A DNA stretch of 62,976 nucleotides from contig JAJYTD010000020.1 of the NCBI GenBank assembly GCA_021793235.1, forward strand, positions 1 to 62,976, in the 5' to 3' direction. A program made the position numbers and the translations under genes. This document shows, one piece after another, positions 1-62,976 of this stretch. Numbering within the stretch: the first letter of the stretch is position 1; each line of letters starts with the position of its first letter. Under the pieces are notes generated by a model. The model was not told the origin of the DNA. It searched no databases and saw only the letters and a program-made list of their open reading frames with translations. This DNA is from Actinomycetes bacterium (GTDB taxonomy: Bacteria > Actinomycetota > Actinomycetes > Streptosporangiales > Streptosporangiaceae).

Positions 1-1
1 T

Positions 2-127
2 GCGGGGGCGATCGTGTCGGGGTCCTCGGGCACGGCCGCGGCCAAGAAGGAGGCGTTGGAGGCGGCCGGGGTCAAGGTCGGCAAGACGCCCAGCGAGACC
101 GCCCGCCTCGCCCGCGACCTGTTCTAA
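2..127 (+). CDS. sucD: Succinyl-CoA ligase alpha subunit, C-terminal end (partial)
   Basis: Only the last 41 codons are present because the gene enters from the left edge. The tail contains SGSSGTAAAKKEALEAAG followed by a run ending in ARDLF and TAA, which is the typical C-terminus of the ADP/GDP-forming succinyl-CoA ligase alpha chain of the TCA cycle. The order sucD, DUF6350 membrane protein, purN, purH matches other actinobacteria. Transcription probably ends in the perfect palindrome just downstream. The identification rests on a short segment, but the context supports it. Confidence 0.82.
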   Translation, partial: AGAIVSGSSGTAAAKKEALEAAGVKVGKTPSETARLARDLF

Positions 128-145
128 ATCCGTTTAATCCGTGTC

Positions 146-200
146 GATCTTGACGTTGTGCACCCCAAAACGCGGGCGAGAGGTGCACAACGTCAAGATC
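146..200. repeat. 55-bp palindromic element, copy 1
   Basis: Arms 146-164 and 182-200 form a perfect 19-bp inverted repeat around a 17-nt loop that contains CCCCAAAACG. It starts 18 nt after the sucD stop, so it can act as a terminator. A second copy in reverse orientation lies at 24153-24208, and one stem pair differs between the copies in a compensatory way (T-A here, C-G there). The element therefore looks like a dispersed hairpin repeat and not a chance palindrome. Confidence 0.85.
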
Positions 201-253
201 AGCGGCTGTCGAGAGGGGCACGGCTCCCCGACACGCCGGGGGAAAACCGTGCG

Positions 254-1897
254 ATGCGGTCGAAGACTGGCAGCATGGGCGGGGTGAGTCCGCCCGCACG
301 TTCCTCCCAGAATCGCGGCACCGCACCAGAGCGCGGCCGAAACCGCGGCCGATCGGGTGACCGCAGCGGACCGCGTCGCGACCAGGGGCGCGGCAAAGGC
401 GGTAAGGGCGGCACAGACGGTAAGGGCGGCAGGGGCCCGCGTACGGCAGCGCCCAGAGCACAGGACACCCCGTCCCACTCGCTGTACACCGCGGGCGGAA
501 TGGCCGCCGCATGGTCGGCGGGTATCGGTCTCGCGGTACTGATGACCCTCACCCTCATCGGGTGGGTGGCCGCTCCGCACGACGCGTTCGGCGACGATGT
601 GGACGACGTCTTCCGGACGGCGGTACAGGCCTGGCTGGTCGGCCACCATGTCGGCTTCGCGATCCCCGGCGGGCAGATCACGGTGCTCCCACTGGGCCTG
701 GTGGTCCTGCCGGGGCTGCTGCTCTACCGTTCGGGGCGCTGGCTCGCGCGCAGTTGCGACCTCCCGAGGCTGCGCCACCTGTTCCGGGCCGCACTGGCCC
801 TCGCCGGCCCCTACGCCGCGATCGCCGGCACGCTCGCGCTCATCGGGCAGACCGAAGTGGTGCGCCCCTCCATGGTGAAGGCGCTCGTCGCAGGCTTCTG
901 CCTGGCGTTCCTCGCCGGGGGCATGGGCGTCCTGTTCCAACTCCTCAAGGACAAGGGGATTCCCAAGAGCCGACTGCTGGAACTCATACCGGAACGCCCG
1001 CGGTCACTGCTGGTAGGAACGGCGAGTGCCACCGGAATCCTGCTGATGTCCGGTGCGCTGCTGTTCTGCGCCGCACTGGCCGCCGGGTTCGACGGCGCCG
1101 TCGCGGTCACCCGCGAACTGTCCCCGGGCCTGGTGGGCGGCGCGCTGCTCATCGCGATACAGCTCGTCTACGTGCCCAACGCCGTGGTCCTCGGCCTGTC
1201 CTATGCGGTGGGGCCGGGCTTTGCGATCGGGACCGGGACCATGGTGGCACCGACCGGGGTGGCCCTCGGCGCGGTGCCGATGTTCCCGATGCTCGCGGCA
1301 CTGCCCGAAAACGGCCCCGCTCCCGCGCTGTCACTGGCGGCGCTGGCCACTCCGTTTCTCGCCGGATGCGTCGGCGGCGTGCTCACCCAGCGCAGCGCAC
1401 CGACCGTGGTCAGCGAATCCGCACCGTTGTGGGGATTCGTCTGCGGGGCGGCGACCGGTCTGGTGTGCGCCGCACTGTCGGTCCTGGCCGGCGGGTCGCT
1501 GGGCGCGGAGCGCCTCTCCACTGTCGGCCCGTCAGCCTGGCAGGTGGGCCTGGTCACGGCGCTAGAGGTCGGTCTCACCGCCGCGATCACAGCGTGGCTG
1601 GCCAACTGGCGCTACCTCCGCCGTCTAGAGGCCGCCGCGGAGCACGAGGACGGCGAGGCCGACACCGCGGCATCGGCCGGTTCCGCGGACACCGCCGCGG
1701 ACAAAGAAGCAAGAGAACATGAGCGACCGGGCCGTATCCGGCGGCGCCCACGGGTTTTGCCGCTTCGCCGCCGTGCCGGGCGCGTGCCGCCTCCCGAGGA
1801 GGCGGAAGCCGACGAACTCTACGGCATCACCTACGAGGCCGACCCGGCCGCGGCAGAAGTGGCCCAAACCGTGGACCGCGACGCTCGCGGCCGCTGA
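254..1897 (+). CDS. DUF6350 family multi-pass membrane protein
   Basis: A protein of about 547 residues with a basic, Gly/Arg-rich cytoplasmic N-terminus, then roughly eight to ten hydrophobic segments, then an acidic and basic C-terminal tail. The first helix contains AAAWSAGIGLAVLMTLTLIG. The family (DUF6350, sometimes called PerM-like) is known in actinobacteria between sucD and purN, as here; its biochemical role is not established. The start is uncertain: ATG 254, ATG 275 and GTG 284 are all in frame, and the open frame extends upstream into the palindrome, where I do not think translation starts. A hydrophilic tail rich in Ala/Asp (about residues 460-500) follows the membrane part. Confidence 0.75.
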   Translation: MRSKTGSMGGVSPPARSSQNRGTAPERGRNRGRSGDRSGPRRDQGRGKGGKGGTDGKGGRGPRTAAPRAQDTPSHSLYTAGGMAAAWSAGIGLAVLMTLTLIGWVAAPHDAFGDDVDDVFRTAVQAWLVGHHVGFAIPGGQITVLPLGLVVLPGLLLYRSGRWLARSCDLPRLRHLFRAALALAGPYAAIAGTLALIGQTEVVRPSMVKALVAGFCLAFLAGGMGVLFQLLKDKGIPKSRLLELIPERPRSLLVGTASATGILLMSGALLFCAALAAGFDGAVAVTRELSPGLVGGALLIAIQLVYVPNAVVLGLSYAVGPGFAIGTGTMVAPTGVALGAVPMFPMLAALPENGPAPALSLAALATPFLAGCVGGVLTQRSAPTVVSESAPLWGFVCGAATGLVCAALSVLAGGSLGAERLSTVGPSAWQVGLVTALEVGLTAAITAWLANWRYLRRLEAAAEHEDGEADTAASAGSADTAADKEAREHERPGRIRRRPRVLPLRRRAGRVPPPEEAEADELYGITYEADPAAAEVAQTVDRDARGR

Positions 1898-1968
1898 CGT
1901 GCTCCACCGCCTACCAGAAGAAGGCAGCCGACACAGGAGCCGGACCAGAGCGGCGGAGACGGTGCGGA

Positions 1969-2388
1969 TCAGCTATCGGCGTTCAAGGTGGGGACGTTCT
2001 CTTTGGGGATACCGGTGCGTTCGGAGACGGCCGTGCGGAAAGCGTCGTCGCACTGGGTCTGGGAAGCTTCGGTGTGCGCCCGGGTAGAGCACTGATGGTA
2101 GGCGTTGTACTCGGTCCAGAACACGGAGTACCCGACGATAGCGAAAATAGAGACGACGATACCGGCCCAGCCCAGAACCATACTGAGCAGCGCCCCGGGC
2201 GCCTGACCGTTGTTCTGCCGGGCAGCGCGGCGGGCCCGACCGCCCTGGAAGACGCCCAAAGCGGAGAACACCACACCGAAGGGCGGAAGCAGCAGCCCTG
2301 CGGCGGAGAAGAAGAGCCCCCACAGGCCGCCCCGTTCAATAGTGGGCTGCTGCCCGTCGGCGTGCGAATCAGGCGGCTCGTTGGTCAC
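1969..2388 (-). CDS. Small membrane protein, DUF4190-like
   Basis: 139 residues. The start is GTG 2388, chosen because AGGAG (2393-2398 on the complement) lies about 7 nt upstream; an upstream ATG in the same frame lacks such a site. A polar N-terminus is followed by two hydrophobic stretches, roughly residues 24-50 (GLWGLFFSAAGLLLPPFGVV) and 70-95 (SMVLGWAGIVVSIFAIVGYS), separated by a basic loop GGRARRAARQ. This is the usual layout of DUF4190 proteins. The C-terminal segment carries Cys-containing STRAHTEASQTQCDDAF. The gene stands alone, opposite to its neighbours. Function unknown. Confidence 0.65.
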   Translation of the reverse strand: MTNEPPDSHADGQQPTIERGGLWGLFFSAAGLLLPPFGVVFSALGVFQGGRARRAARQNNGQAPGALLSMVLGWAGIVVSIFAIVGYSVFWTEYNAYHQCSTRAHTEASQTQCDDAFRTAVSERTGIPKENVPTLNADS

Positions 2389-2533
2389 GAAGGCTCCTTG
2401 CAAACTGTGCCGGGAAGGCGGCGGGTACTCGTTCGATCGGGGACACCGGTGCACAGGGTAGTGAGCCGGACACCTGCACCGCGGCGGGCCCCATTGGATT
2501 AGACGCTACCCGCTCCAGTTCTCTTCCTCGGAC

Positions 2534-2579
2534 GTGTCTTCTGGGTCGTTCGCCTGCGGGGTGCTTGAAGCCGGTGTCT
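2534..2579. repeat. 46-bp direct repeat, unit 1
   Basis: It begins GTGTCTTCTGGGT and ends AGCCGGTGTCT. It matches unit 2 at 2664-2709 with about six differences. The two copies are 130 bp apart, which suggests a local duplication in non-coding DNA. Confidence 0.7.
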
Positions 2580-2663
2580 TCCTTCGTCGCCCGCCGCTCC
2601 CTCGTTCCTCGGTCGCGGCGTTCTCCTCAGTCCAGACACCGGCGCGCCCCTCCGGCTCACTCC

Positions 2664-2709
2664 CTGTCTTCTGGGTTGTTTGCCTTTGGGGTGCTTGGAG
2701 CCGGTGTCT
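2664..2709. repeat. 46-bp direct repeat, unit 2
   Basis: Second unit of the imperfect direct repeat. It runs directly into the hairpin-element half copy that starts near 2729. Confidence 0.7.
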
Positions 2710-2728
2710 GGTGGGGTGGTTTCTGGTG

Positions 2729-2888
2729 TGTTCGGCGGCAAGCTGGTCCCTGCTCGCTGCGCTCGCAGGGCCCCCATTGCCGCAGCTCCCGGGGATCGGC
2801 CGGGGTGTTCGGGTTGGTTGTGCCCCTGCGGGTTGTGGCAATGGGGCGGAGTGAGTGAAACGAGCAAAGCCGGCTTGCCGCTGAGCGG
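2729..2888. repeat. Long hairpin element, copy A (rearranged halves)
   Basis: The right arm (2729-2784, ending GGGCCCCCATTGCCGCA) comes first and a left arm (2827-2888, containing GTGGCAATGGGGC) follows, an inside-out order compared with the intact copies at 23887-24063 and 62593-62820. The shared core CTGCTCGCTGCGCTCGCAGGG is present. It appears to be two partial elements or a rearranged one. Confidence 0.7.
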
Positions 2889-3133
2889 ACAGGTGCGCAG
2901 AACCGACCGGTCCGCCGCGTTTTCCGGTTCTGCCGTGCCAGCCCGAGGCGGTGCGGAGCCGATTGGCGAGATAGGCTGACCAACACGGGTTGGGCGCGGA
3001 CGTCGGCCCGTTCACGGGCGTACCCGCGCCCGCTTTCAGGCACATGCCAAGCCCCGGATGCCGCGCGTCCACACCGCGCCCCGGGAACGGGAACGCGGTT
3101 GTTCTCGCATCGTTTCCCAGAGGAGGAAGCACA

Positions 3134-3793
3134 CTGTCGGCGCGAGTAGTCGTTCTCATCTCGGGGGCGGGAAGCAACATGGCCGCACTGCTCGATGCGG
3201 CGGCCGATCCTGACTACGGGGCGACCATCGTCGCCGTGGGGGCCGACCGCGCGAGCGCGAAAGGAATCACCCTGGCGGAGCAGGCCGGGGTCCCGACGTT
3301 CACCATCCCGTTCGCGGACTACACCGACCGCGCCCAGTGGGATGCCGCGCTGGCCGAGCGCATCGCCGACTTCGAGCCGGACCTGGTGGTCTCCGCCGGA
3401 TTCATGCGGATCCTCGGCGCGGAGGTCCTGAGCCGCCACCCCGTCATCAACATCCATCCGGCCCTGCTCCCGGCGTTCCCCGGTGCGCACGCCGTCCGCG
3501 ACGCGCTCGCCTACGGAGTCAAGATCACCGGTGCCACTGTGCACTTCGTGGACGAGGGAGTCGACACCGGCCCCGTGATCGACCAGGTCACGGTCCGGGT
3601 CGAACCCGACGACGACGTGCACAGCCTGCACGAGCGCATCAAGACCGTGGAGCGGGCCATGCTGGTCGACGTCGTGGGGCGGCTGGCCCGGGACGGGTGG
3701 ACCCTGGAGAACCGAAACGTGCGGCTGGGCTCGAGGGAAAAGGAGCCGGGCCCGGCACCATCATCCGGCTACGTCACAGAGGAGAACCGGTGA
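3134..3793 (+). CDS. purN: Phosphoribosylglycinamide formyltransferase (GAR transformylase)
   Basis: Transfers the formyl group from 10-formyl-THF to GAR, the third step of purine synthesis. 219 residues. The start appears to be CTG 3134: AGGAGG (3121-3126) lies 7 nt upstream, no ATG, GTG or TTG occurs in frame nearby, and the first ATG (3179) would remove the phosphate-binding SGAGSN loop (residues 10-15). With the CTG start the catalytic residues fall at N106, H108 (INIHPALLP) and D144 (EGVDTGP), the same numbers as in the E. coli enzyme. The stop overlaps the purH start by 4 nt (GTGA), so the two are translationally coupled. Confidence 0.93.
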
Positions 3794-5358
3794 GTCAGCA
3801 GGCCATCAGGCGCGCGTTGATCAGCGTATACGACAAGACCGGGCTGGAGGAGCTCGCCTACGGCCTGGCGGAGGCCGGGGTGGAGATCGTCTCCACCGGA
3901 TCCACCGCGGCCCGCCTGACGGAGGCCGACATCCCCGTCACCCCCATCGAGGACGTCACCGGGTTCCCCGAATGCCTGGAGGGCCGGGTCAAGACCCTGC
4001 ACCCGAAGGTGCACGCGGGCCTGCTGGCCGACCGCACCAAGGACGACCACCGCGCCACCCTCGACGACCTCGGCATCGCCCCGTTCGACCTGCTTGTCGT
4101 CAATCTCTACCCGTTCCGCCAGACCGTGGCCTCGGGGGCCTCGCCCGAGGAGTGCATCGAGAAGATCGACATCGGCGGCCCCGCTATGGTGCGGGCGGCC
4201 GCCAAGAACCACGGCAGCGTGGCGGTGGTCGTCGACCCGGCCCGCTACGACAGCGTCATCGAGGCGGTGCGGGGCGGCGGTTTCACACAGGAGCAGCGCA
4301 AGCGCCTGGCCGCGCAGGCGTTCGCCCACACCGCCGCCTACGACGCCGCCGTGTCCTCCTGGTTCGCCGAGACCTACGCCCCCGACGAAACCAGCGCCCA
4401 AAGCGGGTGGCCGGACTTCTACGCCACCGCCTACCGCCGCGCGGCGACACTGCGCTACGGCGAGAACCCGCACCAGAGGGCCGCGCTGTACCTCGGCGAC
4501 GAGCCGTCGGGGGCGGGGCTGGCCGGTGCCCAGCAGCTGCACGGCAAGGAGATGTCCTACAACAACTACGTCGACAGCGACGCCGCGCTGCGCGCCGCCT
4601 ACGACTTCGCCGACCCGTGCGTGGCGATCATCAAGCACGCCAACCCGTGCGGCATCGCGCTGGGCACCGACATCGCCGAGGCGCACCGCAAGGCCCACGA
4701 GTGTGACCCGGTGTCGGCGTTCGGCGGCGTCATCGCGGTGAACCGCCCGGTGAGCGTCGCGCTGGCCGAGCAGGTCGCAGACATCTTCACCGAGGTCCTC
4801 GTCGCGCCGGAGTTCGAGCCGGGTGCCGTGGAGGTGCTGACGCGCAAGAAGAACATCCGGCTGCTGACGGCCGTCCCGCCGGACCGGGCCGCCCGCCCGG
4901 AGGCGCGGCCCATCAGCGGCGGGCTGCTGCTGCAGTCGGCCGACGCCATTGACGCCCCCGGGGACGACCCGGCGACGTGGGAGCTGCGCGCGGGCGCGCC
5001 CGCGGACGAGGCGACACTGGCCGACCTCGCCTTCGCGTGGCGCGCGGTGCGGGCCGTCAAGTCCAACGCGATCCTGCTGGCGGCCGATCGTGCCACAGTG
5101 GGGGTGGGCATGGGCCAGGTCAACCGGGTGGATTCCGCGCGGCTGGCGGTCACCCGTGCCGGTGACCGCGTCGGTGGCGCGGTCGCGGCCAGTGACGCGT
5201 TCTTTCCGTTCCCTGACGGCCTGGAGGTGCTGGCCGAAGCCGGGGTCCGGGCCGTGGTCCAGCCGGGCGGGTCGGTCCGCGACGACCAGGTCATCGCGGC
5301 GGCTGAGCAGGCCGGTGTGACCATGTACTTCACCGGTACCCGGCACTTCTTCCACTGA
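3790..5358 (+). CDS. purH: Bifunctional AICAR transformylase / IMP cyclohydrolase
   Basis: 522 residues, the normal family length. The N-terminal IMP cyclohydrolase (MGS-fold) domain occupies about residues 1-200 ([28 protein letters not shown]). The C-terminal AICAR formyltransferase domain carries the substrate-binding KHANPCG motif near residue 280 and ends in [11 protein letters not shown]. It performs the last two steps of IMP synthesis. The GTG start overlaps the purN stop, and folD follows after 52 nt, so purN-purH-folD form a purine/one-carbon operon in which FolD supplies 10-formyl-THF to both transformylases. Confidence 0.97.
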
Positions 5359-5410
5359 CGGGCACCGCCGGCCCGCAGAAGAGCAACCCGCACGGAAGGA
5401 ACGAGACCCT

Positions 5411-6262
5411 GTGAGTGCACGGATTCTGGATGGAAAGGCGACCGCCGCGGCGATCCGGGCGGAGCTGGTGGACCGGGTGGCCGCGCTGCGCGCCAAAGGG
5501 ATCGCGCCCGGTCTCGGCACCGTCCTGGTGGGCGATGACCCGGGCAGCCACTCCTATGTCGCCGGCAAGCACCGCGACTGCGCCGAGGTCGGGATCGAGA
5601 GCATCCGCCGCGACCTTCCGGCCACGGCGACCCAGGAGCAGGTGGAGGCCGCGGTCGCCGAGCTCAACGCCGACCCGGCCTGCACCGGTTACATCGTCCA
5701 GCTGCCGCTGCCCAAAGGGCTGGACGAGAACCGGGTGCTGGGCCTGATCGACCCGGCCAAGGACGCCGACGGCCTGCAGCCGGACAACCTCGGCAAGCTG
5801 GTGCTGATGGAGGACGCCCCGCTGCCGTGCACCCCGCGCGGCATCGTGGAGCTGCTGAACCGCTACGACATTCCGCTGAAGGGCGCGGAGGTCGTCGTGG
5901 TGGGCCGCGGAGTGACGGTGGGCCGCCCGCTGGGGCTGCTGCTGACCCGGCGCAGTGAGAACGCGACCGTGACCCTGTGCCACACCGGTACGCGCGACCT
6001 GGCCGCGCATACCCGCCGCGCCGATATCGTCGTGGCCGGCGTCGGGGTGCCGGGACTGATCACCAAGGACATGGTCAAGCCGGGTGCCACGGTGCTGGAC
6101 GTCGGCGTCACCCGCACCGACCAGGGGCTGGTCGGCGATGTCGCGCTGGACGTTCGGGAGGTGGCCGGCCATGTGTCGCCGAACCCGGGCGGAGTCGGCC
6201 CGATGACCCGCGCGATGCTGCTGGTGAACGTGGTGGAGGCAGCCGAACGCCAGGCGGGGTGA
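5411..6262 (+). CDS. folD: Methylenetetrahydrofolate dehydrogenase / methenyl-THF cyclohydrolase
   Basis: 283 residues with the two FolD signatures: a substrate region with [14 protein letters not shown] near residue 96, and the NADP-binding region [14 protein letters not shown], followed by [17 protein letters not shown] near the C-terminus. It interconverts 5,10-methylene-THF and 10-formyl-THF. GTG start with AAGGAAC about 12 nt upstream. It is the last gene of the purN-purH-folD run, and a perfect 10-bp stem-loop lies 94 nt beyond its stop. Confidence 0.96.
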
Positions 6263-6355
6263 GTGTTCTGGGGCGCCGCCCGCGGCCGCTTCCGTGTCGG
6301 CTGGTCGGCGGTGCCCGGGGGGCTCCTTCGGGGCGGCCGCGGGTGCCCGTCCCCG

Positions 6356-6382
6356 GCAAGGGGCCCTCGGCAGGCCCCTTGC
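6356..6382. terminator. Bidirectional stem-loop terminator
   Basis: GCAAGGGGCC (6356-6365) pairs perfectly with GGCCCCTTGC (6373-6382) around a 7-nt loop. It sits between the convergent folD and FHA-HTH genes, 5 nt from the stop codon of the latter. There is no U-tract, as is usual in this group. Confidence 0.7.
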
Positions 6383-6386
6383 GCCA

Positions 6387-7106
6387 TCAACTGGCCTTGC
6401 GTTTACGGTCCAGTACCGGCATGGGGCGCACCAGGCCGAGGGCGACGACCTCGTTGGCCAGCCGCGTGCGGCGGTTGGGCCCCTCGGGGATCCGGAACTT
6501 CTGGTAGAGGCGGAGAAGGTGCTGTTTGACGGCCGCTTCGGTGACGACCAGGTCCTCGGCGATCTCCCGGGCGGTCGCGGGGGAGACGAAGGCTTCGTCG
6601 GAGAGAGCGGGGCGGCAGAGCGACGTCAAGACGTCGAGCTCTCTCCGGGTGAGTTCGGGGGCCGCTCCGCGGCGCAGTTCGATGTCGGGGTTGAGCTCTT
6701 CGCTGGGCAGGCCGCCGATCCTGCATCGAGCGGTGCCGAAGCTGATGACATCGCCCTCTTCGAGGACCCTGCGCGCTATGGGGCGGCCGTTGACCCTGGT
6801 GCCGTTGAGTGAAAGGCCGAGGTCGACGACGTAGACGTACGGTCCGCGGCGCACCAGCTCGGCGTGGAGCTGTGACACGCTCGGGTCGCTGAGGCGGATA
6901 TCGGTTCCTTCTCCGCGCCCGATAGTGGTGACCTCTGCGTCCAACTGCTGTACGTCGCCGCTCTCCTCGACCCGTATATAGGGCCCGTCCACGGTTGTTC
7001 CTTCCGGTGTGGGGCGCGGCCTGGGGGGGAGCGCACGATGGGTTGTGACAGTGTGCCTCGCAGTAGAGACGGGCAGGTTGTTCTTTGCTGGTTGAGTGGG
7101 GGTCAT
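6387..7106 (-). CDS. FHA domain protein with C-terminal helix-turn-helix
   Basis: 239 residues. A forkhead-associated domain spans about residues 45-130, with TIGRGEGTDIRLSDPSVSQLHAEL and SLNGTRVNGRPI, so it should bind phosphothreonine peptides. The C-terminal 90 residues (LTRRELDVLTSLCRP, SPATAREIAEDLVVTEAAVKQHLLRLYQKF) resemble a DNA-binding helix-turn-helix of the LuxR/winged type. A link between Ser/Thr kinase signalling and transcription is an inference. Start ATG 7106 with GAGGACA upstream. The first 40 residues are Pro/Thr/Arg-rich and look unstructured. Confidence 0.8.
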   Translation of the reverse strand: MTPTQPAKNNLPVSTARHTVTTHRALPPRPRPTPEGTTVDGPYIRVEESGDVQQLDAEVTTIGRGEGTDIRLSDPSVSQLHAELVRRGPYVYVVDLGLSLNGTRVNGRPIARRVLEEGDVISFGTARCRIGGLPSEELNPDIELRRGAAPELTRRELDVLTSLCRPALSDEAFVSPATAREIAEDLVVTEAAVKQHLLRLYQKFRIPEGPNRRTRLANEVVALGLVRPMPVLDRKRKAS

Positions 7107-7481
7107 GGGGGCTGTCCTCGCTCACCGTGGCACTCGTCTCCTCACTGGTTACCCGGGCGGTGTGATTTCTACGCGCTTACCGCAAAGTGAGAGTCGCGTC
7201 GCGGAAGGTTTACGGTGTTTCCGCGTAATAGGGTCTGTCCTGAGGCCATGGAGACCGTGCCCGATTCGGTGCGGCATGAGGCGGGGCGGGAGCGTCCTCA
7301 CTACAATGAGTCCCGCTGTGGCCAGGAACAACGTGTAGTCGATCAGAGTCGGCTCGGCTGCCGGCCGCACGCACGCGCCGGTTTCGGTCCCGGTGGGTAC
7401 GCCGGTGGCCGGTCCCCGCCATGATCGGCTGGGGCGCCGGGGATGATCTCGGAATATGTGTGCGCTAGCGTGAGGTTTACG
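7107..7481. other. Divergent intergenic region
   Basis: 375 bp between the FHA gene (minus) and the DUF3017 gene (plus). I see no gene. A 12-bp direct repeat AGGTTTACGGTG occurs at about 7207 and again at about 7472, the second copy overlapping the DUF3017 ribosome-binding region. Promoters for both genes should lie here but I cannot place them with confidence. Confidence 0.5.
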
Positions 7482-7853
7482 GTGAGCCATAAAACGGTGG
7501 AGGAAGCGGTAGCAGCCCAGGCGCACTCATCCGAGGAGGAACCGGAGCCGGACTCCGGGTACCAGCCCGACCCGGGCGACCAGGCCCCGGGGTGGCTCTA
7601 CCAGGTTCCGTATTTCCTGGTGCTCGCCACCATGGCCGCCGGCATCGTCATCGTGGCCGCCGCCCACTTCAAGCGCGGCCCGGCGCTGATCGCGGGAGCG
7701 CTGCTGCTGGCCGCCGTCTTCCGGACGTTCCTGCCGGAGGAGAAGATCGGCATGCTCGCCGTACGCCGCCGCTGGACGGACGTCATCACCGTCACCACGC
7801 TCGCGATACTCCTCATCGTCCTGGCATGGGTGGCCCCGCAGCTCGCCGTATAG
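7482..7853 (+). CDS. DUF3017 membrane protein
   Basis: 123 residues from GTG 7482, chosen because TGAGGT lies just upstream; an in-frame ATG at 7443 is also open. A Glu/Pro-rich N-terminus of about 40 residues is followed by three hydrophobic helices (VPYFLVLATMAAGIVIVAAA, GPALIAGALLLAAVFRTFL and ITVTTLAILLIVLAWVAP). DUF3017 proteins commonly lie next to folD in actinobacteria. Function unknown. Confidence 0.72.
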   Translation: MSHKTVEEAVAAQAHSSEEEPEPDSGYQPDPGDQAPGWLYQVPYFLVLATMAAGIVIVAAAHFKRGPALIAGALLLAAVFRTFLPEEKIGMLAVRRRWTDVITVTTLAILLIVLAWVAPQLAV

Positions 7854-8009
7854 GCGTCTAATAAGCTTGATATCGAGATACCGCATCGTTCGATCGACGA
7901 AGCCCTGAGCAGCTTGGCACGGGCGAGCCCGGAACCCGGGCAGCGCAGGACTTTGCGGCAAGCCTCCAGCCACACGGCCCAGCCGATACGAAGGGACAGC
8001 CACACAGCC

Positions 8010-9227
8010 ATGGCCAAGATCAAGGTTGCCAATCCCGTAGTAGAGCTCGACGGCGACGAGATGACCCGGATCATCTGGTCCTTCATCAAGGACCGGCTGA
8101 TCCTGCCCTACCTGGACGTCGACCTGAAGTACTACGACCTCGGCATCGAGGAGCGCGACCGCACCGACGACCAGATCACGGTCGACGCCGCGAACGCGAT
8201 CAAGGAACACGGGGTCGGTGTCAAGTGCGCGACCATCACGCCGGATGAGGCCCGGGTCGAGGAGTTCGGCCTGAAGAAGATGTGGCGCTCCCCCAACGGC
8301 ACCATCCGCAACATCCTCGGCGGCGTCGTCTTCCGCGAGCCCATCATCTGCCAGAACGTGCCGCGGCTGGTCCCCGGCTGGACCCAGCCGATCATCATCG
8401 GCCGTCACGCCCACGGCGACCAGTACAAGGCGAGCGACTTCAAGGTGCCCGGCCCCGGCACCGTGACCATCACCTACACGCCCGATGAGGGCGGCGAGCC
8501 CATCGAGATGGAGGTCGCGAACTTCCCCGAGGGCGGCGGCGTCGCGATGGGCATGTACAACTACCGCCGGTCCATCGAGGACTTCGCCCGCGCCAGCTTC
8601 AACTACGGCCTGGACCGCGGGTACCCGGTGTACATGTCGACCAAGAACACGATCCTCAAGGCCTACGACGGCATGTTCAAGGACGTGTTCGCCGAGATCT
8701 TCGAGAGCGAGTTCAGGGAGAAGTTCGACGCGGCCGGCCTCACCTATGAGCACCGGCTGATCGACGACATGGTGGCCGCCGCGCTCAAGTGGGAGGGCGG
8801 CTACGTCTGGGCCTGCAAGAACTACGACGGCGACGTCCAGTCCGACACCGTCGCGCAGGGCTTCGGTTCGCTGGGCCTCATGACCTCGGTGCTGCGCACC
8901 GCCGACGGCCGCACCGTCGAGGCCGAGGCCGCGCACGGCACGGTCACCCGGCACTACCGCCAGCACCAGCAGGGCAAGCCGACCTCCACCAACCCGATCG
9001 CCTCCATCTTCGCCTGGACGCGGGGCCTGGAGCACCGCGGCAAGCTCGACAACACCCCCGCGGTGGTCGAGTTCGCCACCACGCTGGAGGACGTCGTCGT
9101 CAAGACCGTCGAGGGCGGCCAGATGACCAAGGACCTCGCGCTGCTGGTCGGCGGCGACCAGGAGTGGCTCACCACCGAGCAGTTCCTCGCCGTGCTGGAC
9201 GAGAACCTGCAGAAGCGCCTGGCCTGA
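8010..9227 (+). CDS. icd: NADP-dependent isocitrate dehydrogenase
   Basis: 405 residues, homodimeric eukaryotic-type IDH (IDH1/2-like subfamily), not the E. coli type. Recognisable blocks are [12 protein letters not shown] near the N-terminus, [45 protein letters not shown] (substrate and metal contacts) and [13 protein letters not shown] near residue 310. It oxidises isocitrate to 2-oxoglutarate in the TCA cycle. Start ATG 8010, preceded by AAGGGACAG. A long leader (over 150 nt after the DUF3017 stop) suggests its own promoter. A strong terminator follows at 9248-9273. Confidence 0.95.
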
Positions 9228-9247
9228 CCCGCGCCGCGCCTGGTTCC

Positions 9248-9273
9248 GGCCGCCCCGCCGCAGCGGGGCGGCC
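9248..9273 (+). terminator. icd terminator
   Basis: GGCCGCCCCGC (9248-9258) and GCGGGGCGGCC (9263-9273) form a perfect 11-bp stem with a CGCA loop, followed by TTCT. It lies 21 nt after the icd stop codon. Confidence 0.85.
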
Positions 9274-9533
9274 TTCTGCTGAGAAAGTCGCGGCGTTTTC
9301 CCTCGGGGATGCGGCCGCGGATGCAAGAATGTACTGTGTAGGCACCGTCGGTGATGAACCCCAGGCAGTGCGGCATACGCCACTCCGTCGAGGTTCGTAC
9401 ATTTGGCGAATATTGTCCTATTATTGGGGATATGCTCCACTGGGATGACTGGTGGGGGACAACAAGGTCATCCTGACTGACGTGCCGGCCACGCGCCCGC
9501 TGGGGGGTAGGCGCGCGCGGTGCGGAACGTCAA

Positions 9534-9568
9534 AGAAGGGCCCGTCGCCTCGTGCGGCGGGCCCTTCT
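9534..9568. terminator. Stem-loop terminator before DUF3618
   Basis: AGAAGGGCCCG (9534-9544) pairs with CGGGCCCTTCT (9558-9568). The 13-nt interior can partly pair too. It is 6 nt beyond the DUF3618 stop, so it probably ends that minus-strand operon; on the plus strand it would end any transcript from the AT-rich block upstream. Confidence 0.75.
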
Positions 9569-9573
9569 GATTC

Positions 9574-10011
9574 TCATCCACCGAACGGCCGTCGCCGAAA
9601 GGCCGACACGGCGCCCCGGGGAGGCGGGACGGCGATGCGGGGACGGGTGGCACGGCGGCCGCCGCGGGCGCGGGCGCGGGCCGCAACCGCGACCGCTGCG
9701 GCGAGAAGGAGTCCTCCGGCCGCCGAAACGGCGATCAGCCGCTTTCCGGTGATCGCGGCCCGCACGTCCTTGGCCATGTGCCGGGTCCGGGCGCGGAGGT
9801 CGGCACGCGCGGCCAGCTCCTCGATCGTGGCCCCGAGCTCCCGGCACCGGAGCTCGATGTCCTCGCGGACCCGCATGAGCTCGTCGTCAGGGCTTTGGCC
9901 GCCGGTCGGCTGGACTTCGCGCGGCCGGTCATCAGCAGGCCGGCCGTCAGAGAGGTGGGCGCCGGAGGGACGGATGCCAGAGTTCCGGTACCCGGTGGTG
10001 TACTCGGTCAA
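9574..10011 (-). CDS. DUF3618 membrane-anchored protein
   Basis: 145 residues. The core SPDDELMRVREDIELRCRELGATIEELAARADL followed by TRHMAKDVRAAITGKRLIAVS is characteristic of DUF3618 proteins: an N-terminal helical segment, then a single transmembrane helix (about residues 97-112, AGGLLLAAAVAVAARAR), then a basic tail. Start TTG 10011 overlaps the stop of the upstream holin-like gene (TTGA), so the two are co-translated. It is probably envelope-associated; the function is not known. Confidence 0.78.
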   Translation of the reverse strand: MTEYTTGYRNSGIRPSGAHLSDGRPADDRPREVQPTGGQSPDDELMRVREDIELRCRELGATIEELAARADLRARTRHMAKDVRAAITGKRLIAVSAAGGLLLAAAVAVAARARARGGRRATRPRIAVPPPRGAVSAFRRRPFGG

Positions 10012-10427
10012 TGCCCCGCCCTCTCCCGGACCTCGTCGATGTTGCGGCGGATGCTCTTTGATGCCTCCTGCGGCAGCAGAGGCGCGGCCGTGCGCACCTG
10101 GTTGCGGCCCAGCAGGGCCAACAGGCCGGCCGCGGCGAGCAGCACCGCGCCGACGATGAGCGCCGCGGCCCAGCCGGGTAGCACGAGCGCCAGCGCCAGA
10201 ATCGCGGCGGTGACGACCGCGCCCGTGCCGAAAAGGGCGAGCACCCCGCTCACGCCGAACATCCCCGCGCCACGGCCGAGGTGGCGGCCCTTCTCCCACA
10301 TCTCCAGGCGGGCCAGCCGCAGCTCGTCGCGGATCAGCAGCGCGATCTGCTCGGCGGCCTGCCTGATCAGCTCGGCGGTCGACCGCTCCGATGCCCCAGC
10401 GGGCTGGTGGCCGACATGTGCGGTCAT
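10008..10427 (-). CDS. Phage holin family (holin superfamily III-like) membrane protein
   Basis: 139 residues from ATG 10427 with AAGGGAG upstream. The N-terminal helix STAELIRQAAEQIALLIRDELRLARLEMWEK and two transmembrane helices (VSGVLALFGTGAVVTAAILA, AALIVGAVLLAAAGLLALLG) match the actinobacterial holin-like family found beside DUF3618. Despite the name there is no sign of a prophage here. The pair is common in actinobacterial genomes and is presumed to act in the envelope. Confidence 0.8.
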   Translation of the reverse strand: MTAHVGHQPAGASERSTAELIRQAAEQIALLIRDELRLARLEMWEKGRHLGRGAGMFGVSGVLALFGTGAVVTAAILALALVLPGWAAALIVGAVLLAAAGLLALLGRNQVRTAAPLLPQEASKSIRRNIDEVRERAGH

Positions 10428-10646
10428 GATCGGCTCCCTTTCGTCCATGGATCCGGCTCTGGATACACGGCTGCCCGCCAAACCGGTGTTCAACCGTCGC
10501 GGCGCGGCGGGACCCGGCAGGCCAGGACACCGACCACCCGGGCCGCGGCGCCGCGGACACCGCCGCGCACAGCAGAACGCCCCGCCGCCCACAGCCCAGG
10601 ACGGGCGGGCGGCGAGGCGCCGACAGCGCGGACGCTCCCATGGACG

Positions 10647-11867
10647 TCAGTCCTGGAGCGCCTCCTTGGGAATCTCCTCGCCGGCCTGCATGGCGGAGAA
10701 CATCTGCTCGGAGAGGGCCTCGTCCCACAGCACGACCGAGCCGACCCCGTCCAGCGTCGGGGTCGACCCGACCGGGACCGCACTGGTCTGCGGGTTGTCG
10801 CGCATCGCCAGGGCCATGCGGCCGAGGTCGCTGAGATGGTCGCCCTCGTCCACCTCGAATGTCGCGGTCCCCTCGGTGACCAGCGGGATCGAGGTGAAGG
10901 GGTTGAGCAGTGTCCCCGGGTCGGTGGCCTTGGAGATCAGCGCGCTGAAGAACTCGCGCTGGCGCTGGATCCGGTCCAGGTCGGCGCGCACGGTGGCGCG
11001 GGTGCGCACGTAGCCGAGCGCCGTCGCGCCGTCCATCTCCTGGCAGCCGGCCTCGATGTCCAACCCGGCCTTGGGGTCCTCGATCGCCTCTTCGGGGCAC
11101 ATCTCGACACCGCCCACGGCGTCGACGATGTCGACGAACCCGGCGAACCCGATCTCCACGTAGTGGTCGATGTGTACACCGCTGGCCTGCTCGAACGTCT
11201 GCACCAGGGTGGCCGGACCGCCGCCCAGGTCTGAGGAGAACGCGGCGTTGATCTTGTTCTCGCCGATCTCGGGGATGGGAACGTAGGAGTCGCGAGGCAC
11301 GCTGATGATGGTGGGCTTGCCCTCCTCGGGGACGTAGAGCACCATGATCGTGTCGGTGCGCTTGCCCTCGGCCTGCCCGGTGCGCAGGTCCTGCCGGTCC
11401 TCGTCGGTCAGCCCTTCGCGGCTGTCCGAACCGACGATCATGTAGGTGTCGCCCGGTTGGTCCTCGGGGCGGCCCTCGTAGTCCGGCAGCGCTTCGACCC
11501 GCTCCAGCCGGGAGTCCGCCCAGAAGTAGAAGGCCGTCGGGATCAGGACCAGCAGTACCAGGACGAGAACGGTGATCTGCTTGGCGCGCCTGCGCCGGGC
11601 TTCGCGTTCCCGCCGCGTGCGCCCGGTCCCGTCATAGACCCGGCCTCCTTTGGAGGAGGGCCGGCGCGGCGGGCCGTCCTCTACCGGGGGCAGCCGCCGG
11701 GTAGCGGCGGAACCCGCGCCGACGGACGACCGCTCGGAGCTGCGCGTCCGGTAGAGCTTCTCGATTTCATCGGCTCCGCCACTGGGGCTCCGGCGGAACA
11801 CCGCGGTCCGATCAGCGTCATTACCAGACGTTGACCTGCTATTTCGCTTACTCGGCCCTTCAGCCAT
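10647..11867 (-). CDS. LytR-CpsA-Psr (LCP) family transferase
   Basis: 406 residues if started at ATG 11867 (an in-frame ATG at 11936 lacks a ribosome site; GGGAG lies very close to 11867). A long basic cytoplasmic N-terminus is followed by one transmembrane helix (ITVLVLVLLVLIPTAFYFWA) and an extracellular LCP domain: SDSREGLTDED, KRTDTIMVLYVP, ISVPRDSYVPIP, KINAAF, IDHYVEIGFAGFVDIVDAVGG and the Arg-rich RTRATVRADLDRIQRQREF. LCP enzymes move undecaprenyl-linked polymers onto peptidoglycan or arabinogalactan. No LytR_C domain follows. An array of 11-bp repeats lies 165-210 bp upstream. Confidence 0.88.
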   Translation of the reverse strand: MAEGPSKRNSRSTSGNDADRTAVFRRSPSGGADEIEKLYRTRSSERSSVGAGSAATRRLPPVEDGPPRRPSSKGGRVYDGTGRTRREREARRRRAKQITVLVLVLLVLIPTAFYFWADSRLERVEALPDYEGRPEDQPGDTYMIVGSDSREGLTDEDRQDLRTGQAEGKRTDTIMVLYVPEEGKPTIISVPRDSYVPIPEIGENKINAAFSSDLGGGPATLVQTFEQASGVHIDHYVEIGFAGFVDIVDAVGGVEMCPEEAIEDPKAGLDIEAGCQEMDGATALGYVRTRATVRADLDRIQRQREFFSALISKATDPGTLLNPFTSIPLVTEGTATFEVDEGDHLSDLGRMALAMRDNPQTSAVPVGSTPTLDGVGSVVLWDEALSEQMFSAMQAGEEIPKEALQD

Positions 11868-12031
11868 CGCTCCCGGCCGCCTATCTGTCGAACATCCGCG
11901 CGGATCGCCGCCTTCATCCCTTGTGACGAGGGACATGGTAGTTCGGTTCAGGTCTTTGCGGACACGCGGCCGTGCCCGCGGGCGGGCGGCCCGCGGTCGG
12001 CGCCGGCTTTGCCTGCGGATTGTTCACGTAC

Positions 12032-12075
12032 TACCCGCGGATTACCCGTGGGTTACCCGCGGACTGCCCGCGACT
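12032..12075. repeat. Four tandem 11-bp direct repeats
   Basis: Units TACCCGCGGAT (12032-12042), TACCCGTGGGT, TACCCGCGGAC and TGCCCGCGACT follow each other without gaps. The 11-bp period is close to one helical turn, the pattern of regulator arrays such as PhoP or SARP sites. It lies between galK and the upstream side of the LCP gene, outside any reading frame. Confidence 0.65.
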
Positions 12076-12133
12076 CGGGTGCTGATGGCGGTGCACCGGG
12101 CAGCCGGACCCTCCTCGCCGCCCCGCCCGGCCC

Positions 12134-13405
12134 TCACCGGACGCGCCGCGCCCCGGCGGAGGGGAGAGCCGCACGCAGCGCGGGGGAGTGCCACCCCTTG
12201 TCGGCGAATGCCGCACCGACCGCTTCCTGCACGGAGCCCAGGCGCTCCTCGGGGACCAGGGCGATCGCGCTGCCGCCGAACCCGCCTCCGGTCATCCGCG
12301 CTCCTCGTGCGCCGGCGGCCACGGCCGCCTCCACGGCCAGGTCCAGCTCGGGGGTGGAGATCTCGAACTGGTCGCGCATCGACAGGTGCGAGGCGGTGAA
12401 GAGCGCCCCCAGATCCGGCAGCGCCCCCGCGCGCATGAGGCCGACCGCGGCGTTCACCCGGTGGATTTCGGTCACCACGTGCCGCACCCGCTTGACCAGT
12501 ACGGGGTCTGCCAACCGGGGCAGCGCCTCGCCGAGGTCCTCGACGTCGCGCAGCGCCTCGACCCCGAGGCGCTGCGCGGCGCGCTCGCACTCGGCGCGCC
12601 GTGCGGCGTATCCGCTCGCCGGGTCGCTGAGCCGGTGCTGTACCCGGGTGTCGATGATGAGCAGCCGCAACCCGGCCTCGTCCAGCGCGAACGGAACATT
12701 GCGGGCGCCCTCGGTGCGGCAGTCCAGGAATAGCGCGTGTCCCTGCGTGCAGCGCAGCGACGCGCTCTGGTCCATGATGCCGGTGGGCGCGCCGACGAAC
12801 GCGTTCTCCGCCCGGCGGGCGGTGCGCGCCATGGCGGGCAGGTCACCCGAGAGGCCGCCGAGGTCGAAGACCTCGGTCAGCGCCAGCAGGGTGGCGCATT
12901 CCAGCGCGGCGGAGGAGGAGAGCGCCGCGCCGACGGGCAGGTCGGAGTCGAGCAGGATCCGCGCGCCCGTCCCCGGGTCCAGGTGCCCGGCCTCACGGGC
13001 GGCCCAGAACACGCCCGCGACATAGGACGCCCATCCGGTGACCGAGGGGCGGGCCGCGTCCAGCTCCGAGACCCGGAAGCGGACGTGCTCGCCGGGGCGC
13101 TGCGCGCTGCGGACGTCGACCGCGCCGTCCTCGGCCGGGGCCAGGGCCACAGACACCCCCCACGGCAACGCCATGGGCAGCACCAGGCCGTCGTTGTAGT
13201 CGGTGTGCTCGCCCATGAGGTTGACCCGGCCGGGCGCACGCCACACCCCGGTCGGCCGCACCCCGTAGGCATCGGCGAAGGACGCGGCGAGATCGTCAGC
13301 GTCAACGGTGGGATTGACCTGCCACTCCTCGCTTTCGGTGACCGCGGGCCGGGGCGGCCGCGCCTGGTGCGTGAAGCGGCGGAGCAGTTTTCGCAGCGCG
13401 CTCAT
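12134..13405 (-). CDS. galK: Galactokinase
   Basis: 423 residues, GHMP kinase family. The galactokinase signature [19 protein letters not shown] lies near residue 54, the ATP loop [14 protein letters not shown] near residue 150, and the third GHMP motif [15 protein letters not shown] near residue 375. It phosphorylates galactose at C1 in the Leloir pathway. ATG 13405 overlaps the galE stop (ATGA). It is the last gene of a galT-galE-galK operon, the same order as in Streptomyces. The first 40 residues ([16 protein letters not shown]) extend beyond the usual N-terminus. Confidence 0.95.
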
Positions 13406-14397
13406 GCGGCACCGCCCGCGCGTGCGCCCAACGCCGCCGCCTGCTGTTCGCCGCCGTGGAACGCCCACGCGTCGGCCACGATCTCGCGCAGCGACGGCCG
13501 CTGCGGCGACCATCCGAGGTCGTGCCGGGCGCGGGCGCTGGAGGCCACCAGGACCGCCGGGTCGCCGGGGCGGCGCTTGGCGGGCACCACCGGGATCGGA
13601 TGCCCGGTGACCTCGCGGCAGACCTCGATGACCTCGCGCACCGAGAACCCGGTGCCGTTGCCGAGGTTGAAGACGCGGTGTTCACCCGGTGCGCTGCCGT
13701 CCAACGCGAGCAGGTGCGCATCGGCGAGGTCGCGGACATGGATGTAGTCGCGGACGCAGGTGCCGTCCGGTGTGGCGTAGTCCGCACCGTAGACCGCGAC
13801 CGACGCGCGCTCGCCCAGGGCGACCTGGAGCACGATCGGGATGAGGTGGGTCTCGGTGGTGTGCCGTTCGCCGAACCGGCCGTAGGCCCCGGCGACATTG
13901 AAATAGCGCAGGCTCACGGCGCCGATGCCGTGCATCCGGGCGTGTTCGGTGAGCGCGGCGTCGATCGCGGCCTTGGAGGCGCCGTAGGGGTTGCCCGGGC
14001 GTACCGGAGCCTCCTCCGGGATCGGCACCTGCTCGGGTTCGCCGTAGACGGCGGCGGTGGAGGAGAAGACGATCCTGCGGACATCGGCGGCCCGCATCGC
14101 CTCCAGCAGCGCGAGCGTTGCTCCGACGTTTCCGCTCCAGTACAGCTCGGGGCGGGCCACGGACTCCGGGACCACCGACTTGGCCGCGAAGTGCATGACC
14201 GCGTCGACGCCGTCGCTGAGGGCGGCGGCGGCCTGTTCGCGGATATCGCCCTCGATGAACGCGCAGCCGTCGGGAACGGCATCGCGGTGCCCCGTGGACA
14301 GGTTGTCGAGCACCGTCACCCGGTGCCCCGCTTCCAGCAGCCGGGCGGCGACGACGCTCCCGATGTACCCGGCGCCTCCCGTGACCAGAACCTTCAA
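13402..14397 (-). CDS. galE: UDP-glucose 4-epimerase
   Basis: 331 residues, extended short-chain dehydrogenase fold. The NAD-binding [17 protein letters not shown] is at the N-terminus, [11 protein letters not shown] carries the catalytic Ser/Thr region, and YGASKAAID supplies the Tyr-x3-Lys pair near residue 146. Interconverts UDP-galactose and UDP-glucose. It lies between galT (gap 27 nt) and galK (4-nt overlap). Because the window also has UDP-glucose dehydrogenase and glycosyltransferases, its product may also feed envelope polymers. Confidence 0.95.
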
Positions 14398-14424
14398 CTC
14401 TTCTCCTCGGCTGTCTCGGCTGCT

Positions 14425-15558
14425 TCAGGACGCGGCGCCGGACGGAAGGGACGCGCGCAGTCGGCGGGCGGCGTCCTCCGGGGCGATGTCGTTGATCCAC
14501 GCGGCCATTCCCGACTCCGACCCGGCCAGGTACTTCAGCTTGCCAGGTGCGCGCCTGAGGGTGAACAACTGCAGGTGCGCCGCGAAGTCGGCGTCGGGGG
14601 TGCCGGAGGTGTCGACCGGGGCCTGGTGCCAGGCGGAGATGTAGGGCGCGGGCGTGTCGAACAGCGCGTCGAAGGCGCGCAGCAGGTCCAGGTGGATGCG
14701 GGCGAGCTCGTCCCGCTGGGCGTCGTCCAGCATCGGCAGGGAAGGGACCCGGCGCAGGGGGAACAGGCGCACCTCGTAGGGCCAGCGGGCGGCAGCGGGG
14801 ACGAACGCGACCCAGTGCTCGCCCTCGGCGACGACCCGCACACCGGCCTTGCGCTCGTCGGCGACCACGTCGTCGAAGAGGTTGCCTCCGGTGCGTGCGC
14901 GGTGGGCGCGGGCGGCCTCCTGCATACGGGCGATGCGCGGCGGAACGAACGGGTAGCCGTAGATCTGCCCGTGCGGATGCTGCAGGGTCACCCCGATCTC
15001 GACGCCGCGGTTCTCGAACGGGTACACGTGCGCGATGTCGGGCCTGGCGGCCAGCGCCGCCGACCGGTCGGCCCAGGCCTCGATGACCGTGCGTACGCGG
15101 CGCGGCGACAGGTCGGCGAAGGAGGTGTCGTGGTCGGCGGTGAAGCAGACGACCTCACAGCGCCCAGCGCCGGGCCGGCGCATGATCGCGGGGTCGGCGG
15201 GTGCGGCGGGTGCGGCGGGTGCGGTACCGGGTGCGGCGGTGAGCGAGGGGAAGCGGTTCTCGAAGACGACCACGTCGTAGTCGTCAGCGGGGATCTCGGT
15301 GTGGCGGCCGCCGCGTGTGGGATCGAGCGGGCACTGGTCGGGCGGGGGGAGGAACGTGCGGTTCTGCCGGTGCGCGGCCAGCGCCACCCATTCGCCGAGG
15401 AGGGGGTCGTACCGGAGCTCTGCCGCCGGGGTGAAGGGGTCGAGCGGCCGCCGGTCCTTGGCCGCGGCCCGTCCGGTGTCGGGGGATTCGTCGTAGTAGA
15501 TGATCTCCCGACCATCCGCGAGACGGCCGGACGATCGAAAGATCTGTCGGTTTCGCAC
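14425..15558 (-). CDS. galT: Galactose-1-phosphate uridylyltransferase
   Basis: 377 residues, HIT-fold. The active-site LQHPHGQIYGYPF near residue 190 contains the His-x-His that forms the uridylyl intermediate, and VVFENRFPSL near residue 98 is also typical. It exchanges UMP between UDP-glucose and galactose-1-phosphate. First gene of the gal operon. The GTG start has no ribosome-binding site and lies 6 nt after a good -10 element, so the mRNA is probably leaderless. A Pro/Ala run in the region 104-117 corresponds to short DNA repeats of GTGCGGCGG. Confidence 0.94.
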   Translation of the reverse strand: MRNRQIFRSSGRLADGREIIYYDESPDTGRAAAKDRRPLDPFTPAAELRYDPLLGEWVALAAHRQNRTFLPPPDQCPLDPTRGGRHTEIPADDYDVVVFENRFPSLTAAPGTAPAAPAAPADPAIMRRPGAGRCEVVCFTADHDTSFADLSPRRVRTVIEAWADRSAALAARPDIAHVYPFENRGVEIGVTLQHPHGQIYGYPFVPPRIARMQEAARAHRARTGGNLFDDVVADERKAGVRVVAEGEHWVAFVPAAARWPYEVRLFPLRRVPSLPMLDDAQRDELARIHLDLLRAFDALFDTPAPYISAWHQAPVDTSGTPDADFAAHLQLFTLRRAPGKLKYLAGSESGMAAWINDIAPEDAARRLRASLPSGAAS

Positions 15559-15564
15559 AAGATC

Positions 15565-15593
15565 AGTCTAGGCCCCGGAGATTGCGGGGTGAA
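15565..15593 (-). promoter_or_regulatory. Likely leaderless promoter of galTEK
   Basis: Reading the minus strand: TTCACC (15593-15588), a 17-nt spacer, TAGACT (15570-15565), then 6 nt to the GTG of galT. Spacing and sequence fit a housekeeping sigma promoter whose transcript would start at or next to the initiation codon. Confidence 0.65.
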
Positions 15594-16154
15594 CTGATCG
15601 AATTTGATAGGAATTGAAAGATTTCCTTGCGGAAGGGATCTTTCTGCTGTCGGATGTGGGGTGGGGTCCCGTGCGCCGCCTGCCCTGGGCGGGCGCGCGG
15701 AAGGAGTCAGGCGGCTCTGGTGCAGGGAAGGAAACGGGCACGCACCGGCGTCGTACATTACGTATCGGTCACGCGCAGGTGCCGCCCCCTGATCTTGTGT
15801 ACCGTGAGCTGAGACCACCAAGGATGGCGCGTCCATCGGGGCCCGCTCGCCGAACGAGCCGTGTGTCAGACGGCCGGTCCGGCGCAGAGGAGTGCCCCTC
15901 GTCCGCGTGTCGTGCGATGCCGCGGTTTCCGGGACCGCCTGGGCGGTAGTGGTCCTCAGCCGGACGGGGCCATGCCGCGCTTTTCCGCCACGGTCGAGCA
16001 GGCGGCGTTGACCGAGCGGCGCTGATCCAATCGCATCCGACTCCAAAGGAGCGGTACCGGCCATGAGTCGTACCCGCAATCGGGGCACCGCCTCGCTTAT
16101 GGTGCGTCTTACGTCGGTGAGCGAGCCGACCGGACGACCGCGCGGAGGTTGATC
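15594..16154. other. Divergent intergenic region
   Basis: About 560 bp between the gal promoter and the GCS2 ligase gene. The first 50 bp are relatively AT-rich (around 15598-15630). No frame here looks like a gene and I see no strong repeat or riboswitch. GGAGG at 16144-16148 belongs to the next gene. Confidence 0.5.
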
Positions 16155-17414
16155 GTGGCCATCGAATTCAACTCGTCTGACCGCCCCACCCTCGGGGTGG
16201 AATGGGAACTGCAGCTCGTCGACGTGCGTACCCGACACCTCCGGCAGGAGGCCCAGCAGGTACTGGGCGAGCTTCCGGAACTCAGCGCGGTGGGAAACCC
16301 GCCTCTCCGGCACGAGCTCATGCAGTGCACGGTGGAGGTCGTCACCGGCATCTGCGAGACCGTCGAGGAGGCCAGGGCCGACCTCGCGGGCAGCGTCGAC
16401 CAGTTGGCCCGGGTACTGGAGCCGCGGCAGGCCGCGCTGCTGTGCGCGGGCACCCACCCGTTGGACGACTGGCGCGATCAGATCCTCTCCCCGGTGCAGC
16501 GCTACGGCGAACTCATCGACCAGATGCAGTGGCTGGCCCGGCGCATCCTCACGTTCGGGGTCCACGTCCACGTGGGGGTCCGATCGCCGGACAAGGCGAT
16601 CCCGATCCTCAACGCGCTCGCGAACTACCTGCCCCACTTTCTCGCGCTGACGGCGTCCAGTCCTTTCTGGAGCGGCCACGACACAGGGTTGGCCTCCAGC
16701 AGGTCCGTCGTCTTCGGCGCGCTTCCCACCGCGGGACCGCCGCCGAACCTGCCCCACTGGGCGGGGTTCGAGGAATATCTGGAAACCCTGCTCCGGGCAG
16801 GCACGATATCGAGTATCAAGGAAGTGTGGTGGGACATCCGCCCGCATCCCGACTTCGGCACCATCGAGATCCGGATGTTCGACGGGATCCCCACACTGCG
16901 CGAGGTCGGAATGGCCGCCGCGCTGTCCCAGAGCCTCGTGCGGCTGTTCGATCAGCAGCTCGACCGCGGCTACGGGCTCCCCAGCCCGCCCACATGGCTG
17001 GTGACCGACAACAAGTGGCGGGCGACCCGCTACGGCCTGGACGCACGCGTCATCACCGACGAACGCGGCACCACCGTGCCACTGCGGGACGACCTGTACG
17101 AACTCGTCCGTGAGCTGGAACCGGTCGCGACCCGGCTCGGCTGTGCCGAGGACCTGGACGCGGTATCGGAGGTACTGGACAAGGGCGCCTCCTACGAGCG
17201 CCAGAGGGCCATCATCGGCGAGGGCGGGACCCTCAACGATGTCGTGGACGCGCTGGCAGCGGAGTTCCGCGCCGGCGGGATCGCCCCCTCCGTGGCCTCT
17301 GTGGACCCGGGAGACAGGGCCGCCGCGGAACAGGACGGCTCCGGCGACGGCGCCGCAGACAACGATTTGCCGAAGAAGCCGAAGAACAGGGGGCCATCGC
17401 ATGCAGGGACGTGA
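16155..17414 (+). CDS. Glutamate-cysteine ligase 2 / YbdK-type carboxylate-amine ligase
   Basis: 419 residues. GTG 16155 is preferred: GGAGG (16144-16148) ends 6 nt upstream. GCS2 family features: TLGVEWELQLVD at the N-terminus (ATP/Mg-binding Glu residues), TFGVHVHVGVRSPDKAI near residue 137, WWDIRPHPDFGTIEIRMFDG near residue 220. Members join an amine to a carboxylate using ATP; weak gamma-glutamylcysteine ligase activity is known for some. An actinomycete that makes mycothiol does not need glutathione, so the true substrate is open. The stop overlaps the next gene by 14 nt. Confidence 0.85.
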   Translation: MAIEFNSSDRPTLGVEWELQLVDVRTRHLRQEAQQVLGELPELSAVGNPPLRHELMQCTVEVVTGICETVEEARADLAGSVDQLARVLEPRQAALLCAGTHPLDDWRDQILSPVQRYGELIDQMQWLARRILTFGVHVHVGVRSPDKAIPILNALANYLPHFLALTASSPFWSGHDTGLASSRSVVFGALPTAGPPPNLPHWAGFEEYLETLLRAGTISSIKEVWWDIRPHPDFGTIEIRMFDGIPTLREVGMAAALSQSLVRLFDQQLDRGYGLPSPPTWLVTDNKWRATRYGLDARVITDERGTTVPLRDDLYELVRELEPVATRLGCAEDLDAVSEVLDKGASYERQRAIIGEGGTLNDVVDALAAEFRAGGIAPSVASVDPGDRAAAEQDGSGDGAADNDLPKKPKNRGPSHAGT

Positions 17415-18642
17415 CCTGCGAGAGCAGTTGACCGCGTTTCTGGCTCGCAACGAACGCGCGCTTGTCGATTTCCGGCGGGATCTCCACATGCACCCCGAGC
17501 TGGCGTTCGCCGAGCACCGGACGACACAGCGGCTGGCCGAGCGGCTGCGCGCCGCGGGCCTGGCACCGAAGCGGCTTCCCCAGGGGACCGGACTCATCTG
17601 CGACATCGGTTCCGAGGACGGCCCCACCATCGCACTGCGCGGGGACATCGACGCCCTGCCGCTGACCGATGAGAAGGACGTCGCCTACCGTTCGACGGTG
17701 CCCGGCGCCGCGCACGCCTGCGGGCACGACGTGCACACCACCGTGCTGCTGGCCACGGGGCTCTTCCTGGCTCAGCAGGCCCGTGCGGGCGCGCTTCCCG
17801 GACGGGTGCGCCTGATCTTCCAGCCGGCCGAGGAGCTGCCGGGCGGAGCCCGCGAGGTCATCGATGCCGGCGGGCTCGACGGGGTCGACCGCATCTTCGC
17901 GCTGCACGCCGACCCCCGCCTGCTCGTCGGCCAGGTCGGCCTGCGCACCGGTCCGATCACGGCAGCCTGCGACCAGGTGCTGGTCCGGTTGTCGGGCGAG
18001 GGCGGGCACACGGCGCGGCCGCACCTCACCGCTGACCTCGTCTACGCGCTGGGCAAGATCGTCACCGAGCTCCCGGCGGCGCTGTCGCGGCGCGTTGATC
18101 CGCGCGCCGGCTTCAGCCTTGTCTGGGGCCGGGTCAGTGCCGGGTCCGCGCCCAACGCGATCCCCGACGACGGCGTGGTCGAGGGCACCGTGCGCTGCCT
18201 GGACGACGATGCCTGGCACGCCGCTCCAGACCTCATCGAGGAGCTCGTCGACTCCGTGGCGACCGCCTACGGGGCCACGGCCGAGGTCGACTACCGCCGT
18301 GGTGTGCCGCCGACGATCAATGAGGATTCCAGTGTGCAGATCCTGCGCGATGCCTGCGATCAGGTGCTGGGGTCGGACGCGGCGGCGTCCACACCGCAGA
18401 GCCTGGGCGGCGAGGACTTCGCCTGGTACCTGGAGCATGTCCCCGGCGCCCTGGCCCGGCTGGGGACGCACTCCCCGTCCTCTGCCGCGCCAATGCTCGA
18501 CCTGCACCGCGGCACGTTCGATGTGGACGAGCGCGCGATCGGTGTCGGCGTGCAGGTGATGGCGGCCAGCGCGCTCACGGGCCTGTGGGAGTGCGCCCGC
18601 ACCGGCAGCGGCGACCAGATCGAGGACGCCGCCCTGGCCTGA
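17401..18642 (+). CDS. M20 family metallo-amidohydrolase
   Basis: 413 residues. Metal-binding blocks of the M20D/HipO-type group: HMHPELAFAEHRT near residue 30, LRGDIDALPLTDEK near residue 80, HACGHDVHTT near residue 102 and PAEELPGGAREV near residue 143. Such enzymes remove acyl or aminoacyl groups from amino acids (hippurate, N-acetyl-diaminopimelate, indole-acetyl conjugates). Its 5' end lies inside the GCS2 ligase gene, so the two are coupled: one may form and the other cleave an amide. That pairing is an inference. Confidence 0.85.
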   Translation: MQGRDLREQLTAFLARNERALVDFRRDLHMHPELAFAEHRTTQRLAERLRAAGLAPKRLPQGTGLICDIGSEDGPTIALRGDIDALPLTDEKDVAYRSTVPGAAHACGHDVHTTVLLATGLFLAQQARAGALPGRVRLIFQPAEELPGGAREVIDAGGLDGVDRIFALHADPRLLVGQVGLRTGPITAACDQVLVRLSGEGGHTARPHLTADLVYALGKIVTELPAALSRRVDPRAGFSLVWGRVSAGSAPNAIPDDGVVEGTVRCLDDDAWHAAPDLIEELVDSVATAYGATAEVDYRRGVPPTINEDSSVQILRDACDQVLGSDAAASTPQSLGGEDFAWYLEHVPGALARLGTHSPSSAAPMLDLHRGTFDVDERAIGVGVQVMAASALTGLWECARTGSGDQIEDAALA

Positions 18643-18787
18643 CCCGGCCGCCTGTCCGGTTTCTGGGCCGGGGCCGGGCAGGAACCGGCTGCCGCGGCGA
18701 GCGGTTGCGGCATGGTGACTTCCTCCCCATGGGCGAATCCGGGAGTCTGCGCCGCGAGAAAACTCAGATCAGTGGCATCCTGAACAC

Positions 18788-19882
18788 ATGAGCCACCAGT
18801 TGACCGTGGAGCAGATCCGGCGCGCGCCAAAGGTGCTGCTGCACGACCACCTTGACGGCGGATTGCGGCCGGAGACGGTCGTAGAGCTGGCCGAGGCCGC
18901 CGGTTACACCGATCTGCCCGCGAACGACCCCGAGGAGCTCGGGGCGTGGTTTCGCGACGCGTCCGACTCCGGGACGCTGGAGCGCTACCTGGAGACGTTC
19001 CGGCACACCGTCGGGGTGATGCAGACGCGGGAGGCCCTGGTCCGGGTGGCAGCGGAGTGCGCCGAGGACCTGGCGGCGGACGGCGTGGTCTATGCCGAGG
19101 TGCGCTACGCCCCCGAACAGCACCTGGATGCGGGGCTGTCGCTGGACCAGGTGGTCGAGGCGGTGCTGGAGGGGTTCTCGACCGGTCAGGACCGCGCCGC
19201 CGAGCAGGGCCGCGCCATCCGTGTGGGCACCCTGCTCACCTCGATGCGGCACGCGGCCCGGTCGCGTGAGATCGCCGAGCTGGCCGTCCGGTACCGCGAC
19301 GCGGGCGTGGCCGGTTTCGACATCGCCGGCGCCGAGGCGGGGTATCCGCCGACCCGCCACCTTGACGCCTTCGAGTACCTCAGGCGGGAGAACGCCCACT
19401 TCACGATCCACGCCGGCGAAGCGTTCGGCCTCCCGTCGATCTGGGAGGCGCTGCAGTGGTGCGGTGCCGACCGGCTCGGGCACGGTGTGCGGATCGTCGA
19501 CGATATCAAGCAGGTCGGCGACGAGGTCCGGATGGGACGGCTGGCCGGCTATGTCCGCGACACACGGGTTCCGCTGGAGATGTGCCCCAGTTCCAACGTC
19601 CAGACCGGTGCGGCGGCCTCGATCGAGGAGCACCCCATCGGCCTGCTGAGCCGGCTCCGCTTCCGGGTGACGGTCAACACCGACAACCGGCTGCAGAGCG
19701 GGACCACCATGTCCGAGGAGTTCGCGAAACTGCACTCGGCCTTCGGCTACGGCTGGGACGACATACAGTGGTTCACCGTCAACGCGATGAAATCGGCGTT
19801 CCTCCCGTTCGACGAGCGGCTCGCGCTCATCAACGGGCGGATCAAGCCGGGGTTCGCCCAACTCAAGTGGGCGTCGCAGTGA
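18788..19882 (+). CDS. add: Adenosine deaminase
   Basis: 364 residues. Zinc and catalytic motifs of the family: [15 protein letters not shown] near residue 18, [17 protein letters not shown] near residue 205, [13 protein letters not shown] near residue 230 and [18 protein letters not shown] near residue 298. It deaminates adenosine and deoxyadenosine in purine salvage. No ribosome-binding site precedes ATG 18788, so a leaderless message is possible. The stop overlaps the PH-domain gene (GTGA). A purine nucleoside phosphorylase gene lies 1 kb on, converging with it. Confidence 0.94.
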
Positions 19883-20493
19883 AGCCGTTCACCGCGCCCG
19901 CCGCGCGTGTTCTCGGGTGGGTCTGGCTGGCCGTTGTCGCCCTGCTGATGGTCGACCTCGCGCTGAAAGGCAGCGACCGCAGTGCGCTGGTCGCCGCCGC
20001 TGTCCTGCTGATCACGGCGGGAGGGGCCTACGTCCTGTGGCTGCGGCCCCGGATCGTGCCCACCGAGCAGGGGGTGCGCGTGGTCAATCCGCTCCGGGAC
20101 ACGTTCGTGCCGTGGTCCGCGTTCACCTGGGCTGATGTCACTGACGTGCTGCGTGTGCACGCCGGGGAGCGCGTTGTCCGATCGTGGTCGCTGCGGGAGA
20201 CCAAGCGCGCCAAGGTCCGCGACAACCTGCGCCGCGCAGGCGACCGCTTCGCGCTGGACGACGACGCCGATCCCCGCGATCTGCGGCCGGTGGACCTGGC
20301 CGCCCGGCGGTTGCGGGAGGAGGCCGAGAGGCGGAAGGCGCGCTCGGAAGCGGCGGGCGGCGCGGCCGGGGACGCCTCCGCTGGGAGCGGGGCCGCCATG
20401 GCCGCGGAGCCGACGACCGTCTGGGCGCCCGACGCCGTCGCGGCACTGGCGATTCCGATTTTCCTGCTGGTCATGGTGTTGCTGCTGGGGTGA
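19879..20493 (+). CDS. PH-domain (PH_6-like) membrane protein
   Basis: 204 residues. Two N-terminal transmembrane helices ([40 protein letters not shown]), then a bacterial PH-like region with [25 protein letters not shown] and a Trp/Val-rich core, an Arg/Ala/Glu-rich linker, and a C-terminal transmembrane helix ([19 protein letters not shown]). Start GTG 19879 overlaps the add stop. The layout is common among small actinobacterial membrane PH proteins of unknown role. Confidence 0.75.
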
Positions 20494-20572
20494 GGACGAG
20501 CGGTATCACGGGGATCCGCATCGGGTCCCCGTTTTTCGTGCTCGGGGCCTTGACCACCCCGGCCAATCACGG

Positions 20573-20591
20573 TTAGGTTAGGCATGCCTAA
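20573..20591. promoter_or_regulatory. Iron-box-like palindrome (DtxR/IdeR type)
   Basis: TTAGGTTAGGCATGCCTAA matches 16 of 19 positions of the DtxR/IdeR consensus TTAGGTTAGGCTAACCTAA. The inner 14 bp (20578-20591) are a perfect palindrome. It lies between two convergent genes, so its target is not obvious. Confidence 0.65.
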
Positions 20592-20603
20592 GGGGGATGG
20601 GGT

Positions 20604-20638
20604 GCGGGTTCGGCGCCTGCGCGGAGCGCCGAACCCGC
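20604..20638. terminator. Bidirectional stem-loop terminator
   Basis: GCGGGTTCGGCGC (20604-20616) and GCGCCGAACCCGC (20626-20638) form a perfect 13-bp stem with a 9-nt loop. It separates the convergent PH-domain and PNP genes and starts 12 nt after the iron-box-like site. Confidence 0.75.
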
Positions 20639-20883
20639 GGCCCCGGGCCCCGCGGGCGCACATCACCTGAATAGAGGGCGCGCCGCCGGCACGGATCGCC
20701 ACACGTGCCGGGCGGTGTCCGAAAAGATCGCGGAGCCGGGCACCGGCCGTCGCGGCGCGCAAAGGAGGCCGTCCGGTTCGCCGGGGTCCCGGACAGCGCT
20801 TCCTCGCAGGGAGGAACAGCCGGTTTCGGCGCGGATGAGCCGGCGGTTCCTCTCCGGCCCGTCAACGGCCCGTCAACGGCCCG

Positions 20884-21714
20884 CTAGGTCCGCACGAGGA
20901 TGGCGTGCAGCAGGTCACCGAGGCGAAGGGCGCGCTGCTGGACGACCGCCAGCGCCTTTGCCGAATCGAACGGTTCGAATACCGCCCCCATCGCGTCGTT
21001 GCTGACCATCGCCATCCCCAGGACTTCGGCCCCCATCTCCACCGCCGCGATGGTCTCCAAAGCGATGGACCGGCCGACCAGATCGGCGCCCGCGCTGCGC
21101 AGCATGGCCAGCTCGGCCGGGGTCTGGAGCTGCGGGCCGAGTAGCGACGCGTAGACCCCCTCGGCCAGCGACCCGTCGATGTCCCGGGTGATACCGCGCA
21201 GACGGCGGCTGTAGGCGCCGCTCAGATCGACGAAGTCCGGTCCCGCCAACGGCGACCTGGCCGTCAGGTTGATGTGGTCGCGCACCAGGATCGGCTGCCC
21301 CACCGCGAAATCGGCGCGCAGCGAACCGGCCGCACCGGTGAGGACGACAGTCGAGGCGCCGGCTGAGACCGCGGTGCGCACGGCGTGGGCCACCCGCATC
21401 GGATCATGCGTCTCGTACAGGTGCGTGCGACCGAGGAAGACGACGACGCGCTTCGCGCCGACCCAGAGGCTGCGCACCTTGCTGGAGTGGCCGGCCGCCG
21501 ATGGCGGGGCGAACCCTGGCAGGTCGGACATGTCAATATCGATGTTTGGTATCCCCAGGGAGTCGGCCGCCTCCGTCCACCCTGAACCGAGGACGACCGC
21601 AGCATCGTATCCGTCGGCTCCCGTGCGGAACCGCAGCTCGCTGGCAGCCTCGGCCGCCAGTTCCTTGGCCCCGGAGGTCGTCGCCACGGGACGCACCTGT
21701 GTGGATTCGCTCAC
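20884..21714 (-). CDS. punA: Purine nucleoside phosphorylase
   Basis: 276 residues, trimeric PNP family. Motifs: AAVVLGSGWTEAADSLG near residue 38 (phosphate loop), FLGRTHLYETHDPMRV, VVLTGAAGSLRADFAVGQP near residue 145 and MAMVSNDAMGAVFEPFDSAKAL, which contains the base-binding Asn. Cleaves inosine and guanosine phosphorolytically and works downstream of adenosine deaminase. GTG start at 21714 with CGGAGAT just upstream. Confidence 0.93.
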   Translation of the reverse strand: MSESTQVRPVATTSGAKELAAEAASELRFRTGADGYDAAVVLGSGWTEAADSLGIPNIDIDMSDLPGFAPPSAAGHSSKVRSLWVGAKRVVVFLGRTHLYETHDPMRVAHAVRTAVSAGASTVVLTGAAGSLRADFAVGQPILVRDHINLTARSPLAGPDFVDLSGAYSRRLRGITRDIDGSLAEGVYASLLGPQLQTPAELAMLRSAGADLVGRSIALETIAAVEMGAEVLGMAMVSNDAMGAVFEPFDSAKALAVVQQRALRLGDLLHAILVRT

Positions 21715-21801
21715 ATCTCCGGAGCGTACCTCTTCGTAACCTTTTGGCCCCTGAGTGTAGTGCGGCGTGTTCGCAGACCCGCGGCCCGCGGAAGAGGCCG
21801 C

Positions 21802-22314
21802 CTATCGGCCGTCGGTCCGCGGCAGATCGTCCCGGGACCACGGCCGCTGCCGGAGAGGCGGCGGCACACAGGGCCGGGCGCGCAGATCCGCGACGTAGAA
21901 CGACGGTGCTCCCGCCTTCTCCGCGGCGTCGGCGATGATGCCCAGGTAGGCCGCCGATGGCAGGCCGCCTTCGTAGTCGTTGAGTACATACGTCCACGCG
22001 GTGACGTCCCCGTCCAGCAGGGTGCTCGCCCGAACCCGGATCTTGGAGTAGGTCCCCAGACCGGTCCCCTCCCAGGCGTCCACGTGTGCTTCATCCCATC
22101 GGGACATGTCGTACAGGGCGACGAAGACGCTGCGGTCCGCGTGTTCCACCAGGGTCGCCAGCGCGCCGTCTCCATTGCCGGCGGCCCCGCCGAAGGTCAG
22201 CAGCCAGCCTTCCAACCAGCCGGTGCCCCACAGCGGCGAGTGCGGAGCATGTTCGGCCATGTGCCCGGGATCGAGATTGCTGCCGTAAGCGGCGTACAGA
22301 GACACGCGGCACAT
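21802..22314 (-). CDS. Gamma-glutamylcyclotransferase-like protein
   Basis: 170 residues. The N-terminus YAAYGSNLDPGHMAEHAP is the substrate-binding YGSN motif of the gamma-glutamylcyclotransferase fold, followed by GTGWLEGWLLTFGG. VTAWTYVLNDYEGGLPSAAYLGIIADAAEKAG is typical of the actinobacterial subgroup. Members cleave gamma-glutamyl amides to 5-oxoproline; the substrate here is unknown. GTG 22305 is an alternative start. It diverges from the lpdA-like gene. Confidence 0.82.
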   Translation of the reverse strand: MCRVSLYAAYGSNLDPGHMAEHAPHSPLWGTGWLEGWLLTFGGAAGNGDGALATLVEHADRSVFVALYDMSRWDEAHVDAWEGTGLGTYSKIRVRASTLLDGDVTAWTYVLNDYEGGLPSAAYLGIIADAAEKAGAPSFYVADLRARPCVPPPLRQRPWSRDDLPRTDGR

Positions 22315-22466
22315 GCTACGTGGCCGAACGCGACAGCGGTGAGAAATACGCCGCGTGGGATGGCGGAGAATGGAAAGAAGCGACAGGTGAGCGAAAATCC
22401 GGGCGGCGGCTCACAAGGCCGGGCGTGTCCCAACGGACGCGGTCCGCCGGAAGGAGTGGAGCGGAA

Positions 22467-23849
22467 GTGACGAAAGTCGTGATCATCGGTGGCGGACCGG
22501 GAGGCTATGAGGCGGCCCTGGTCGCCGTCCAGCTCGGCGCCGACGTGACTGTGGTCGATCGCGATGGTATCGGCGGGGCCTGTGTCCTGACCGACTGTGT
22601 TCCGTCCAAGACCCTGATTGCCACGTCCGTCCGGACGACCTACGCCAAGGACGCCACCCGGCTCGGGATCAACATAGGAGATGAGGCCGGCGGCAAGTCC
22701 GGCGTCGAGGTCGACCTGAACACGGTGAACACCCGGGTCAAGCGGCTGGCCCGCGCCCAGTCGGAGGACACCGCCGCACGCGTGGCCAAAGAGGGGGTGA
22801 AGATCATCCGCGGCGAGGGGCGCCTTGTCGACCCGCGTATCGTCGCGGTCGGCGAACAGCGCGTCCACGCCGACGTCGTACTCGTCGCCACCGGAGCACA
22901 CCCGAGGGAGCTTCCGACGGCCAGGCCCGACGGCGAACGCATCCTCACCTGGCGGCAGCTCTACGACCTGGAGAAGCTCCCGGAGAAGCTCATCGTGGTC
23001 GGCTCCGGCGTCACCGGCGCCGAGTTCGCCAACGCCTACCAGGGGCTGGGATCCAGCGTCACCCTCGTCTCCTCCCGCGACCGTGTGATGCCGACCCAGG
23101 ACGCCGACGCCGCCGAAGTACTGGAGGGAGTGTTCGCGCGCCGGGGGATGTCGGTTCTGGGCAACACGAGAGCCGAGTCGGTCACCAACACCGGCAGCGG
23201 AGTCGTGGTGACCCTCACCGACGGCCGCACGGTCGAAGGCAGCCACTGTCTGATGACGGTCGGAATGATCCCCAACACCGGCAACATCGGTCTGGAGGAG
23301 ATCGGCGTCCGCCTCGACTCCGGCGGCTTCGTCCAGGTCGACCGGGTATCGCGGACATCCACCCCGGGTGTCTACGCCGCGGGTGACTGCACCGGCGTGA
23401 ACATGCTCGCGTCCGTGGCGGCGATGCAGGGGCGCATCGCGATGTGGCACGCGCTCGGCGAGGCGGTCTCCCCACTGAAGCTGTCCACGGTCGCCTCCAC
23501 CGTTTTCACCCACCCGGAGCTGGCCGCCGTCGGCGCGAGCGAACAGGACGTGCGGTCCGGCAAGGTCGATGCGCGCATCGTCAACCTGCCGCTGGACACC
23601 AACCCGCGCGCCAAGATGACCGACAGCAAGGACGGCTTCGTCAAGCTCATCTGCCGCCGGCACACGGGTATCGTGCTCGGCGGCGTCATCGTCGGCCCGC
23701 GCGCCAGCGAACTCATCCTCGGTGTCTCCGTCGCCGTCCAGCAGCGTCTCACCGTCGACGAGATCGCCCACACCTTCGCCGTCTACCCGTCGCTGTCGGG
23801 CAGTGTCACCGAAGCCGCGCGCTCCCTGATGCAGGCCTCGCCGGAGTAA
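22467..23849 (+). CDS. lpdA: NAD(P)H-quinone oxidoreductase / LpdA-type flavoprotein
   Basis: 460 residues, pyridine nucleotide-disulfide oxidoreductase class I. The FAD loop VVIIGGGPGGYEAALVAVQL is N-terminal; the CVLTDCVPSK segment near residue 37 has Cys-x4-Cys as in lipoamide dehydrogenases. An NAD loop IVVGSGVTGAEFANAY lies near residue 175, and YAAGDCTGV near residue 305. The C-terminus (LSGSVTEAARSLM) lacks the His-Pro-(T/S) active-site ending of true lipoamide dehydrogenase, as in the mycobacterial LpdA (Rv3303c) group that reduces quinones. GTG 22467 with AAGGAG at 22451. It probably ends in the palindrome at 24153. Confidence 0.85.
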   Translation: MTKVVIIGGGPGGYEAALVAVQLGADVTVVDRDGIGGACVLTDCVPSKTLIATSVRTTYAKDATRLGINIGDEAGGKSGVEVDLNTVNTRVKRLARAQSEDTAARVAKEGVKIIRGEGRLVDPRIVAVGEQRVHADVVLVATGAHPRELPTARPDGERILTWRQLYDLEKLPEKLIVVGSGVTGAEFANAYQGLGSSVTLVSSRDRVMPTQDADAAEVLEGVFARRGMSVLGNTRAESVTNTGSGVVVTLTDGRTVEGSHCLMTVGMIPNTGNIGLEEIGVRLDSGGFVQVDRVSRTSTPGVYAAGDCTGVNMLASVAAMQGRIAMWHALGEAVSPLKLSTVASTVFTHPELAAVGASEQDVRSGKVDARIVNLPLDTNPRAKMTDSKDGFVKLICRRHTGIVLGGVIVGPRASELILGVSVAVQQRLTVDEIAHTFAVYPSLSGSVTEAARSLMQASPE

Positions 23850-24152
23850 GCCGGGGTAGGCCGGAGTGACAGGAGGCCGTGGGGGGTGCGGCAATGGGGC
23901 ATCCCGAGCGCAGCGAGGGATGCCGGCGTGCCGCCGGACACGTCGGGCGCCGGACAATCAGACCGCCACCACGGTTTCGGGGTCCTGCCGCCAGAAAGGG
24001 TGCCGGTTTGCTCGGCGGCACGCTGGTCCTTGCTCGCTGCGCTCGCAGGGCCCCATTGCCGCAACCACTACGGTGGACCCGGACACGGCAGCGGCCTCGC
24101 CCCCGCAGAGCCACGCCCGCCGAACCAGCTTCGACACACATGATCGCCAATA
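23850..24152. other. Intergenic region holding a full hairpin element
   Basis: 303 bp between convergent lpdA and the Gly-rich membrane protein gene. Most of it is hairpin element copy B (23887-24063); the palindromic element copy 2 follows. Short open frames are confined to the repeat and I do not consider them genes. Confidence 0.65.
23887..24063. repeat. Long hairpin element, copy B
   Basis: TGCGGCAATGGGGC (23887-23900) and GCCCCATTGCCGCA (24050-24063) are perfect 14-bp terminal inverted repeats. Within them GAGCGCAGCGAG pairs with CTCGCTGCGCTC, and CGTGCCGCCG with CGGCGGCACG, so each arm is about 54 nt and the whole 177 bp can fold on itself. The loop carries CCACCACGGTTTCGGGGT, which is shared with copy C. 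Confidence 0.8.
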
Positions 24153-24208
24153 GATCTTGACGCTGTGCACCCCTCGCGCGCCGTTTTGGGGTGCACAGCG
24201 CCAAGATC
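24153..24208. repeat. 55-bp palindromic element, copy 2 (reverse orientation)
   Basis: Arms 24153-24173 and 24188-24208 (21 bp) have one mismatch. The loop is the reverse complement of the copy 1 loop (CAAAACG...GCGAG), so the element is inverted relative to 146-200. It lies between two convergent genes, 15 nt from the stop of the minus-strand gene. Confidence 0.85.
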
Positions 24209-24223
24209 GGCGTTTCCGAAGGC

Positions 24224-24330
24224 TCAGAAGTCGAATCCGCCGAAGTCGCCGCCGCCGAAGTCACCGAAGTCGCCGCCACCGAAGTCGCCGCCGCCGAAGT
24301 CCTCGCCGCCGCCGAAATCGCCGCCCATGC
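24224..24330. repeat. Short tandem coding repeats (DFGGG)
   Basis: Repeated CCGCCGAAGTC units encode the DFGGGDFGGG tail of the membrane protein. Such GC-rich tandem repeats can change length by slippage. Confidence 0.7.
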
Positions 24331-25498
24331 CGCCCAGCATGGCGCCGCCCATCATGGACCCCATCATCGAGCCCATCATCATGCCGGTGAACATGCCCAG
24401 CATCATGTCCATGCCGAAGTAGCCTCCGGCGTAGGGGGCGTAGGCCGGTCCGGCGTCGTAGTAGGGCCGACGCTGCCCGTCGACCTCGACCATGCGGACA
24501 TCCGGGTCGTGGCCGGAGAGCACCGCCTGCGAACAGACGGGGCAGGCCGGGACCGAGCGGGGCGAGCCGCCGGGTGGCGCCCACATGACGTCCTGCTGCG
24601 ACGGCCCGTGCTGCGGGTTGAAGAAGCAGGGCTTGCGCCGCTCGGGGACGGGCTCGCCGTTCATCCGCGCCCGGGTGGCGGTCATGTAGTAGCGACCGTC
24701 CTCCAAAGCGTTGGTGACCTGCTGGATCTGCTCGGGTTCGCGGATGGTGTCGAGCGTGGCCTTCGCCCGGTCGTAGGAGTCCATCGCGTGGGTGTAGTCG
24801 GCGCGCGTGGGGTCGTCGACCTTGGCGAGGTCGATCTCCAGGCCGGCGATGTCCTCACCGAGCCGGACGACGTCCTCGGTCGCCATCTGCTTGATCTCGG
24901 AGAGCTCCTTGGCCTTCTGCGCCTCGCGCTTCTTCTTGGAGCTGTACAGGAAGAAGCCGCCGCCGACAACGGCCAGCGCGAGAATCCCCAGCAGCAGAGC
25001 ACCGAAGACGCCCGATGCCGCCTCCGCGGACTCCTGCTCCTCGGCCGCCTCGGGAATGGCCACGAGAGTGTCGACCACGTTGCCGTTGCCGTTGATCTTG
25101 GCCTCGGTGCCGATCTCCCGGACAGCGGCCTCATCGAGGTTCGGGGACTCGACGAAGTACCCCTGATCACCGACGAAGCCCGCGTAGACGCCGTCGCCCA
25201 CGTCGTCCATGACCAGATCCAGATAGGCCTCGATCGACCCCTCTGACCTGAGCATCCCCTCAGGCAGGATCACGTAGTAGACGGGGACCTCGGAGTTCTC
25301 GGCGACCTGGATCAAGACATCCCGTTCGGCCTGCGGGAACTGGTCCTCGGTGATGCTCTCCTCGATGAAGAGGTGGTCGCTCGCCAGGTCCTTGGCGACT
25401 TCATTGGCGCTGGGGGTGTCGGCGTGGGCCGGTGCCCCTGCCATGACGGCGGTAAACCCCGCGGTCAGCAGGGCGGGTACTACCAAGCGGCGCAACAT
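24224..25498 (-). CDS. TPM-like membrane protein with CxxNPxH...CxxC motif and Gly-rich tail
   Basis: 424 residues. Signal peptide 1-26 (ends AHADT), an extracytoplasmic alpha/beta domain of about 130 residues with PVYYVILPEG and VGDGVYAGFV, a transmembrane helix at 163-186, a basic helical cytoplasmic region (190-280), then C291-x2-N-P-x-H297 and C319-x2-C322, which could bind zinc. The tail has GQRRPYYDAGPAYAPYAGGYF, Met/Gly-rich segments and DFGGG repeats. TPM/YgcG-type proteins share the layout of an outer domain, a helix and a Gly-rich tail; function unknown. ATG 25498 with AGAGGAAC upstream. It is the member of a four-gene family closest to known actinobacterial proteins. Confidence 0.78.
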   Translation of the reverse strand: MLRRLVVPALLTAGFTAVMAGAPAHADTPSANEVAKDLASDHLFIEESITEDQFPQAERDVLIQVAENSEVPVYYVILPEGMLRSEGSIEAYLDLVMDDVGDGVYAGFVGDQGYFVESPNLDEAAVREIGTEAKINGNGNVVDTLVAIPEAAEEQESAEAASGVFGALLLGILALAVVGGGFFLYSSKKKREAQKAKELSEIKQMATEDVVRLGEDIAGLEIDLAKVDDPTRADYTHAMDSYDRAKATLDTIREPEQIQQVTNALEDGRYYMTATRARMNGEPVPERRKPCFFNPQHGPSQQDVMWAPPGGSPRSVPACPVCSQAVLSGHDPDVRMVEVDGQRRPYYDAGPAYAPYAGGYFGMDMMLGMFTGMMMGSMMGSMMGGAMLGGMGGDFGGGEDFGGGDFGGGDFGDFGGGDFGGFDF

Positions 25499-25676
25499 GA
25501 TCGTTCCTCTCGCCTCCCTCACTCTCTAAAGACGAACACGCGAGGTCGCAAGTTCCCATCCCGCGCGGTGGCCGTTTCCACCCTACGGGCGTCCACAGTG
25601 CGATGGTGCCCTTGGGGGCGCACCCCAAAGCCTGCCCAATAACACCTCCCGGTTCGGTATTGATGTTGCGATTTCC

Positions 25677-25701
25677 GCGTTTGCCCAGGTGGTCAGGGTA
25701 A
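25677..25701 (+). promoter_or_regulatory. Possible SigB-type stress promoter
   Basis: GCGT (25677-25680), 15 nt, GGGTAA (25696-25701) fits the actinobacterial general-stress promoter pattern GNNT-N14-16-GGGTA(C/T). It is about 90 bp upstream of the PRC-barrel/DUF2382 gene, a type of gene often under stress sigma control. Confidence 0.4.
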
Positions 25702-25790
25702 GCGGAGAAGAGGGAGGTGCGTCGGGGAGCACATCCGAGCCGCTGTCCGACCACCGCCTGGCCCAATCCGAACATCGGGAGGGAACAAGC

Positions 25791-26540
25791 ATGGAACCGC
25801 AGGAGCTGATCGGCCACCGGCTGCTCGATGCCAACGGTGACAATGTCGGCAAGATCGGCCATGTGCTCTATGACGACGTGTCGCACGACGCCAAATGGGT
25901 CACGGTCCGCACCGGTCTGTTCGGCACCCGGGAGTGCTTCGTGCCCTTGCAGGGAGCGCGCCCCGCAGCGGAGGACCTACAGGTCCCCTACGACAAGCAG
26001 GTGGTGAAGGACGCTCCGCACTTCGAGGCCGACCAGCACATCTCGCCGGAGGAGGAGAACGAGATCTACCGGCACTACGGCCTGGACATAACCGGGGCCG
26101 GCCGTACTCAGGAGCAGGAGCGCACCGCCCAGACCGGGCCCGCCGCCACGCGGACGAGCGAGGACGAGGCCACCATGACCCGCTCCGAGGAGCAGGCCGA
26201 CGTCGGCGTCCGGCGGGAGCAGACCGGTACGGCGCATGTGCGCAAGACGGTCGACAGCGAGGGGTTCAGCGAGACCGTGCCCGTGACCCACGAGAGGATG
26301 CGGGTCGAAAGGGAGCCCGTCACCGAGGCCGACGCCGGAGCGCAGGCGGTCGGGCCGGAGGAGAAGGAGTTCACGCTCTACGAGGACCGGCCCGTGGTGT
26401 CCAAGAAGACCGAACCGGTGGAGAAGATCAGGGTCTCCAAGGAGCAGGTCACCGAGGACCAGGAGGTCCGGGGCGAGGTGCGCAAGGAGCACTTCGAGAT
26501 GGACGAGGACGACGAGGGCAGGCACCGGCGCCGGGAGTGA
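25791..26540 (+). CDS. PRC-barrel and DUF2382 (YsnF-like) stress protein
   Basis: 249 residues from ATG 25791 with GGGAGGGA upstream. The N-terminal PRC-barrel (about 5-85: ELIGHRLLDANGDNVGKIGHV, WVTVRTGLFGTRECFVPL) is followed by a polar linker, then DUF2382 (about 140-245) with ADVGVRREQTGTAHVRKTV, ETVPVTHERMRVEREPV and a mirrored second half. Proteins of this design are soluble or surface-associated and commonly induced by stress. It is transcribed opposite to the membrane protein genes on both sides and interrupts that family cluster. Confidence 0.88.
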   Translation: MEPQELIGHRLLDANGDNVGKIGHVLYDDVSHDAKWVTVRTGLFGTRECFVPLQGARPAAEDLQVPYDKQVVKDAPHFEADQHISPEEENEIYRHYGLDITGAGRTQEQERTAQTGPAATRTSEDEATMTRSEEQADVGVRREQTGTAHVRKTVDSEGFSETVPVTHERMRVEREPVTEADAGAQAVGPEEKEFTLYEDRPVVSKKTEPVEKIRVSKEQVTEDQEVRGEVRKEHFEMDEDDEGRHRRRE

Positions 26541-26672
26541 CCGCCGCTGACCGCCGCGGCGGGCGTGTATCGGGGCCCGTATCCGCACGTGCGGCCGTGC
26601 GGGTGCGGGCCTGCCGCGCGCCGGGTCGCGGCGCCGCCGTTCCGGTGGGCGGACGGGCGACCTGCGCCGCGC

Positions 26673-27983
26673 TCACCCCCGGCGCAGGTCGCCTCTGAGG
26701 ACGCGTTCGACGAGGTCGTCGCGGATGCCGCCATAGCCGGTCGCCGCCCAGAGGCTCTCCTGTGCCGGCACTTCGTAGTAGGCGAGGCGGCGGCCGCCGT
26801 AGGTCGTGGGCAGAGCAGTCGGGGCGCGGTGCCGGCGGACGGCCGCGGCGCATTCGTCGCAGGCGGGCACCTTGATCTTGCGGGGCGACCCGAGCGCGCG
26901 CCAGGTGATCGCCTGGGTCGTGGTCGAATGCAGAGGGTTGAAGTAGCAGTGGCGCCGGGGTTCTGGCACCTGCTCGCGGTCTTCGGACCGGGCCTCGGCG
27001 GAGCGCAGCGCGTCCTCGCTCATGTGCAGCAGGACCTGCGCGCCGGCGAGGTCGGCGATGTCGTCGGCGGCGTCCAGAACCTTCCCGGCCGCGTGGTGGG
27101 CGTCGAGGGCGCGCTGGTAGTCGGCGCCGACCTGGGCCTCGGCCCCGTCGTCCAGGCTGAAGGCGCCGAGCCGCTCACCAAGTTCGACCAGGTCCCGGCC
27201 GATCTCCCCGTGCAGCGCCTCGCGGCGGGCGTCATCAGCGTTGTCGAAGGCCACGATCTGCGGGGCGGCCGGGGTGCGGCGGCGGTACAGCAGTAGGCCC
27301 GTGCCCGCCAGTGCGGCGAGGACGGCCGCGCCGCCCGCCAGGGCCCACGGCGAGAAGATCCCGCCCGCGAGTGCGCCGGTCGGCGCGGGGGAGGGGGACG
27401 TGTCGTCCTCCCTCTCCTCGGCCGCCAGCTCCGCGCTGAGGCGGTCGTGCTCAGCCGCGGCGGTGCCCGCGCCGATCAGCTCGATGGCGCGGGCGAACTC
27501 CCCGGCCGGCCCGGAATCGGAAGCGTCGATGTTGGCGGCCGACGCCGCATCGTCGGCCTGCTGGTCGCCGCCGTAGTCCACGCCGATGAGCCGGGGGGAG
27601 GAGCCCAGGTCCGAGGTGAGGTAGGAGCCGTCCTCGCCGAGCCGGTCGTGGACGGAGCCGAGGAGCTGGTGGGGGTCGCCGTCCCAGGAATCGCCCGCGA
27701 CGAGCGGGACCAGGACCACATAGATCGGCTTTCCGCTCTGTTCGATGAGCCGGTCCAGCCGCTCCTGCTCGGCTTGGGGCAGTGCCGACTCCACGGCCGG
27801 GTCGACATACACCGGCGACTGCCGCAGCCCGTCGGCGATCCGCTGGGCCGGACTCGTATCCGCCGCGACCCCGGGCGCGAGGCCGAAGAGGACCGCGACG
27901 GCGGCCAGCACGGCCAGCACGGCCCACACGGCCGACACGGCGTGGGCGCACGCGAGGTGCGAGGGGAAGGGCCTAATCGACAT
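26673..27983 (-). CDS. TPM-like membrane protein with CxxNPxH...CxxC motif (paralogue 2)
   Basis: 436 residues. N-terminal hydrophobic signal/anchor (about 15-40), an extracytoplasmic domain with QSPVYVDPAVES, GKPIYVVLVPLVAGDSW and VHDRLGEDGSYL, an acidic Ala-rich linker, a transmembrane helix (about 212-233), a helical cytoplasmic region, then C346-x2-N-P-x-H352 and C375-x2-C378. It lacks the Gly-rich tail of the first paralogue and ends in an Arg-rich segment. ATG 27983 overlaps the end of the upstream paralogue by 11 nt, with AAGGAAC as ribosome site. Third gene of a three-gene operon. Function unknown. Confidence 0.75.
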   Translation of the reverse strand: MSIRPFPSHLACAHAVSAVWAVLAVLAAVAVLFGLAPGVAADTSPAQRIADGLRQSPVYVDPAVESALPQAEQERLDRLIEQSGKPIYVVLVPLVAGDSWDGDPHQLLGSVHDRLGEDGSYLTSDLGSSPRLIGVDYGGDQQADDAASAANIDASDSGPAGEFARAIELIGAGTAAAEHDRLSAELAAEEREDDTSPSPAPTGALAGGIFSPWALAGGAAVLAALAGTGLLLYRRRTPAAPQIVAFDNADDARREALHGEIGRDLVELGERLGAFSLDDGAEAQVGADYQRALDAHHAAGKVLDAADDIADLAGAQVLLHMSEDALRSAEARSEDREQVPEPRRHCYFNPLHSTTTQAITWRALGSPRKIKVPACDECAAAVRRHRAPTALPTTYGGRRLAYYEVPAQESLWAATGYGGIRDDLVERVLRGDLRRG

Positions 27984-29373
27984 CGAGTTCCTTGAGGACG
28001 CGCTGGGGGAGGTCGGGGATGTCCCGGCCGTAGCCCAGGGACCGCCAGAAACCGGGTATCCGGTAGTGGACGGTGCGCTCGCCGCCGATGCGCAGCCGCA
28101 GCAGGGCCCATTTCAGTGCCGGCCCCATGGTGTGGAGGCCGGCGCAGCGGGCGCAGACGGCGCCCGTGGGGCCGTCGTGCGGAAGCTCTTTGGCGTACCG
28201 CCGCCGCCCCTCTTCCCTGCCGTCGAGGGCCGCTCCGTGCAGTGGGTTGACCACGCAGAACGAGTACGTGCCGGGGGCGCCCTCCGCGGTGAGGGCGGCG
28301 CGTGCTCGGCGCACCATGGTGATCGCGCCGACGAGCCACTGGTCGTCGTGGCCGCCGCGGCTGATCAGTGCGGCCGCGTCGAAGGCGGCGACGGCCCCGG
28401 CGTGGCCGGGGTGTTCGTGCGGCGCGGACCGCAGCCCGCGGGCCAGTCGGCGCAGCTCGGCGCGCAGCATCCCGGCCAGCCTCCGGTGCGAGGGGCGCGC
28501 AGGGGCGCGGCGTGCGCGCAGCAGCGCGGGCAGGTGGTCTTCGCGGGCCTCAAAGGGGCGCGGCCCCACGCCCGTGCAGAACCGCACCGCAGCGGTAGCG
28601 GGCAGCACCACCGCCAGGGCGAGCCCGCTGATGAGCGCGCCGACGATGACGCCGGGAAGGAGGTCGGCGACGAAGTCGGAGGCGTAGGAGTCGGGCGGGT
28701 CACCGGTGCCGGGGCTGTCGTCGAACCAGGCCGGATCGGGCGACGGGGACTCCGGGTCGTCGGAGGGGGCCGCTTCGATGTTGCCGATCACGGGGGTGAG
28801 CTGCTCGGTGAGGAGTTTCGCCGCGGCCGTGTGGGCGTCGTGGCCGGGGGGCTCCTCGAACTCCTCCGGGTAGAGCACGGTGAGCTCGTCGATGGGGACG
28901 TTGAACAGGAGCGTGGTGAGGGCGAACGGGCCGGTACTGATCTCGGGGGGCTCAGCCGCGATGTAGATACCGTCCTCGCCCAGTTCATGGTGGAGGGCGT
29001 GGAGGAACAGGTCGGCGTTTCGGCCCGATTCGCCGTAGGCGGGCAGCGGCAGGACGGCGACGTAGACGGGGTGGTCGGTGGTGCCGAGCAGCTCTGCCAG
29101 CTCTTCGCGCTCCTCTGCGCTGACGGCATGCGCGGCTTCGGGGTCGACGAAGAGGGGGGCCTCGCGCAGGGCGGCGGCGACGCGCTCCACGCGCTCGGTC
29201 TCGCGGACATAGGGCGGGGCGGGCGCGGAGCTCGATTCCTCGAAAGACGCGAAAGACGGGGATGGTTCCTCGGAAGGGGCCGGGGCCGACCCTTCGAGGA
29301 AGGCCAGGGCCGGTATCCCGAGAGCGGCTATGGCGCACCCGAGGAGGAGCAGTGCCGTGAGGATCCGCCTCAT
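27973..29373 (-). CDS. TPM-like membrane protein with CxxNPxH...CxxC motif (paralogue 3)
   Basis: 466 residues. Signal peptide or anchor (1-25), a Ser/Pro-rich stalk, then the outer domain with EAPLFVDPEA, HPVYVAVLPLPAYGES and HHELGEDGIYIAAEP; a transmembrane segment near 238-262 (LLPGVIVGALISGLALAVVL); an Arg-rich cytoplasmic region; then C373-x2-N-P-x-H379 and C407-x2-C410. Domain order and motif spacing match its neighbours although overall sequence is divergent. ATG 29373 overlaps the stop of the upstream gene (ATGA). Function unknown; a membrane sensor or scaffold with a zinc-binding inner module is one possibility. Confidence 0.75.
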   Translation of the reverse strand: MRRILTALLLLGCAIAALGIPALAFLEGSAPAPSEEPSPSFASFEESSSAPAPPYVRETERVERVAAALREAPLFVDPEAAHAVSAEEREELAELLGTTDHPVYVAVLPLPAYGESGRNADLFLHALHHELGEDGIYIAAEPPEISTGPFALTTLLFNVPIDELTVLYPEEFEEPPGHDAHTAAAKLLTEQLTPVIGNIEAAPSDDPESPSPDPAWFDDSPGTGDPPDSYASDFVADLLPGVIVGALISGLALAVVLPATAAVRFCTGVGPRPFEAREDHLPALLRARRAPARPSHRRLAGMLRAELRRLARGLRSAPHEHPGHAGAVAAFDAAALISRGGHDDQWLVGAITMVRRARAALTAEGAPGTYSFCVVNPLHGAALDGREEGRRRYAKELPHDGPTGAVCARCAGLHTMGPALKWALLRLRIGGERTVHYRIPGFWRSLGYGRDIPDLPQRVLKELDVD

Positions 29374-30170
29374 CGCCGCTTCTCCGCCCGCTGCCCGCCC
29401 ATCCTGGGCTGTCTGTCCTGTCTGCCCTGTTTATTCCGCGCGTGTTCGGCGCGGCGCTGCCGACGGTAGACGGAGAGGACGGAGGGGACCGTGATGGCCG
29501 CCCCCAGGAGGATGCCGGCCAGGAAGCCGATGTTGTGCCGCCCGGTGGTGAGATCGGGGTTGAGGTGCCCGGCCAGGTCGGCGAGGATCCCGTCGCCGGA
29601 CGCGGTGTCCGCCTCCAGGTTCTCGCGCTCGTACTCCGCTAGTTCGCGGTCCAGCTCGTCCCGGGCGCGGTCGAGCCGCTCGTCCGCCTCGCCCGAGGTG
29701 ATGTTGTCGACCGTGCGCTCGATGAGGTCGACGGGTGACGCGTCGTCCAGCAAGGCCGCCTCCTCAACGGACTTGTCCAGATTCGGTACGTCCACGCCGT
29801 AGCCGACCCCGCTGACCGACAGCATGCTTCCGCCCGTCACCGCCAGGTAGAGCCCGTCCTCGCCGACCCGGTCGTGCACGGCGGACAGGAGCGGCTCGTC
29901 GGTGTAGTGGCTCCCGCCGTAGCCGGGGACTACGAGGACGTAGACGGGCATGTCGAGGTCGGCGACCGCCGCCGCGATCGCACCGTGTGTCCCCGCGAGA
30001 TCGCCGCCGCCCATGTGGTCGCTGACGTAAACGGGATCCTCGGCCAACCGCTCGGCATAACGGGCGGCGTTGCTTTCCGCATCGGCCGTGGCGGGGGCGG
30101 CGGTGAGGGGGTAGGCCGTCAGCGCGGTGAGGAGCAGCACGAACGGCGCACGGATCCGGGACCAGAGCAC
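29370..30170 (-). CDS. TPM-like membrane protein, short paralogue without the Cys motif
   Basis: 266 residues. Signal peptide (1-30), an outer domain with EDPVYVSDHMGGG, MPVYVLVVPGYGGSHY and VHDRVGEDGLYLAVTGG, an acidic coiled-coil-like stretch (EADERLDRARDELDRELAEY, about 161-180) and a transmembrane helix at 212-234, then a short basic tail. The cytoplasmic helical region and CxxNPxH...CxxC module of the paralogues are absent. It is the first gene of the operon. The GTG start at 30170 has no ribosome site but lies 6 nt after a TAAGAT element, so a leaderless message is likely. Confidence 0.75.
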   Translation of the reverse strand: MLWSRIRAPFVLLLTALTAYPLTAAPATADAESNAARYAERLAEDPVYVSDHMGGGDLAGTHGAIAAAVADLDMPVYVLVVPGYGGSHYTDEPLLSAVHDRVGEDGLYLAVTGGSMLSVSGVGYGVDVPNLDKSVEEAALLDDASPVDLIERTVDNITSGEADERLDRARDELDRELAEYERENLEADTASGDGILADLAGHLNPDLTTGRHNIGFLAGILLGAAITVPSVLSVYRRQRRAEHARNKQGRQDRQPRMGGQRAEKRR

Positions 30171-30176
30171 CCAAAG

Positions 30177-30204
30177 ATCTTAATCCGCGCCGAAAAGCAC
30201 TAAA
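30177..30204 (-). promoter_or_regulatory. Candidate leaderless promoter of the membrane protein operon
   Basis: On the minus strand TTTAGT (30204-30199), 16 nt, TAAGAT (30182-30177), then 6 nt to GTG 30170. The -10 is good and the -35 is moderate. Confidence 0.5.
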
Positions 30205-30302
30205 CAGGGCGGTACCCGGTGGCGGCCCCCGTAGGAGCCCGCCACCGGGTCCGCACCGATGAGGGGACGGAGCGTGCCGACCGCCCGTTTTCCCCGCCCT
30301 GG

Positions 30303-32069
30303 TCAGGCGTCCTTGATCTCGCAGACGGCGCCGCCGTTGCCGATGCTTTCCCCGGCCGACACCGACAGGCCGGTGATGGTGCCGGACTTGTGGGCGGTCA
30401 GCGGCTGCTCCATCTTCATCGCCTCGATGACGACGACGGTGTCGCCTTCGGCGACCTCCTGGCCGTCCTCCGCGACGACCTTGACGATGGTGCCCTGCAT
30501 GGGGGAGACCAGGGTGTCCCCGCTCGCGGCGGTCGTCCCCGAGCCGCCGCCGCGCCGGGACGGCTTCTTGGCGCTTTTCTTCCCGCCGCCCGCGCCGAGG
30601 TCGGCGCCCAGGCCGGCGGGCAGCACGACCTCCAGGCGCTTGCCGCCGACCTCCACGGTCACGGCTTCGCGCGCATCGGGTTCTGCCTGCTCGGCCGTGC
30701 CGGTGTAGGGGGCGATGGTGTTCTCGAACTCGGTTTCGATCCACCGGGTGTGGACGGAGAACGGCTGGGCGGGATCCTCCGGCGCGAACGCGGGGTCACT
30801 GAGGACGGCCTGGTGGAAGGGGATGACCGTGGGCATGCCGCCGACCTCGAACTCGGCGAGTGCGCGGCGCGACCGCTGCAGGGCCTCGGCGCGGTTCCGC
30901 CCCGTCACGATGAGCTTGGCGACCATCGAGTCGAACGCCTGCGGGACGGTGAACCCGGCTTCGCACCCGGTGTCCACCCGCACACCCGGCCCGCCCGGGA
31001 GGGAGAGGGCGGTGATGGTGCCCGGAGCGGGCATGAAGTTGCGGCCGGCGTCCTCGGCGTTGATGCGGAACTCAAAGGAGTGGCCGCGCAGCGGCGGGTC
31101 GCCGTAGCCGAGCTCCGCGCCGTCGGCGATGCGGAACATCTCACGCACCAGGTCGATCCCTGCGACCTCCTCGGTCACCGGGTGCTCCACCTGCAGCCGG
31201 GTGTTGACCTCCAAAAAGGAGATCGTGCCGTCCTGGCCGACCAGGAACTCGCACGTACCGGCGCCGATGTAGCCGGCCTCGCGCAGGATCGCCTTCGAGG
31301 AGGAGTACAGCAGCTCCAGCTGCTCTTCGGAGAGGAACGGCGCGGGAGCCTCCTCCACCAGCTTCTGGTGGCGCCGCTGCAGCGAGCAGTCGCGGGTGGA
31401 GACCACCACGACATTGCCGTGGGCGTCGGCCAGGCACTGGGTCTCCACGTGCCGGGGCCGGTCCAGGTAGCGCTCCACGAAGCACTCGCCGCGGCCGAAC
31501 GCCGACACCGCCTCGCGCACCGCCGACTCGTACAGGTCGGCCACTTCGTCCAGCGACCGGGCGACCTTCAGCCCGCGTCCGCCGCCGCCGAACGCGGCCT
31601 TGATCGCGATGGGCAGGCCGTGCTCCTCGGCGAACGCGACGACCTCGTCGGCACCGGAGACAGGGTCGGGGGTTCCGGCGACCAGCGGCGCGCCGACCTT
31701 CTGCGCGATGTGGCGGGCGGCCACCTTGTCACCGAGCGAGGTGATGGCCGACGGCGGGGGGCCGATCCAGGTCAGCCCGGCGTCCATGACGGCCTGGGCG
31801 AAGTCGGCGTTCTCCGCGAGGAACCCGTAGCCCGGGTGCACGGCGTCGGCACCGGACTCCGCGGCGATCGCCAGGATCTTGTCGATGTCGAGGTAGCTGT
31901 CCGCGGGGGTCTGCCCGCCGAGGGCGTAGGCCTCGTCAGCGACTTTGACGTGGAGGGCGTCGAGGTCGGGTTCGGCATAGACCGCGACGCTGCCGAGGCC
32001 GGAGTCCCGGCAGGCACGCGCCACCCGTACCGCGATCTCGCCGCGGTTGGCGATGAGTACTTTACGCAC
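30303..32069 (-). CDS. accA: Acyl-CoA carboxylase alpha chain (biotin carboxylase plus BCCP)
   Basis: 588 residues. GTG 32069 with AGGAGG 9 nt upstream. A biotin carboxylase domain fills about 1-445 ([23 protein letters not shown]-grasp Gly-rich loop [12 protein letters not shown], and [15 protein letters not shown]). The C-terminal biotinyl domain carries [12 protein letters not shown], whose EAMKM lysine is biotinylated, presumably by the BirA at 37765. It supplies carboxybiotin to the beta chain just upstream for making malonyl- or methylmalonyl-CoA. A Lys-rich insertion ([16 protein letters not shown]) lies before the biotinyl domain. Confidence 0.95.
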
Positions 32070-32155
32070 GGTCGAAATTCCTCCTGGTGCGGCGTCAGCA
32101 AGATCCCACGCCTGGTCGGGAAAAGTCTGAACAGAAGCGGCAGGGGCGGTCGGGG

Positions 32156-32401
32156 TCACCCGGGGCGGAAGCTCCCGCGCCACGCCCCGGGGCCGGGCGC
32201 CAGAGGGCGGCGCACCAGCCGGCCGCGGTCGCGCCACCCTGAAGCGGGGGCGCGCTCAGCCGCCTCGGCCTCCCGGGCCGCCTGGATGGCCCGGGCGCGG
32301 GCGGTCAGCACGGCGACCAGCGCCGCTGTCTCCTCCGGCCCCGGGTTTCCGCGCACCAGGCGCAGAAAGGGGGCGTGCGGTTGCTCGGATGCGTGCGACA
32401 T
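32156..32401 (-). CDS. accE: Acyl-CoA carboxylase epsilon subunit
   Basis: 81 residues. [22 protein letters not shown] is the characteristic core of the small actinobacterial epsilon subunit that ties alpha and beta chains together; the rest is basic and Pro-rich. ATG 32401 overlaps the stop of the beta-subunit gene by one base (TAATG). The gene lies between the beta and alpha subunit genes, the expected position. Confidence 0.85.
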
Positions 32402-34005
32402 TAGAGCGGAATGTTCCCGTGTTTCTTGGGCGGCAGCTGCCGGCGCTTGTCGCGCAGTGAACGCAACGCCTTCGCGATGGATACGCGGGTCTCCGAGGGC
32501 ATGATGACGCCGTCGACATAGCCCCGCTCAGCGGCGGAGTAGGGGTTGAGGAGCGTGTCCTCGTACTCCTGGATCAGCCGGCCGCGCTCGGCTTCGACGT
32601 CGTCGGCCTCAGCGAGGGTGCGCCGGTACAGGATGTTCACCGCACCCTGGGCCCCCATCACCGCGATCTGGGCGGTGGGCCAGGCCAGGTTGATGTCGGC
32701 GCCCAGGTGCTTGGAGCCCATGACGTCGTAGGCGCCGCCGAACGCCTTGCGGGTGATGACGGTGATCAGCGGGACCGTGGCCTCGGCGTAGGCGTAGATC
32801 AGCTTGGCGCCGCGCCGGATGATGCCGTTCCACTCCTGGTCGGTGCCTGGGAGGAACCCGGGCACGTCCACGAAGGTCAGCACCGGGATGTTGAAGGCGT
32901 CGCAGGTCCGCACGAACCGGGCCGCCTTCTCCGACGCGTCGATGTCCAGGCAGCCGGCGAAGCTCATCGGCTGGTTGGCGACCACCCCCACCGGGCGCCC
33001 CTCGACACGGCCGTAGCCGACCACGATGTTGGTCGCGAACTGGGCGTGGACCTCCAGGAAGTCGCCGTCGTCCAGCACGTGCTCGATGACGTGGCGTATG
33101 TCGTAGGGCTGGTTGGCGGAATCGGGGATGAAGGTGTCGAGTTCGAGGTCGGTGTCGGTGATGTCCGGCTCGGGCTCGGCGGCATAGACCGGCGGGTCCT
33201 CCAGGTTGTTGGCCGGAAGGAAGGACAGCAGGTCCCGGACGTAGTCGAGCGCGTCCTGCTCGTCGGCGCCCATGTAGTGGGCGACCCCGGAGGCGGTGTT
33301 GTGCGTCCGCGCGCCGCCCAGTTCCTCCATGGAGACGTCTTCACCGGTGACGGTCTTGATGACATCGGGGCCGGTGATGAACATCTGCGAGGTCTGGTCG
33401 ACCATGACGATGAAGTCGGTCAGCGCGGGAGAGTAGACGTGCCCGCCGGCGGCGGCACCCATGATCAGCGAGATCTGCGGGATGACACCGGAGGCGTGCA
33501 CGTTGCGCTTGAAGATCTCGGCGTAGAGGCCGAGCGCGACCACGCCCTCCTGGATGCGCGCGCCGCCGCCCTCGTTGATGCCGACAATGGGGCAGCCGGT
33601 CTTGAGCGCGTGGTCCAAGACCTTGACGATCTTCTCGCCGTAGACCTCACCGAGGGAACCGCCGAAGATGGTGACATCCTGGCTGAATACGGCGATGGGG
33701 CGGCCGTCTACGGTACCGTAGCCGGTGACAACCCCGTCGCCGTAGGGACGGTTCTTGTCCAGCCCGAAGTTGGTGGATCGGTGCCTGGCCAGGGCGTCGA
33801 ACTCGACGAAGGATCCGGGGTCCACAAGGGCGTCGATGCGTTCGCGCGCGGTCATCTTGCCCTTGGCGTGCTGTTTTTCGATGGCTCGCTCGGAACCCGC
33901 GTGGACGGCCTCGTATCGGCGCCGCTGTAGGTCGGCGAGCTTGCCCGCAGTGGTGTGGATGTCGATCTCCGCAGCGGGCAGCGGTTCAGGGGCTTCGGTC
34001 GCCAT
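32401..34005 (-). CDS. pccB: Acyl-CoA carboxylase beta subunit (propionyl/acetyl-CoA carboxyltransferase)
   Basis: 534 residues, the normal length. Carboxyltransferase halves show [34 protein letters not shown] and [16 protein letters not shown] in the N-domain, and [24 protein letters not shown] and [22 protein letters not shown] in the C-domain, with the oxyanion Gly pairs conserved. It carboxylates acetyl- or propionyl-CoA. I cannot tell the preferred substrate from sequence alone. First gene of the carboxylase operon, divergent from ppc. Confidence 0.93.
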
Positions 34006-34055
34006 AACGCATCACGATAGCTGTGCTGGTGAATGCCCATGTCACGCGGTCTAGG

Positions 34056-34069
34056 TTACTCGCTGGTAA
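34056..34069. promoter_or_regulatory. Candidate operator TTAC-N6-GTAA
   Basis: TTACTCGCTGGTAA is an interrupted palindrome 50 bp upstream of the carboxylase beta gene, in the divergent region shared with ppc. TetR-type repressors often use sites of this size. The regulator is unknown. Confidence 0.35.
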
Positions 34070-34254
34070 GTGGGATCGGGCACATAGCGGACCCGAATTT
34101 CTGGGATCGGGGCGGCTGCTCTTCGCCGCCCCGGCGCCGCGCTCGGAGAACACCGCAGGTCCGGGCCTGGTGGTACCCGGATCGGGCGCGTCGCCCGACC
34201 GGTGCGGATACACCGCCCCAATCCGAAATGGATTAGACCAATCTAGATAAGGTC

Positions 34255-36903
34255 GTGGCTATGACAGCGGTAAGCGCGGAACGCGACAGCGCCCGCCAGG
34301 AGATACCCGACCAGTTGCGGAGCGACGTCCGGTTACTGGGAGAGATGCTCGGGACGATCCTGGCCGAGAGCGGCGGAGCAGACCTTCTAGCCGACGTCGA
34401 ACGGCTGCGGCACGCCGTCATCGGAGCGCGGGATGGTTCGGTGACCGGCGACGAGATCACCCGCCTGGTGGCCGCCTGGCCCCTGGAACGGGCCAAACAG
34501 GTGGCGCGGGCGTTCACCGTCTACTTCCACCTCGCCAACCTCGCAGAGGAACGCCAGCGAATCCGCGCGCTGCGTGAACGCGACGACGCCGCCAACCCGT
34601 CGCGCGAGTCGCTGGCGGCGGCCGTCCGCTTCATCCGCGAGGACTGCGGTGCGGACCGGCTGCGCGACTTCGTCCAGAACATGGAGTTCCACCCCGTTCT
34701 GACCGCACACCCCACCGAGGCGCGGCGGCGCGCGGTGTCGACGGCCATCCTGCGGATCAGCGACCAACTCGAAAAGCTGCGCAGCGCCCACCCGGGAAGC
34801 TCGGTCGAAGCGGAGGCGCGGCGGCGCCTCATGGAGGAGATCGACCTGCTGTGGCGCACATCTCAACTGCGCTACACAAGGCTCGATCCGCTCGACGAGG
34901 TCCGCACCGCCCTCTCCGCCTTCGACGAGACGATCTTCCACGTCATCCCGGAGATCTACCGGTCGCTGGACGCCGCTCTCGACCCCGAGGGCACCGGACG
35001 CCGCCCCACCCGGGTCCCGCCCTTCGTCCGGTACGGAAGCTGGATCGGCGGCGACCGCGACGGCAACCCGTTCGTCACCCACGAGGTCACCCGCGAGGCG
35101 ATCTCCATCCAGTCCGAACACGTGCTGCGCGCGCTGGAGGCCGCCTGCGGCCGCATCGGCCGCACCCTCACGGTCTACAGCAACATCACCCCGCCCAGCG
35201 AGAACCTGCGCACCACCCTCGCCACGCTCCAGGCCGCCCACCCCCGCGTCATGGGCGCAATCGCCAAGCGCTCACCGAACGAACCGCACCGCCAATTCCT
35301 GCTGTTCGCCGCCGAACGGCTGCGCGCCACCCGCGAGCGCGACGCCGACCTCGGCTACAAAGGCCCCGACGCCTTCCTGGCCGACCTGCGCGTCGTGCAG
35401 GAGTCGCTGACCGCAGCCGGCGCGGTCCGCCAGGCCAACGGCGAGCTGCAGCACCTCATCTGGCAGGCCGAGACATTCGGGTTCCACCTGGCCGAACTGG
35501 AGATCCGGCAGCACAGCGAAGTCCACGCCCGGGCGCTGGAGGAACTGCGGGCGGGGAAGGAGCCCTCGGAGAAGACCCAGGAGGTGCTCGCCACGCTGCG
35601 GGTCGTCGCCTGGATCCAGGACCGCTTCGGCGTGGACGCCTGCCGCCGCTACATCGTCAGCTTCACCCGGTCGGCAGCAGACATCGCCGCGGTCTACGAG
35701 CTGGCCGCCCACGCCCTGCCCGCCGGGCAGACCCCCGTGCTCGACGTGATCCCGCTGTTCGAGACCGGGGCCGATCTCGACGCCGCCCCCGCCGTCCTGG
35801 ACGGCATGCTGGAGCTGCCCGAGATGCGGCGCCGCCTGGAACAGAACGGGCGCCGCATGGAGGCCATGCTCGGCTACAGCGACTCCGCCAAGGACGTCGG
35901 CCCGGTGAGCGCGACCCTGCGCCTCTACGACGCCCAGGCGCAGCTCGCCGAATGGGCCGAGCGCAACGACGTGCGGCTCACCCTCTTCCACGGCCGCGGC
36001 GGCTCCCTGGGCCGCGGCGGCGGCCCCGCCAGCCGCGCGCTGCTGGCCCAGGCCCCGGGGTCGGTGGCCGGCCGGTTCAAGGTGACCGAGCAGGGTGAGG
36101 TCATCTTCGCCCGGTACGGACAGCAGGCCATCGCCCATCGGCACATCGAGCAGGTCGGGCACGCGGTGCTCATGGCCTCCACCGAGACCGTGCAGGAACG
36201 CGCACGGGCCGCCTCCGCGAAGTACCGCACGGTGGCCGACCGCATCGCCGCGGCCGCGCACGACGCCTACCGGTCGCTCATCGACACCGACGGGTTCGCC
36301 GAGTGGTTCTCCCGGGTCAGCCCGTTGGAGGAGCTCGGGGAACTGCGGCTGGGGTCGCGCCCCTCCCGCCGCTCCGCCGCCCGCGGCCTGGACGATCTGC
36401 GCGCGATCCCGTGGGTGTTCGCCTGGACCCAGACCCGGGTCAACCTCCCCGGGTGGTTCGGCCTGGGCACCGGACTGGCCGCCGTGGCCGACACCGACAC
36501 GCTGCACGCCGCCTACAACGAGTGGCCGCTGTTCTCTTCGATGCTGGACAACGCGGAGATGAGCCTGGCCAAGACCGACCGGGTGATCGCCGAGCGCTAC
36601 CTGGCGCTGGGCGGCCGCCCCGAACTCACCGAGATGGTGCTGGCCGAGTACGACCGGACCCGCGCCCTGGTGCTGAAGGTCACCGGCCACAAGCGGCTGC
36701 TGGAGAACCGGCGGATCCTCTCCCGCGCGGTCGACCTGCGCAACCCCTACGTGGACGCGCTCTCCCACCTCCAGCTGCGCGCCCTGGAGGCGCTCCGCGG
36801 AGAGGAGGCCGACACGCTGTCCGAGGACGACCAGCACCACCTGGAGCGCCTGCTCCTGCTGTCGGTGAACGGCGTGGCCGCGGGCCTGCAGAACACCGGC
36901 TGA
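34255..36903 (+). CDS. ppc: Phosphoenolpyruvate carboxylase
   Basis: 882 residues. Conserved blocks: EFHPVLTAHPTEARRRAVST near residue 143 (catalytic His), YGSWIGGDRDGNPFVT near 260, MLGYSDSAKDVGPVSATL near 540, LFHGRGGSLGRGGGPASR near 580, and the C-terminal QNTG that binds the allosteric inhibitor. It carboxylates PEP to oxaloacetate. GTG 34255 or ATG 34261 may start it; TAGATA at 34244-34249 is a plausible -10 only 5-11 nt away and no ribosome site is visible, so the message may be nearly leaderless. A 15-bp stem terminator follows. Confidence 0.96.
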   Translation: MAMTAVSAERDSARQEIPDQLRSDVRLLGEMLGTILAESGGADLLADVERLRHAVIGARDGSVTGDEITRLVAAWPLERAKQVARAFTVYFHLANLAEERQRIRALRERDDAANPSRESLAAAVRFIREDCGADRLRDFVQNMEFHPVLTAHPTEARRRAVSTAILRISDQLEKLRSAHPGSSVEAEARRRLMEEIDLLWRTSQLRYTRLDPLDEVRTALSAFDETIFHVIPEIYRSLDAALDPEGTGRRPTRVPPFVRYGSWIGGDRDGNPFVTHEVTREAISIQSEHVLRALEAACGRIGRTLTVYSNITPPSENLRTTLATLQAAHPRVMGAIAKRSPNEPHRQFLLFAAERLRATRERDADLGYKGPDAFLADLRVVQESLTAAGAVRQANGELQHLIWQAETFGFHLAELEIRQHSEVHARALEELRAGKEPSEKTQEVLATLRVVAWIQDRFGVDACRRYIVSFTRSAADIAAVYELAAHALPAGQTPVLDVIPLFETGADLDAAPAVLDGMLELPEMRRRLEQNGRRMEAMLGYSDSAKDVGPVSATLRLYDAQAQLAEWAERNDVRLTLFHGRGGSLGRGGGPASRALLAQAPGSVAGRFKVTEQGEVIFARYGQQAIAHRHIEQVGHAVLMASTETVQERARAASAKYRTVADRIAAAAHDAYRSLIDTDGFAEWFSRVSPLEELGELRLGSRPSRRSAARGLDDLRAIPWVFAWTQTRVNLPGWFGLGTGLAAVADTDTLHAAYNEWPLFSSMLDNAEMSLAKTDRVIAERYLALGGRPELTEMVLAEYDRTRALVLKVTGHKRLLENRRILSRAVDLRNPYVDALSHLQLRALEALRGEEADTLSEDDQHHLERLLLLSVNGVAAGLQNTG

Positions 36904-36916
36904 CCGCCTCTCGCGC

Positions 36917-36952
36917 GGTGGCGCCCGCCCCGGGGCAGGGGCGGGCGCCACC
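36917..36952. terminator. Bidirectional terminator between ppc and the antitoxin gene
   Basis: A perfect 15-bp stem (36917-36931 with 36938-36952) and a 6-nt loop, 14 nt after the ppc stop and 2 nt from the stop of the convergent antitoxin gene. Confidence 0.88.
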
Positions 36953-36954
36953 GG

Positions 36955-37263
36955 TCACCCCACCTTCAGCTGCTCGTCTCCGAAGTTGGCCACCAGGTCC
37001 AGGCGCCCGCCCAGTGCGGCCACATACCGCTGCAGCACCTCGACCCCGGCCAACCGCCCCTTCTCGATCTGGCTGACCCGCCCCACAGTGACGCCCATGC
37101 GCTCGGCGACGTCCTTCTGGGTGAGGCCCCGCCGCCTGCGCATCTCCATGAGCTTGTAGGCGCGGACCTCGGCGAGAAGATGTTCCTTAGTGGTCTCGAA
37201 CTGCTCCTCACCGATGGAGTCGACGAACTCCTGCCGCAAATCAGACCATCGCGTGTAGCTCAC
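36955..37263 (-). CDS. XRE-family antitoxin (HigA-like)
   Basis: 102 residues. A helix-turn-helix domain occupies about 40-95: MRRRRGLTQKDVAERMGVTVGRVSQIEKGRLAGVEVL. The N-terminal 35 residues are acidic and helical. GTG 37263 is preceded by AGGAGGAGC and overlaps the reconstructed toxin stop (GTGA). In HigBA-type modules the toxin gene comes first, as here, and the XRE protein represses the operon and binds the toxin. Confidence 0.85.
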   Translation of the reverse strand: MSYTRWSDLRQEFVDSIGEEQFETTKEHLLAEVRAYKLMEMRRRRGLTQKDVAERMGVTVGRVSQIEKGRLAGVEVLQRYVAALGGRLDLVANFGDEQLKVG

Positions 37264-37636
37264 GGCTGCTCCTCCTGCGCTCGTTCCTTGAGGTACCTCA
37301 CCAGGAGTCCTTCCGCGTGGGGGATCGCGCTGCGGTACCACTTATCCCAGTTGCCCGACTTGTCGCCTGCGACCAGGAGGATGGCACTTCGCCACGGATC
37401 AAAGACGAACAGAATTCGGATTTCGCTGCGAGCGGTCGACCCCGGACGTAGCTCCTTGAGGTTGTGAACGCTTGACCCCTTGACCCGATCGACCAGTGGG
37501 CGCCCCAGATCGGGCCGGTTTCTGCGAGAACATCAATCGCTGCACCGACCTGCTCATACGAAGCGGGGTCGGTCTCCTTGAGATCTCGCGCCCACTGCTT
37601 GACGTCGTCGGTCACGTATACGTCCCATGCCACCAC
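37260..37636 (-). pseudogene. RelE/HigB (Gp49-like) toxin gene with a single-base frameshift
   Basis: The first 42 codons (VYVTDDVKQWARDLKETDP to AETGP) read in one frame from GTG 37636 (or GTG 37633, after AGGAGG). From about 37514 the family sequence continues in another frame: DLGRPLVDRVKGSSVHNLKE, then SEIRILFVFDPWRSAILLVA and GDKSGNWDKWYRSAIPHAE, ending at TGA 37260. One missing base near 37514-37516 explains the break; restoring it gives a toxin of about 126 residues. In the unshifted frame translation runs on as unrelated sequence to 37298. It may be a true loss-of-function mutation, a recoding site or a sequence error. Confidence 0.82.
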
Positions 37637-37662
37637 GGACCTCCTCGTCCGCCAGAACTTAC

Positions 37663-37678
37663 TTTAGCGGAAACTAAA
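37663..37678. promoter_or_regulatory. Possible autoregulatory operator of the toxin-antitoxin pair
   Basis: TTTAGCGGAAACTAAA has 5-bp inverted arms (TTTAG/CTAAA) and overlaps the presumed promoter region 27-45 bp upstream of the toxin start. Confidence 0.4.
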
Positions 37679-37764
37679 CCTAGAGGGAAGCGGTGTGGTG
37701 TGTCCGGCGTTTCGGGGAAATTCCGCTGGATTCACCAGCGGGGCGGGGACGGTTGAATGGGAGG

Positions 37765-38676
37765 ATGGCCGCTGACTCCGCTGACTCCGCTGACTCCGCT
37801 GCACCGTTCACCGACCTTGGCCGCTCTCCGCTGCGCGAGGGGGCGCTGAACCGCGCGCTCGTGCATCCGGGCGGATTGTGGCGGCGGATCGAAGTGCTGC
37901 CCGCGCTGGGGTCGACCAACAGCGAACTGGTGCACCGCGCACGGCAGGGTGCCCCGGAGGGGGAGGTGCTGGTCACCGAGCACCAGACAGCCGGGCGGGG
38001 GCGCCTGGATCGGGGTTTTCAGACTCCGAAGCGCGCCGCCCTCACCTTCTCCGTGCTGGTGCGCCCGGACGTGCCGACCGGCCGCCTGGGCTGGCTGCCG
38101 CTGCTCATGGGTACCGCCGCTGTGCGCGCCCTCAGCCGGACCGCCGCGGTCCCGGCGGCGCTGAAGTGGCCCAACGACGTCCTGGCCACGGGCGCCGACG
38201 GTGTGGAGCGCAAGCTCGCCGGGATCCTGTCCGAGGCGGCCTTTGCCGAGAACAGCACGGGCGTGGTGATCGGTATGGGGCTCAACGTCGCGCAGCGCCG
38301 CGACGAGCTTCCGGTCGGCTCCGCGACCTCGCTGGCGCTGGAGGGCGCCGCCCGCACCGGTCGCGAGCCGCTGCTTCAGGCGGTGCTCCACGGCTTCGCC
38401 GACCTGTACGCGGAATGGGAGCGCCGCGGCGGCGATGCCGAGGCGAGCGGGCTCGCCGATGAGTACCGCCGCCACTGCGGCACGATCGGCCGGACGGTGC
38501 GCGTGCACCTGCCCGGCGACCGGATCCTCCAGGGCCGGGCCACGGGCGTCGACGCCGAGGGGCAGCTCACCGTGCGTGCCGAGGACGGCACAGAAGAAGC
38601 GCTGAGTGCGGGCGATGTGGTGCATGTGCGCCCCGCGGACGGCTCCGCCGGATACTCTGCGCATCGGATTCCTTGA
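37765..38676 (+). CDS. birA: Biotin-[acetyl-CoA-carboxylase] ligase
   Basis: 303 residues from ATG 37765; TTG 37753 in the same frame is an alternative with better spacing to an upstream purine run. Catalytic domain: LGSTNSELVHRARQG, TEHQTAGRGRLDRGFQTP (biotinyl-AMP loop) and ALKWPNDVLATG, then a C-terminal SH3-like domain (GRTVRVHLPGDRIL to VVHVRP). No N-terminal DNA-binding domain, so a monofunctional enzyme. It should biotinylate the alpha chain encoded at 30303-32069. The first codons include a 9-bp tandem repeat giving (DSA)3. Confidence 0.92.
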   Translation: MAADSADSADSAAPFTDLGRSPLREGALNRALVHPGGLWRRIEVLPALGSTNSELVHRARQGAPEGEVLVTEHQTAGRGRLDRGFQTPKRAALTFSVLVRPDVPTGRLGWLPLLMGTAAVRALSRTAAVPAALKWPNDVLATGADGVERKLAGILSEAAFAENSTGVVIGMGLNVAQRRDELPVGSATSLALEGAARTGREPLLQAVLHGFADLYAEWERRGGDAEASGLADEYRRHCGTIGRTVRVHLPGDRILQGRATGVDAEGQLTVRAEDGTEEALSAGDVVHVRPADGSAGYSAHRIP

Positions 38677-38702
38677 CGTGCACGGCTCGGAGGTACTAGA
38701 CC
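38673..38702 (+). promoter_or_regulatory. Candidate promoter of the adenylate cyclase gene
   Basis: TTGACG (38673-38678), 18 nt, TAGACC (38697-38702). The -35 overlaps the birA stop codon, and the leader would be about 80 nt. Confidence 0.4.
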
Positions 38703-38790
38703 GACAGTGGCACGCAGGTGACCGTGCCATCCGTCCGGCCGGTGCCCGGGGCGCCCTACCACGGCACCGACCTCGAACACGAGAGAACGT

Positions 38791-39798
38791 ATGTCGTCGC
38801 GTCCCGACCCCAAGGAGATCGAAGCCGTCCTACTCGGAGGCGAGGCGCGGTATACCCGTGAAGAGGCGGTACGGAGGGCCGGTGCCTCACCGGAGTTCGC
38901 CAAACGCGTCTGGCGGGCCCTGGGGTTTGCTACGCGCAGCAGCGAAAGCGTCGCATTCACCGACAGCGACGTCGAAGCCCTGCGCGTCACAACAGAGCTG
39001 ATGAAGAACGGCGTCGTCGACGAGGACGCCGTGATCCGGCTGGCCCGCGCCATGGGGCAGACGATGGCGCGGCTGGCGGAGTGGCAGACCAGCATCCTCT
39101 CCACGCTCTCCTACACGCCCGGCCCCTCCTCCGGCGACTCCGGACACGATCCTCTCGTGGACCTGGCCCGGGACCTGCTCCCCGATGTGGAGCGCCTGCT
39201 GCTGCACATCTGGCGGCGCCAGCTCTCCGCCTCCGCGGCGCGGCGGCTGGCGTTCATGGAGAGCAGCGAGGACGCGGCCCCCACCTACTTCCCCCTGTCC
39301 GTCGGTTTCGCCGACCTGGTGTCGTTCACGACGCTGAGCCGGGAGCTGGACGAGGTGGAACTGGCCGAGGTCGTCGAGAGCTTCGAGTCGACCGCCACCG
39401 ACATCGTGTCCTCCGGCGGCGGCCGCGTGATCAAGACGCTCGGTGACGAGATCCTCTACGTCGCCAACACCGCACGCCAGGCCGCTGAGATCGCGCTCCA
39501 ACTGGCCGACGGCGTCAAGACCCACACGGAGGTACCCGACGTGCGGGTCGGAGTCGCCTACGGGCCTGTTCTCGCGCTGCTCGGCGACGTCTTCGGCACG
39601 ACGGTGAACCGGTCCAGCCGCCTCACCTCGTTCGCCCGGCCGGGAACCATCCTGATCGACGAGGCTCTCGCCGAGCAGTTGCAGGATGAGGAGTCACTGC
39701 AGGTGGTCGCTGTCCGTCCGCGGCACGCACACGGACTCGGCCGGCTTCAGCCCTACGCGCTGCGCCGCAGGTTCGAACCGGGAGGGGCACAAGGGTAA
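38791..39798 (+). CDS. cya: Class III adenylate cyclase
   Basis: 335 residues. The N-terminal part (about 20-100) is helical and HTH-like (YTREEAVRRAGASPEFAKRV). The cyclase catalytic domain (about 165-320) has SVGFADLVSFTTLS with the first metal Asp, KTLGDEILYVANT with the second, and GTTVNRSSRLTSFARPGTIL with the Asn-x3-Arg transition-state pair. Expected to form cAMP from ATP in the cytoplasm. ATG 38791, with GAGAGA upstream. Its position after birA and the carboxylase genes is shared with Streptomyces. Confidence 0.88.
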   Translation: MSSRPDPKEIEAVLLGGEARYTREEAVRRAGASPEFAKRVWRALGFATRSSESVAFTDSDVEALRVTTELMKNGVVDEDAVIRLARAMGQTMARLAEWQTSILSTLSYTPGPSSGDSGHDPLVDLARDLLPDVERLLLHIWRRQLSASAARRLAFMESSEDAAPTYFPLSVGFADLVSFTTLSRELDEVELAEVVESFESTATDIVSSGGGRVIKTLGDEILYVANTARQAAEIALQLADGVKTHTEVPDVRVGVAYGPVLALLGDVFGTTVNRSSRLTSFARPGTILIDEALAEQLQDEESLQVVAVRPRHAHGLGRLQPYALRRRFEPGGAQG

Positions 39799-39931
39799 CC
39801 GTCCCGGTCACGCGCCCGGCCCGTCCGTACCGCCGCTGCTTGCACGCCGATTCCCGGAGGGTCCTTCCCCCGGAGACGATGATCCGGCATGTTGGAGGAA
39901 CGCCATGGTGATTCGGCTGTGAGGAGCAGGT

Positions 39932-41017
39932 ATGGCGCACGAAGTGCGGGCCGTCGTTTCCCGGAGGAAGGACGCTCCCGTCGAGATCGAGACCATCATC
40001 GTCCCCGACCCCGGCCCGGGGGAGGCGCTCGTCGACATCCGCGCCTGCGGTGTCTGCCACACGGACCTGCATTACCGGCAGGGCGGTATCAGCGATGATT
40101 TTCCCTTCCTGCTCGGGCATGAGGCCGCCGGAGTCGTGGAGGCCGTCGGCGCGGGGGTGAGCGGGGTCGCCCCCGGGGACTTCGTGGTCCTCAACTGGCG
40201 CGCCGTCTGCGGGGAGTGCCGGGCCTGCCGGCGCGGTCGCCTGCAGTACTGCTTCGATACCCACAACGCCACGCAGAAGATGACCCTGCGCGACGGGACG
40301 GAGCTGTCCCCTGCGCTGGGCATCGGCGCGTTCGCTGAGAAGACGCTGGTCGCCGCGGGCCAGTGCACCAAGGTCGACGCCGCGGCGGATCCGGCCGTGG
40401 CGGGCCTGCTCGGGTGCGGCGTGATGGCCGGGATCGGAGCGGCGATCAACACCGGAGGCGTCACCCGGGGCGACTCCGTCGCGGTGATCGGCTGCGGTGG
40501 CGTGGGTGACGCGGCGATCGCCGGGGCGCGGCTGGCGGGTGCGGCCACGATCATCGCGGTCGATGTCGACGACCGCAAACTCCAGTGGGCCGCGGACATG
40601 GGCGCAACGCACACCGTCAACTCCCGCGAACGCGCTCCAGTGGACGCGATCAGGGGGCTGACCGGAGGCAACGGCGCCGATGTCGTCATCGACGCCGTCG
40701 GGCGTCCCGAGACCTACCGGCAGGCCTTTTATGCTCGCGACCTCGCCGGAACCGTGGTACTGGTAGGTGTACCGACACCGGAGATGTCGATCGATCTGCC
40801 GCTGTTGGACGTGTTCGGCCGGGGCGGCGCGCTGAAGTCGTCGTGGTACGGCGACTGCCTGCCCTCCCGCGATTTTCCCATGCTGATCGATCTGTACCTG
40901 CAGGGCCGGCTCGACCTGGACAAATTCGTGTCCGAGAGGATCGCCCTGGACGACGTCGAGGAGGCGTTCGCGAAGATGCACCGCGGTGAAGTGCTGCGTT
41001 CGGTGGTGGTCCGTTAG
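39932..41017 (+). CDS. mscR: S-(hydroxymethyl)mycothiol dehydrogenase
   Basis: 361 residues, zinc-dependent medium-chain alcohol dehydrogenase. Catalytic zinc region [15 protein letters not shown] and [12 protein letters not shown]; structural zinc cysteines in [15 protein letters not shown]; Rossmann loop [31 protein letters not shown] and the nearby MBL hydrolase are typical of the mycothiol-dependent formaldehyde dehydrogenase, so it oxidises the formaldehyde-mycothiol adduct. ATG with GAGGAGCAGGT. The next gene begins on the base after its stop. Confidence 0.9.
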
Positions 41018-41659
41018 ATGGCGACCGCGTATCCGACCCCCATCGACCGAGTCGTCACCTCGGGGGTGTTCCGCCTCGACGGCGGCGAGTGGAACGTCGA
41101 CAACAACGTGTGGATCGTCGGCAACGAACGCACGGCCATCGTGATCGACGCGGCACACGACCACGAGGAGATCGCCCGGGCGCTGGGCGACCGCGAGCTG
41201 ATGGCCATCGTGTGCACGCACGCGCACAACGACCACATCAGCGCGGCCGGCCAGTTGGCGGACCTGACCAGCGCTCCCATCCTGCTCCACCCTGACGACG
41301 CGCAGCTGTGGAACATGGTCTACCCCTCCCGGGAGCCCGACGCCCCCTTGCTGCACGGGGAGCGGCTCCAGGCCGGCGACGTGGAGCTGGAGGTGCTGCA
41401 CACGCCCGGCCACGCGCCGGGGGCGGTCTGCCTCCACGCGCCCGAGCTCGGTGTCGTCTTCTCCGGGGACACGCTGTTCAACGGCGGGCCGGGCGCCACC
41501 GGGCGCTCCTTCTCCGACTTCCCGACGATCATCGACTCCATCCGCGACCGGCTGTTCGCGCTTCCGGAGGACACCATGGTCTACACCGGGCACGGCGAAT
41601 CGACGACCATCGGAGCGGAGGCACCGCACCTGGAGGAGTGGGTCAAGCGCGGCTCCTGA
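41018..41659 (+). CDS. MBL-fold hydrolase, likely S-formylmycothiol hydrolase partner
   Basis: 213 residues. Metallo-beta-lactamase motifs: THAHNDHISAAG (HxHxDH, near residue 68), HTPGHAPGAVCL near 128, FSGDTLFNGGPGATG near 149 and YTGHGESTTIG near 189, giving a glyoxalase II-like dinuclear centre. It starts immediately after the mscR stop. The pairing suggests it hydrolyses the thioester produced by MscR; that specificity is inferred from context. Confidence 0.85.
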   Translation: MATAYPTPIDRVVTSGVFRLDGGEWNVDNNVWIVGNERTAIVIDAAHDHEEIARALGDRELMAIVCTHAHNDHISAAGQLADLTSAPILLHPDDAQLWNMVYPSREPDAPLLHGERLQAGDVELEVLHTPGHAPGAVCLHAPELGVVFSGDTLFNGGPGATGRSFSDFPTIIDSIRDRLFALPEDTMVYTGHGESTTIGAEAPHLEEWVKRGS

Positions 41660-41713
41660 GGCCGGCGAAGGCCCTGGCCGACCTCTTCGGGGTGCCCTGT
41701 CCCCTGGGGGGAC

Positions 41714-42985
41714 TCAGAACGGGCGCGCTTGCCTGGCCGCGCCGCGGGGCAGGAACAGGGCGAAGGTCGTCGGCCGGTTGCGCACCAGCTCGACCCGGGC
41801 ACCCTCGGACTCGGCGATGTGCCGGGCCAGGGCCAGCCCCAGTCCGGTCCCGCCGCCGCCGCTGACCTCCCGTTCGAAGACGCGGCCAAAGAGGTGCTCG
41901 GGGATTCCCGGGCCTTCGTCGCTGACCTCGATGCGGACGGAGTTCCCGGTGTCGACCGTGTGCACGGTCACCGTGCCGGATCCGTGCTTGTGGGCGTTCT
42001 CCACCAGCGTCGCCAGGATCTGCGAGAGGTCGTTCGGCACGGTCAGGGCGGTCAGGCCCCGGTCTCCGGTGAGTCGCAGTTCACGGCCGTCCCGGTGGAA
42101 CATCGGGGACCATTCCGCGATGAACTGCTCCAGTACGCTGTCGGTGTCGACCGGTTCGACCTCGGGGTGCTGGCTCTTGCGCGCCCGGCCGAGCAGGCTC
42201 TCGACGGTCTCCACAAGCCGTTCGGCCTGGGAGAGCGCGGCTTCGCCCTCCTCCCGCACGACCGCCGGGTCGTCGGCCTCGGCGATGATCTCCTCCAGCC
42301 GCATGGTGAGCGCCGTCAGGGGGGTGCGCAACTGGTGGGAGGCGTCGGCGGCGAAATGCCGTTCGGTGGCGATCAGACCGGCGATGCGCTCCGCGCTGCG
42401 GTCCAGCACTTCGGCGACCCGGTCCGCCTCCGGTATGCCGTAGCGGTGGCCCCACGGTGTGGCGACACCCGACCCGAGCCGCTCCGCCGTTGCGGCGAGG
42501 TCGACCAGCGGCAGGGTCAACCGGCGGGCCTGGAGCATCGCCAGGCCAACAGCCACGCCGATGGCCAGCAGCGACAGGGAGGCGATCCCCAGCCAGGCGT
42601 TGATGATGCTCTCCCGCACGGTATCGGTGCTTCTCCAGACCGTGACCTCGGTCCCCGCCGGGGAGACCACGGTGGCCTTCAGCGTCTGCGGGGAGTCCGC
42701 GCTGTCCGGCCGGATACTCCGGTCTCCGACCATGACGGGCTCGTCCGCTCCGGGCGGCACGATCTCGATATAGCGGTCGGAACGGATGATCTGCGAGGGG
42801 ATGAGGTTGCCGCTGTTGTCCAGTTGGGCATCGGCCTCGGCGCTGATGGCGCCGGCCTGCTCCCGCAGCTGCCGGATGCTGTCGTCGTAGACGGACTTGT
42901 ACGTCAGCGCACCCAGTGGCAGTCCCAGCAGCAGCACTGCGATGACGGCCACCACCAGGGTGGAGAACAGCATCCGCCTGCGCAT
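41714..42985 (-). CDS. Sensor histidine kinase
   Basis: 423 residues. TM1 at about 7-28, an extracytoplasmic sensor domain of about 100 residues (SVYDDSIRQLREQAGAISAE), TM2 at about 130-150, HAMP linker, H-box FAADASHQLRTPLTAL near residue 215 with the phospho-accepting His, N-box VENAHKHGSG, and G-boxes DEGPGIPEHLFGRVFE and GGGGTGLGLALARHI. ATG 42985 with AAGGAGCG. It pairs with the OmpR-type regulator 58 nt upstream. The stimulus is unknown. Confidence 0.92.
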   Translation of the reverse strand: MRRRMLFSTLVVAVIAVLLLGLPLGALTYKSVYDDSIRQLREQAGAISAEADAQLDNSGNLIPSQIIRSDRYIEIVPPGADEPVMVGDRSIRPDSADSPQTLKATVVSPAGTEVTVWRSTDTVRESIINAWLGIASLSLLAIGVAVGLAMLQARRLTLPLVDLAATAERLGSGVATPWGHRYGIPEADRVAEVLDRSAERIAGLIATERHFAADASHQLRTPLTALTMRLEEIIAEADDPAVVREEGEAALSQAERLVETVESLLGRARKSQHPEVEPVDTDSVLEQFIAEWSPMFHRDGRELRLTGDRGLTALTVPNDLSQILATLVENAHKHGSGTVTVHTVDTGNSVRIEVSDEGPGIPEHLFGRVFEREVSGGGGTGLGLALARHIAESEGARVELVRNRPTTFALFLPRGAARQARPF

Positions 42986-43043
42986 GTCGCTCCTTGCTCA
43001 CGTGAGCTCTTGGCGTGTGCCGACTGCGCCGCGGCGGAGACGC

Positions 43044-43712
43044 TCACTCACGTTCGAATCGGAACCCGACCCCTCGCACCGTAGTGATGTAGGAAGGCTG
43101 GTTGGCGTCGTCGCCGAGTTTGCGGCGCAGCCACGAGATGTGCATATCGAGCGTCTTGGTGGAGCCCCACCAGTTGGTGTCCCACACCTCGCGCATGATC
43201 TGCTCGCGGGTGACGACCTTGCCCGCATCGCGTACCAGCACGCGGAGCAGGTCGAACTCTTTCGTTGTCAGCTGCAGCTCCCGGTCGCCGAGCCAGGCGC
43301 GCCGGGAGTCGTTGTCGATGCGGACGCCGTGCACGACGGGAACTTCGGCGCCGCCGCGCCGGAGCAGCGCACGCACCCGAGCGAGCAGTTCGGCGAGCCG
43401 GAACGGTTTGGTGACGTAGTCATCGGCACCCGCGTCGAGCCCTACGACGGTGTCGACCTCGTCCGCGCGCGCGGTGAGGATCAGAATCGGAATTGCGTGG
43501 CCCTCGGCGCGCAGCCGGCGGGCCACTTCGAGCCCGTCCATTTCGGGCAGCCCGAGGTCGAGGACCATCATGTCGATGTCCCCGCTGCGGGCCCGGTCGA
43601 GGGTCTCGGTGCCGTTGACAGTGACGTCCACCCCATACCCCTCGCGGCGGAGCGCGCGGGCGAGGGGCTCAGAAATCGAGCTGTCATCTTCGGCCAGCAA
43701 AACGCAGGTCAT
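43044..43712 (-). CDS. OmpR-family response regulator
   Basis: 222 residues. Receiver domain 1-120 (acidic LAEDDSS, phosphorylated Asp in MMVLDLGLPEMDG, Lys in DYVTKPFRL) and a winged-helix domain 125-222 (LTTKEFDLLRVLVRDAGKVV, WGSTKTLDMHISWLRRKLGDD, TTVRGVGFRFE). ATG 43712 has no ribosome site; TACGAT lies 7 nt upstream, so the mRNA may be leaderless. First gene of the two-component operon. Confidence 0.93.
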   Translation of the reverse strand: MTCVLLAEDDSSISEPLARALRREGYGVDVTVNGTETLDRARSGDIDMMVLDLGLPEMDGLEVARRLRAEGHAIPILILTARADEVDTVVGLDAGADDYVTKPFRLAELLARVRALLRRGGAEVPVVHGVRIDNDSRRAWLGDRELQLTTKEFDLLRVLVRDAGKVVTREQIMREVWDTNWWGSTKTLDMHISWLRRKLGDDANQPSYITTVRGVGFRFERE

Positions 43713-43908
43713 GTAACTGATCGTAAATCGAGCCCGTCGTATTTCCCTATTATGCGCGCCGTATGGACCCGGGTTGGCCGAAAATAGGCAAGCCGCATAG
43801 TGCGCTATAACCAGCAAGCGGTGCATATCGGAATTCATTTGGGAATTCTTTGGCCCGATGTTGGTAGAAAGGAAAGGGTGTCGGCGGTCCGCGCGGCCCG
43901 TCGGCCTC

Positions 43909-44373
43909 TCAGACGCGCTCCGCGTCCGGGCCGGCCGGCACGGATTCGGGGAACACCCACTTCTTGTAGGACCAGAAACGGAAGAGCGAACCCAGGCCGA
44001 CACCGACGACATTTCCCGCGATGTTCCGCCAAAGGTTGCTGTCGAGGCCCAGCAGGTCGACGGCGAACCAGACACAGGCGAGTTGGATGAGCAGGCCCAC
44101 ACCGTTCATTACGAAGAAAAGGACGTATTCTCGGCCCAGCCCGGTGCGCGCCCGGTGCCGGAACGTCCAGAACCGGTTGCCGAGGAACGCCACGATCGTC
44201 GCGCAGAGGACCCCCAGCGCCTGGCCGGCCAGCGCCGGCAGGCCGAGCACCACCCAGAACAGGTTCGTCGTGGCGAGCTGCACCACATAGGCGGCGGCGC
44301 CGACGGTTCCGAACTTGGCGAGCTCGTGGATGAGCTGGGAGAAGCGATGGTAAAGCGCTGTGGCCAGTCGCAC
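43909..44373 (-). CDS. GtrA family membrane protein
   Basis: 154 residues with four transmembrane helices, including FGTVGAAAYVVQLATTNLFW, QALGVLCATIVAFLGNRFWTF, FFVMNGVGLLIQLACVWFAV and NVVGVGLGSLFRFWSYKKWVF. The NRFWTF and RFWSYKKWVF ends of helices two and four are GtrA signatures. GtrA proteins are thought to help flip polyprenyl-linked sugars for cell-surface glycans, which fits the wall-polymer genes further on. GTG 44373 with AAAGGA upstream. It diverges from purK. Confidence 0.88.
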   Translation of the reverse strand: MRLATALYHRFSQLIHELAKFGTVGAAAYVVQLATTNLFWVVLGLPALAGQALGVLCATIVAFLGNRFWTFRHRARTGLGREYVLFFVMNGVGLLIQLACVWFAVDLLGLDSNLWRNIAGNVVGVGLGSLFRFWSYKKWVFPESVPAGPDAERV

Positions 44374-44479
44374 GGTTCCGATCCTTTGCCCAGGTGGTCA
44401 CTACAATTTCGTGGGGTGTCGCGAACGCCCCGTGGCAGCCCTGCGATTCTCCCACCGCGAACGAACGAGTTGAGGCACT

Positions 44480-45667
44480 GTGAGCGAGCGTAATCGGCCC
44501 GTCCCCCGAGTCGGCATGGTCGGCGGCGGCCAACTGGCGAGGATGACGCACCAGGCGGGTATCGCCCTGGGGATCGACTTCCGGGTGCTGGCCGGATCCG
44601 CGGCCGACAGTGCGGCACTGGTCAGCGGCAGCGTGCACGTGGGGAACGACCGCGGTTCGGCGGACCTGCCGGCCTTCGCGAAATCCTGCGACGTGCTCAC
44701 CTTCGACCACGAGCACGTCCCCGAACCGGTGCTGCGGGAGCTCGAAGAGGCCGGCGCCGTCGTCCGGCCGAGCCGGGCCGCGCTGCGCTACGCCCAGGAC
44801 AAGCTGCGCATGCGGACCCGCGTTCAGGAGCTGGCCGCGCCCTGCCCTCGATGGCGCCCGGTGACCACGCCCGCCCACGTCGAATCGTTCGCCGAGGCGG
44901 GCAAGGCGGCCGGAGGCCGATCCGCGGGCCCCGACTGGCCCGTGGTGCTCAAGGCGGCGCGCGGAGGCTACGACGGCAAAGGCGTGTGGATCGTGCACAA
45001 CGCGGCCGAGGCCCGAGACGTGATCGATCGGGCCGCCGCGGAGGAGGTGCCGCTGCTGGTCGAGGAGAAGGTCGCCTTCCGCCGGGAACTCGCCGTCCAG
45101 GTGGCGCGGTCGCCCTACGGCCAACTTGCCGTCTATCCCGTTGTCGAGACCGTGCAGCGCGACGGGATCTGCCACGAGGTCATCGCGCCCGCCCCCGGCC
45201 TTGACGAGGAGAAGGCCACCCGCGCCCAGGAACTCGCGATCGAGCTGGCGCACGCGCTGGACGTGGTCGGCATGCTCGCGGTGGAGCTGTTCGAGACCGA
45301 GGACGGGGTCGTCGTCAACGAGCTGGCCATGCGCCCGCACAACTCCGGCCACTGGACCATCGACGGCGCCCGCACCTCCCAGTTCGAGCAGCACCTGCGG
45401 GCGGTGCTCGACCTTCCGCTGGGTTCTCCCCGGACCACCGCGCCCTATACGGTGATGGCCAACGTCCTCGGGGGCGAGGACCCCGACGTCTACGGCCGCT
45501 ACATTCATGTCATGGCCAAGGACCCCGAGCTCAAAGTGCACTTCTACGGCAAGGAAGTCCGCCCTGGCCGCAAGATCGGACACGTCACCGTGGCCGGCGA
45601 GGACCATGGAGACCTGCTCGCCCGCGCCCGCGACGCCGCCGCCTACCTCAAGGGAGACCCGCGTTGA
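44480..45667 (+). CDS. purK: N5-carboxyaminoimidazole ribonucleotide synthase
   Basis: 395 residues, ATP-grasp. [19 protein letters not shown] at the N-terminus, [16 protein letters not shown] near 155 (ATP-binding Lys and Gly loop), [19 protein letters not shown], and [20 protein letters not shown] near 278 with metal-binding Glu and Asn. It makes N5-CAIR from AIR, bicarbonate and ATP. GTG start; stop overlaps purE by 4 nt (TTGA). Confidence 0.95.
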
Positions 45668-46194
45668 CCGAGACCGCCCCCACCGTCGGCATTGTCATGG
45701 GCAGCGACTCCGATTGGCCCGTGATGCGGGACGCGGCCACAGCGCTGGACGAGTTCGGGGTGGCCTACGAGGCCGACGTCGTCTCCGCGCACCGGATGCC
45801 GCACGAGATGATCGCCTACGGCGCCGAGGCCGCCGACCGGGGCCTGAAAGCCATCATCGCCGGGGCGGGGGGAGCGGCGCACCTGCCGGGCATGCTCGCC
45901 TCCGTCACGCCGCTGCCGGTGATCGGTGTGCCGGTGCCGCTGAAGCACCTGGACGGGATGGACTCCCTGCTCTCGATCGTGCAGATGCCGGCGGGCGTGC
46001 CGGTCGCCACGGTCGCCATCGGCGCCGCCCGCAACGCCGGACTGCTGGCGGTACGCCTGCTCGCCGCCCACGACCCGGAACTGAGGACCCGGATGCGGGA
46101 CTTCCAGGCCGACCTGAAAAGCAAGGCCCAGGAGAAGGGCGCCCGTCTGCGGACTCAGGTCGAGGGCGGGTCCGCCATGGGCTTCGGCTGGTAG
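45664..46194 (+). CDS. purE: N5-CAIR mutase
   Basis: 176 residues, class I Pur[21 protein letters not shown] at the N-terminus, [13 protein letters not shown] near residue 41, [27 protein letters not shown] near 65, and [22 protein letters not shown]. It rearranges N5-CAIR to CAIR after PurK. TTG start at 45664 within the purK stop. Confidence 0.95.
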
Positions 46195-46256
46195 GGCAGG
46201 GGCGCTGCCGCCCCGAGTGCCGCCTCAAAGAAACGGCGAAGGCACCACGGCCCTGG

Positions 46257-46670
46257 TCAGCCCAGCAGTCGAGGCCACTCGATGGCCGGACAGCGGTCCA
46301 TGACCATGGTCCGCCCGGCCGCGCGGACCCGTTCGGCCGCGGCCGGGTCGACCACGCCGAGCTGGAACCAGACGGTCCTGATGTCGTCGCGGGCCAGCGC
46401 CTCGTCGGCGACGTCTCCGGCCTGTTCGGAGCGGCGGAACACGTCGGCCACGTCCACGTCGAACGGGATGTCGGCGAGGGAGGCATAGCCTTTCTCGCCG
46501 TGGACGGTGGCGGCGCTGGGATGGACGGGGACGATGCGCTTGCCCAAGCCCTGAAGAAACCTGGCGACACCATAGGCCGGCCGGGCCGGATTGTCCCCCA
46601 GCCCGACGATCGCCCATACCCGGCTCTCCCGCAGTACGCGGCGGATGACCTCGTCACTGACTTGACTCAT
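46257..46670 (-). CDS. CoA-binding (YccU-like) protein
   Basis: 137 residues. Rossmann-type CoA-binding fold: SRVWAIVGLGDNPARPAYGVARFL, KRIVPVHPSA, FRRSEQAGDVADEALARDDI, TVWFQLGVVDPAAAERVRAAG and VMDRCPAIEW with the conserved Cys near the C-terminus. Small stand-alone members bind CoA, but no reaction is assigned. ATG 46670. It lies 35 nt downstream of ugd on the same strand, so the two may be co-transcribed. Confidence 0.85.
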   Translation of the reverse strand: MSQVSDEVIRRVLRESRVWAIVGLGDNPARPAYGVARFLQGLGKRIVPVHPSAATVHGEKGYASLADIPFDVDVADVFRRSEQAGDVADEALARDDIRTVWFQLGVVDPAAAERVRAAGRTMVMDRCPAIEWPRLLG

Positions 46671-46705
46671 ACACCCATTGTCCCCGCCGACGGCGACCCC
46701 GGCGG

Positions 46706-48037
46706 TCAGGGGCGGCCCAGCGCCCGGTAGGTCCAGCCGAGGGCGCGCCAGTGGTCGGGGTCGAGCGCGTTGCGGCCGTCGACGATCTTGGGTTCGGCCA
46801 CGACCTTGGCGAGCTCGTCGGGGTCGGCGTCGCGGAACTCGGCCCACTCGGTCAGCAGCAGTACGACCTCGGCGTCGCGTACGGCCTCCAGCATGGAGTG
46901 CGCGTAGTTGAGGTCGGGGTGCTCCTGCCGCGCCTTCTCCAGCGCCTCCGGGTCGTACACGGTGACCTTCGCGCCGAGGGAGGCGATGGTCGAGGCGACG
47001 TCGAGGGCCGGTGAGTCGCGGATGTCGTCGGAGTTGGGCTTGAAAGCCGCGCCCAGGACGCCGACCGTCCGGCCGGCGAAACTGCCGCCGATGAGGCCGC
47101 GCGCGATGTCGATCGTGCGCGCCCGGCGGCGCTGGTTGATGGCGTCGACCTCGCGGAGGAAGGACAGCGCGGGCTCGACCCCCAGCTCGTCGGCGCGGGC
47201 CATGAAGGCGCGGATGTCTTTGGGCAGGCAGCCGCCGCCGAATCCGAGGCCGGGCCCGAGGAACTTGCCGCCGATCCGGTCGTCGTAGGAGAGCGCCTGG
47301 GCGAGTTTGATCACATCGGCGCCGGCGGCCTCCGAGACCTCCGCCATCGCGTTGATGAAGGAGATCTTGGTGGCCAGGAAGGCGTTGGCCGACACCTTCA
47401 CCAGCTCCGCCGTCTGGAGGTCGGTGACCAGGAACGGGATGCCCTGCTCGATCTGGGTGGCCGAGACCTCCCGCATGGCGGCCTCGACCCGTGGGGAGTC
47501 GGTGCCGATCACGATCCGGTTGGGGCGCAGGGTGTCCTCGACGCCGAAGCCCTCGCGGAGGAACTCCGGGCTCCAGCCCAGCTCGACCCGGTCGCCCGCC
47601 GGGGCGAGGGCCGCGATCCGGGCGGCGGCCACGGCCGCCGTGCCCACCGGGACCGTGGACTTGCCGATGACGACCGCGGGGCGGGTCAGCAGCGGCCCGA
47701 GGTTCTCGATGGCGGCCTCGACATAGGTCAGGTCGGCGGCGTTGGAATCGGAGCGCTGCGGGGTTCCTACGCAGATGAAGTGGATGTCGGCGAACTCGGC
47801 GACTTCGGCGTAGTCGGTGGTGAAGCGCAGCCGTCCGTTGGCCAGGTTGCGGCTCAGGATCTCTTCCAGGCCGGGTTCGTAGAAGGGGACGCGGCCCGCG
47901 GACAGGCTGCCGATCTTGGCCGGGTCGACGTCGAGGCCCAGCACGTCGAAGCCGAGTTCGGCCATGCAGGCGGCATGCGTGGCGCCCAGGTACCCGGTGC
48001 CGATGACCGAGATCTTGCTGCGCTGTTCTGCGACCAA
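46706..48037 (-). CDS. ugd: UDP-glucose 6-dehydrogenase
   Basis: 443 residues. NAD loop SVIGTGYLGATHAACMAELG, HFICVGTPQ, GKSTVPVGTA, SPEFLREGFGVEDTLRPNRI, and LGFGGGCLPKDIRAFM, which contains the catalytic Cys near residue 260. Oxidises UDP-glucose to UDP-glucuronate for surface glycans. TTG start at 48037 with GAAGGACGGAG upstream. With galE nearby and the glycosyltransferases downstream, it may provide an acidic sugar for the envelope polymer. Confidence 0.93.
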   Translation of the reverse strand: MVAEQRSKISVIGTGYLGATHAACMAELGFDVLGLDVDPAKIGSLSAGRVPFYEPGLEEILSRNLANGRLRFTTDYAEVAEFADIHFICVGTPQRSDSNAADLTYVEAAIENLGPLLTRPAVVIGKSTVPVGTAAVAAARIAALAPAGDRVELGWSPEFLREGFGVEDTLRPNRIVIGTDSPRVEAAMREVSATQIEQGIPFLVTDLQTAELVKVSANAFLATKISFINAMAEVSEAAGADVIKLAQALSYDDRIGGKFLGPGLGFGGGCLPKDIRAFMARADELGVEPALSFLREVDAINQRRRARTIDIARGLIGGSFAGRTVGVLGAAFKPNSDDIRDSPALDVASTIASLGAKVTVYDPEALEKARQEHPDLNYAHSMLEAVRDAEVVLLLTEWAEFRDADPDELAKVVAEPKIVDGRNALDPDHWRALGWTYRALGRP

Positions 48038-48348
48038 TGCTCCGTCCTTCCAAGCTGTGCTGCCGTCGCTGCCGTCGCTGACGTCCGCGCCGATCGCTCA
48101 TGGCCCATTGTGCGGCCCTGGAATGCTACCGGCGCGGCGCATGTGCGGTGATCCGGGCCGTCCGTGCGCCGCGGGGACCTCTGCGGTAAGCGGTACCGCC
48201 ATCCCGGCACGGCTGGTCTTTGTGTGGTCGGTGTACCCGCTGAAGCCCGAACACCCACGAGACCGCGGCAATGGGGCGCGGTGGGTGCGGTGGCAGGCCG
48301 GCGCGGGCGCGCCGCCCGGAAGAGGAGCGGCGGTGTGTCCGGCTGCGA
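48038..48348. other. Intergenic region with a hairpin-element fragment
   Basis: 311 bp. A short tandem repeat of CTGCCGTCG (about 48060-48078) precedes ugd, and GCGGCAATGGGGC at about 48266-48278 matches the end of the long hairpin element. I see no gene. Confidence 0.5.
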
Positions 48349-49035
48349 TCAGTGCCGATCGTCCCGTTCGAGTTCGCGGGTCTGGTCCGCCGGCTCGTCC
48401 AGGGGCTCCCACCTGGGTTCGCTCCAGCGCTGAAACGGGGTCGTCGTCTTCTCCGGGGGGCCGGCTTCGGGCTCCTGCACCGCAGCGGGGGCGGGCGCGG
48501 GAACGGGGGTGTCCTCCGGCTCGGCCGGCTCTGGTTCCGCCTCCCGCGGGGTGTCGCGGTCACGGCTGACGGAGGCGATGACGGTCCCCGACGGGGGCAT
48601 CGGCGGCAAAGCGGCCGGGGACGGCGCGGACGCCGCCCACCGCGAGGGCAGGACCGCGGAGATGAAGAGCAGGGTCCCCAGCGGCAGGGCGATCGGCAGT
48701 GCCGGCCCCAACGGGTGGAAGAGGTCGGGGATCCAGTCCGGGAAGACGGCGTTGAGCGAGGCGGGGTTCATGATCGGCCAGAGGCAGAGCGCGAGAACAA
48801 GCCCGCCGGAGACGAACGCGGACAGCGGGGACACGCGCGCTCCGGTGAGAACCCCGCAGACGAGGCCGACGGTCATCAGGGTGCCGACGGCGGTCACGGC
48901 CATCGGGGCGTTCAGATTCCCGCTGGCGCCGCTCTCCAGCACCGCCCCGACCTCAGCGGCCGACCAGGCGATGCCGGCCCACAGCGGCGGTGCGATGGCC
49001 AGTCCGGCCAGCAGGCCGATGAGGTGACGCAGCAT
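48349..49035 (-). CDS. Multi-pass membrane protein with Pro/Glu-rich tail
   Basis: 228 residues. Four hydrophobic segments in the first 130 residues (LRHLIGLLAGLAIAPPLWAG, PMAVTAVGTLMTVGLVCGVL, LSAFVSGGLVLALCLWPIM, PALPIALPLGTLLFISAVLP), then an acidic, Pro-rich cytoplasmic tail ending DQTRELERDD. I do not recognise a named family. ATG 49035 with AAGGAGG upstream. It is 123 nt downstream of the LCP gene on the same strand, so a role in the same envelope process is possible. Confidence 0.7.
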   Translation of the reverse strand: MLRHLIGLLAGLAIAPPLWAGIAWSAAEVGAVLESGASGNLNAPMAVTAVGTLMTVGLVCGVLTGARVSPLSAFVSGGLVLALCLWPIMNPASLNAVFPDWIPDLFHPLGPALPIALPLGTLLFISAVLPSRWAASAPSPAALPPMPPSGTVIASVSRDRDTPREAEPEPAEPEDTPVPAPAPAAVQEPEAGPPEKTTTPFQRWSEPRWEPLDEPADQTRELERDDRH

Positions 49036-49158
49036 GGGGGCCTCCTTGCGGGATTGGCGCTGGTCCGGGCGTGGGCCCTGGCCCAGGATCCGGGCCCAAC
49101 GCTACCGGTGTTCTCGCGGGAGTGTTCCGGCGCTTCGGCGGCGGAAGCGCCGGAGCCC

Positions 49159-50712
49159 TCAATCGCCACAGACACTGTCGCGAGCCGTGGCGGCCGCGGT
49201 GTCGCCGTGGCCGTCCGCCGCGGAGGACGGGGAGGGGTCCGCGGACGCGGGGGGTTCCACGGCCGTGTAGCCGGCCCCGACCACCACCTGCACTTCCTCT
49301 CCCAGTGCGGCGTCCTCCTCCAGCGTGGACCCGGGGACGGCCGCGGAGACGAGGTCGGCGGTGTCCTTGTTGTCCGGGGCGTAGCGGATCCTGCTCTCCG
49401 CGACGCCGGTGTCCTGCCAGTTCTGCGCCTGGGCCGGTACCTGGAACCCGGCACCGATGAGTTCCGTCCGGGCCTGGGCGCCCAGGCCCGGGGTGGCCGT
49501 TCCGTTGAAGACCTGCAGTCGGACATCCTCGGGCCGGACCGTGGTCTCCTTCGCGTCCTCCGGCTTCTGGCCGGTCTCCTCATCCACCGGCTTGTCGGCG
49601 GCGATCCTGCCGAAGATCCGGGCCGCCGCCTCCTGGTCCCACCTGACCGCGACGTCGCCGCGCGGCGTCCAGTAGTTCGTATCGGCCACCGGAACCGTGG
49701 TGAGCACCAGGTCATCGAGGCTGATGGTGCGCAGCTGGCTGCCGAGTTCGGTGAACTTGCGGGTGTCCAGGCCCTTGTCCACGGTGAGCGACCCCAGCGC
49801 GCTGTCGAGGAAGCCGGTGAACTTCTGCGGGTCGCTCAATGTGTCCGAGCTCAACGCCTTGTCCAGCAGTGCCGCGAGCACCTGCTGCTGGCGGTCGATA
49901 CGGTCCAGATCGCCACCGGGGGTCTTGCGGGTACGCGCGAAGGCCAGCGCCTCGGTGCCGTCGACCTGGTGTGTGCCGGCGTCCATGCTCAGCTTGGCCT
50001 TGGGGTCGTCGATGGGCTCGGGCAGGCAGACCTCGATCCCGCCCAGCGCGTCGACCACGTCGACGAACCCGGTGAAGTTCACCTCCACGTAGTGGTCGAT
50101 GCGTACGTGCGTCGCCGATTCCACGGTCTGCACGGCGAGCCGAGGGCCGCCGTAGGAGTAGGCGGCGTTGATCTTGTCCTTGCCGTGGCCGGGGATGTCG
50201 ACCCAGGAGTCGCGGGGGATTCCGACAACGGTGATCTGGTCGCGGTCGTTGTTCAGGTGGACCAGCATCATGGTGTCCGAGCGCTTTCCCGGGGTATGGC
50301 CGACGCCGAGCCCCTCCTGGTCGCCCTGCTCCATGTCGCCGCGCCCGTCGGAGCCGATCACCAGGAAGTTGAACGCGCCCTTGGGGCCGGCGTCGGGCCG
50401 GTCGCCGTCCAGCAGCCCGCCGAACACATCGAACCGGTTCACCTGACCGGAGGCCCACCCCGAGAGCGCCCAGGCCGTACCGGAAGCGAGCAGGACCACG
50501 ATCGACATCGTCCCGGCGAGCAGCAGCGCCAGCCGTTTGCGGCGGACGCGCGCGCTGGGCAGGAACAGGGCGCGGGGCGCGCGGTCGGATGCGAACGGGC
50601 CGGTGGACGAGGGAGCCGGCGGTGCGGGAGCCGATCGCACACGGCGGAATTCGGGGATGTCATCCCCGTGGGGGTCCGAACGCCGTTCGCCGTCTCCCTC
50701 GCGGTCGCTCAA
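49159..50712 (-). CDS. LCP family transferase with LytR_C domain
   Basis: 517 residues. Cytoplasmic N-terminus of 60 residues, TM at about 60-84, LCP domain about 110-330 (FLVIGSDGRGDMEQ, KRSDTMMLVHL, VGIPRDSWVDIPGHG, IDHYVEVNFTGFVDVVDALGG and RTRKTPGGDLDRIDRQQQ), and a C-terminal LytR_C domain about 395-490 (VRLQVFNGTATPGLGAQART). Likely attaches a lipid-linked wall polymer to the cell wall. TTG 50712 with GGGAGG about 8 nt upstream. It sits next to the polymer cluster and is distinct from the shorter LCP protein at 10647. Confidence 0.9.
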   Translation of the reverse strand: MSDREGDGERRSDPHGDDIPEFRRVRSAPAPPAPSSTGPFASDRAPRALFLPSARVRRKRLALLLAGTMSIVVLLASGTAWALSGWASGQVNRFDVFGGLLDGDRPDAGPKGAFNFLVIGSDGRGDMEQGDQEGLGVGHTPGKRSDTMMLVHLNNDRDQITVVGIPRDSWVDIPGHGKDKINAAYSYGGPRLAVQTVESATHVRIDHYVEVNFTGFVDVVDALGGIEVCLPEPIDDPKAKLSMDAGTHQVDGTEALAFARTRKTPGGDLDRIDRQQQVLAALLDKALSSDTLSDPQKFTGFLDSALGSLTVDKGLDTRKFTELGSQLRTISLDDLVLTTVPVADTNYWTPRGDVAVRWDQEAAARIFGRIAADKPVDEETGQKPEDAKETTVRPEDVRLQVFNGTATPGLGAQARTELIGAGFQVPAQAQNWQDTGVAESRIRYAPDNKDTADLVSAAVPGSTLEEDAALGEEVQVVVGAGYTAVEPPASADPSPSSAADGHGDTAAATARDSVCGD

Positions 50713-51036
50713 ATGGGTGACCTCCCTGATCGCCCCAATGCTCAGGTCATCAGGTTGTCACCCAATGCCCCGAAGGGTCGTCCGATTTCGCTCGTCGGCG
50801 TGTTGCATCCGCTTGGACGCGGGCCGGGCGCCCGCGGTTCTCATCATCCCGGCAGCGTTTCAGCGTCCGGGCCGGTCCGCGCGCTTCGGCGACGCCGACG
50901 CGGCGGGGCCGGGCGGCGCCGCCGTGCCTGTGGAACGGGCGCCGGAAGGGCGGGGCGCGCCCACATGGCCGGAACCGGCCCCGACTTGGAGTACCGTTGC
51001 CACTGCCACGAAACCCCTCTGCTACACCCATTGGAC
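50713..51036. other. Divergent intergenic region
   Basis: 324 bp between the LCP gene (minus) and the glycosyltransferase gene (plus). The open frame that covers it is an extension with no domain similarity. TACCGT at 50992-50997 might be a -10 for the glycosyltransferase. Nothing else stands out. Confidence 0.45.
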
Positions 51037-52047
51037 GTGCTCGTGACCTGGCCGGCCGTATCGGTAGTCATGCCCATTCTCAATGAGGAGCGCCACCTCG
51101 CCGCCGCGGTGCGGCACGTACTCGCCCAGGAGTACCCGGGCGAACTGGAGGTGGTGCTCGCTGTTGGTCCGTCCACGGACCGAACCCGGGAGGTGGCCGA
51201 CGAGGTGGCCGCCGCTGACCCGCGGGTCAAGGTCGTCGCCAACCCCACCGGCCGCACACCCGCCGGGCTCAACGCGGCGATCGCCGCGTCGTCGCACTCT
51301 ATTGTGGCGCGCGTCGACGGCCACGCGATGATGCCTGCGGACTACCTGCGCGTGGCCGTGGAGACGCTGGAGGAGACCGGCGCCGACAACGTCGGCGGCA
51401 TCATGGCCGCCGAAGGCGAGACCCCGTGGGAGAAGGCCGTCGCCGCCGCCATGACGTCCAAGATCGGTGTGGGCAACGCGCGTTTCCATACCGGGGGCGA
51501 AGGCGGCCCCGCCGACACCGTGTACCTGGGCGTGTTCCAGCGTTCGGCGCTCGACCGGGTCGAGGGCTACGACGAGGCGTTCCTGCGCGCCCAGGACTGG
51601 GAGATGAACCACCGGATCCGCAGCACCGGCGGTGTCGTGTGGTTCCAGCCGCGGATGCGCGTCTCCTACCGGCCCCGGCCCAATGTCAAGGCCCTGGCCA
51701 AGCAGTACTTCCACTACGGGCGGTGGCGGCGGGTGGTGGCCCGCCAGCACAAGGGCACGATCAACCTGCGCTACCTGGCCCCGCCGCTGGCCGTCCTCGC
51801 GATCCTGGCGGGGCTGGTCGGCGGGTTCTTCTTCTGGCCCGCGTGGCTGGTTCCGGGGGCCTACGCCGCCGCCGTCCTGGCCGCGTCCCTGCCGCTGGGC
51901 CGAGGGGCCTCGCTGAAGACCGGGCTGTTCATCCCCGTCGCGCTGGCCACGATGCACATGGCATGGGGTGTGGGTTTTCTGACCAGCCCGCCCGGGCTGG
52001 GTTCCGACTCCCGTACTGCTCAAAGCCAGCGGGAGGACGCCCGCTGA
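51037..52047 (+). CDS. Family 2 glycosyltransferase, membrane-associated
   Basis: 336 residues from GTG 51037 (GTG 51043 is equally possible; no ribosome site is seen). GT-A domain: AVSVVMPILNEERHLAAAV at the N-terminus, VARVDGHAMM (DxD-like region), and FLRAQDWEMNHRIRSTG (acceptor region ED/QDW). Two or three transmembrane helices at the C-terminus (LAVLAILAGLVGGFFFWPAW, GAYAAAVLAASLPLG). ExoM/succinoglycan-type family. The acceptor is probably a polyprenyl-linked intermediate. Convergent with the GDPD gene. Confidence 0.85.
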   Translation: MLVTWPAVSVVMPILNEERHLAAAVRHVLAQEYPGELEVVLAVGPSTDRTREVADEVAAADPRVKVVANPTGRTPAGLNAAIAASSHSIVARVDGHAMMPADYLRVAVETLEETGADNVGGIMAAEGETPWEKAVAAAMTSKIGVGNARFHTGGEGGPADTVYLGVFQRSALDRVEGYDEAFLRAQDWEMNHRIRSTGGVVWFQPRMRVSYRPRPNVKALAKQYFHYGRWRRVVARQHKGTINLRYLAPPLAVLAILAGLVGGFFFWPAWLVPGAYAAAVLAASLPLGRGASLKTGLFIPVALATMHMAWGVGFLTSPPGLGSDSRTAQSQREDAR

Positions 52048-52054
52048 CAGCAGC

Positions 52055-52810
52055 TCAGCGGGCCTTGAGGGAGGCGACAACGCCGGGCACGTCGTCCACC
52101 ACGACCGCGTCCACTCCCGCATCGGCGAACCGGGCGGCGTCCACGGGGTCGGGGCACCAGGAGACGACCTCCAGCCCGGCCTGGTGGGCGATGTCCACGG
52201 TGTAGCCGACCTCGCGGCGCCCGGGGCGCACGGCATCGCCCGACAGCCCGAACGAGCGCGCGTCGATGGCGACGATCGCGCACCCCAGCCCGGCCGCTCC
52301 CGCCACGGCCTGGTCCAAGGGGTTGCGCACGAACGGCATCCACGCGGTGGGCACCTCGGGCGCCTCGGCGTGCACCGCTACCAGGGCCGCCGGGTCGAAG
52401 GAGCACACGAACACCCGGCGCCGCCGCGCCTCCCGCCGCAGGAACGGGATGAGCAGGGCCATGGTGCGCCGGGCCGGCGGGTCGGTGGCGTCCTCCATCA
52501 CCGTCTTGACGTCCACGTCCAAGCCGATGTCCGCGGGAACCGCGGCCACGGCCTCTTCCAGGGTGAGCAGGCCGTGGTCGCGGCAGACCGCCGACGGCAG
52601 GTCCACGATCGCCCGGCCGTCGGGCAGGGCCGCGTCGTGGTGGATCAGCAGGACGTCGTCGGCGCTGCGGCGCACGTCGATCTCGATCCAGGTCGCGCCG
52701 TCCCGGACCGCGGCGTCGAAGGAGGCGGCGGTGTTCTCGCGTGCGCCGCCGACCGTGCCGCGCCCGGACCCGCGGTGCCCGATGACCTCGGGTGCGGTGA
52801 AGACCGTCAT
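52055..52810 (-). CDS. Glycerophosphodiester phosphodiesterase family protein
   Basis: 251 residues. GDPD motifs: IGHRGSGRGTVGGARENTAASF (HRG and ENT) near residue 10, WIEIDVRRSADDVLLIHHDAAL near 41 (ExD and HD), LDVDVK near 97, and WCPDPVDAARFADAGVDAVVVDDV near the C-terminus. Cytoplasmic, with no signal peptide. Enzymes of this type cleave glycerophosphodiesters, including teichoic-acid-like chains. ATG 52810 overlaps the stop of the cytidylyltransferase gene (ATGA), which ties it to polymer metabolism. Confidence 0.88.
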   Translation of the reverse strand: MTVFTAPEVIGHRGSGRGTVGGARENTAASFDAAVRDGATWIEIDVRRSADDVLLIHHDAALPDGRAIVDLPSAVCRDHGLLTLEEAVAAVPADIGLDVDVKTVMEDATDPPARRTMALLIPFLRREARRRRVFVCSFDPAALVAVHAEAPEVPTAWMPFVRNPLDQAVAGAAGLGCAIVAIDARSFGLSGDAVRPGRREVGYTVDIAHQAGLEVVSWCPDPVDAARFADAGVDAVVVDDVPGVVASLKAR

Positions 52811-53616
52811 ACCCGGCTCCCCTCGTGCCGTTCGGTGCGCTGTTGCAGCAGGACCTCGGCGACCTCGATGTCGCCGGGATGGGTCACCTTGATGTTGGCT
52901 TCCTCGCCCTCGATGATGCGGACCTGCTCATCGGGCAGGTAGCGCAGTACTACTCCGCAGTCGTCGGTGGCCGCCAGGCCGGGGTCGGCGAGCGCGCGGT
53001 CGTAGGCGCGGCGGATCACGTCGAGCCGGAAGCCCTGCGGTGTCTGCATGCGGCGCAGCGAGGCCCGGGGCGGGACCCTGCGCAGTACCTCGGCGCCTGA
53101 GGAGTCCGTGGAGACCTCCACGACCGTGTCTCCCGAGGGGACCGCCACCCCCACGGCCCCCGCGGTCGCGAGCTCGGCGACGCAGGCGCGGATCGTCCGG
53201 GGAGTGACCAGGGGCCGTGCCGCATCGTGCAGCAGCACGAGGTCGCCGCCGTGGCGGCCGTCCAGCGCCCGCAGCGCGGCGGCCGAGGTCGCGGTGCGGG
53301 TCGCACCGCCCGGAAGGAGCGCGGAGACCTTGGCCAGGCCGCTGTCGGCGACGATCTTCGCCACGTCCGCGATGTGGTCTGCGACCATCAGCACGATGAC
53401 GTCGTCGACCTCCGGCGCGGCGCAGAAGGCGGCCAGGGAGTGCTCGATGACCGGCCGCCCGGCCAGCGGCAGGAGCTGCTTGGGCAGGGAGCCGCCCATG
53501 CGGGTGCCGACCCCTCCGGCGAGGACCGCGGCCGTCACATGGGGCCGGGCCGTACCGGCGGCGCGCGCATCCTGGCCAGGGGCCGCGGACGGAATCGGAT
53601 CCACCGGTATCGCCAC
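52807..53616 (-). CDS. IspD/TarI-like cytidylyltransferase
   Basis: 269 residues from GTG 53616 (GTG 53604 also possible). Nucleotidyltransferase motifs: AVLAGGVGTRMGGSLPKQLL near residue 33, DVIVLMVADH, LLHDAARPLVTP near 130, SLRRMQTPQGFRLDVI near 192 and a C-terminal EEANIKVTHPGDIEVAEVLL. Fits both IspD (MEP pathway) and TarI (ribitol-5-P cytidylyltransferase). There is no ispF neighbour, and the gene is coupled to GDPD beside a teichoic-acid-type exporter, so I favour a CDP-polyol enzyme for the wall polymer; sequence alone cannot decide. Confidence 0.8.
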   Translation of the reverse strand: MAIPVDPIPSAAPGQDARAAGTARPHVTAAVLAGGVGTRMGGSLPKQLLPLAGRPVIEHSLAAFCAAPEVDDVIVLMVADHIADVAKIVADSGLAKVSALLPGGATRTATSAAALRALDGRHGGDLVLLHDAARPLVTPRTIRACVAELATAGAVGVAVPSGDTVVEVSTDSSGAEVLRRVPPRASLRRMQTPQGFRLDVIRRAYDRALADPGLAATDDCGVVLRYLPDEQVRIIEGEEANIKVTHPGDIEVAEVLLQQRTERHEGSRV

Positions 53617-54069
53617 CTCTCTTCCACGGTCGATAGCCGAGGTTAGCGGAACCCCCGGGCGCGGCAGGCGCGTCAACGGCCCGGCGGGGGCCGCGGAGCC
53701 GACAAGGAGCGGACACGGAGCCGACGAGAGCCAGAGCCAACAATGAGAGAACAATCGGCTCTGGCGGAAGCGTGTCCTTCGCGGCACGGGTAACCTGAGA
53801 ACGCCTGAATGGATTCCCCGGTCGGCGACAGGATTCGGGCGCCGAGCCATGGAGCGTCACCCCCCGGTGAGCGTTGCCGCCACTCGCCTCCCTGGCCATC
53901 CGACCCCAGAACCATGGGCCACCGCCCGTCATCGGCGGTGCCGAGCGCTGCCATCGACCGTGCGCAATTCGGCGCGGCCGTTTTCGGCGGGCGCTTGGTC
54001 CGGATCGCGTGGTACGTGACACCAGCGCGGTCGCGGAAGTTCCAGAACTGCACCCCGGAGGAGGTGGCG
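53617..54069. other. Divergent control region of the polymer cluster
   Basis: 453 bp between the cytidylyltransferase (minus) and ABC permease (plus) genes. A perfect 9-bp inverted repeat GCCAGAGCC/GGCTCTGGC (53730-53738 and 53757-53765, 18-nt loop) could be an operator or attenuator. GGAGGAGG at 54057-54064 is the permease ribosome site. The upstream open frame continuous with the permease has no similarity to the family. Confidence 0.55.
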
Positions 54070-54897
54070 GTGGCGTCAAGGGCGCTGGCCGTCTGGCAGA
54101 ACCGGAAGGTCGTGAGCCTTCTGGTCCGGCGCGACCTGAAGGTCAAATATCAGAAATCGATCCTCGGCTACGCGTGGTCCATGCTCGAACCGCTGGCCAT
54201 GGCGGGGGTCTACTTCTTCGTCTTCGGATTGATTTTCAACACCAACCGAGGCGTGCCCGGCGGGGACGACGCCCCCGGCGGCTACGTACTGTTCCTGATC
54301 TCGGGCCTGCTCCCGTGGCTGTGGTTCAGCGTGGCCCTGAACGAGGCACCGAAGGCGCTGATCTCGCACGCCAAGCTCATCACCACGATGAAGGTGCCGC
54401 GGGAGATCTTCCCGTTCGCGGTGGTCTCCGGGAAGTTCGTGGACTACCTGTTCACCTGGCCGGTACTGCTGGTCTTCGTGTTCTCCCTGGGCGGCCGGAC
54501 CTCTGTCCAGGGCCTCCTGGTGTGGCTGCCGCTCGCGATCATCGTGCAGTTCGCGTTCTCGCTCGGTATCACGCTGCTGCTCTCCTCGGTCAACGTCTTG
54601 GTGCGTGACGTCGAGCGCGTGGTGCGTATCCTGAACCGAGTGCTGTTCTACGCGTCGGCCATCATCATTCCTTCGGCCATGGTTTTGGAGTCGGACACGT
54701 TCCCCACCTGGTTCAAGACGCTGTATGAGCTGAACCCGCTGCTGGGGATCTTCAAGATGCACCACGCGGTCTGGTACCCGGCCGATGCTCCGGACGCGTT
54801 CATCCTGTCGACTTCGGTCGGAGGAGCCATCATCACTCTCATCATCGGATACGTGACGTTCCGGCGTCTGGAGACGTCCGTCCTGAAGGAGCTGTAA
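54070..54897 (+). CDS. ABC-2 transporter permease, polysaccharide/teichoic acid exporter (TagG-like)
   Basis: 275 residues from GTG 54070, 5 nt after GGAGGAGG. Six hydrophobic segments. The N-terminal LLVRRDLKVKYQKSILGYAWSMLEPL is the amphipathic signature of O-antigen/teichoic acid exporters, and NVLVRDVERVVRILNRVLFYASAIIIP is the conserved loop and helix. The neighbour encodes the ATPase (TAATG overlap). It exports a complete undecaprenyl-linked polymer across the membrane. Confidence 0.92.
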   Translation: MASRALAVWQNRKVVSLLVRRDLKVKYQKSILGYAWSMLEPLAMAGVYFFVFGLIFNTNRGVPGGDDAPGGYVLFLISGLLPWLWFSVALNEAPKALISHAKLITTMKVPREIFPFAVVSGKFVDYLFTWPVLLVFVFSLGGRTSVQGLLVWLPLAIIVQFAFSLGITLLLSSVNVLVRDVERVVRILNRVLFYASAIIIPSAMVLESDTFPTWFKTLYELNPLLGIFKMHHAVWYPADAPDAFILSTSVGGAIITLIIGYVTFRRLETSVLKEL

Positions 54898-55721
54898 TGG
54901 CGGAGCCGGTCATCGAGGCCAAGGGGCTCGGCATCAAGTTCGCGATGAACCGTCGGCGCAAGCGCAGCCTGCGCGAAATGTTCATCCACGGCACCAAGCG
55001 CGACCCCAATCCGCAGGGGGCCGAGTTCTGGCCGCTGCGCGACATTTCCTTCGAGGTCGAGCAGGGCGAGTGTGTCGGCATCGTCGGCAAGAACGGGACC
55101 GGCAAGTCCACGCTGCTCAAGATGATCGCGGGGGTGCTCATCCCCGACGAGGGCAGTGTCGAGGTGCGCGGCAAGGTCGCCCCGCTGCTGGAGCTTCGCG
55201 CCGGTTTCAACGACCAGCTGACCGGGCGGGAGAACGTCCACCTCGTCGGGTCGTTGCACGGGATGAGCGCGAAGATGCTCGAGGAGCGGTTCGACGACAT
55301 CATCGAGTTCGCGAACATCCGGGACGGCTACATCGATATGCCGGTCCGGCACTACTCCAGCGGGATGAAGGTGCGGCTCGGGTTCGCGCTGATCTCCCAA
55401 CTGGAGCACCCCATCATGCTGGTCGACGAGGTGCTGGCGGTCGGCGACAAGGCCTTCAAGCGCAAGTGCTACGACGCGATCACCAAGATGCTGCAGAACA
55501 ACCGCACGATGGTGCTGGTCTCCCACAGCGAGGCCGACCTCAAGCGCTTCTGCACCCGCGGACTGTACGTGAAGGACGGCAGGCTGGCGCTCGACACCGA
55601 CATCCAGAGCGCGCTGGACGCCTACAACGCCGACGTGAAGGCCGAGCAGGAAGAGAAGAAGAGGGCCGAAGCGGAGAAGAAGCGGAAGAAGTCCGGCGAA
55701 GGAGACGACAAGGCCGCCTGA
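54897..55721 (+). CDS. ABC transporter ATP-binding protein, polysaccharide/teichoic acid export (TagH-like)
   Basis: 274 residues. Walker A GIVGKNGTGKSTLLKMIAG near residue 62, Q-loop region KVAPLLELRAGFNDQLTGREN, signature YSSGMKVRLGFAL near 155, Walker B IMLVDEVLAVGD and the H-loop VLVSHSEADL. The N-terminal KFAMNRRRKRSLREMF is typical for polymer exporters. The C-terminus is a charged Lys/Glu helix (EEKKRAEAEKKRKKSGEG) and lacks a large carbohydrate-binding domain. ATG overlaps the permease stop. Confidence 0.93.
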   Translation: MAEPVIEAKGLGIKFAMNRRRKRSLREMFIHGTKRDPNPQGAEFWPLRDISFEVEQGECVGIVGKNGTGKSTLLKMIAGVLIPDEGSVEVRGKVAPLLELRAGFNDQLTGRENVHLVGSLHGMSAKMLEERFDDIIEFANIRDGYIDMPVRHYSSGMKVRLGFALISQLEHPIMLVDEVLAVGDKAFKRKCYDAITKMLQNNRTMVLVSHSEADLKRFCTRGLYVKDGRLALDTDIQSALDAYNADVKAEQEEKKRAEAEKKRKKSGEGDDKAA

Positions 55722-55817
55722 CCGCCGTTCCATCCCCCCGTTCGGTGTGTCGATGGTTGCCGGGCGCACGATCCTGGGTCACCGTTCAACTCAGGAGCGC
55801 GTGGGAGGGGCACGACC

Positions 55818-56744
55818 GTGGCGGATGTCGGTGCGTTCACCGGCCACGGGTCGGGGTGGTTCGCCGGGCCTGTGGCGAAATGGGCGAGGCACGCGAGGCT
55901 GACCCCGGTCCTCCTGTCCCGGATCGCTCTTCTCCTTGCCCTGTGCGCCGCCCTCTGGTTCACCGAGGGACGACTGCGCGGGGCGCTCACCGGCTCCCTG
56001 CTGCTGGCCGCTGTCGTGTTCACCGACGCCGTCGCCGCGGAGTTGCGCCGCCACGGCGGGCGCGACGCGCTGGAGGTGTGGCTGGCGGCCGTACTCTCCC
56101 GGCTGCGCGAGTACACCGTCTACGCGGGCCTGGCCATCGGCGGCGCCGTCACGGGGGTGCCCGATGCCTGGGCCTGGGCCTCAGGCGCGCTCATCGCGCT
56201 GGCCCTGCACGACACGGTCGTCGCCGCGCGCGGTGCCCCCGCCGGAACCGGCCCCGAGCCGCCCGGCGCCAGGAACGGACCCCTGCCAGGTGCGCGCGGG
56301 TCGCCCATCGACGCCGTGGACCCCAGCCGGGCCGCCGACCGCTCACCGAGCGATCCGTCCCTGACAGCGGAGCTGTTCGGCGCCGCCGAGGAGGACACCG
56401 ACGCCGACACGGGCAGTGGAACGCACCGCGAGCCGATCCGGATCCGGACCATGCCGACGGTCGGTGAGGTGCCCGGGTGGGAGAAGGGGCGCCAGCGAGC
56501 CCTGCGCGCGCTGCGGGGGCAGAAGCGGCGCGCGCAGCGCACGCGCGGCAGCGGGAAGGCGCTCCCGCGGGTGCCGCTGATGTCCGGGCTACCGGTGTTC
56601 CCACAAGCCGGACGGTTCGCTGTTGTGGCGCTGACGATAACGATTTGGGACACCCGAGTGACGTTCATCGCACTCATTGTCGGCTGTGCCCTGGCGGTCA
56701 GTAGTGAGTTGATCGAACACCCGGCACGAGACGCCGCGAGGTAG
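55818..56744 (+). CDS. Degenerate CDP-alcohol phosphatidyltransferase-like membrane protein
   Basis: 308 residues, GTG start. Helices at about 30-48, 54-72 and 98-130, a long polar Pro/Ala/Arg-rich loop (about 138-255), then a final hydrophobic pair (264-295). The segment FTDAVAAELRRHGGRDALEV followed by LAAVLSRLREYTVYAGLA resembles the catalytic region of CDP-alcohol phosphatidyltransferases in layout, but Gly, Arg and the last two catalytic Asp of DGxxAR...GxxxDxxxD are replaced. I therefore read it as an inactive relative, with moderate confidence. It is 97 nt after the ABC ATPase and 3 nt before the DUF5941-like gene. Confidence 0.6.
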   Translation: MADVGAFTGHGSGWFAGPVAKWARHARLTPVLLSRIALLLALCAALWFTEGRLRGALTGSLLLAAVVFTDAVAAELRRHGGRDALEVWLAAVLSRLREYTVYAGLAIGGAVTGVPDAWAWASGALIALALHDTVVAARGAPAGTGPEPPGARNGPLPGARGSPIDAVDPSRAADRSPSDPSLTAELFGAAEEDTDADTGSGTHREPIRIRTMPTVGEVPGWEKGRQRALRALRGQKRRAQRTRGSGKALPRVPLMSGLPVFPQAGRFAVVALTITIWDTRVTFIALIVGCALAVSSELIEHPARDAAR

Positions 56745-56747
56745 ATC

Positions 56748-57395
56748 ATGGGCGCATCACCACTGCGGTCCGGGAGAAACCCGGCTGATCTGCGTTTTCT
56801 CCGCGATGACGGGCATCTGAGCGCCGGCCTCGGCCGGTTCGCCGCGGGTGCGCTTCCCCCGCTGCTTCCCGCGCTGGGCGGGGCGATGGTCGTAGGGGTG
56901 CTGTTACTGTCCGGTCTCGGACGACTATCAGGTATTACCCTGTTCGCACCGGTCGCCGCACTCTTGTTGGCAGGAGTGGCATCCGGGCATCCGCATCAGG
57001 GACGATTTGATTGGATGGTCCCACCGGTCCTTCGCGGGACAGAGTATCTTTACCTGCTCTCGCTCGGCTCCGGGGCGGACGTGCCGGAGCCACTGGTGTT
57101 CGCACTCGTGACCGCGGTCGCGCTCCACCACTGCGACGCGGTGCACCGGGCGCGGTGCGGCGCGCGGCCGCCCGCCTGGGTCATGCGGGCGATGCTCGGA
57201 TGGGACGGGCGGATGCTGCTCATCGCCATCGGGGGTGTACTGGGCTGGCTGCCCTTCGCCTACGGTGTGCTGGCGGGCTACCTCACGGTGCTGCTCGTGT
57301 GGGAAACCGCGACAAGCTGGCTGGCGACCCCGGTCACAGCGATGGCGGAGGTTCCGCGTAACAAAGAGGGAGGCGTGGACGCCCCCACAACATAA
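56748..57395 (+). CDS. DUF5941-like membrane protein
   Basis: 215 residues. Starts with RNPADLRFLRDDGHLSAGLG, then helices LPPLLPALGGAMVVGVLLLSG, LFAPVAALLLAGVAS, YLYLLSLGSG (near 105), PLVFALVTAVALHHCDAVHRARCG and MLLIAIGGVLGWLPFAYGVL. FDWMVPPVLRGTEYLYLL and the HHCDAVHRAR block recall the DUF5941 domain, which in other actinobacteria occurs together with nucleotidyltransferase, G1P dehydrogenase and CDP-alcohol phosphatidyltransferase domains, the same set encoded here by separate genes. Function unknown. Its start is 3 nt after the previous stop. Confidence 0.65.
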   Translation: MGASPLRSGRNPADLRFLRDDGHLSAGLGRFAAGALPPLLPALGGAMVVGVLLLSGLGRLSGITLFAPVAALLLAGVASGHPHQGRFDWMVPPVLRGTEYLYLLSLGSGADVPEPLVFALVTAVALHHCDAVHRARCGARPPAWVMRAMLGWDGRMLLIAIGGVLGWLPFAYGVLAGYLTVLLVWETATSWLATPVTAMAEVPRNKEGGVDAPTT

Positions 57396-57411
57396 GGAGG
57401 AAGGCGCCTAC

Positions 57412-58143
57412 ATGCTCGGTATGGTTCTTGCCGCGGGAGCGGGCCGCCGACTGCGCCCATACACCGACACCCTGCCCAAGGCACTGGTGCCGGTCGATGG
57501 CGACACCACCATCATGGACATTTCACTGCGCAACTTCGCGGCGGTCGGGCTGACCGACATCGTCGTCGTCGTCGGCTACCGCGCCGAAGCGGTCGAGGAG
57601 CGCAAGGAAGCCCTGGAGCGCCGCCACGGCGTCAAACTGACGCTGTCCTACAACGACAAGGCCGAGGAGTGGAACAACGCCTACTCCCTCTGGACGGCCC
57701 GTGAATACTTCTCCGAAGGCGTCCTCCTCGTCAACGGCGACACCGTGCACCCGGTGAGCGTGGAAGAGACACTACTCGCCGCTCGCGGACCAGAACTCCT
57801 CCTCGCGGTGGACGATGTCAAAACCCTGGCCGACGAGGAGATGAAGGTGACCCTGGACGACTCCGGTCACCTGCGCACCATCACCAAGCTGATGGACCCG
57901 GCGACCGCCGCGGGAGAGTACATCGGCGCCACCCTCATCGAGGGGTCGCTGGGCGACCGGCTCGCCGACGCGCTGAAGGCGACCTGGGAGCGCGACCCCC
58001 AGCTCTACTACGAGGACGGCTACCAGGAGCTGGTGAACCGGGGCGGCAAGGTCGCCGTCGCACCGATCGGCAAGGTCGACTGGGTCGAGGTGGACGACCA
58101 CGACGACCTCGGCCGCGCCAGGGAGATCGCATGCCGCTACTAG
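57412..58143 (+). CDS. Sugar/polyol-phosphate nucleotidyltransferase
   Basis: 243 residues from ATG 57412 with AAGGAGGAAGG upstream. NTP_transferase fold: GMVLAAGAGRRLRPYTDTLP near residue 3 with Lys in PKALVPV, SYNDKAEEWNNAYSLW near 80 and LLVNGDTVHP near 104. The NNAYSL pattern occurs in the phosphocholine/inositol-phosphate cytidylyltransferase-like branch (as in IPCT of archaeal IPCT/DIPPS). It probably makes a CDP-alcohol for the CDP-AP enzyme encoded 1 kb on. Its stop overlaps the next gene by 13 nt. Confidence 0.85.
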   Translation: MLGMVLAAGAGRRLRPYTDTLPKALVPVDGDTTIMDISLRNFAAVGLTDIVVVVGYRAEAVEERKEALERRHGVKLTLSYNDKAEEWNNAYSLWTAREYFSEGVLLVNGDTVHPVSVEETLLAARGPELLLAVDDVKTLADEEMKVTLDDSGHLRTITKLMDPATAAGEYIGATLIEGSLGDRLADALKATWERDPQLYYEDGYQELVNRGGKVAVAPIGKVDWVEVDDHDDLGRAREIACRY

Positions 58144-59198
58144 CCCGGATGGTCGCTTCCCCCATCGCCATCGACGTGCGCCGGGGGGCCATTAGCTCTC
58201 TCGGCACTGTGCTGGCCGACCGCCGCATCGCCAACGAAGGCCGCATCGCGGTGGCGGTCGGCCCGGGCCAGGGCCCCCAGATCGCCGCCGACCTGGACCT
58301 CCCGCAGTGCGAGGTGTTCCGGGTCGACGGCGGCAGCGTCGACGTCGCCACCGAGCTGGGCAAGAAGCTGCGCGCCGGCGCCTACGAGGCCGTCGCCGGC
58401 ATCGGCGGCGGCAAGACCATCGACGTGACCAAGTACGCGGCCTCCATGGCGGGAATCCCGATGGTGGCCGTCGCCACCAACCTCTCCCACGACGGCATCG
58501 CCTCCCCCGTCAGCTCCCTGGAGCACGAGAGCGGCAAGGGGTCCTACGGGGTCACCATGCCGACCGCGGTCGTGGTGGACGTCGACTACGTGCGAGCCGC
58601 CCCCCAGCGCCTGCTGCGGTCGGGCATCGGCGACGTGGTGAGCAACATCTCGGCCATCGACGACTGGGAGCTGGCCGGACGCGAACAGGGCGAGCCGGTG
58701 GACGGTATGGCCGTCACCTTCGCCCGGGTCGCCGCCGAGGCGGTCCTGCACCGGCGCGACTCCGTGGACTCCCAAGACTTCCTGACCGCGCTGGCCGAGG
58801 CGCTGGTGCTGTCGGGCCTGGCGATGTCGGTCGCGGGGTCCAGCCGCCCGGCGAGCGGCGCCTGCCACGAGGTCCTGCACGCCATCACCCACCTCTACCC
58901 GGGGGTCAGCAACCACGGCGAACTGGCCGGGATCGGTGCGCTCTACGCGTACTTCCTGCGGATGCGGTACCAGGGCGAGGGCGAGAGCCGGATGCGCGAC
59001 ATCCGCGACTGCCTGCTCCGCCACGGGCTGCCGGTGGTGCCCTCCGACGTCGGCCTGGACGAAGACCAGTTCGTGCGCGCCGTCAGCTACGCTCCCGAGA
59101 CGCGGCCGGGCCGGTACACGATCCTGGAGCACCTTTCCCTATCGGACGACGACATTCGGCAAAGCGTCGGTGAATATGTCAAAACCGTCGGTCACTGA
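58131..59198 (+). CDS. sn-Glycerol-1-phosphate dehydrogenase-like enzyme (iron/zinc-containing ADH family)
   Basis: 355 residues from ATG 58131 (ATG 58149 also possible). NAD region AVAGIGGGKTIDVTKYAA near 88, VAVATNLSHDGIASPVSS near 111, then metal-ligand region SGACHEVLHAI near 243 and SNHGELAGIGALYAYF near 260. These match the EgsA/AraM and archaeal G1P dehydrogenase branch, which reduces dihydroxyacetone phosphate to sn-glycerol-1-phosphate. It overlaps both neighbours (13 and 23 nt), so the three proteins are made together and probably act in one pathway. Confidence 0.85.
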   Translation: MPLLARMVASPIAIDVRRGAISSLGTVLADRRIANEGRIAVAVGPGQGPQIAADLDLPQCEVFRVDGGSVDVATELGKKLRAGAYEAVAGIGGGKTIDVTKYAASMAGIPMVAVATNLSHDGIASPVSSLEHESGKGSYGVTMPTAVVVDVDYVRAAPQRLLRSGIGDVVSNISAIDDWELAGREQGEPVDGMAVTFARVAAEAVLHRRDSVDSQDFLTALAEALVLSGLAMSVAGSSRPASGACHEVLHAITHLYPGVSNHGELAGIGALYAYFLRMRYQGEGESRMRDIRDCLLRHGLPVVPSDVGLDEDQFVRAVSYAPETRPGRYTILEHLSLSDDDIRQSVGEYVKTVGH

Positions 59199-59946
59199 GG
59201 TCCGCGCGGGCGGCCAACCCGAAGGGATCAAGGAACGCGTCAACGAGGAGCACTGGGCGGGGCGGCTCTACATGCGGGACATCTCCCCGTATGTGAGCAC
59301 GGTCTTCATCCGCCTCGGTGTCCCGCCGAACCCCATCACCTACCTGATGATGGGGTTCGGGGTGCTGGCCGGTGTGACCCTGGCCTTCGGCGGCCTGTGG
59401 TCGGCCCTGCTCGCGTTCGTGCTAGTGCAGATCTACCTGCTGCTCGACTGCTCTGACGGCGAGGTCGCCCGCTTCACGGGTCGGACCAGCGTCGCCGGGA
59501 TCTACCTGGACCGCATCGGCCACTACGTGTCCGAGATCGCCCTGCTGATCGGTCTGGGCATCCGCGCCCAGGGCGAGTTGGCGCCCGGCGGCTGGGTGAT
59601 CGCCGGCATGGCGGCGGCCATCGGCGCCGCACTGATCAAGGTGGAGACCGACAACGTCGTCGTCGCGCGGGCCAAGGCCGGCCTTCCCGAGAAGATCTCG
59701 GACGCGGCGATGCAGCCGCGCTCCGCGGGGCTGAGCCTGGCCCGCAAGGCGGCGGCGGCACTGCGGTTCCACCGTGTGATCCAGGCGGTGGAACTGTCGA
59801 TCCTGGTGGTGGGCGTCGCGCTGGTGGACGTGTTCCGCGGCGATCTGCTGGCCACCCGGTTCCTGGTGGTCGCCTGTGTCGCCGTGGCCGCGCTGCAGAG
59901 CGTGCTGCACTTGGTCAGCGTGCTCGCCTCCCGCCGGCTGCAGTGA
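59176..59946 (+). CDS. CDP-alcohol phosphatidyltransferase
   Basis: 256 residues from ATG 59176. The family signature is at residues 91-116: D91-x2-D94-G95-x2-A98-R99-x8-G108-x3-D112, but the final catalytic Asp is H116 (LDRIGHY). About six transmembrane helices follow (FGVLAGVTLAFGGLWSALLA, ALLIGLGIRA, GWVIAGMAAAIGAALIK and others). It should transfer a phospho-alcohol from a CDP-activated donor. With the nucleotidyltransferase and G1P dehydrogenase genes overlapping upstream, the donor may be a CDP-glycerol derived from G1P; that is an inference. Confidence 0.88.
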   Translation: MSKPSVTEVRAGGQPEGIKERVNEEHWAGRLYMRDISPYVSTVFIRLGVPPNPITYLMMGFGVLAGVTLAFGGLWSALLAFVLVQIYLLLDCSDGEVARFTGRTSVAGIYLDRIGHYVSEIALLIGLGIRAQGELAPGGWVIAGMAAAIGAALIKVETDNVVVARAKAGLPEKISDAAMQPRSAGLSLARKAAAALRFHRVIQAVELSILVVGVALVDVFRGDLLATRFLVVACVAVAALQSVLHLVSVLASRRLQ

Positions 59947-60218
59947 CCGGGCGGGTGCGGGAGCGAGCGGCCCCGCCCCCGCCCCGTCTTCCGCTAGTCT
60001 CTTCATTCGGTGGCCGCCCTTTGGCCACCATGTATCCACGCCCATGAACGGTGCTCATGTCCAGTCCTGCTTTCCCGGATGTGCCGGCGGCCGCATCGCC
60101 CAACGAGGCGGGGCCCGACAGGCCAGGCGACGCGGGCACGCCTCTGCCGGTTTCCGGCGCCGATTCCCGTAAAGTTGACCGGAACGACAGTCGGAACGGT
60201 CGTGGAGGTGCACTGCGG

Positions 60219-61076
60219 ATGAAGATCTCCTGCGTCCTCCTGACCATGGGTACCCGACCGGCCGAACTCCGCCGGGCCATCAACAGCGTCTTCGAGCAGG
60301 AGGGCGCCGACATCGAGGTCGTCGTTGTCAGCAACGGCGCCGACCTGCCCGATCTGCCCGACAACGTCATCCGCGTCCAGCTTCCGGAGAACCGGGGCAT
60401 CCCCGAAGGGCGCAACCACGGCGTCAAGGCGGCGAGCGGCGACATCATCCTGTTCCTCGACGACGACGGCTGGTACCGCTCGCGCGACCTCGCCCGGCAC
60501 GTCAACGAGCGGTTCGAAGCAGACCCGGCACTGGGGGCGCTCTCCTTCCGGATCGCCGATCCTGACGGCGGCCCCGACCAGCGCCGACACGTTCCGCGGC
60601 TGCGCGTGGGCGACTCCCAGCGCTCCAGCCGCGTCACCACCTTCCTGGGCGGGGCGTGCGCGATCCGGCGTACGGCGTTCGAGAAGGGCGGCGGACTGCC
60701 CGGGGGGTTCTTCTACGCGCACGAGGAGACCGACCTCGCCTGGCGGATCCTGGACGCCGGCTACCACATCGAGTACGACGCCGACGCGGTCATGTACCAC
60801 CCGGCGGTCGCGCCGACCCGGCACGACGACTTCTACCGGCTGAACGCGCGCAACCGTGTCTGGCTGGCGCGGCGCAACCTGCCGTGGCCGGTCGCCGCCG
60901 GGTACTTGGCCACCTGGGTCGGCATCACCCTTGTGCGCGAGCGTTCCCTTTCGGCGCTGCGCACCTGGTTCCAGGGGTTCAAAGAGGGCTGGCGGGAGGA
61001 CCCGGGGCCGCGCAACCCCATGTCGTGGTCGACCGTCTGGCGCATGACCCGGGCCGGACGCCCGCCGATCATCTGA
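60219..61076 (+). CDS. Family 2 glycosyltransferase
   Basis: 285 residues from ATG 60219 with GGAGG about 10 nt upstream; the frame is open to 60051 but that part is low-complexity. GT-A motifs: ISCVLLTMGTRPAELRRAI, NRGIPEGRNHGVKAASGDII with LFLDDDGW (DxD), GGACAIRRTAF and FFYAHEETDLAWRILDAGY (acceptor-side ED). No transmembrane segment at the N-terminus; one weak hydrophobic stretch near residue 225. Probably adds a sugar to the exported polymer or its linker. Confidence 0.87.
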   Translation: MKISCVLLTMGTRPAELRRAINSVFEQEGADIEVVVVSNGADLPDLPDNVIRVQLPENRGIPEGRNHGVKAASGDIILFLDDDGWYRSRDLARHVNERFEADPALGALSFRIADPDGGPDQRRHVPRLRVGDSQRSSRVTTFLGGACAIRRTAFEKGGGLPGGFFYAHEETDLAWRILDAGYHIEYDADAVMYHPAVAPTRHDDFYRLNARNRVWLARRNLPWPVAAGYLATWVGITLVRERSLSALRTWFQGFKEGWREDPGPRNPMSWSTVWRMTRAGRPPII

Positions 61077-61181
61077 CCGGAGCCGCCGGAGCCTCTGGCG
61101 GCGCTGACCCGAATGCCGGGCGGACCGGTACGCCGGTGTGCCGGGCGGCAAAGCGGCACGGACGCGCGTGCGGGCTCCCGG

Positions 61182-62396
61182 TCAGGCGGCGCTGCCCGAC
61201 ACGGTCCGCCCGATCCCCCGAAACCGCTTCGGTGCCCTCGGGTCGGCGGTACTGGAAACGGCGTGGTGGGGCAGCACGCTCTCCTGGGACTTCGGCTGGC
61301 GGCTGGGAACGGCCTGCGCCCATTCCTCCAACTGCCGGACGAACAGCTTTGCCTGCACCGGCCAGTGGAACGCGGTGCGCGCGATCGCGTGGCCCGTTCG
61401 GGAGAACCGGGCGCGCAGCCGCGGGTCCGAACGCAGTCGCAGGACGGCCTCGGCGGCGGCCTCGGTGTCGCCGAACGGCACCACCGTTCCGCAGTGCCCC
61501 TCCGGACGTCCGGTCACCAGCGCCTGGGCCGCGGGGGTGGGCGAGGTGATCACGGGCAGGCCGTGGGCCATGTATTCGACGACCTTCGTCGGCAGCGAAT
61601 GCCGGTAGTTCGGGGTGTCGTGGAGCAGGGAGACCCCGGCCGCCGCCCCGCTGATCATCCGCAGCGCCTGGTCGTTGGGCACGAAGCCGTACCACTGGAT
61701 CGCCTCGTCCTGCTGGGCGTCGCGCAGCAGCTGCCGGACTTCCGCGTCAGCGGAACCGATGACCTCGACCCGTACACCGTGCGGACGCAGCCGCCGCCCC
61801 AGCTCCACCAGTTCGGCGGCGCCCCGAGCAGCGGAGAGGTGGCCGAGGTAGACGACGCGGTCCGTGCCCGGGCTGCGGTCGATCCGCTCCGGCACATAGG
61901 TCGTGTTGGGCACCACCGGGTGGTCCAGCCGGAAGCGGTCCCGGTAGCCCTCCTCGGCCAGCAGCAGGTGCATCCGTTGTTCGGCGCGCCGCTCGAAGCC
62001 GCGCACGACCGGACCCAGCGGACGGCGCAGGGGAGCGGGCAGCCAGGGCTTGGTGAGCAGCGCGGCGGCGGTGTCCTCGTGCACGTCCCAAACGGTCACC
62101 GGACGGTTCTCGGGCAGGGCGAGAAGCAGTTCGGGGTCGTGGAAGAGCAGGATGTCGGCTTTTGGCGCGTGCTCGGCGAGTACCGCGCGCGCCGCGCGCA
62201 GAGCCTTCATCCGGCGTCGGCCGGCGGCCCGCGGAACGTCCACCACCGTCAGCTCCGGCCACGGGGTGACTCCGCGTTCGCGAAACGGGGCGGCATAGGT
62301 GACGGTGTGGCCCGCGTCGAGCAGGGCCCTGATCTGCCGGTGCAGGATGCGGGCGTCCTCGGGGTGGTGGACCACGGTGGCCACGAGAGCGTGCAT
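61182..62396 (-). CDS. Family 4 glycosyltransferase
   Basis: 404 residues, GT-B fold. N-terminal LVATVVHHPEDARILHRQIRALL; middle RVVYLGHLSAARGAAELVEL; and the C-terminal nucleotide-sugar site LPTKVVEYMAHGLPVITSP with the downstream Gly-rich GTVVPFGDTEAAAEAV. The C-terminal 40 residues are Arg/Pro-rich and look unstructured. Convergent with the preceding glycosyltransferase gene. Likely part of surface glycan synthesis. Confidence 0.88.
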   Translation of the reverse strand: MHALVATVVHHPEDARILHRQIRALLDAGHTVTYAAPFRERGVTPWPELTVVDVPRAAGRRRMKALRAARAVLAEHAPKADILLFHDPELLLALPENRPVTVWDVHEDTAAALLTKPWLPAPLRRPLGPVVRGFERRAEQRMHLLLAEEGYRDRFRLDHPVVPNTTYVPERIDRSPGTDRVVYLGHLSAARGAAELVELGRRLRPHGVRVEVIGSADAEVRQLLRDAQQDEAIQWYGFVPNDQALRMISGAAAGVSLLHDTPNYRHSLPTKVVEYMAHGLPVITSPTPAAQALVTGRPEGHCGTVVPFGDTEAAAEAVLRLRSDPRLRARFSRTGHAIARTAFHWPVQAKLFVRQLEEWAQAVPSRQPKSQESVLPHHAVSSTADPRAPKRFRGIGRTVSGSAA

Positions 62397-62976
62397 GGGG
62401 CTTCACCTGTCTTCCGAACGCCGCGTGAGGCCTGGACTCGCCTGTCTCCGTTCAGGCGTCGGCCCTGATGGCAACCGTAGGTAGGCAGGGAAACAGCAGG
62501 TGAAAACCGGGGTTACGGCAAGGGGGTGACCGGGTGAATCCGGCGTATGCCGCACAACGGTTCTTGCGCCGTGCGGAGTGCGGCCCCGCAGGTTGCGGCA
62601 ATGGGGCATCCTGAGCGAAGCGAGGGATGCCAGCTTGCCGCTGGGCACGTCGGCCACCTGGAAAACCGGGTGGTCACCACGGTTTCGGGGTTACGTCTGG
62701 TTGGCGGGTTCCCGGTGTGCTCGGCGGCAAGCTGGACCCTGCTCGCTGCGCTCGCAGGGTCCCATTGCCGCAGCCTTGTACGGGCGAGCCGTTATGCTCG
62801 CGGGCGCCCCATTGCCGCAACCTGATAGGGGGCGGCCCCGCCGCCCCCGCCGCTAGGGAGTGTTTGACGAAGGCTTTCGGACGCCCCTACTGTGCGCTGC
62901 TCCGCAAGCTCCGCAGCATCGCACAGCGGGGGCCCGCGAGCGGCCGTCCAGGCAATCTCTCGCAAGACGATTCGCG
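62397..62976. other. Right-end intergenic region with hairpin elements
   Basis: 580 bp to the window edge. It contains hairpin element copy C (62593-62820) and an imperfect inverted repeat TGTGCGCTGCTCC/GCAGCATCGCACA (62891-62903 and 62913-62925). GAGTGTTTGACGAAGG near 62858 resembles the ends of some insertion sequences, but no transposase is visible before the edge. Confidence 0.55.
62593..62820. repeat. Long hairpin element, copy C
   Basis: TTGCGGCAATGGGGC (62593-62607) and GCCCCATTGCCGCAA (62806-62820) are perfect 15-bp terminal repeats. A second inner end CCCATTGCCGCA occurs at 62761-62772, so the right end is duplicated with a 48-bp step. Core pairs GAGCGAAGCGAGG / CTCGCTGCGCTCG and the loop CACCACGGTTTCGGGGTT are shared with copy B. 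Confidence 0.8.

Follow-up and report, generated by a model that had tools for sequence, protein, structure and literature searches.

The described proteins closest to the locus analysed here are those with a TPM domain (PF04536; 5anp, 2kpt, 7tbr, 2kw7 and 3ptj, and Psb32 in 8c7i), in which a Gly-rich tail is common. According to the passages of PMC11237479 devoted to them, TPM proteins are found in plants and bacteria, and their role is contested between phosphatase and assembly factor. The same passages describe Bacillus YdjH, which goes with PspA and YdjG/YdjL and consists of a TPM head followed by a low-complexity or coiled-coil part; a chaperone-like assembly role was proposed for the YdjH/PspA system (PMC11237479).

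We analysed four genes, A to D, in a window of 62,976 nucleotides (the whole stretch of DNA under study) from an Actinomycetes bacterium of the family Streptosporangiaceae. The D head has the same fold as the TPM structures (Z 9-12), the heads of A-D would likewise lie on the outer side of a membrane protein, and D also ends in a Gly-rich tail. Unlike TPM domain proteins, A-D show no sequence match above cut-off, and several distinct paralogues form one gene set, with an inner Cys/His module. The YdjH system is similar in its TPM head with a low-complexity or coiled-coil part behind it and in having zinc ribbons at the membrane; those ribbons belong to the partners YdjG/YdjL, as described in PMC11237479, whereas the Cys/His module analysed here sits in the same chain as the head.

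Three other systems were compared. The Rv1476 family (PF20381) resembles A in having an outer domain and then one C-terminal membrane helix, and differs from B-D in having no inner module. PF20381 matched 3 of 63 aligned members of our family (best E 5.3e-5; gathering score 26 bits) and none of the four window proteins; no Rv1476-family protein was found in the window's genome, and a PDB sequence search with an Rv1476 homologue returned nothing. The profile probability against Rv1476 was 49-67% for D (49% with a clean head crop) and <1% for A, B and C. Subunit J of the mycobacterial CIII2CIV2 supercomplex (6adq_J) shares its head fold with D (Z 8.8 over 103 residues), and a PDB sequence search with the profile of the A-D protein family gave no match to it (best E of that search, 0.15). 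The RipA activator Cg1604, as portrayed in the relevant parts of PMC9897464, likewise crosses the membrane once and has its outer alpha/beta domain linked to a partner inside; unlike A-B-C, it has a reported receiver-like fold and is one outer protein acting with Cg1603. The list of structure matches (VIA) for D contained no receiver-like, PspA or Cg1604 row, an absence that is no proof of difference.

Genes and layout of the locus

All four minus-strand membrane-protein genes described in an earlier note on this DNA exist, with the following features.

29370-30170, minus strand: gene A, 266 aa; outer head, one C-terminal membrane helix and basic tail, without zinc module
29817-30068, minus strand: A outer head (residues 35-118); D-head HMM E 2e-5; hhalign A-C 99.4, A-B 99.2
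29370-29373, minus strand: A/B overlap, 4 nt
27973-29373, minus strand: gene B, 466 aa; head, membrane helix and cytosolic part with Cys/His module
28918-29190, minus strand: B outer head (residues 62-152); D-head HMM E 4e-17; hhalign against TPM 88%
28144-28257, minus strand: B module ligands C373, H379, C407 and C410
27973-27983, minus strand: B/C overlap, 11 nt
26673-27983, minus strand: gene C, 436 aa; head, membrane helix, helical part and Cys/His module
27600-27848, minus strand: C outer head (residues 46-128); D-head HMM E 2e-14
26850-26948, minus strand: C module ligands C346, H352, C375 and C378; modelled as knuckle, beta-hairpin and helix
24224-25498, minus strand: gene D, 424 aa; ATG start same as in close orthologues
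25019-25411, minus strand: D outer head, TPM fold (residues 30-160), from AF2 model and structure matches
24647-24904, minus strand: D cytosolic helical part (residues 199-284), common to C and pentapeptide protein X
24461-24646, minus strand: D Cys/His module (residues 285-346); ligands C291, H297, C319 and C322 in the 424-aa numbering (ATG at 25498)
24227-24340, minus strand: D Gly/Asp/Phe-rich C-terminal tail

The motif residues given for D, C and B in the earlier note were exact, and its three-gene operon with tight overlaps was borne out. The His-to-Cys gap, put there at 22-27 residues, is 21 in D, 22 in C and 27 in B. Its treatment of the four genes as one system did not hold: D lies outside the A-B-C operon, separated from C by an opposite-strand gene (25791-26540), and is more widespread. 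Lysine and arginine residues number 1 before and 7 after the A helix, and 0 before and 1 after the B helix, whose charges give no clear orientation; the membrane-flanking charges of A, C and D agree with outside heads. Rfam at gathering scores detected no RNA element between 22000 and 33000.

A, B, C and D are homologous over their common parts. BLAST among the four window proteins gave E values of 1.5e-14 for A-C, about 5e-14 for C-D and 1.5e-7 for B-C. Head profiles matched in every pair (hhalign probability 97-99.6), Cys/His module profiles matched pairwise at 94-99, and the inner helical parts at 99.7 for D against X and 96 for C against D. No profile match was obtained between the inner helices of B and D (0.7%), nor between head and helix profiles with a clean D-head crop (0.4%). 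Pfam and NCBIfam contained no family naming any of the four, and a literature search under a few names recognised no paper on this protein family or gene set. Neither unrelated head folds nor membership in known functional families, which the earlier note had listed as counter-evidence, was found: the heads share a common ancestry, and A-D fall into no family whose function has been assigned. A, B and C are best read as paralogues of the more widespread D, from which they would have descended. Outside the source family, orthology to A and B is not clear for the short member and the first of the long ones, which score 18-123 bits.

Outer head and Cys/His module

The AF2 model of the D head has pLDDT >90 for residues 31-150 and 84 for residues 151-160, and it shows the TPM fold. 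The best VIA matches were 5anp_A (Z 12.1), 2kpt (11.4) and 7tbr (10.9); ranks 1-5 and 7 were all TPM structures, with Z from 12.1 to 10.0 over 116-132 residues, and rank 6 was a match to the helical part, not the head. Foldseek with the D head gave E values of only 0.02-0.07. The A, B and C heads would have the same fold by homology to D. Sequence profiles barely connect the heads to TPM: the probabilities were 8% for A, 88% for B, 23% for C, 64% for A, B and C together and 1.7-6.7% for D, making B the nearest member by profile. The head motif overlaps the TPM signature, 'EDGIYIAAEP' of B being aligned to 'DNGILVLVAM' of a TPM protein. PF04536 did not match the four window proteins and was not among the 25 families listed of the 93 matched by 63 members; in a test of ten proteins (window A included) it gave one match, at 14.4 bits, below the 22.1 cut-off.

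Among 46 aligned modules of D, C and B proteins, the first Cys, Pro, His and the first Cys of the second pair are invariant (46/46), and the fourth ligand varies among C, D and E. Eight long members carry motif variants (N to H or S in seven, H to D in one), and the wide Zn-motif pattern used to count cluster make-up admitted these N/H variants. In the C-module model (pLDDT 78.5), strands 19-24 and 31-36 form a hairpin, followed by a helix (38-45) starting with C37/C40; the other ligands are C8 and H14. A treble clef is defined in the relevant text of PMC4999995 as a knuckle, a beta-hairpin and a helix, with two ligands from the knuckle and two from the start of the helix. The predicted C module has this order of elements, an assignment made on the order in the model and not on coordinates. 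Foldseek with the C module gave no match (best E 2.2), and VIA gave low Z scores only (2.1-2.6: 8fr8_y, 4e1p (Lsr2), GATA-4 and 9znf); Lsr2 is counted as a treble clef in that part of PMC4999995. The conserved ligands and the treble-clef order suggest that the module binds zinc.

Make-up and distribution of the A-B-C set

We sorted 80 gene clusters by make-up, counting a fused short-long gene as both members. One short and two long module-bearing members were present in 68 of the 80, one of the three being there by selection because clusters were fetched through a C, B or A profile match. With S for short, L for long and F for fused, the complete types were FL (30), SLL (22), LSL (11) and LLS (2), besides FLFL, LLFLFL and LSSL (1 each, the last gene of LSSL being split). 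Of the 12 incomplete clusters, four lie at contig edges (L163, L164, L168, L212) and eight do not (L015, L028, L167, L170, L172, L173, L185, L194); L015 is an X remnant, L167 is A-B without C, and L194 has no short member. A pentapeptide match of the gene at the A position in L028 was read as an AALTG-type simple repeat and set aside. Of 33 family genomes selected solely for a C match, 32 carry all members together in a single cluster, and in the other they are split between two contig ends; for 21 C matches in a Streptomyces-like genus, 20 sets were complete and one lay on a 3.3-kb contig.

The overlap is exactly -11 at 32 of 54 B-C junctions (-8 or -14 at 8 more) and exactly -4 at 14 of 24 A-B junctions, and the gene order is permuted (SLL, LSL, LLS). 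The A and B heads are joined in one chain in 35 fusion proteins, all of which have two heads; in 29 of the 35 the membrane helices number exactly two and start within residues 110-340, which is what the topology of joined heads demands. The set is patchy and occupies several chromosomal sites (next to accA3 or acnA, between gapA and whiA, and others), with or without an adjoining D. A-B-C is a fixed set inherited across many soil bacteria. Constant make-up together with varied order, overlaps and A-B fusions points to an obligate hetero-complex, and the same evidence gives good support to the multi-component membrane complex with a short module-less partner proposed in the earlier note.

D occurs in 125 of 150 genomes of the source organism's family and may therefore be a basic, so far unnamed part of the envelope. 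The A-B-C set is present in 33 of the 150, and pentapeptide protein X (L017:6148-7335 and relatives) in 46. X has an inner helical part homologous to that of D and, unlike D, a pentapeptide-repeat outer domain and no Cys/His module. In 32 of the 46 genomes no more than 1 kb separates X from D. The X list was drawn from 48 genomes by removing G015 (E 2e-33) and G236 (E 1e-39), both matching part of X only; G015 is in neither the X nor the A-B-C list because of its partial X match and its A and B without C. X and A-B-C occurred together in none of the 150 genomes (10.1 expected by chance), which may mean that different outer heads can be swapped over a common inner part.

Possible roles and genomic neighbourhood

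The A-B-C genes probably build one so far undescribed membrane complex. Each subunit would have an outer head of the TPM fold and cross the membrane with one helix, and the long subunits B and C would add an inner helical part and a predicted treble-clef zinc module. The heads may contact one another or a partner in the envelope, and a cytoplasmic partner may be held or recruited by the inner modules; the complex would then serve as a transmembrane scaffold or assembly factor. By analogy with what has been proposed for other TPM proteins, a non-enzymatic role of this kind is our best reading. The full statement, that A, B and C are obligate subunits of one complex with TPM heads outside, modules inside and a non-enzymatic scaffold or assembly function, we regard as evenly balanced between right and wrong.

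An envelope sensor is an unlikely alternative, in which the heads would respond to damage or to a ligand and the signal would travel on through the inner helical part and the zinc module, for example to a kinase or regulator. Outside heads and a conserved inner module would suit it. Of 80 loci scanned, 6, from two families, have a Ser/Thr kinase gene immediately next to the set (some of these loci with D only), and PF00069 was confirmed in all four adjoining kinases tested; however, four of the six loci carry one genus label, and an independent test of 19 further stretches from the Streptomyces-like genus gave one kinase by motif, not adjacent. A kinase partner as a general rule was therefore dropped. 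Reading the lists of neighbouring genes by eye, we saw no constant partner gene, and no constant regulator gene was noticed.

It is rather improbable that the four are co-transcribed paralogues working separately, with overlaps that tandem duplication happened to leave and that then became fixed. Duplication is clearly the origin of all four, and an overlap within a conserved C-terminus is hard to lose, but the order is permuted while the make-up stays constant, A-B fusions retain both heads, and several different sites carry the set.

We give low weight to a part in type VII (EssC/WXG100) or Tad secretion, with the proteins as an accessory membrane component of the apparatus, because the linkage on which this idea draws is probably one inherited block (Tad-EssC-accA3-D), not repeated events, and EssC often occurs by itself. 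A gene for an EssC-type ATPase (E < 1e-150) was present in 30 of 54 genomes searched, at <=10 kb from an A-B-C set, D or a lone C-like gene in 13 of the 30 and at <=30 kb in 18, as counted without the D positions of Streptomyces-like genomes. Pfam found FtsK domains in 4/4 large genes and WXG100 in 3/6 small genes tested, and a lone C-like gene in L173 lies 126 nt after the WXG100 and ATPase genes. Against this, EssC genes at other positions were not flanked by any match to A, B, C or D, some A-B-C sets are in genomes without an EssC-type match, and the window's own genome gave no such match at E 1e-60; obligate EssC/EccC neighbourhood was rejected, as EssC genes and sets each occur alone.

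Two further candidates were discarded. The genes accA3 and lpdA were rejected as functional partners, since L089 and L103, both from Streptomyces, have D at another place and the position of A-B-C changes too. As to a mobile or phage origin, C had no phage match and one partial match on a Streptomyces megaplasmid; D gave partial matches only, in 6 plasmid records, PADLOC at E 0.1 found no anti-phage defence match, and PHROGs gave one PHROG of unknown function (E 0.02).

That the heads are TPM-type phosphatases is very improbable: the D-head fold is that of AtTLP18.3 and BA41, but PF04536 found nothing above cut-off in the proteins tested, and, according to the text of PMC11237479 that treats it, there is dispute over whether TPM acts as a phosphatase at all.

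Returning to the scaffold or assembly factor, the set may, tentatively, be a new three-part transmembrane machine of Actinomycetes, built from the older D, in which three different, bundled TPM heads would be connected through their helices to matching helical and treble-clef modules. Three distinct TPM-fold proteins that belong together, equipped with an inner zinc-type handle, would here be available in relatives of the genetically workable Streptomyces and Nocardiopsis, so that the disputed role of TPM would become testable through the partner of the inner module and the contacts of the heads.

Organization and composition of the A-B-C set

Four related membrane protein genes (A to D) were located in the window, each encoding an outer domain (head) and one membrane helix; B, C and D add an inner Cys/His module, which the short member A lacks. 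The genes and their neighbors are as follows.

30303-32069, biotin-carboxylase-type gene upstream of A, presumably accA3 from the look of its sequence
29370-30170, minus strand, gene A, first in order of transcription
27973-29373, minus strand, gene B, second
26673-27983, minus strand, gene C, third
25791-26540, plus strand, gene between C and D, which we take to resemble a PRC-barrel/DUF2382 stress protein
24224-25498, minus strand, gene D, fourth
22467-23849, gene past D, presumably lpdA from the look of its sequence

A and B overlap by 4 nt and B and C by 11 nt, which bears out the ATGA and 11-nt overlaps described in the earlier note. D lies outside the A-B-C operon, since the opposite-strand gene separates it from C. 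In locus L031, a transporter-like gene occupies the corresponding position.

A-B-C forms a set distinct from D. One short (A-type) and two long, module-bearing members were present in 68 of the 80 clusters sorted: 30 consist of a fused short-long gene plus a long one, 22 are short-long-long, 11 long-short-long and 2 long-long-short, and the remainder are 2 doubled sets and 1 set with a split last gene. The 12 incomplete clusters lie at contig edges (L163, L164, L168, L212), are a remnant of the pentapeptide protein X (L015) or of C (L170), are lone genes (L172, L173), or have a member missing or truncated (L028, L167, L185, L194). In L178 and L179 the fused set occurs in tandem, with two or more copies per genome.

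Clusters picked by C alone gave the same composition. Of 150 genomes of the window's own family, 33 had a C match of about 1e-90 or stronger; 32 of them carried the complete set and the 33rd had its parts at two contig ends. In a Streptomyces-like genus, C was found in 20/199 genomes (1e-60), and 20 of 21 C matches were complete, the remaining one being on a 3.3-kb contig. In a class sample, 47 of 296 genomes had a C match at 1e-30, some of them D-like; 20 stretches from 18 of the 47 were read, one of which (L191) had no called member.

The spacing between adjacent B (or fused) and C genes (n = 54) was -11 in 32 cases, -14 in 5, -8 in 3 and +2 to +353 in the other 14. A-to-B spacing (n = 24) was -4 in 14 cases, -1 in 2 and +26 to +149 in the other 8. 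Both heads were joined in one chain in 35 proteins, with two membrane helices between them in 29, one in 3 and three in 3 (counted within residues 110-340); with two helices, both heads can sit outside. The fusions, the fixed overlaps and the permuted order with constant make-up point to one complex, and its three-part composition is highly probable. The set moves as a unit. It adjoins accA3 and D in the window and other loci, lies between gapA and whiA in 4 loci and next to acnA in 6 (names assigned by sequence pattern), and is also found elsewhere.

Relationships and predicted structures of heads and modules

Pfam and NCBIfam gave no match above cut-off for A, B, C or D, and 63 aligned members gave scattered weak matches among the 25 families listed per library. 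PADLOC returned no match; PHROGs returned one weak match, to an entry of unknown function. The window proteins are related by BLAST (A-C 1.5e-14, C-D about 5e-14, B-C 1.5e-7). Profile-profile comparison of orthologue sets scored the heads at 99.2 (A-B), 99.4 (A-C) and 99.6 (B-C), the D head against A, B and C at 97.5-98.4, and a cleanly cropped D head against the pooled A+B+C set at 98.7. The corresponding values were 99.3 (C-D), 98.6 (B-C) and 94.4 (B-D) for the modules, and 96 (C-D) and 89 (B-C) for the inner helices, with no significant B-D match (0.7) in the latter.

The AlphaFold2 model of D (mean pLDDT 82.8; blocks 31-150 and 181-350 above 90) matched the TPM structure 5anp_A with its head at Z 12.1 (124 residues, 3.3 A), followed by 2kpt (11.4), 7tbr (10.9), 2kw7 (10.8), 3ptj (10.2) and Psb32 (9.3); 6adq chain J, from the mycobacterial supercomplex, scored 8.8. 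Foldseek ranked the same group first, but with E values of 0.02-0.07. Sequence profiles link the heads to TPM weakly, at 8% for A, 88% for B, 23% for C, 64% for A+B+C pooled and 1.7% for cleanly cropped D. We assign the modeled D head to the TPM fold, without membership in PF04536. Matches to the inner bundle were generic helical ones only.

Modeled alone, the C module (pLDDT 78.5) has a two-stranded hairpin followed by a helix; one predicted ligand pair precedes the hairpin and the other lies where the helix begins. This predicted arrangement has the order of elements of the treble clef (PMC4999995). A Foldseek search with this model found nothing (best E 2.2), and VIA gave weak matches (Z 2.1-2.6), GATA-4 and Lsr2 4e1p among them, the latter listed as a treble clef in the same paper. 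Motif positions in the earlier note were correct for B, C and D; its 22-27-residue gap fits C (22) and B (27) and fails for D, where 21 residues separate His and Cys. The predicted Cys and His ligands and the first Cys of the second pair are invariant across 46 aligned modules. In D proteins (n = 99), the last ligand is Asp in 74 and Glu in 1; the number with Cys, about 24, was obtained indirectly, via the motif pattern.

Distribution of D and of the pentapeptide protein X

D was matched in 37 of 60 genomes, the window's own included, and in 125/150 family genomes (E 1e-40). Of 536 confirmed relatives in a named scan, 80 were listed; among those listed are Nocardiopsis, Streptomonospora, Thermobifida, Actinomadura, Nonomuraea, Streptosporangium, Kitasatospora, Streptomyces and others. 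From this wide spread we infer that D is the ancestral member. D genes in records labeled Glycomyces and Spirochaetaceae (L039, L100) are possibly from mislabeled or contaminating contigs. In Thermobifida cellulosilytica, a C-type module alone (L050:7534-7854, 106 aa, without head and membrane helix) precedes D, possibly a soluble leftover.

X is a membrane protein that has a pentapeptide-repeat outer domain and shares its inner helical part with D (for example L017:6148-7335; relatives in L013, L016, L019-L021, L069, L071, L090, L092, L097 and L098). It was strongly matched in 46/150 family genomes, leaving out two weaker partial matches; in 32 of the 46, the distance between X and D is less than 1 kb. 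X and the C-bearing set co-occurred in none of the 150 genomes vs. 10.1 expected (P 8e-7 assuming independent genomes, but the genomes are not independent); lineage alone could explain this.

Candidate functional links and proposed role

Ser/Thr kinase genes lie directly beside the A-B-C set in L140, L141, L142, L177, L178 and L179. A kinase link as a rule was rejected, as 19 further stretches held one kinase, non-adjacent.

An EssC-type ATPase was matched (E below 1e-150) in 30 of 54 genomes searched. The distance from it to an A-B-C set, to D or to a lone C-like gene was within 10 kb in 13/30 and within 30 kb in 18/30 (C position alone used for Streptomyces-like genomes). FtsK domains were confirmed in 4/4 large genes tested and WXG100 in 3/6 small genes. 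None of A, B, C and D was matched below 1e-4 in twenty stretches around EssC genes, and X was matched once (7e-5); in 7 of the 20, a family member lay beyond the stretch yet within 30 kb. In loci from two families (L196, L198, L206, L208, L229-L234), EssC-type ATPase genes share a region with the A-B-C set or D, and in several of these loci they are accompanied by what we take to be Tad-pilus-like genes. The region looks like an old conserved block, and since it looks inherited, the type VII secretion link is a lead only. A lone C-like head-plus-helix gene (L173:6668-7342, 224 aa, no module) directly follows WXG100 and EssC-type ATPase genes. A 494-aa one-helix protein (L218:5435-6919) with a weak X match (7e-5) adjoins an EssC-type ATPase gene; it could carry the D/X-type inner helical part.

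A chaperone-like role towards membrane complexes has been proposed for TPM proteins, such as YdjH with PspA and zinc-ribbon partners (PMC11237479). A, B and C resemble such factors, but would form one from three paralogues with an inner handle. A scaffold role, argued by this analogy, is tentative. We regard as evenly balanced the whole proposal that A, B and C would form a three-subunit membrane complex acting as a transmembrane scaffold or assembly factor.
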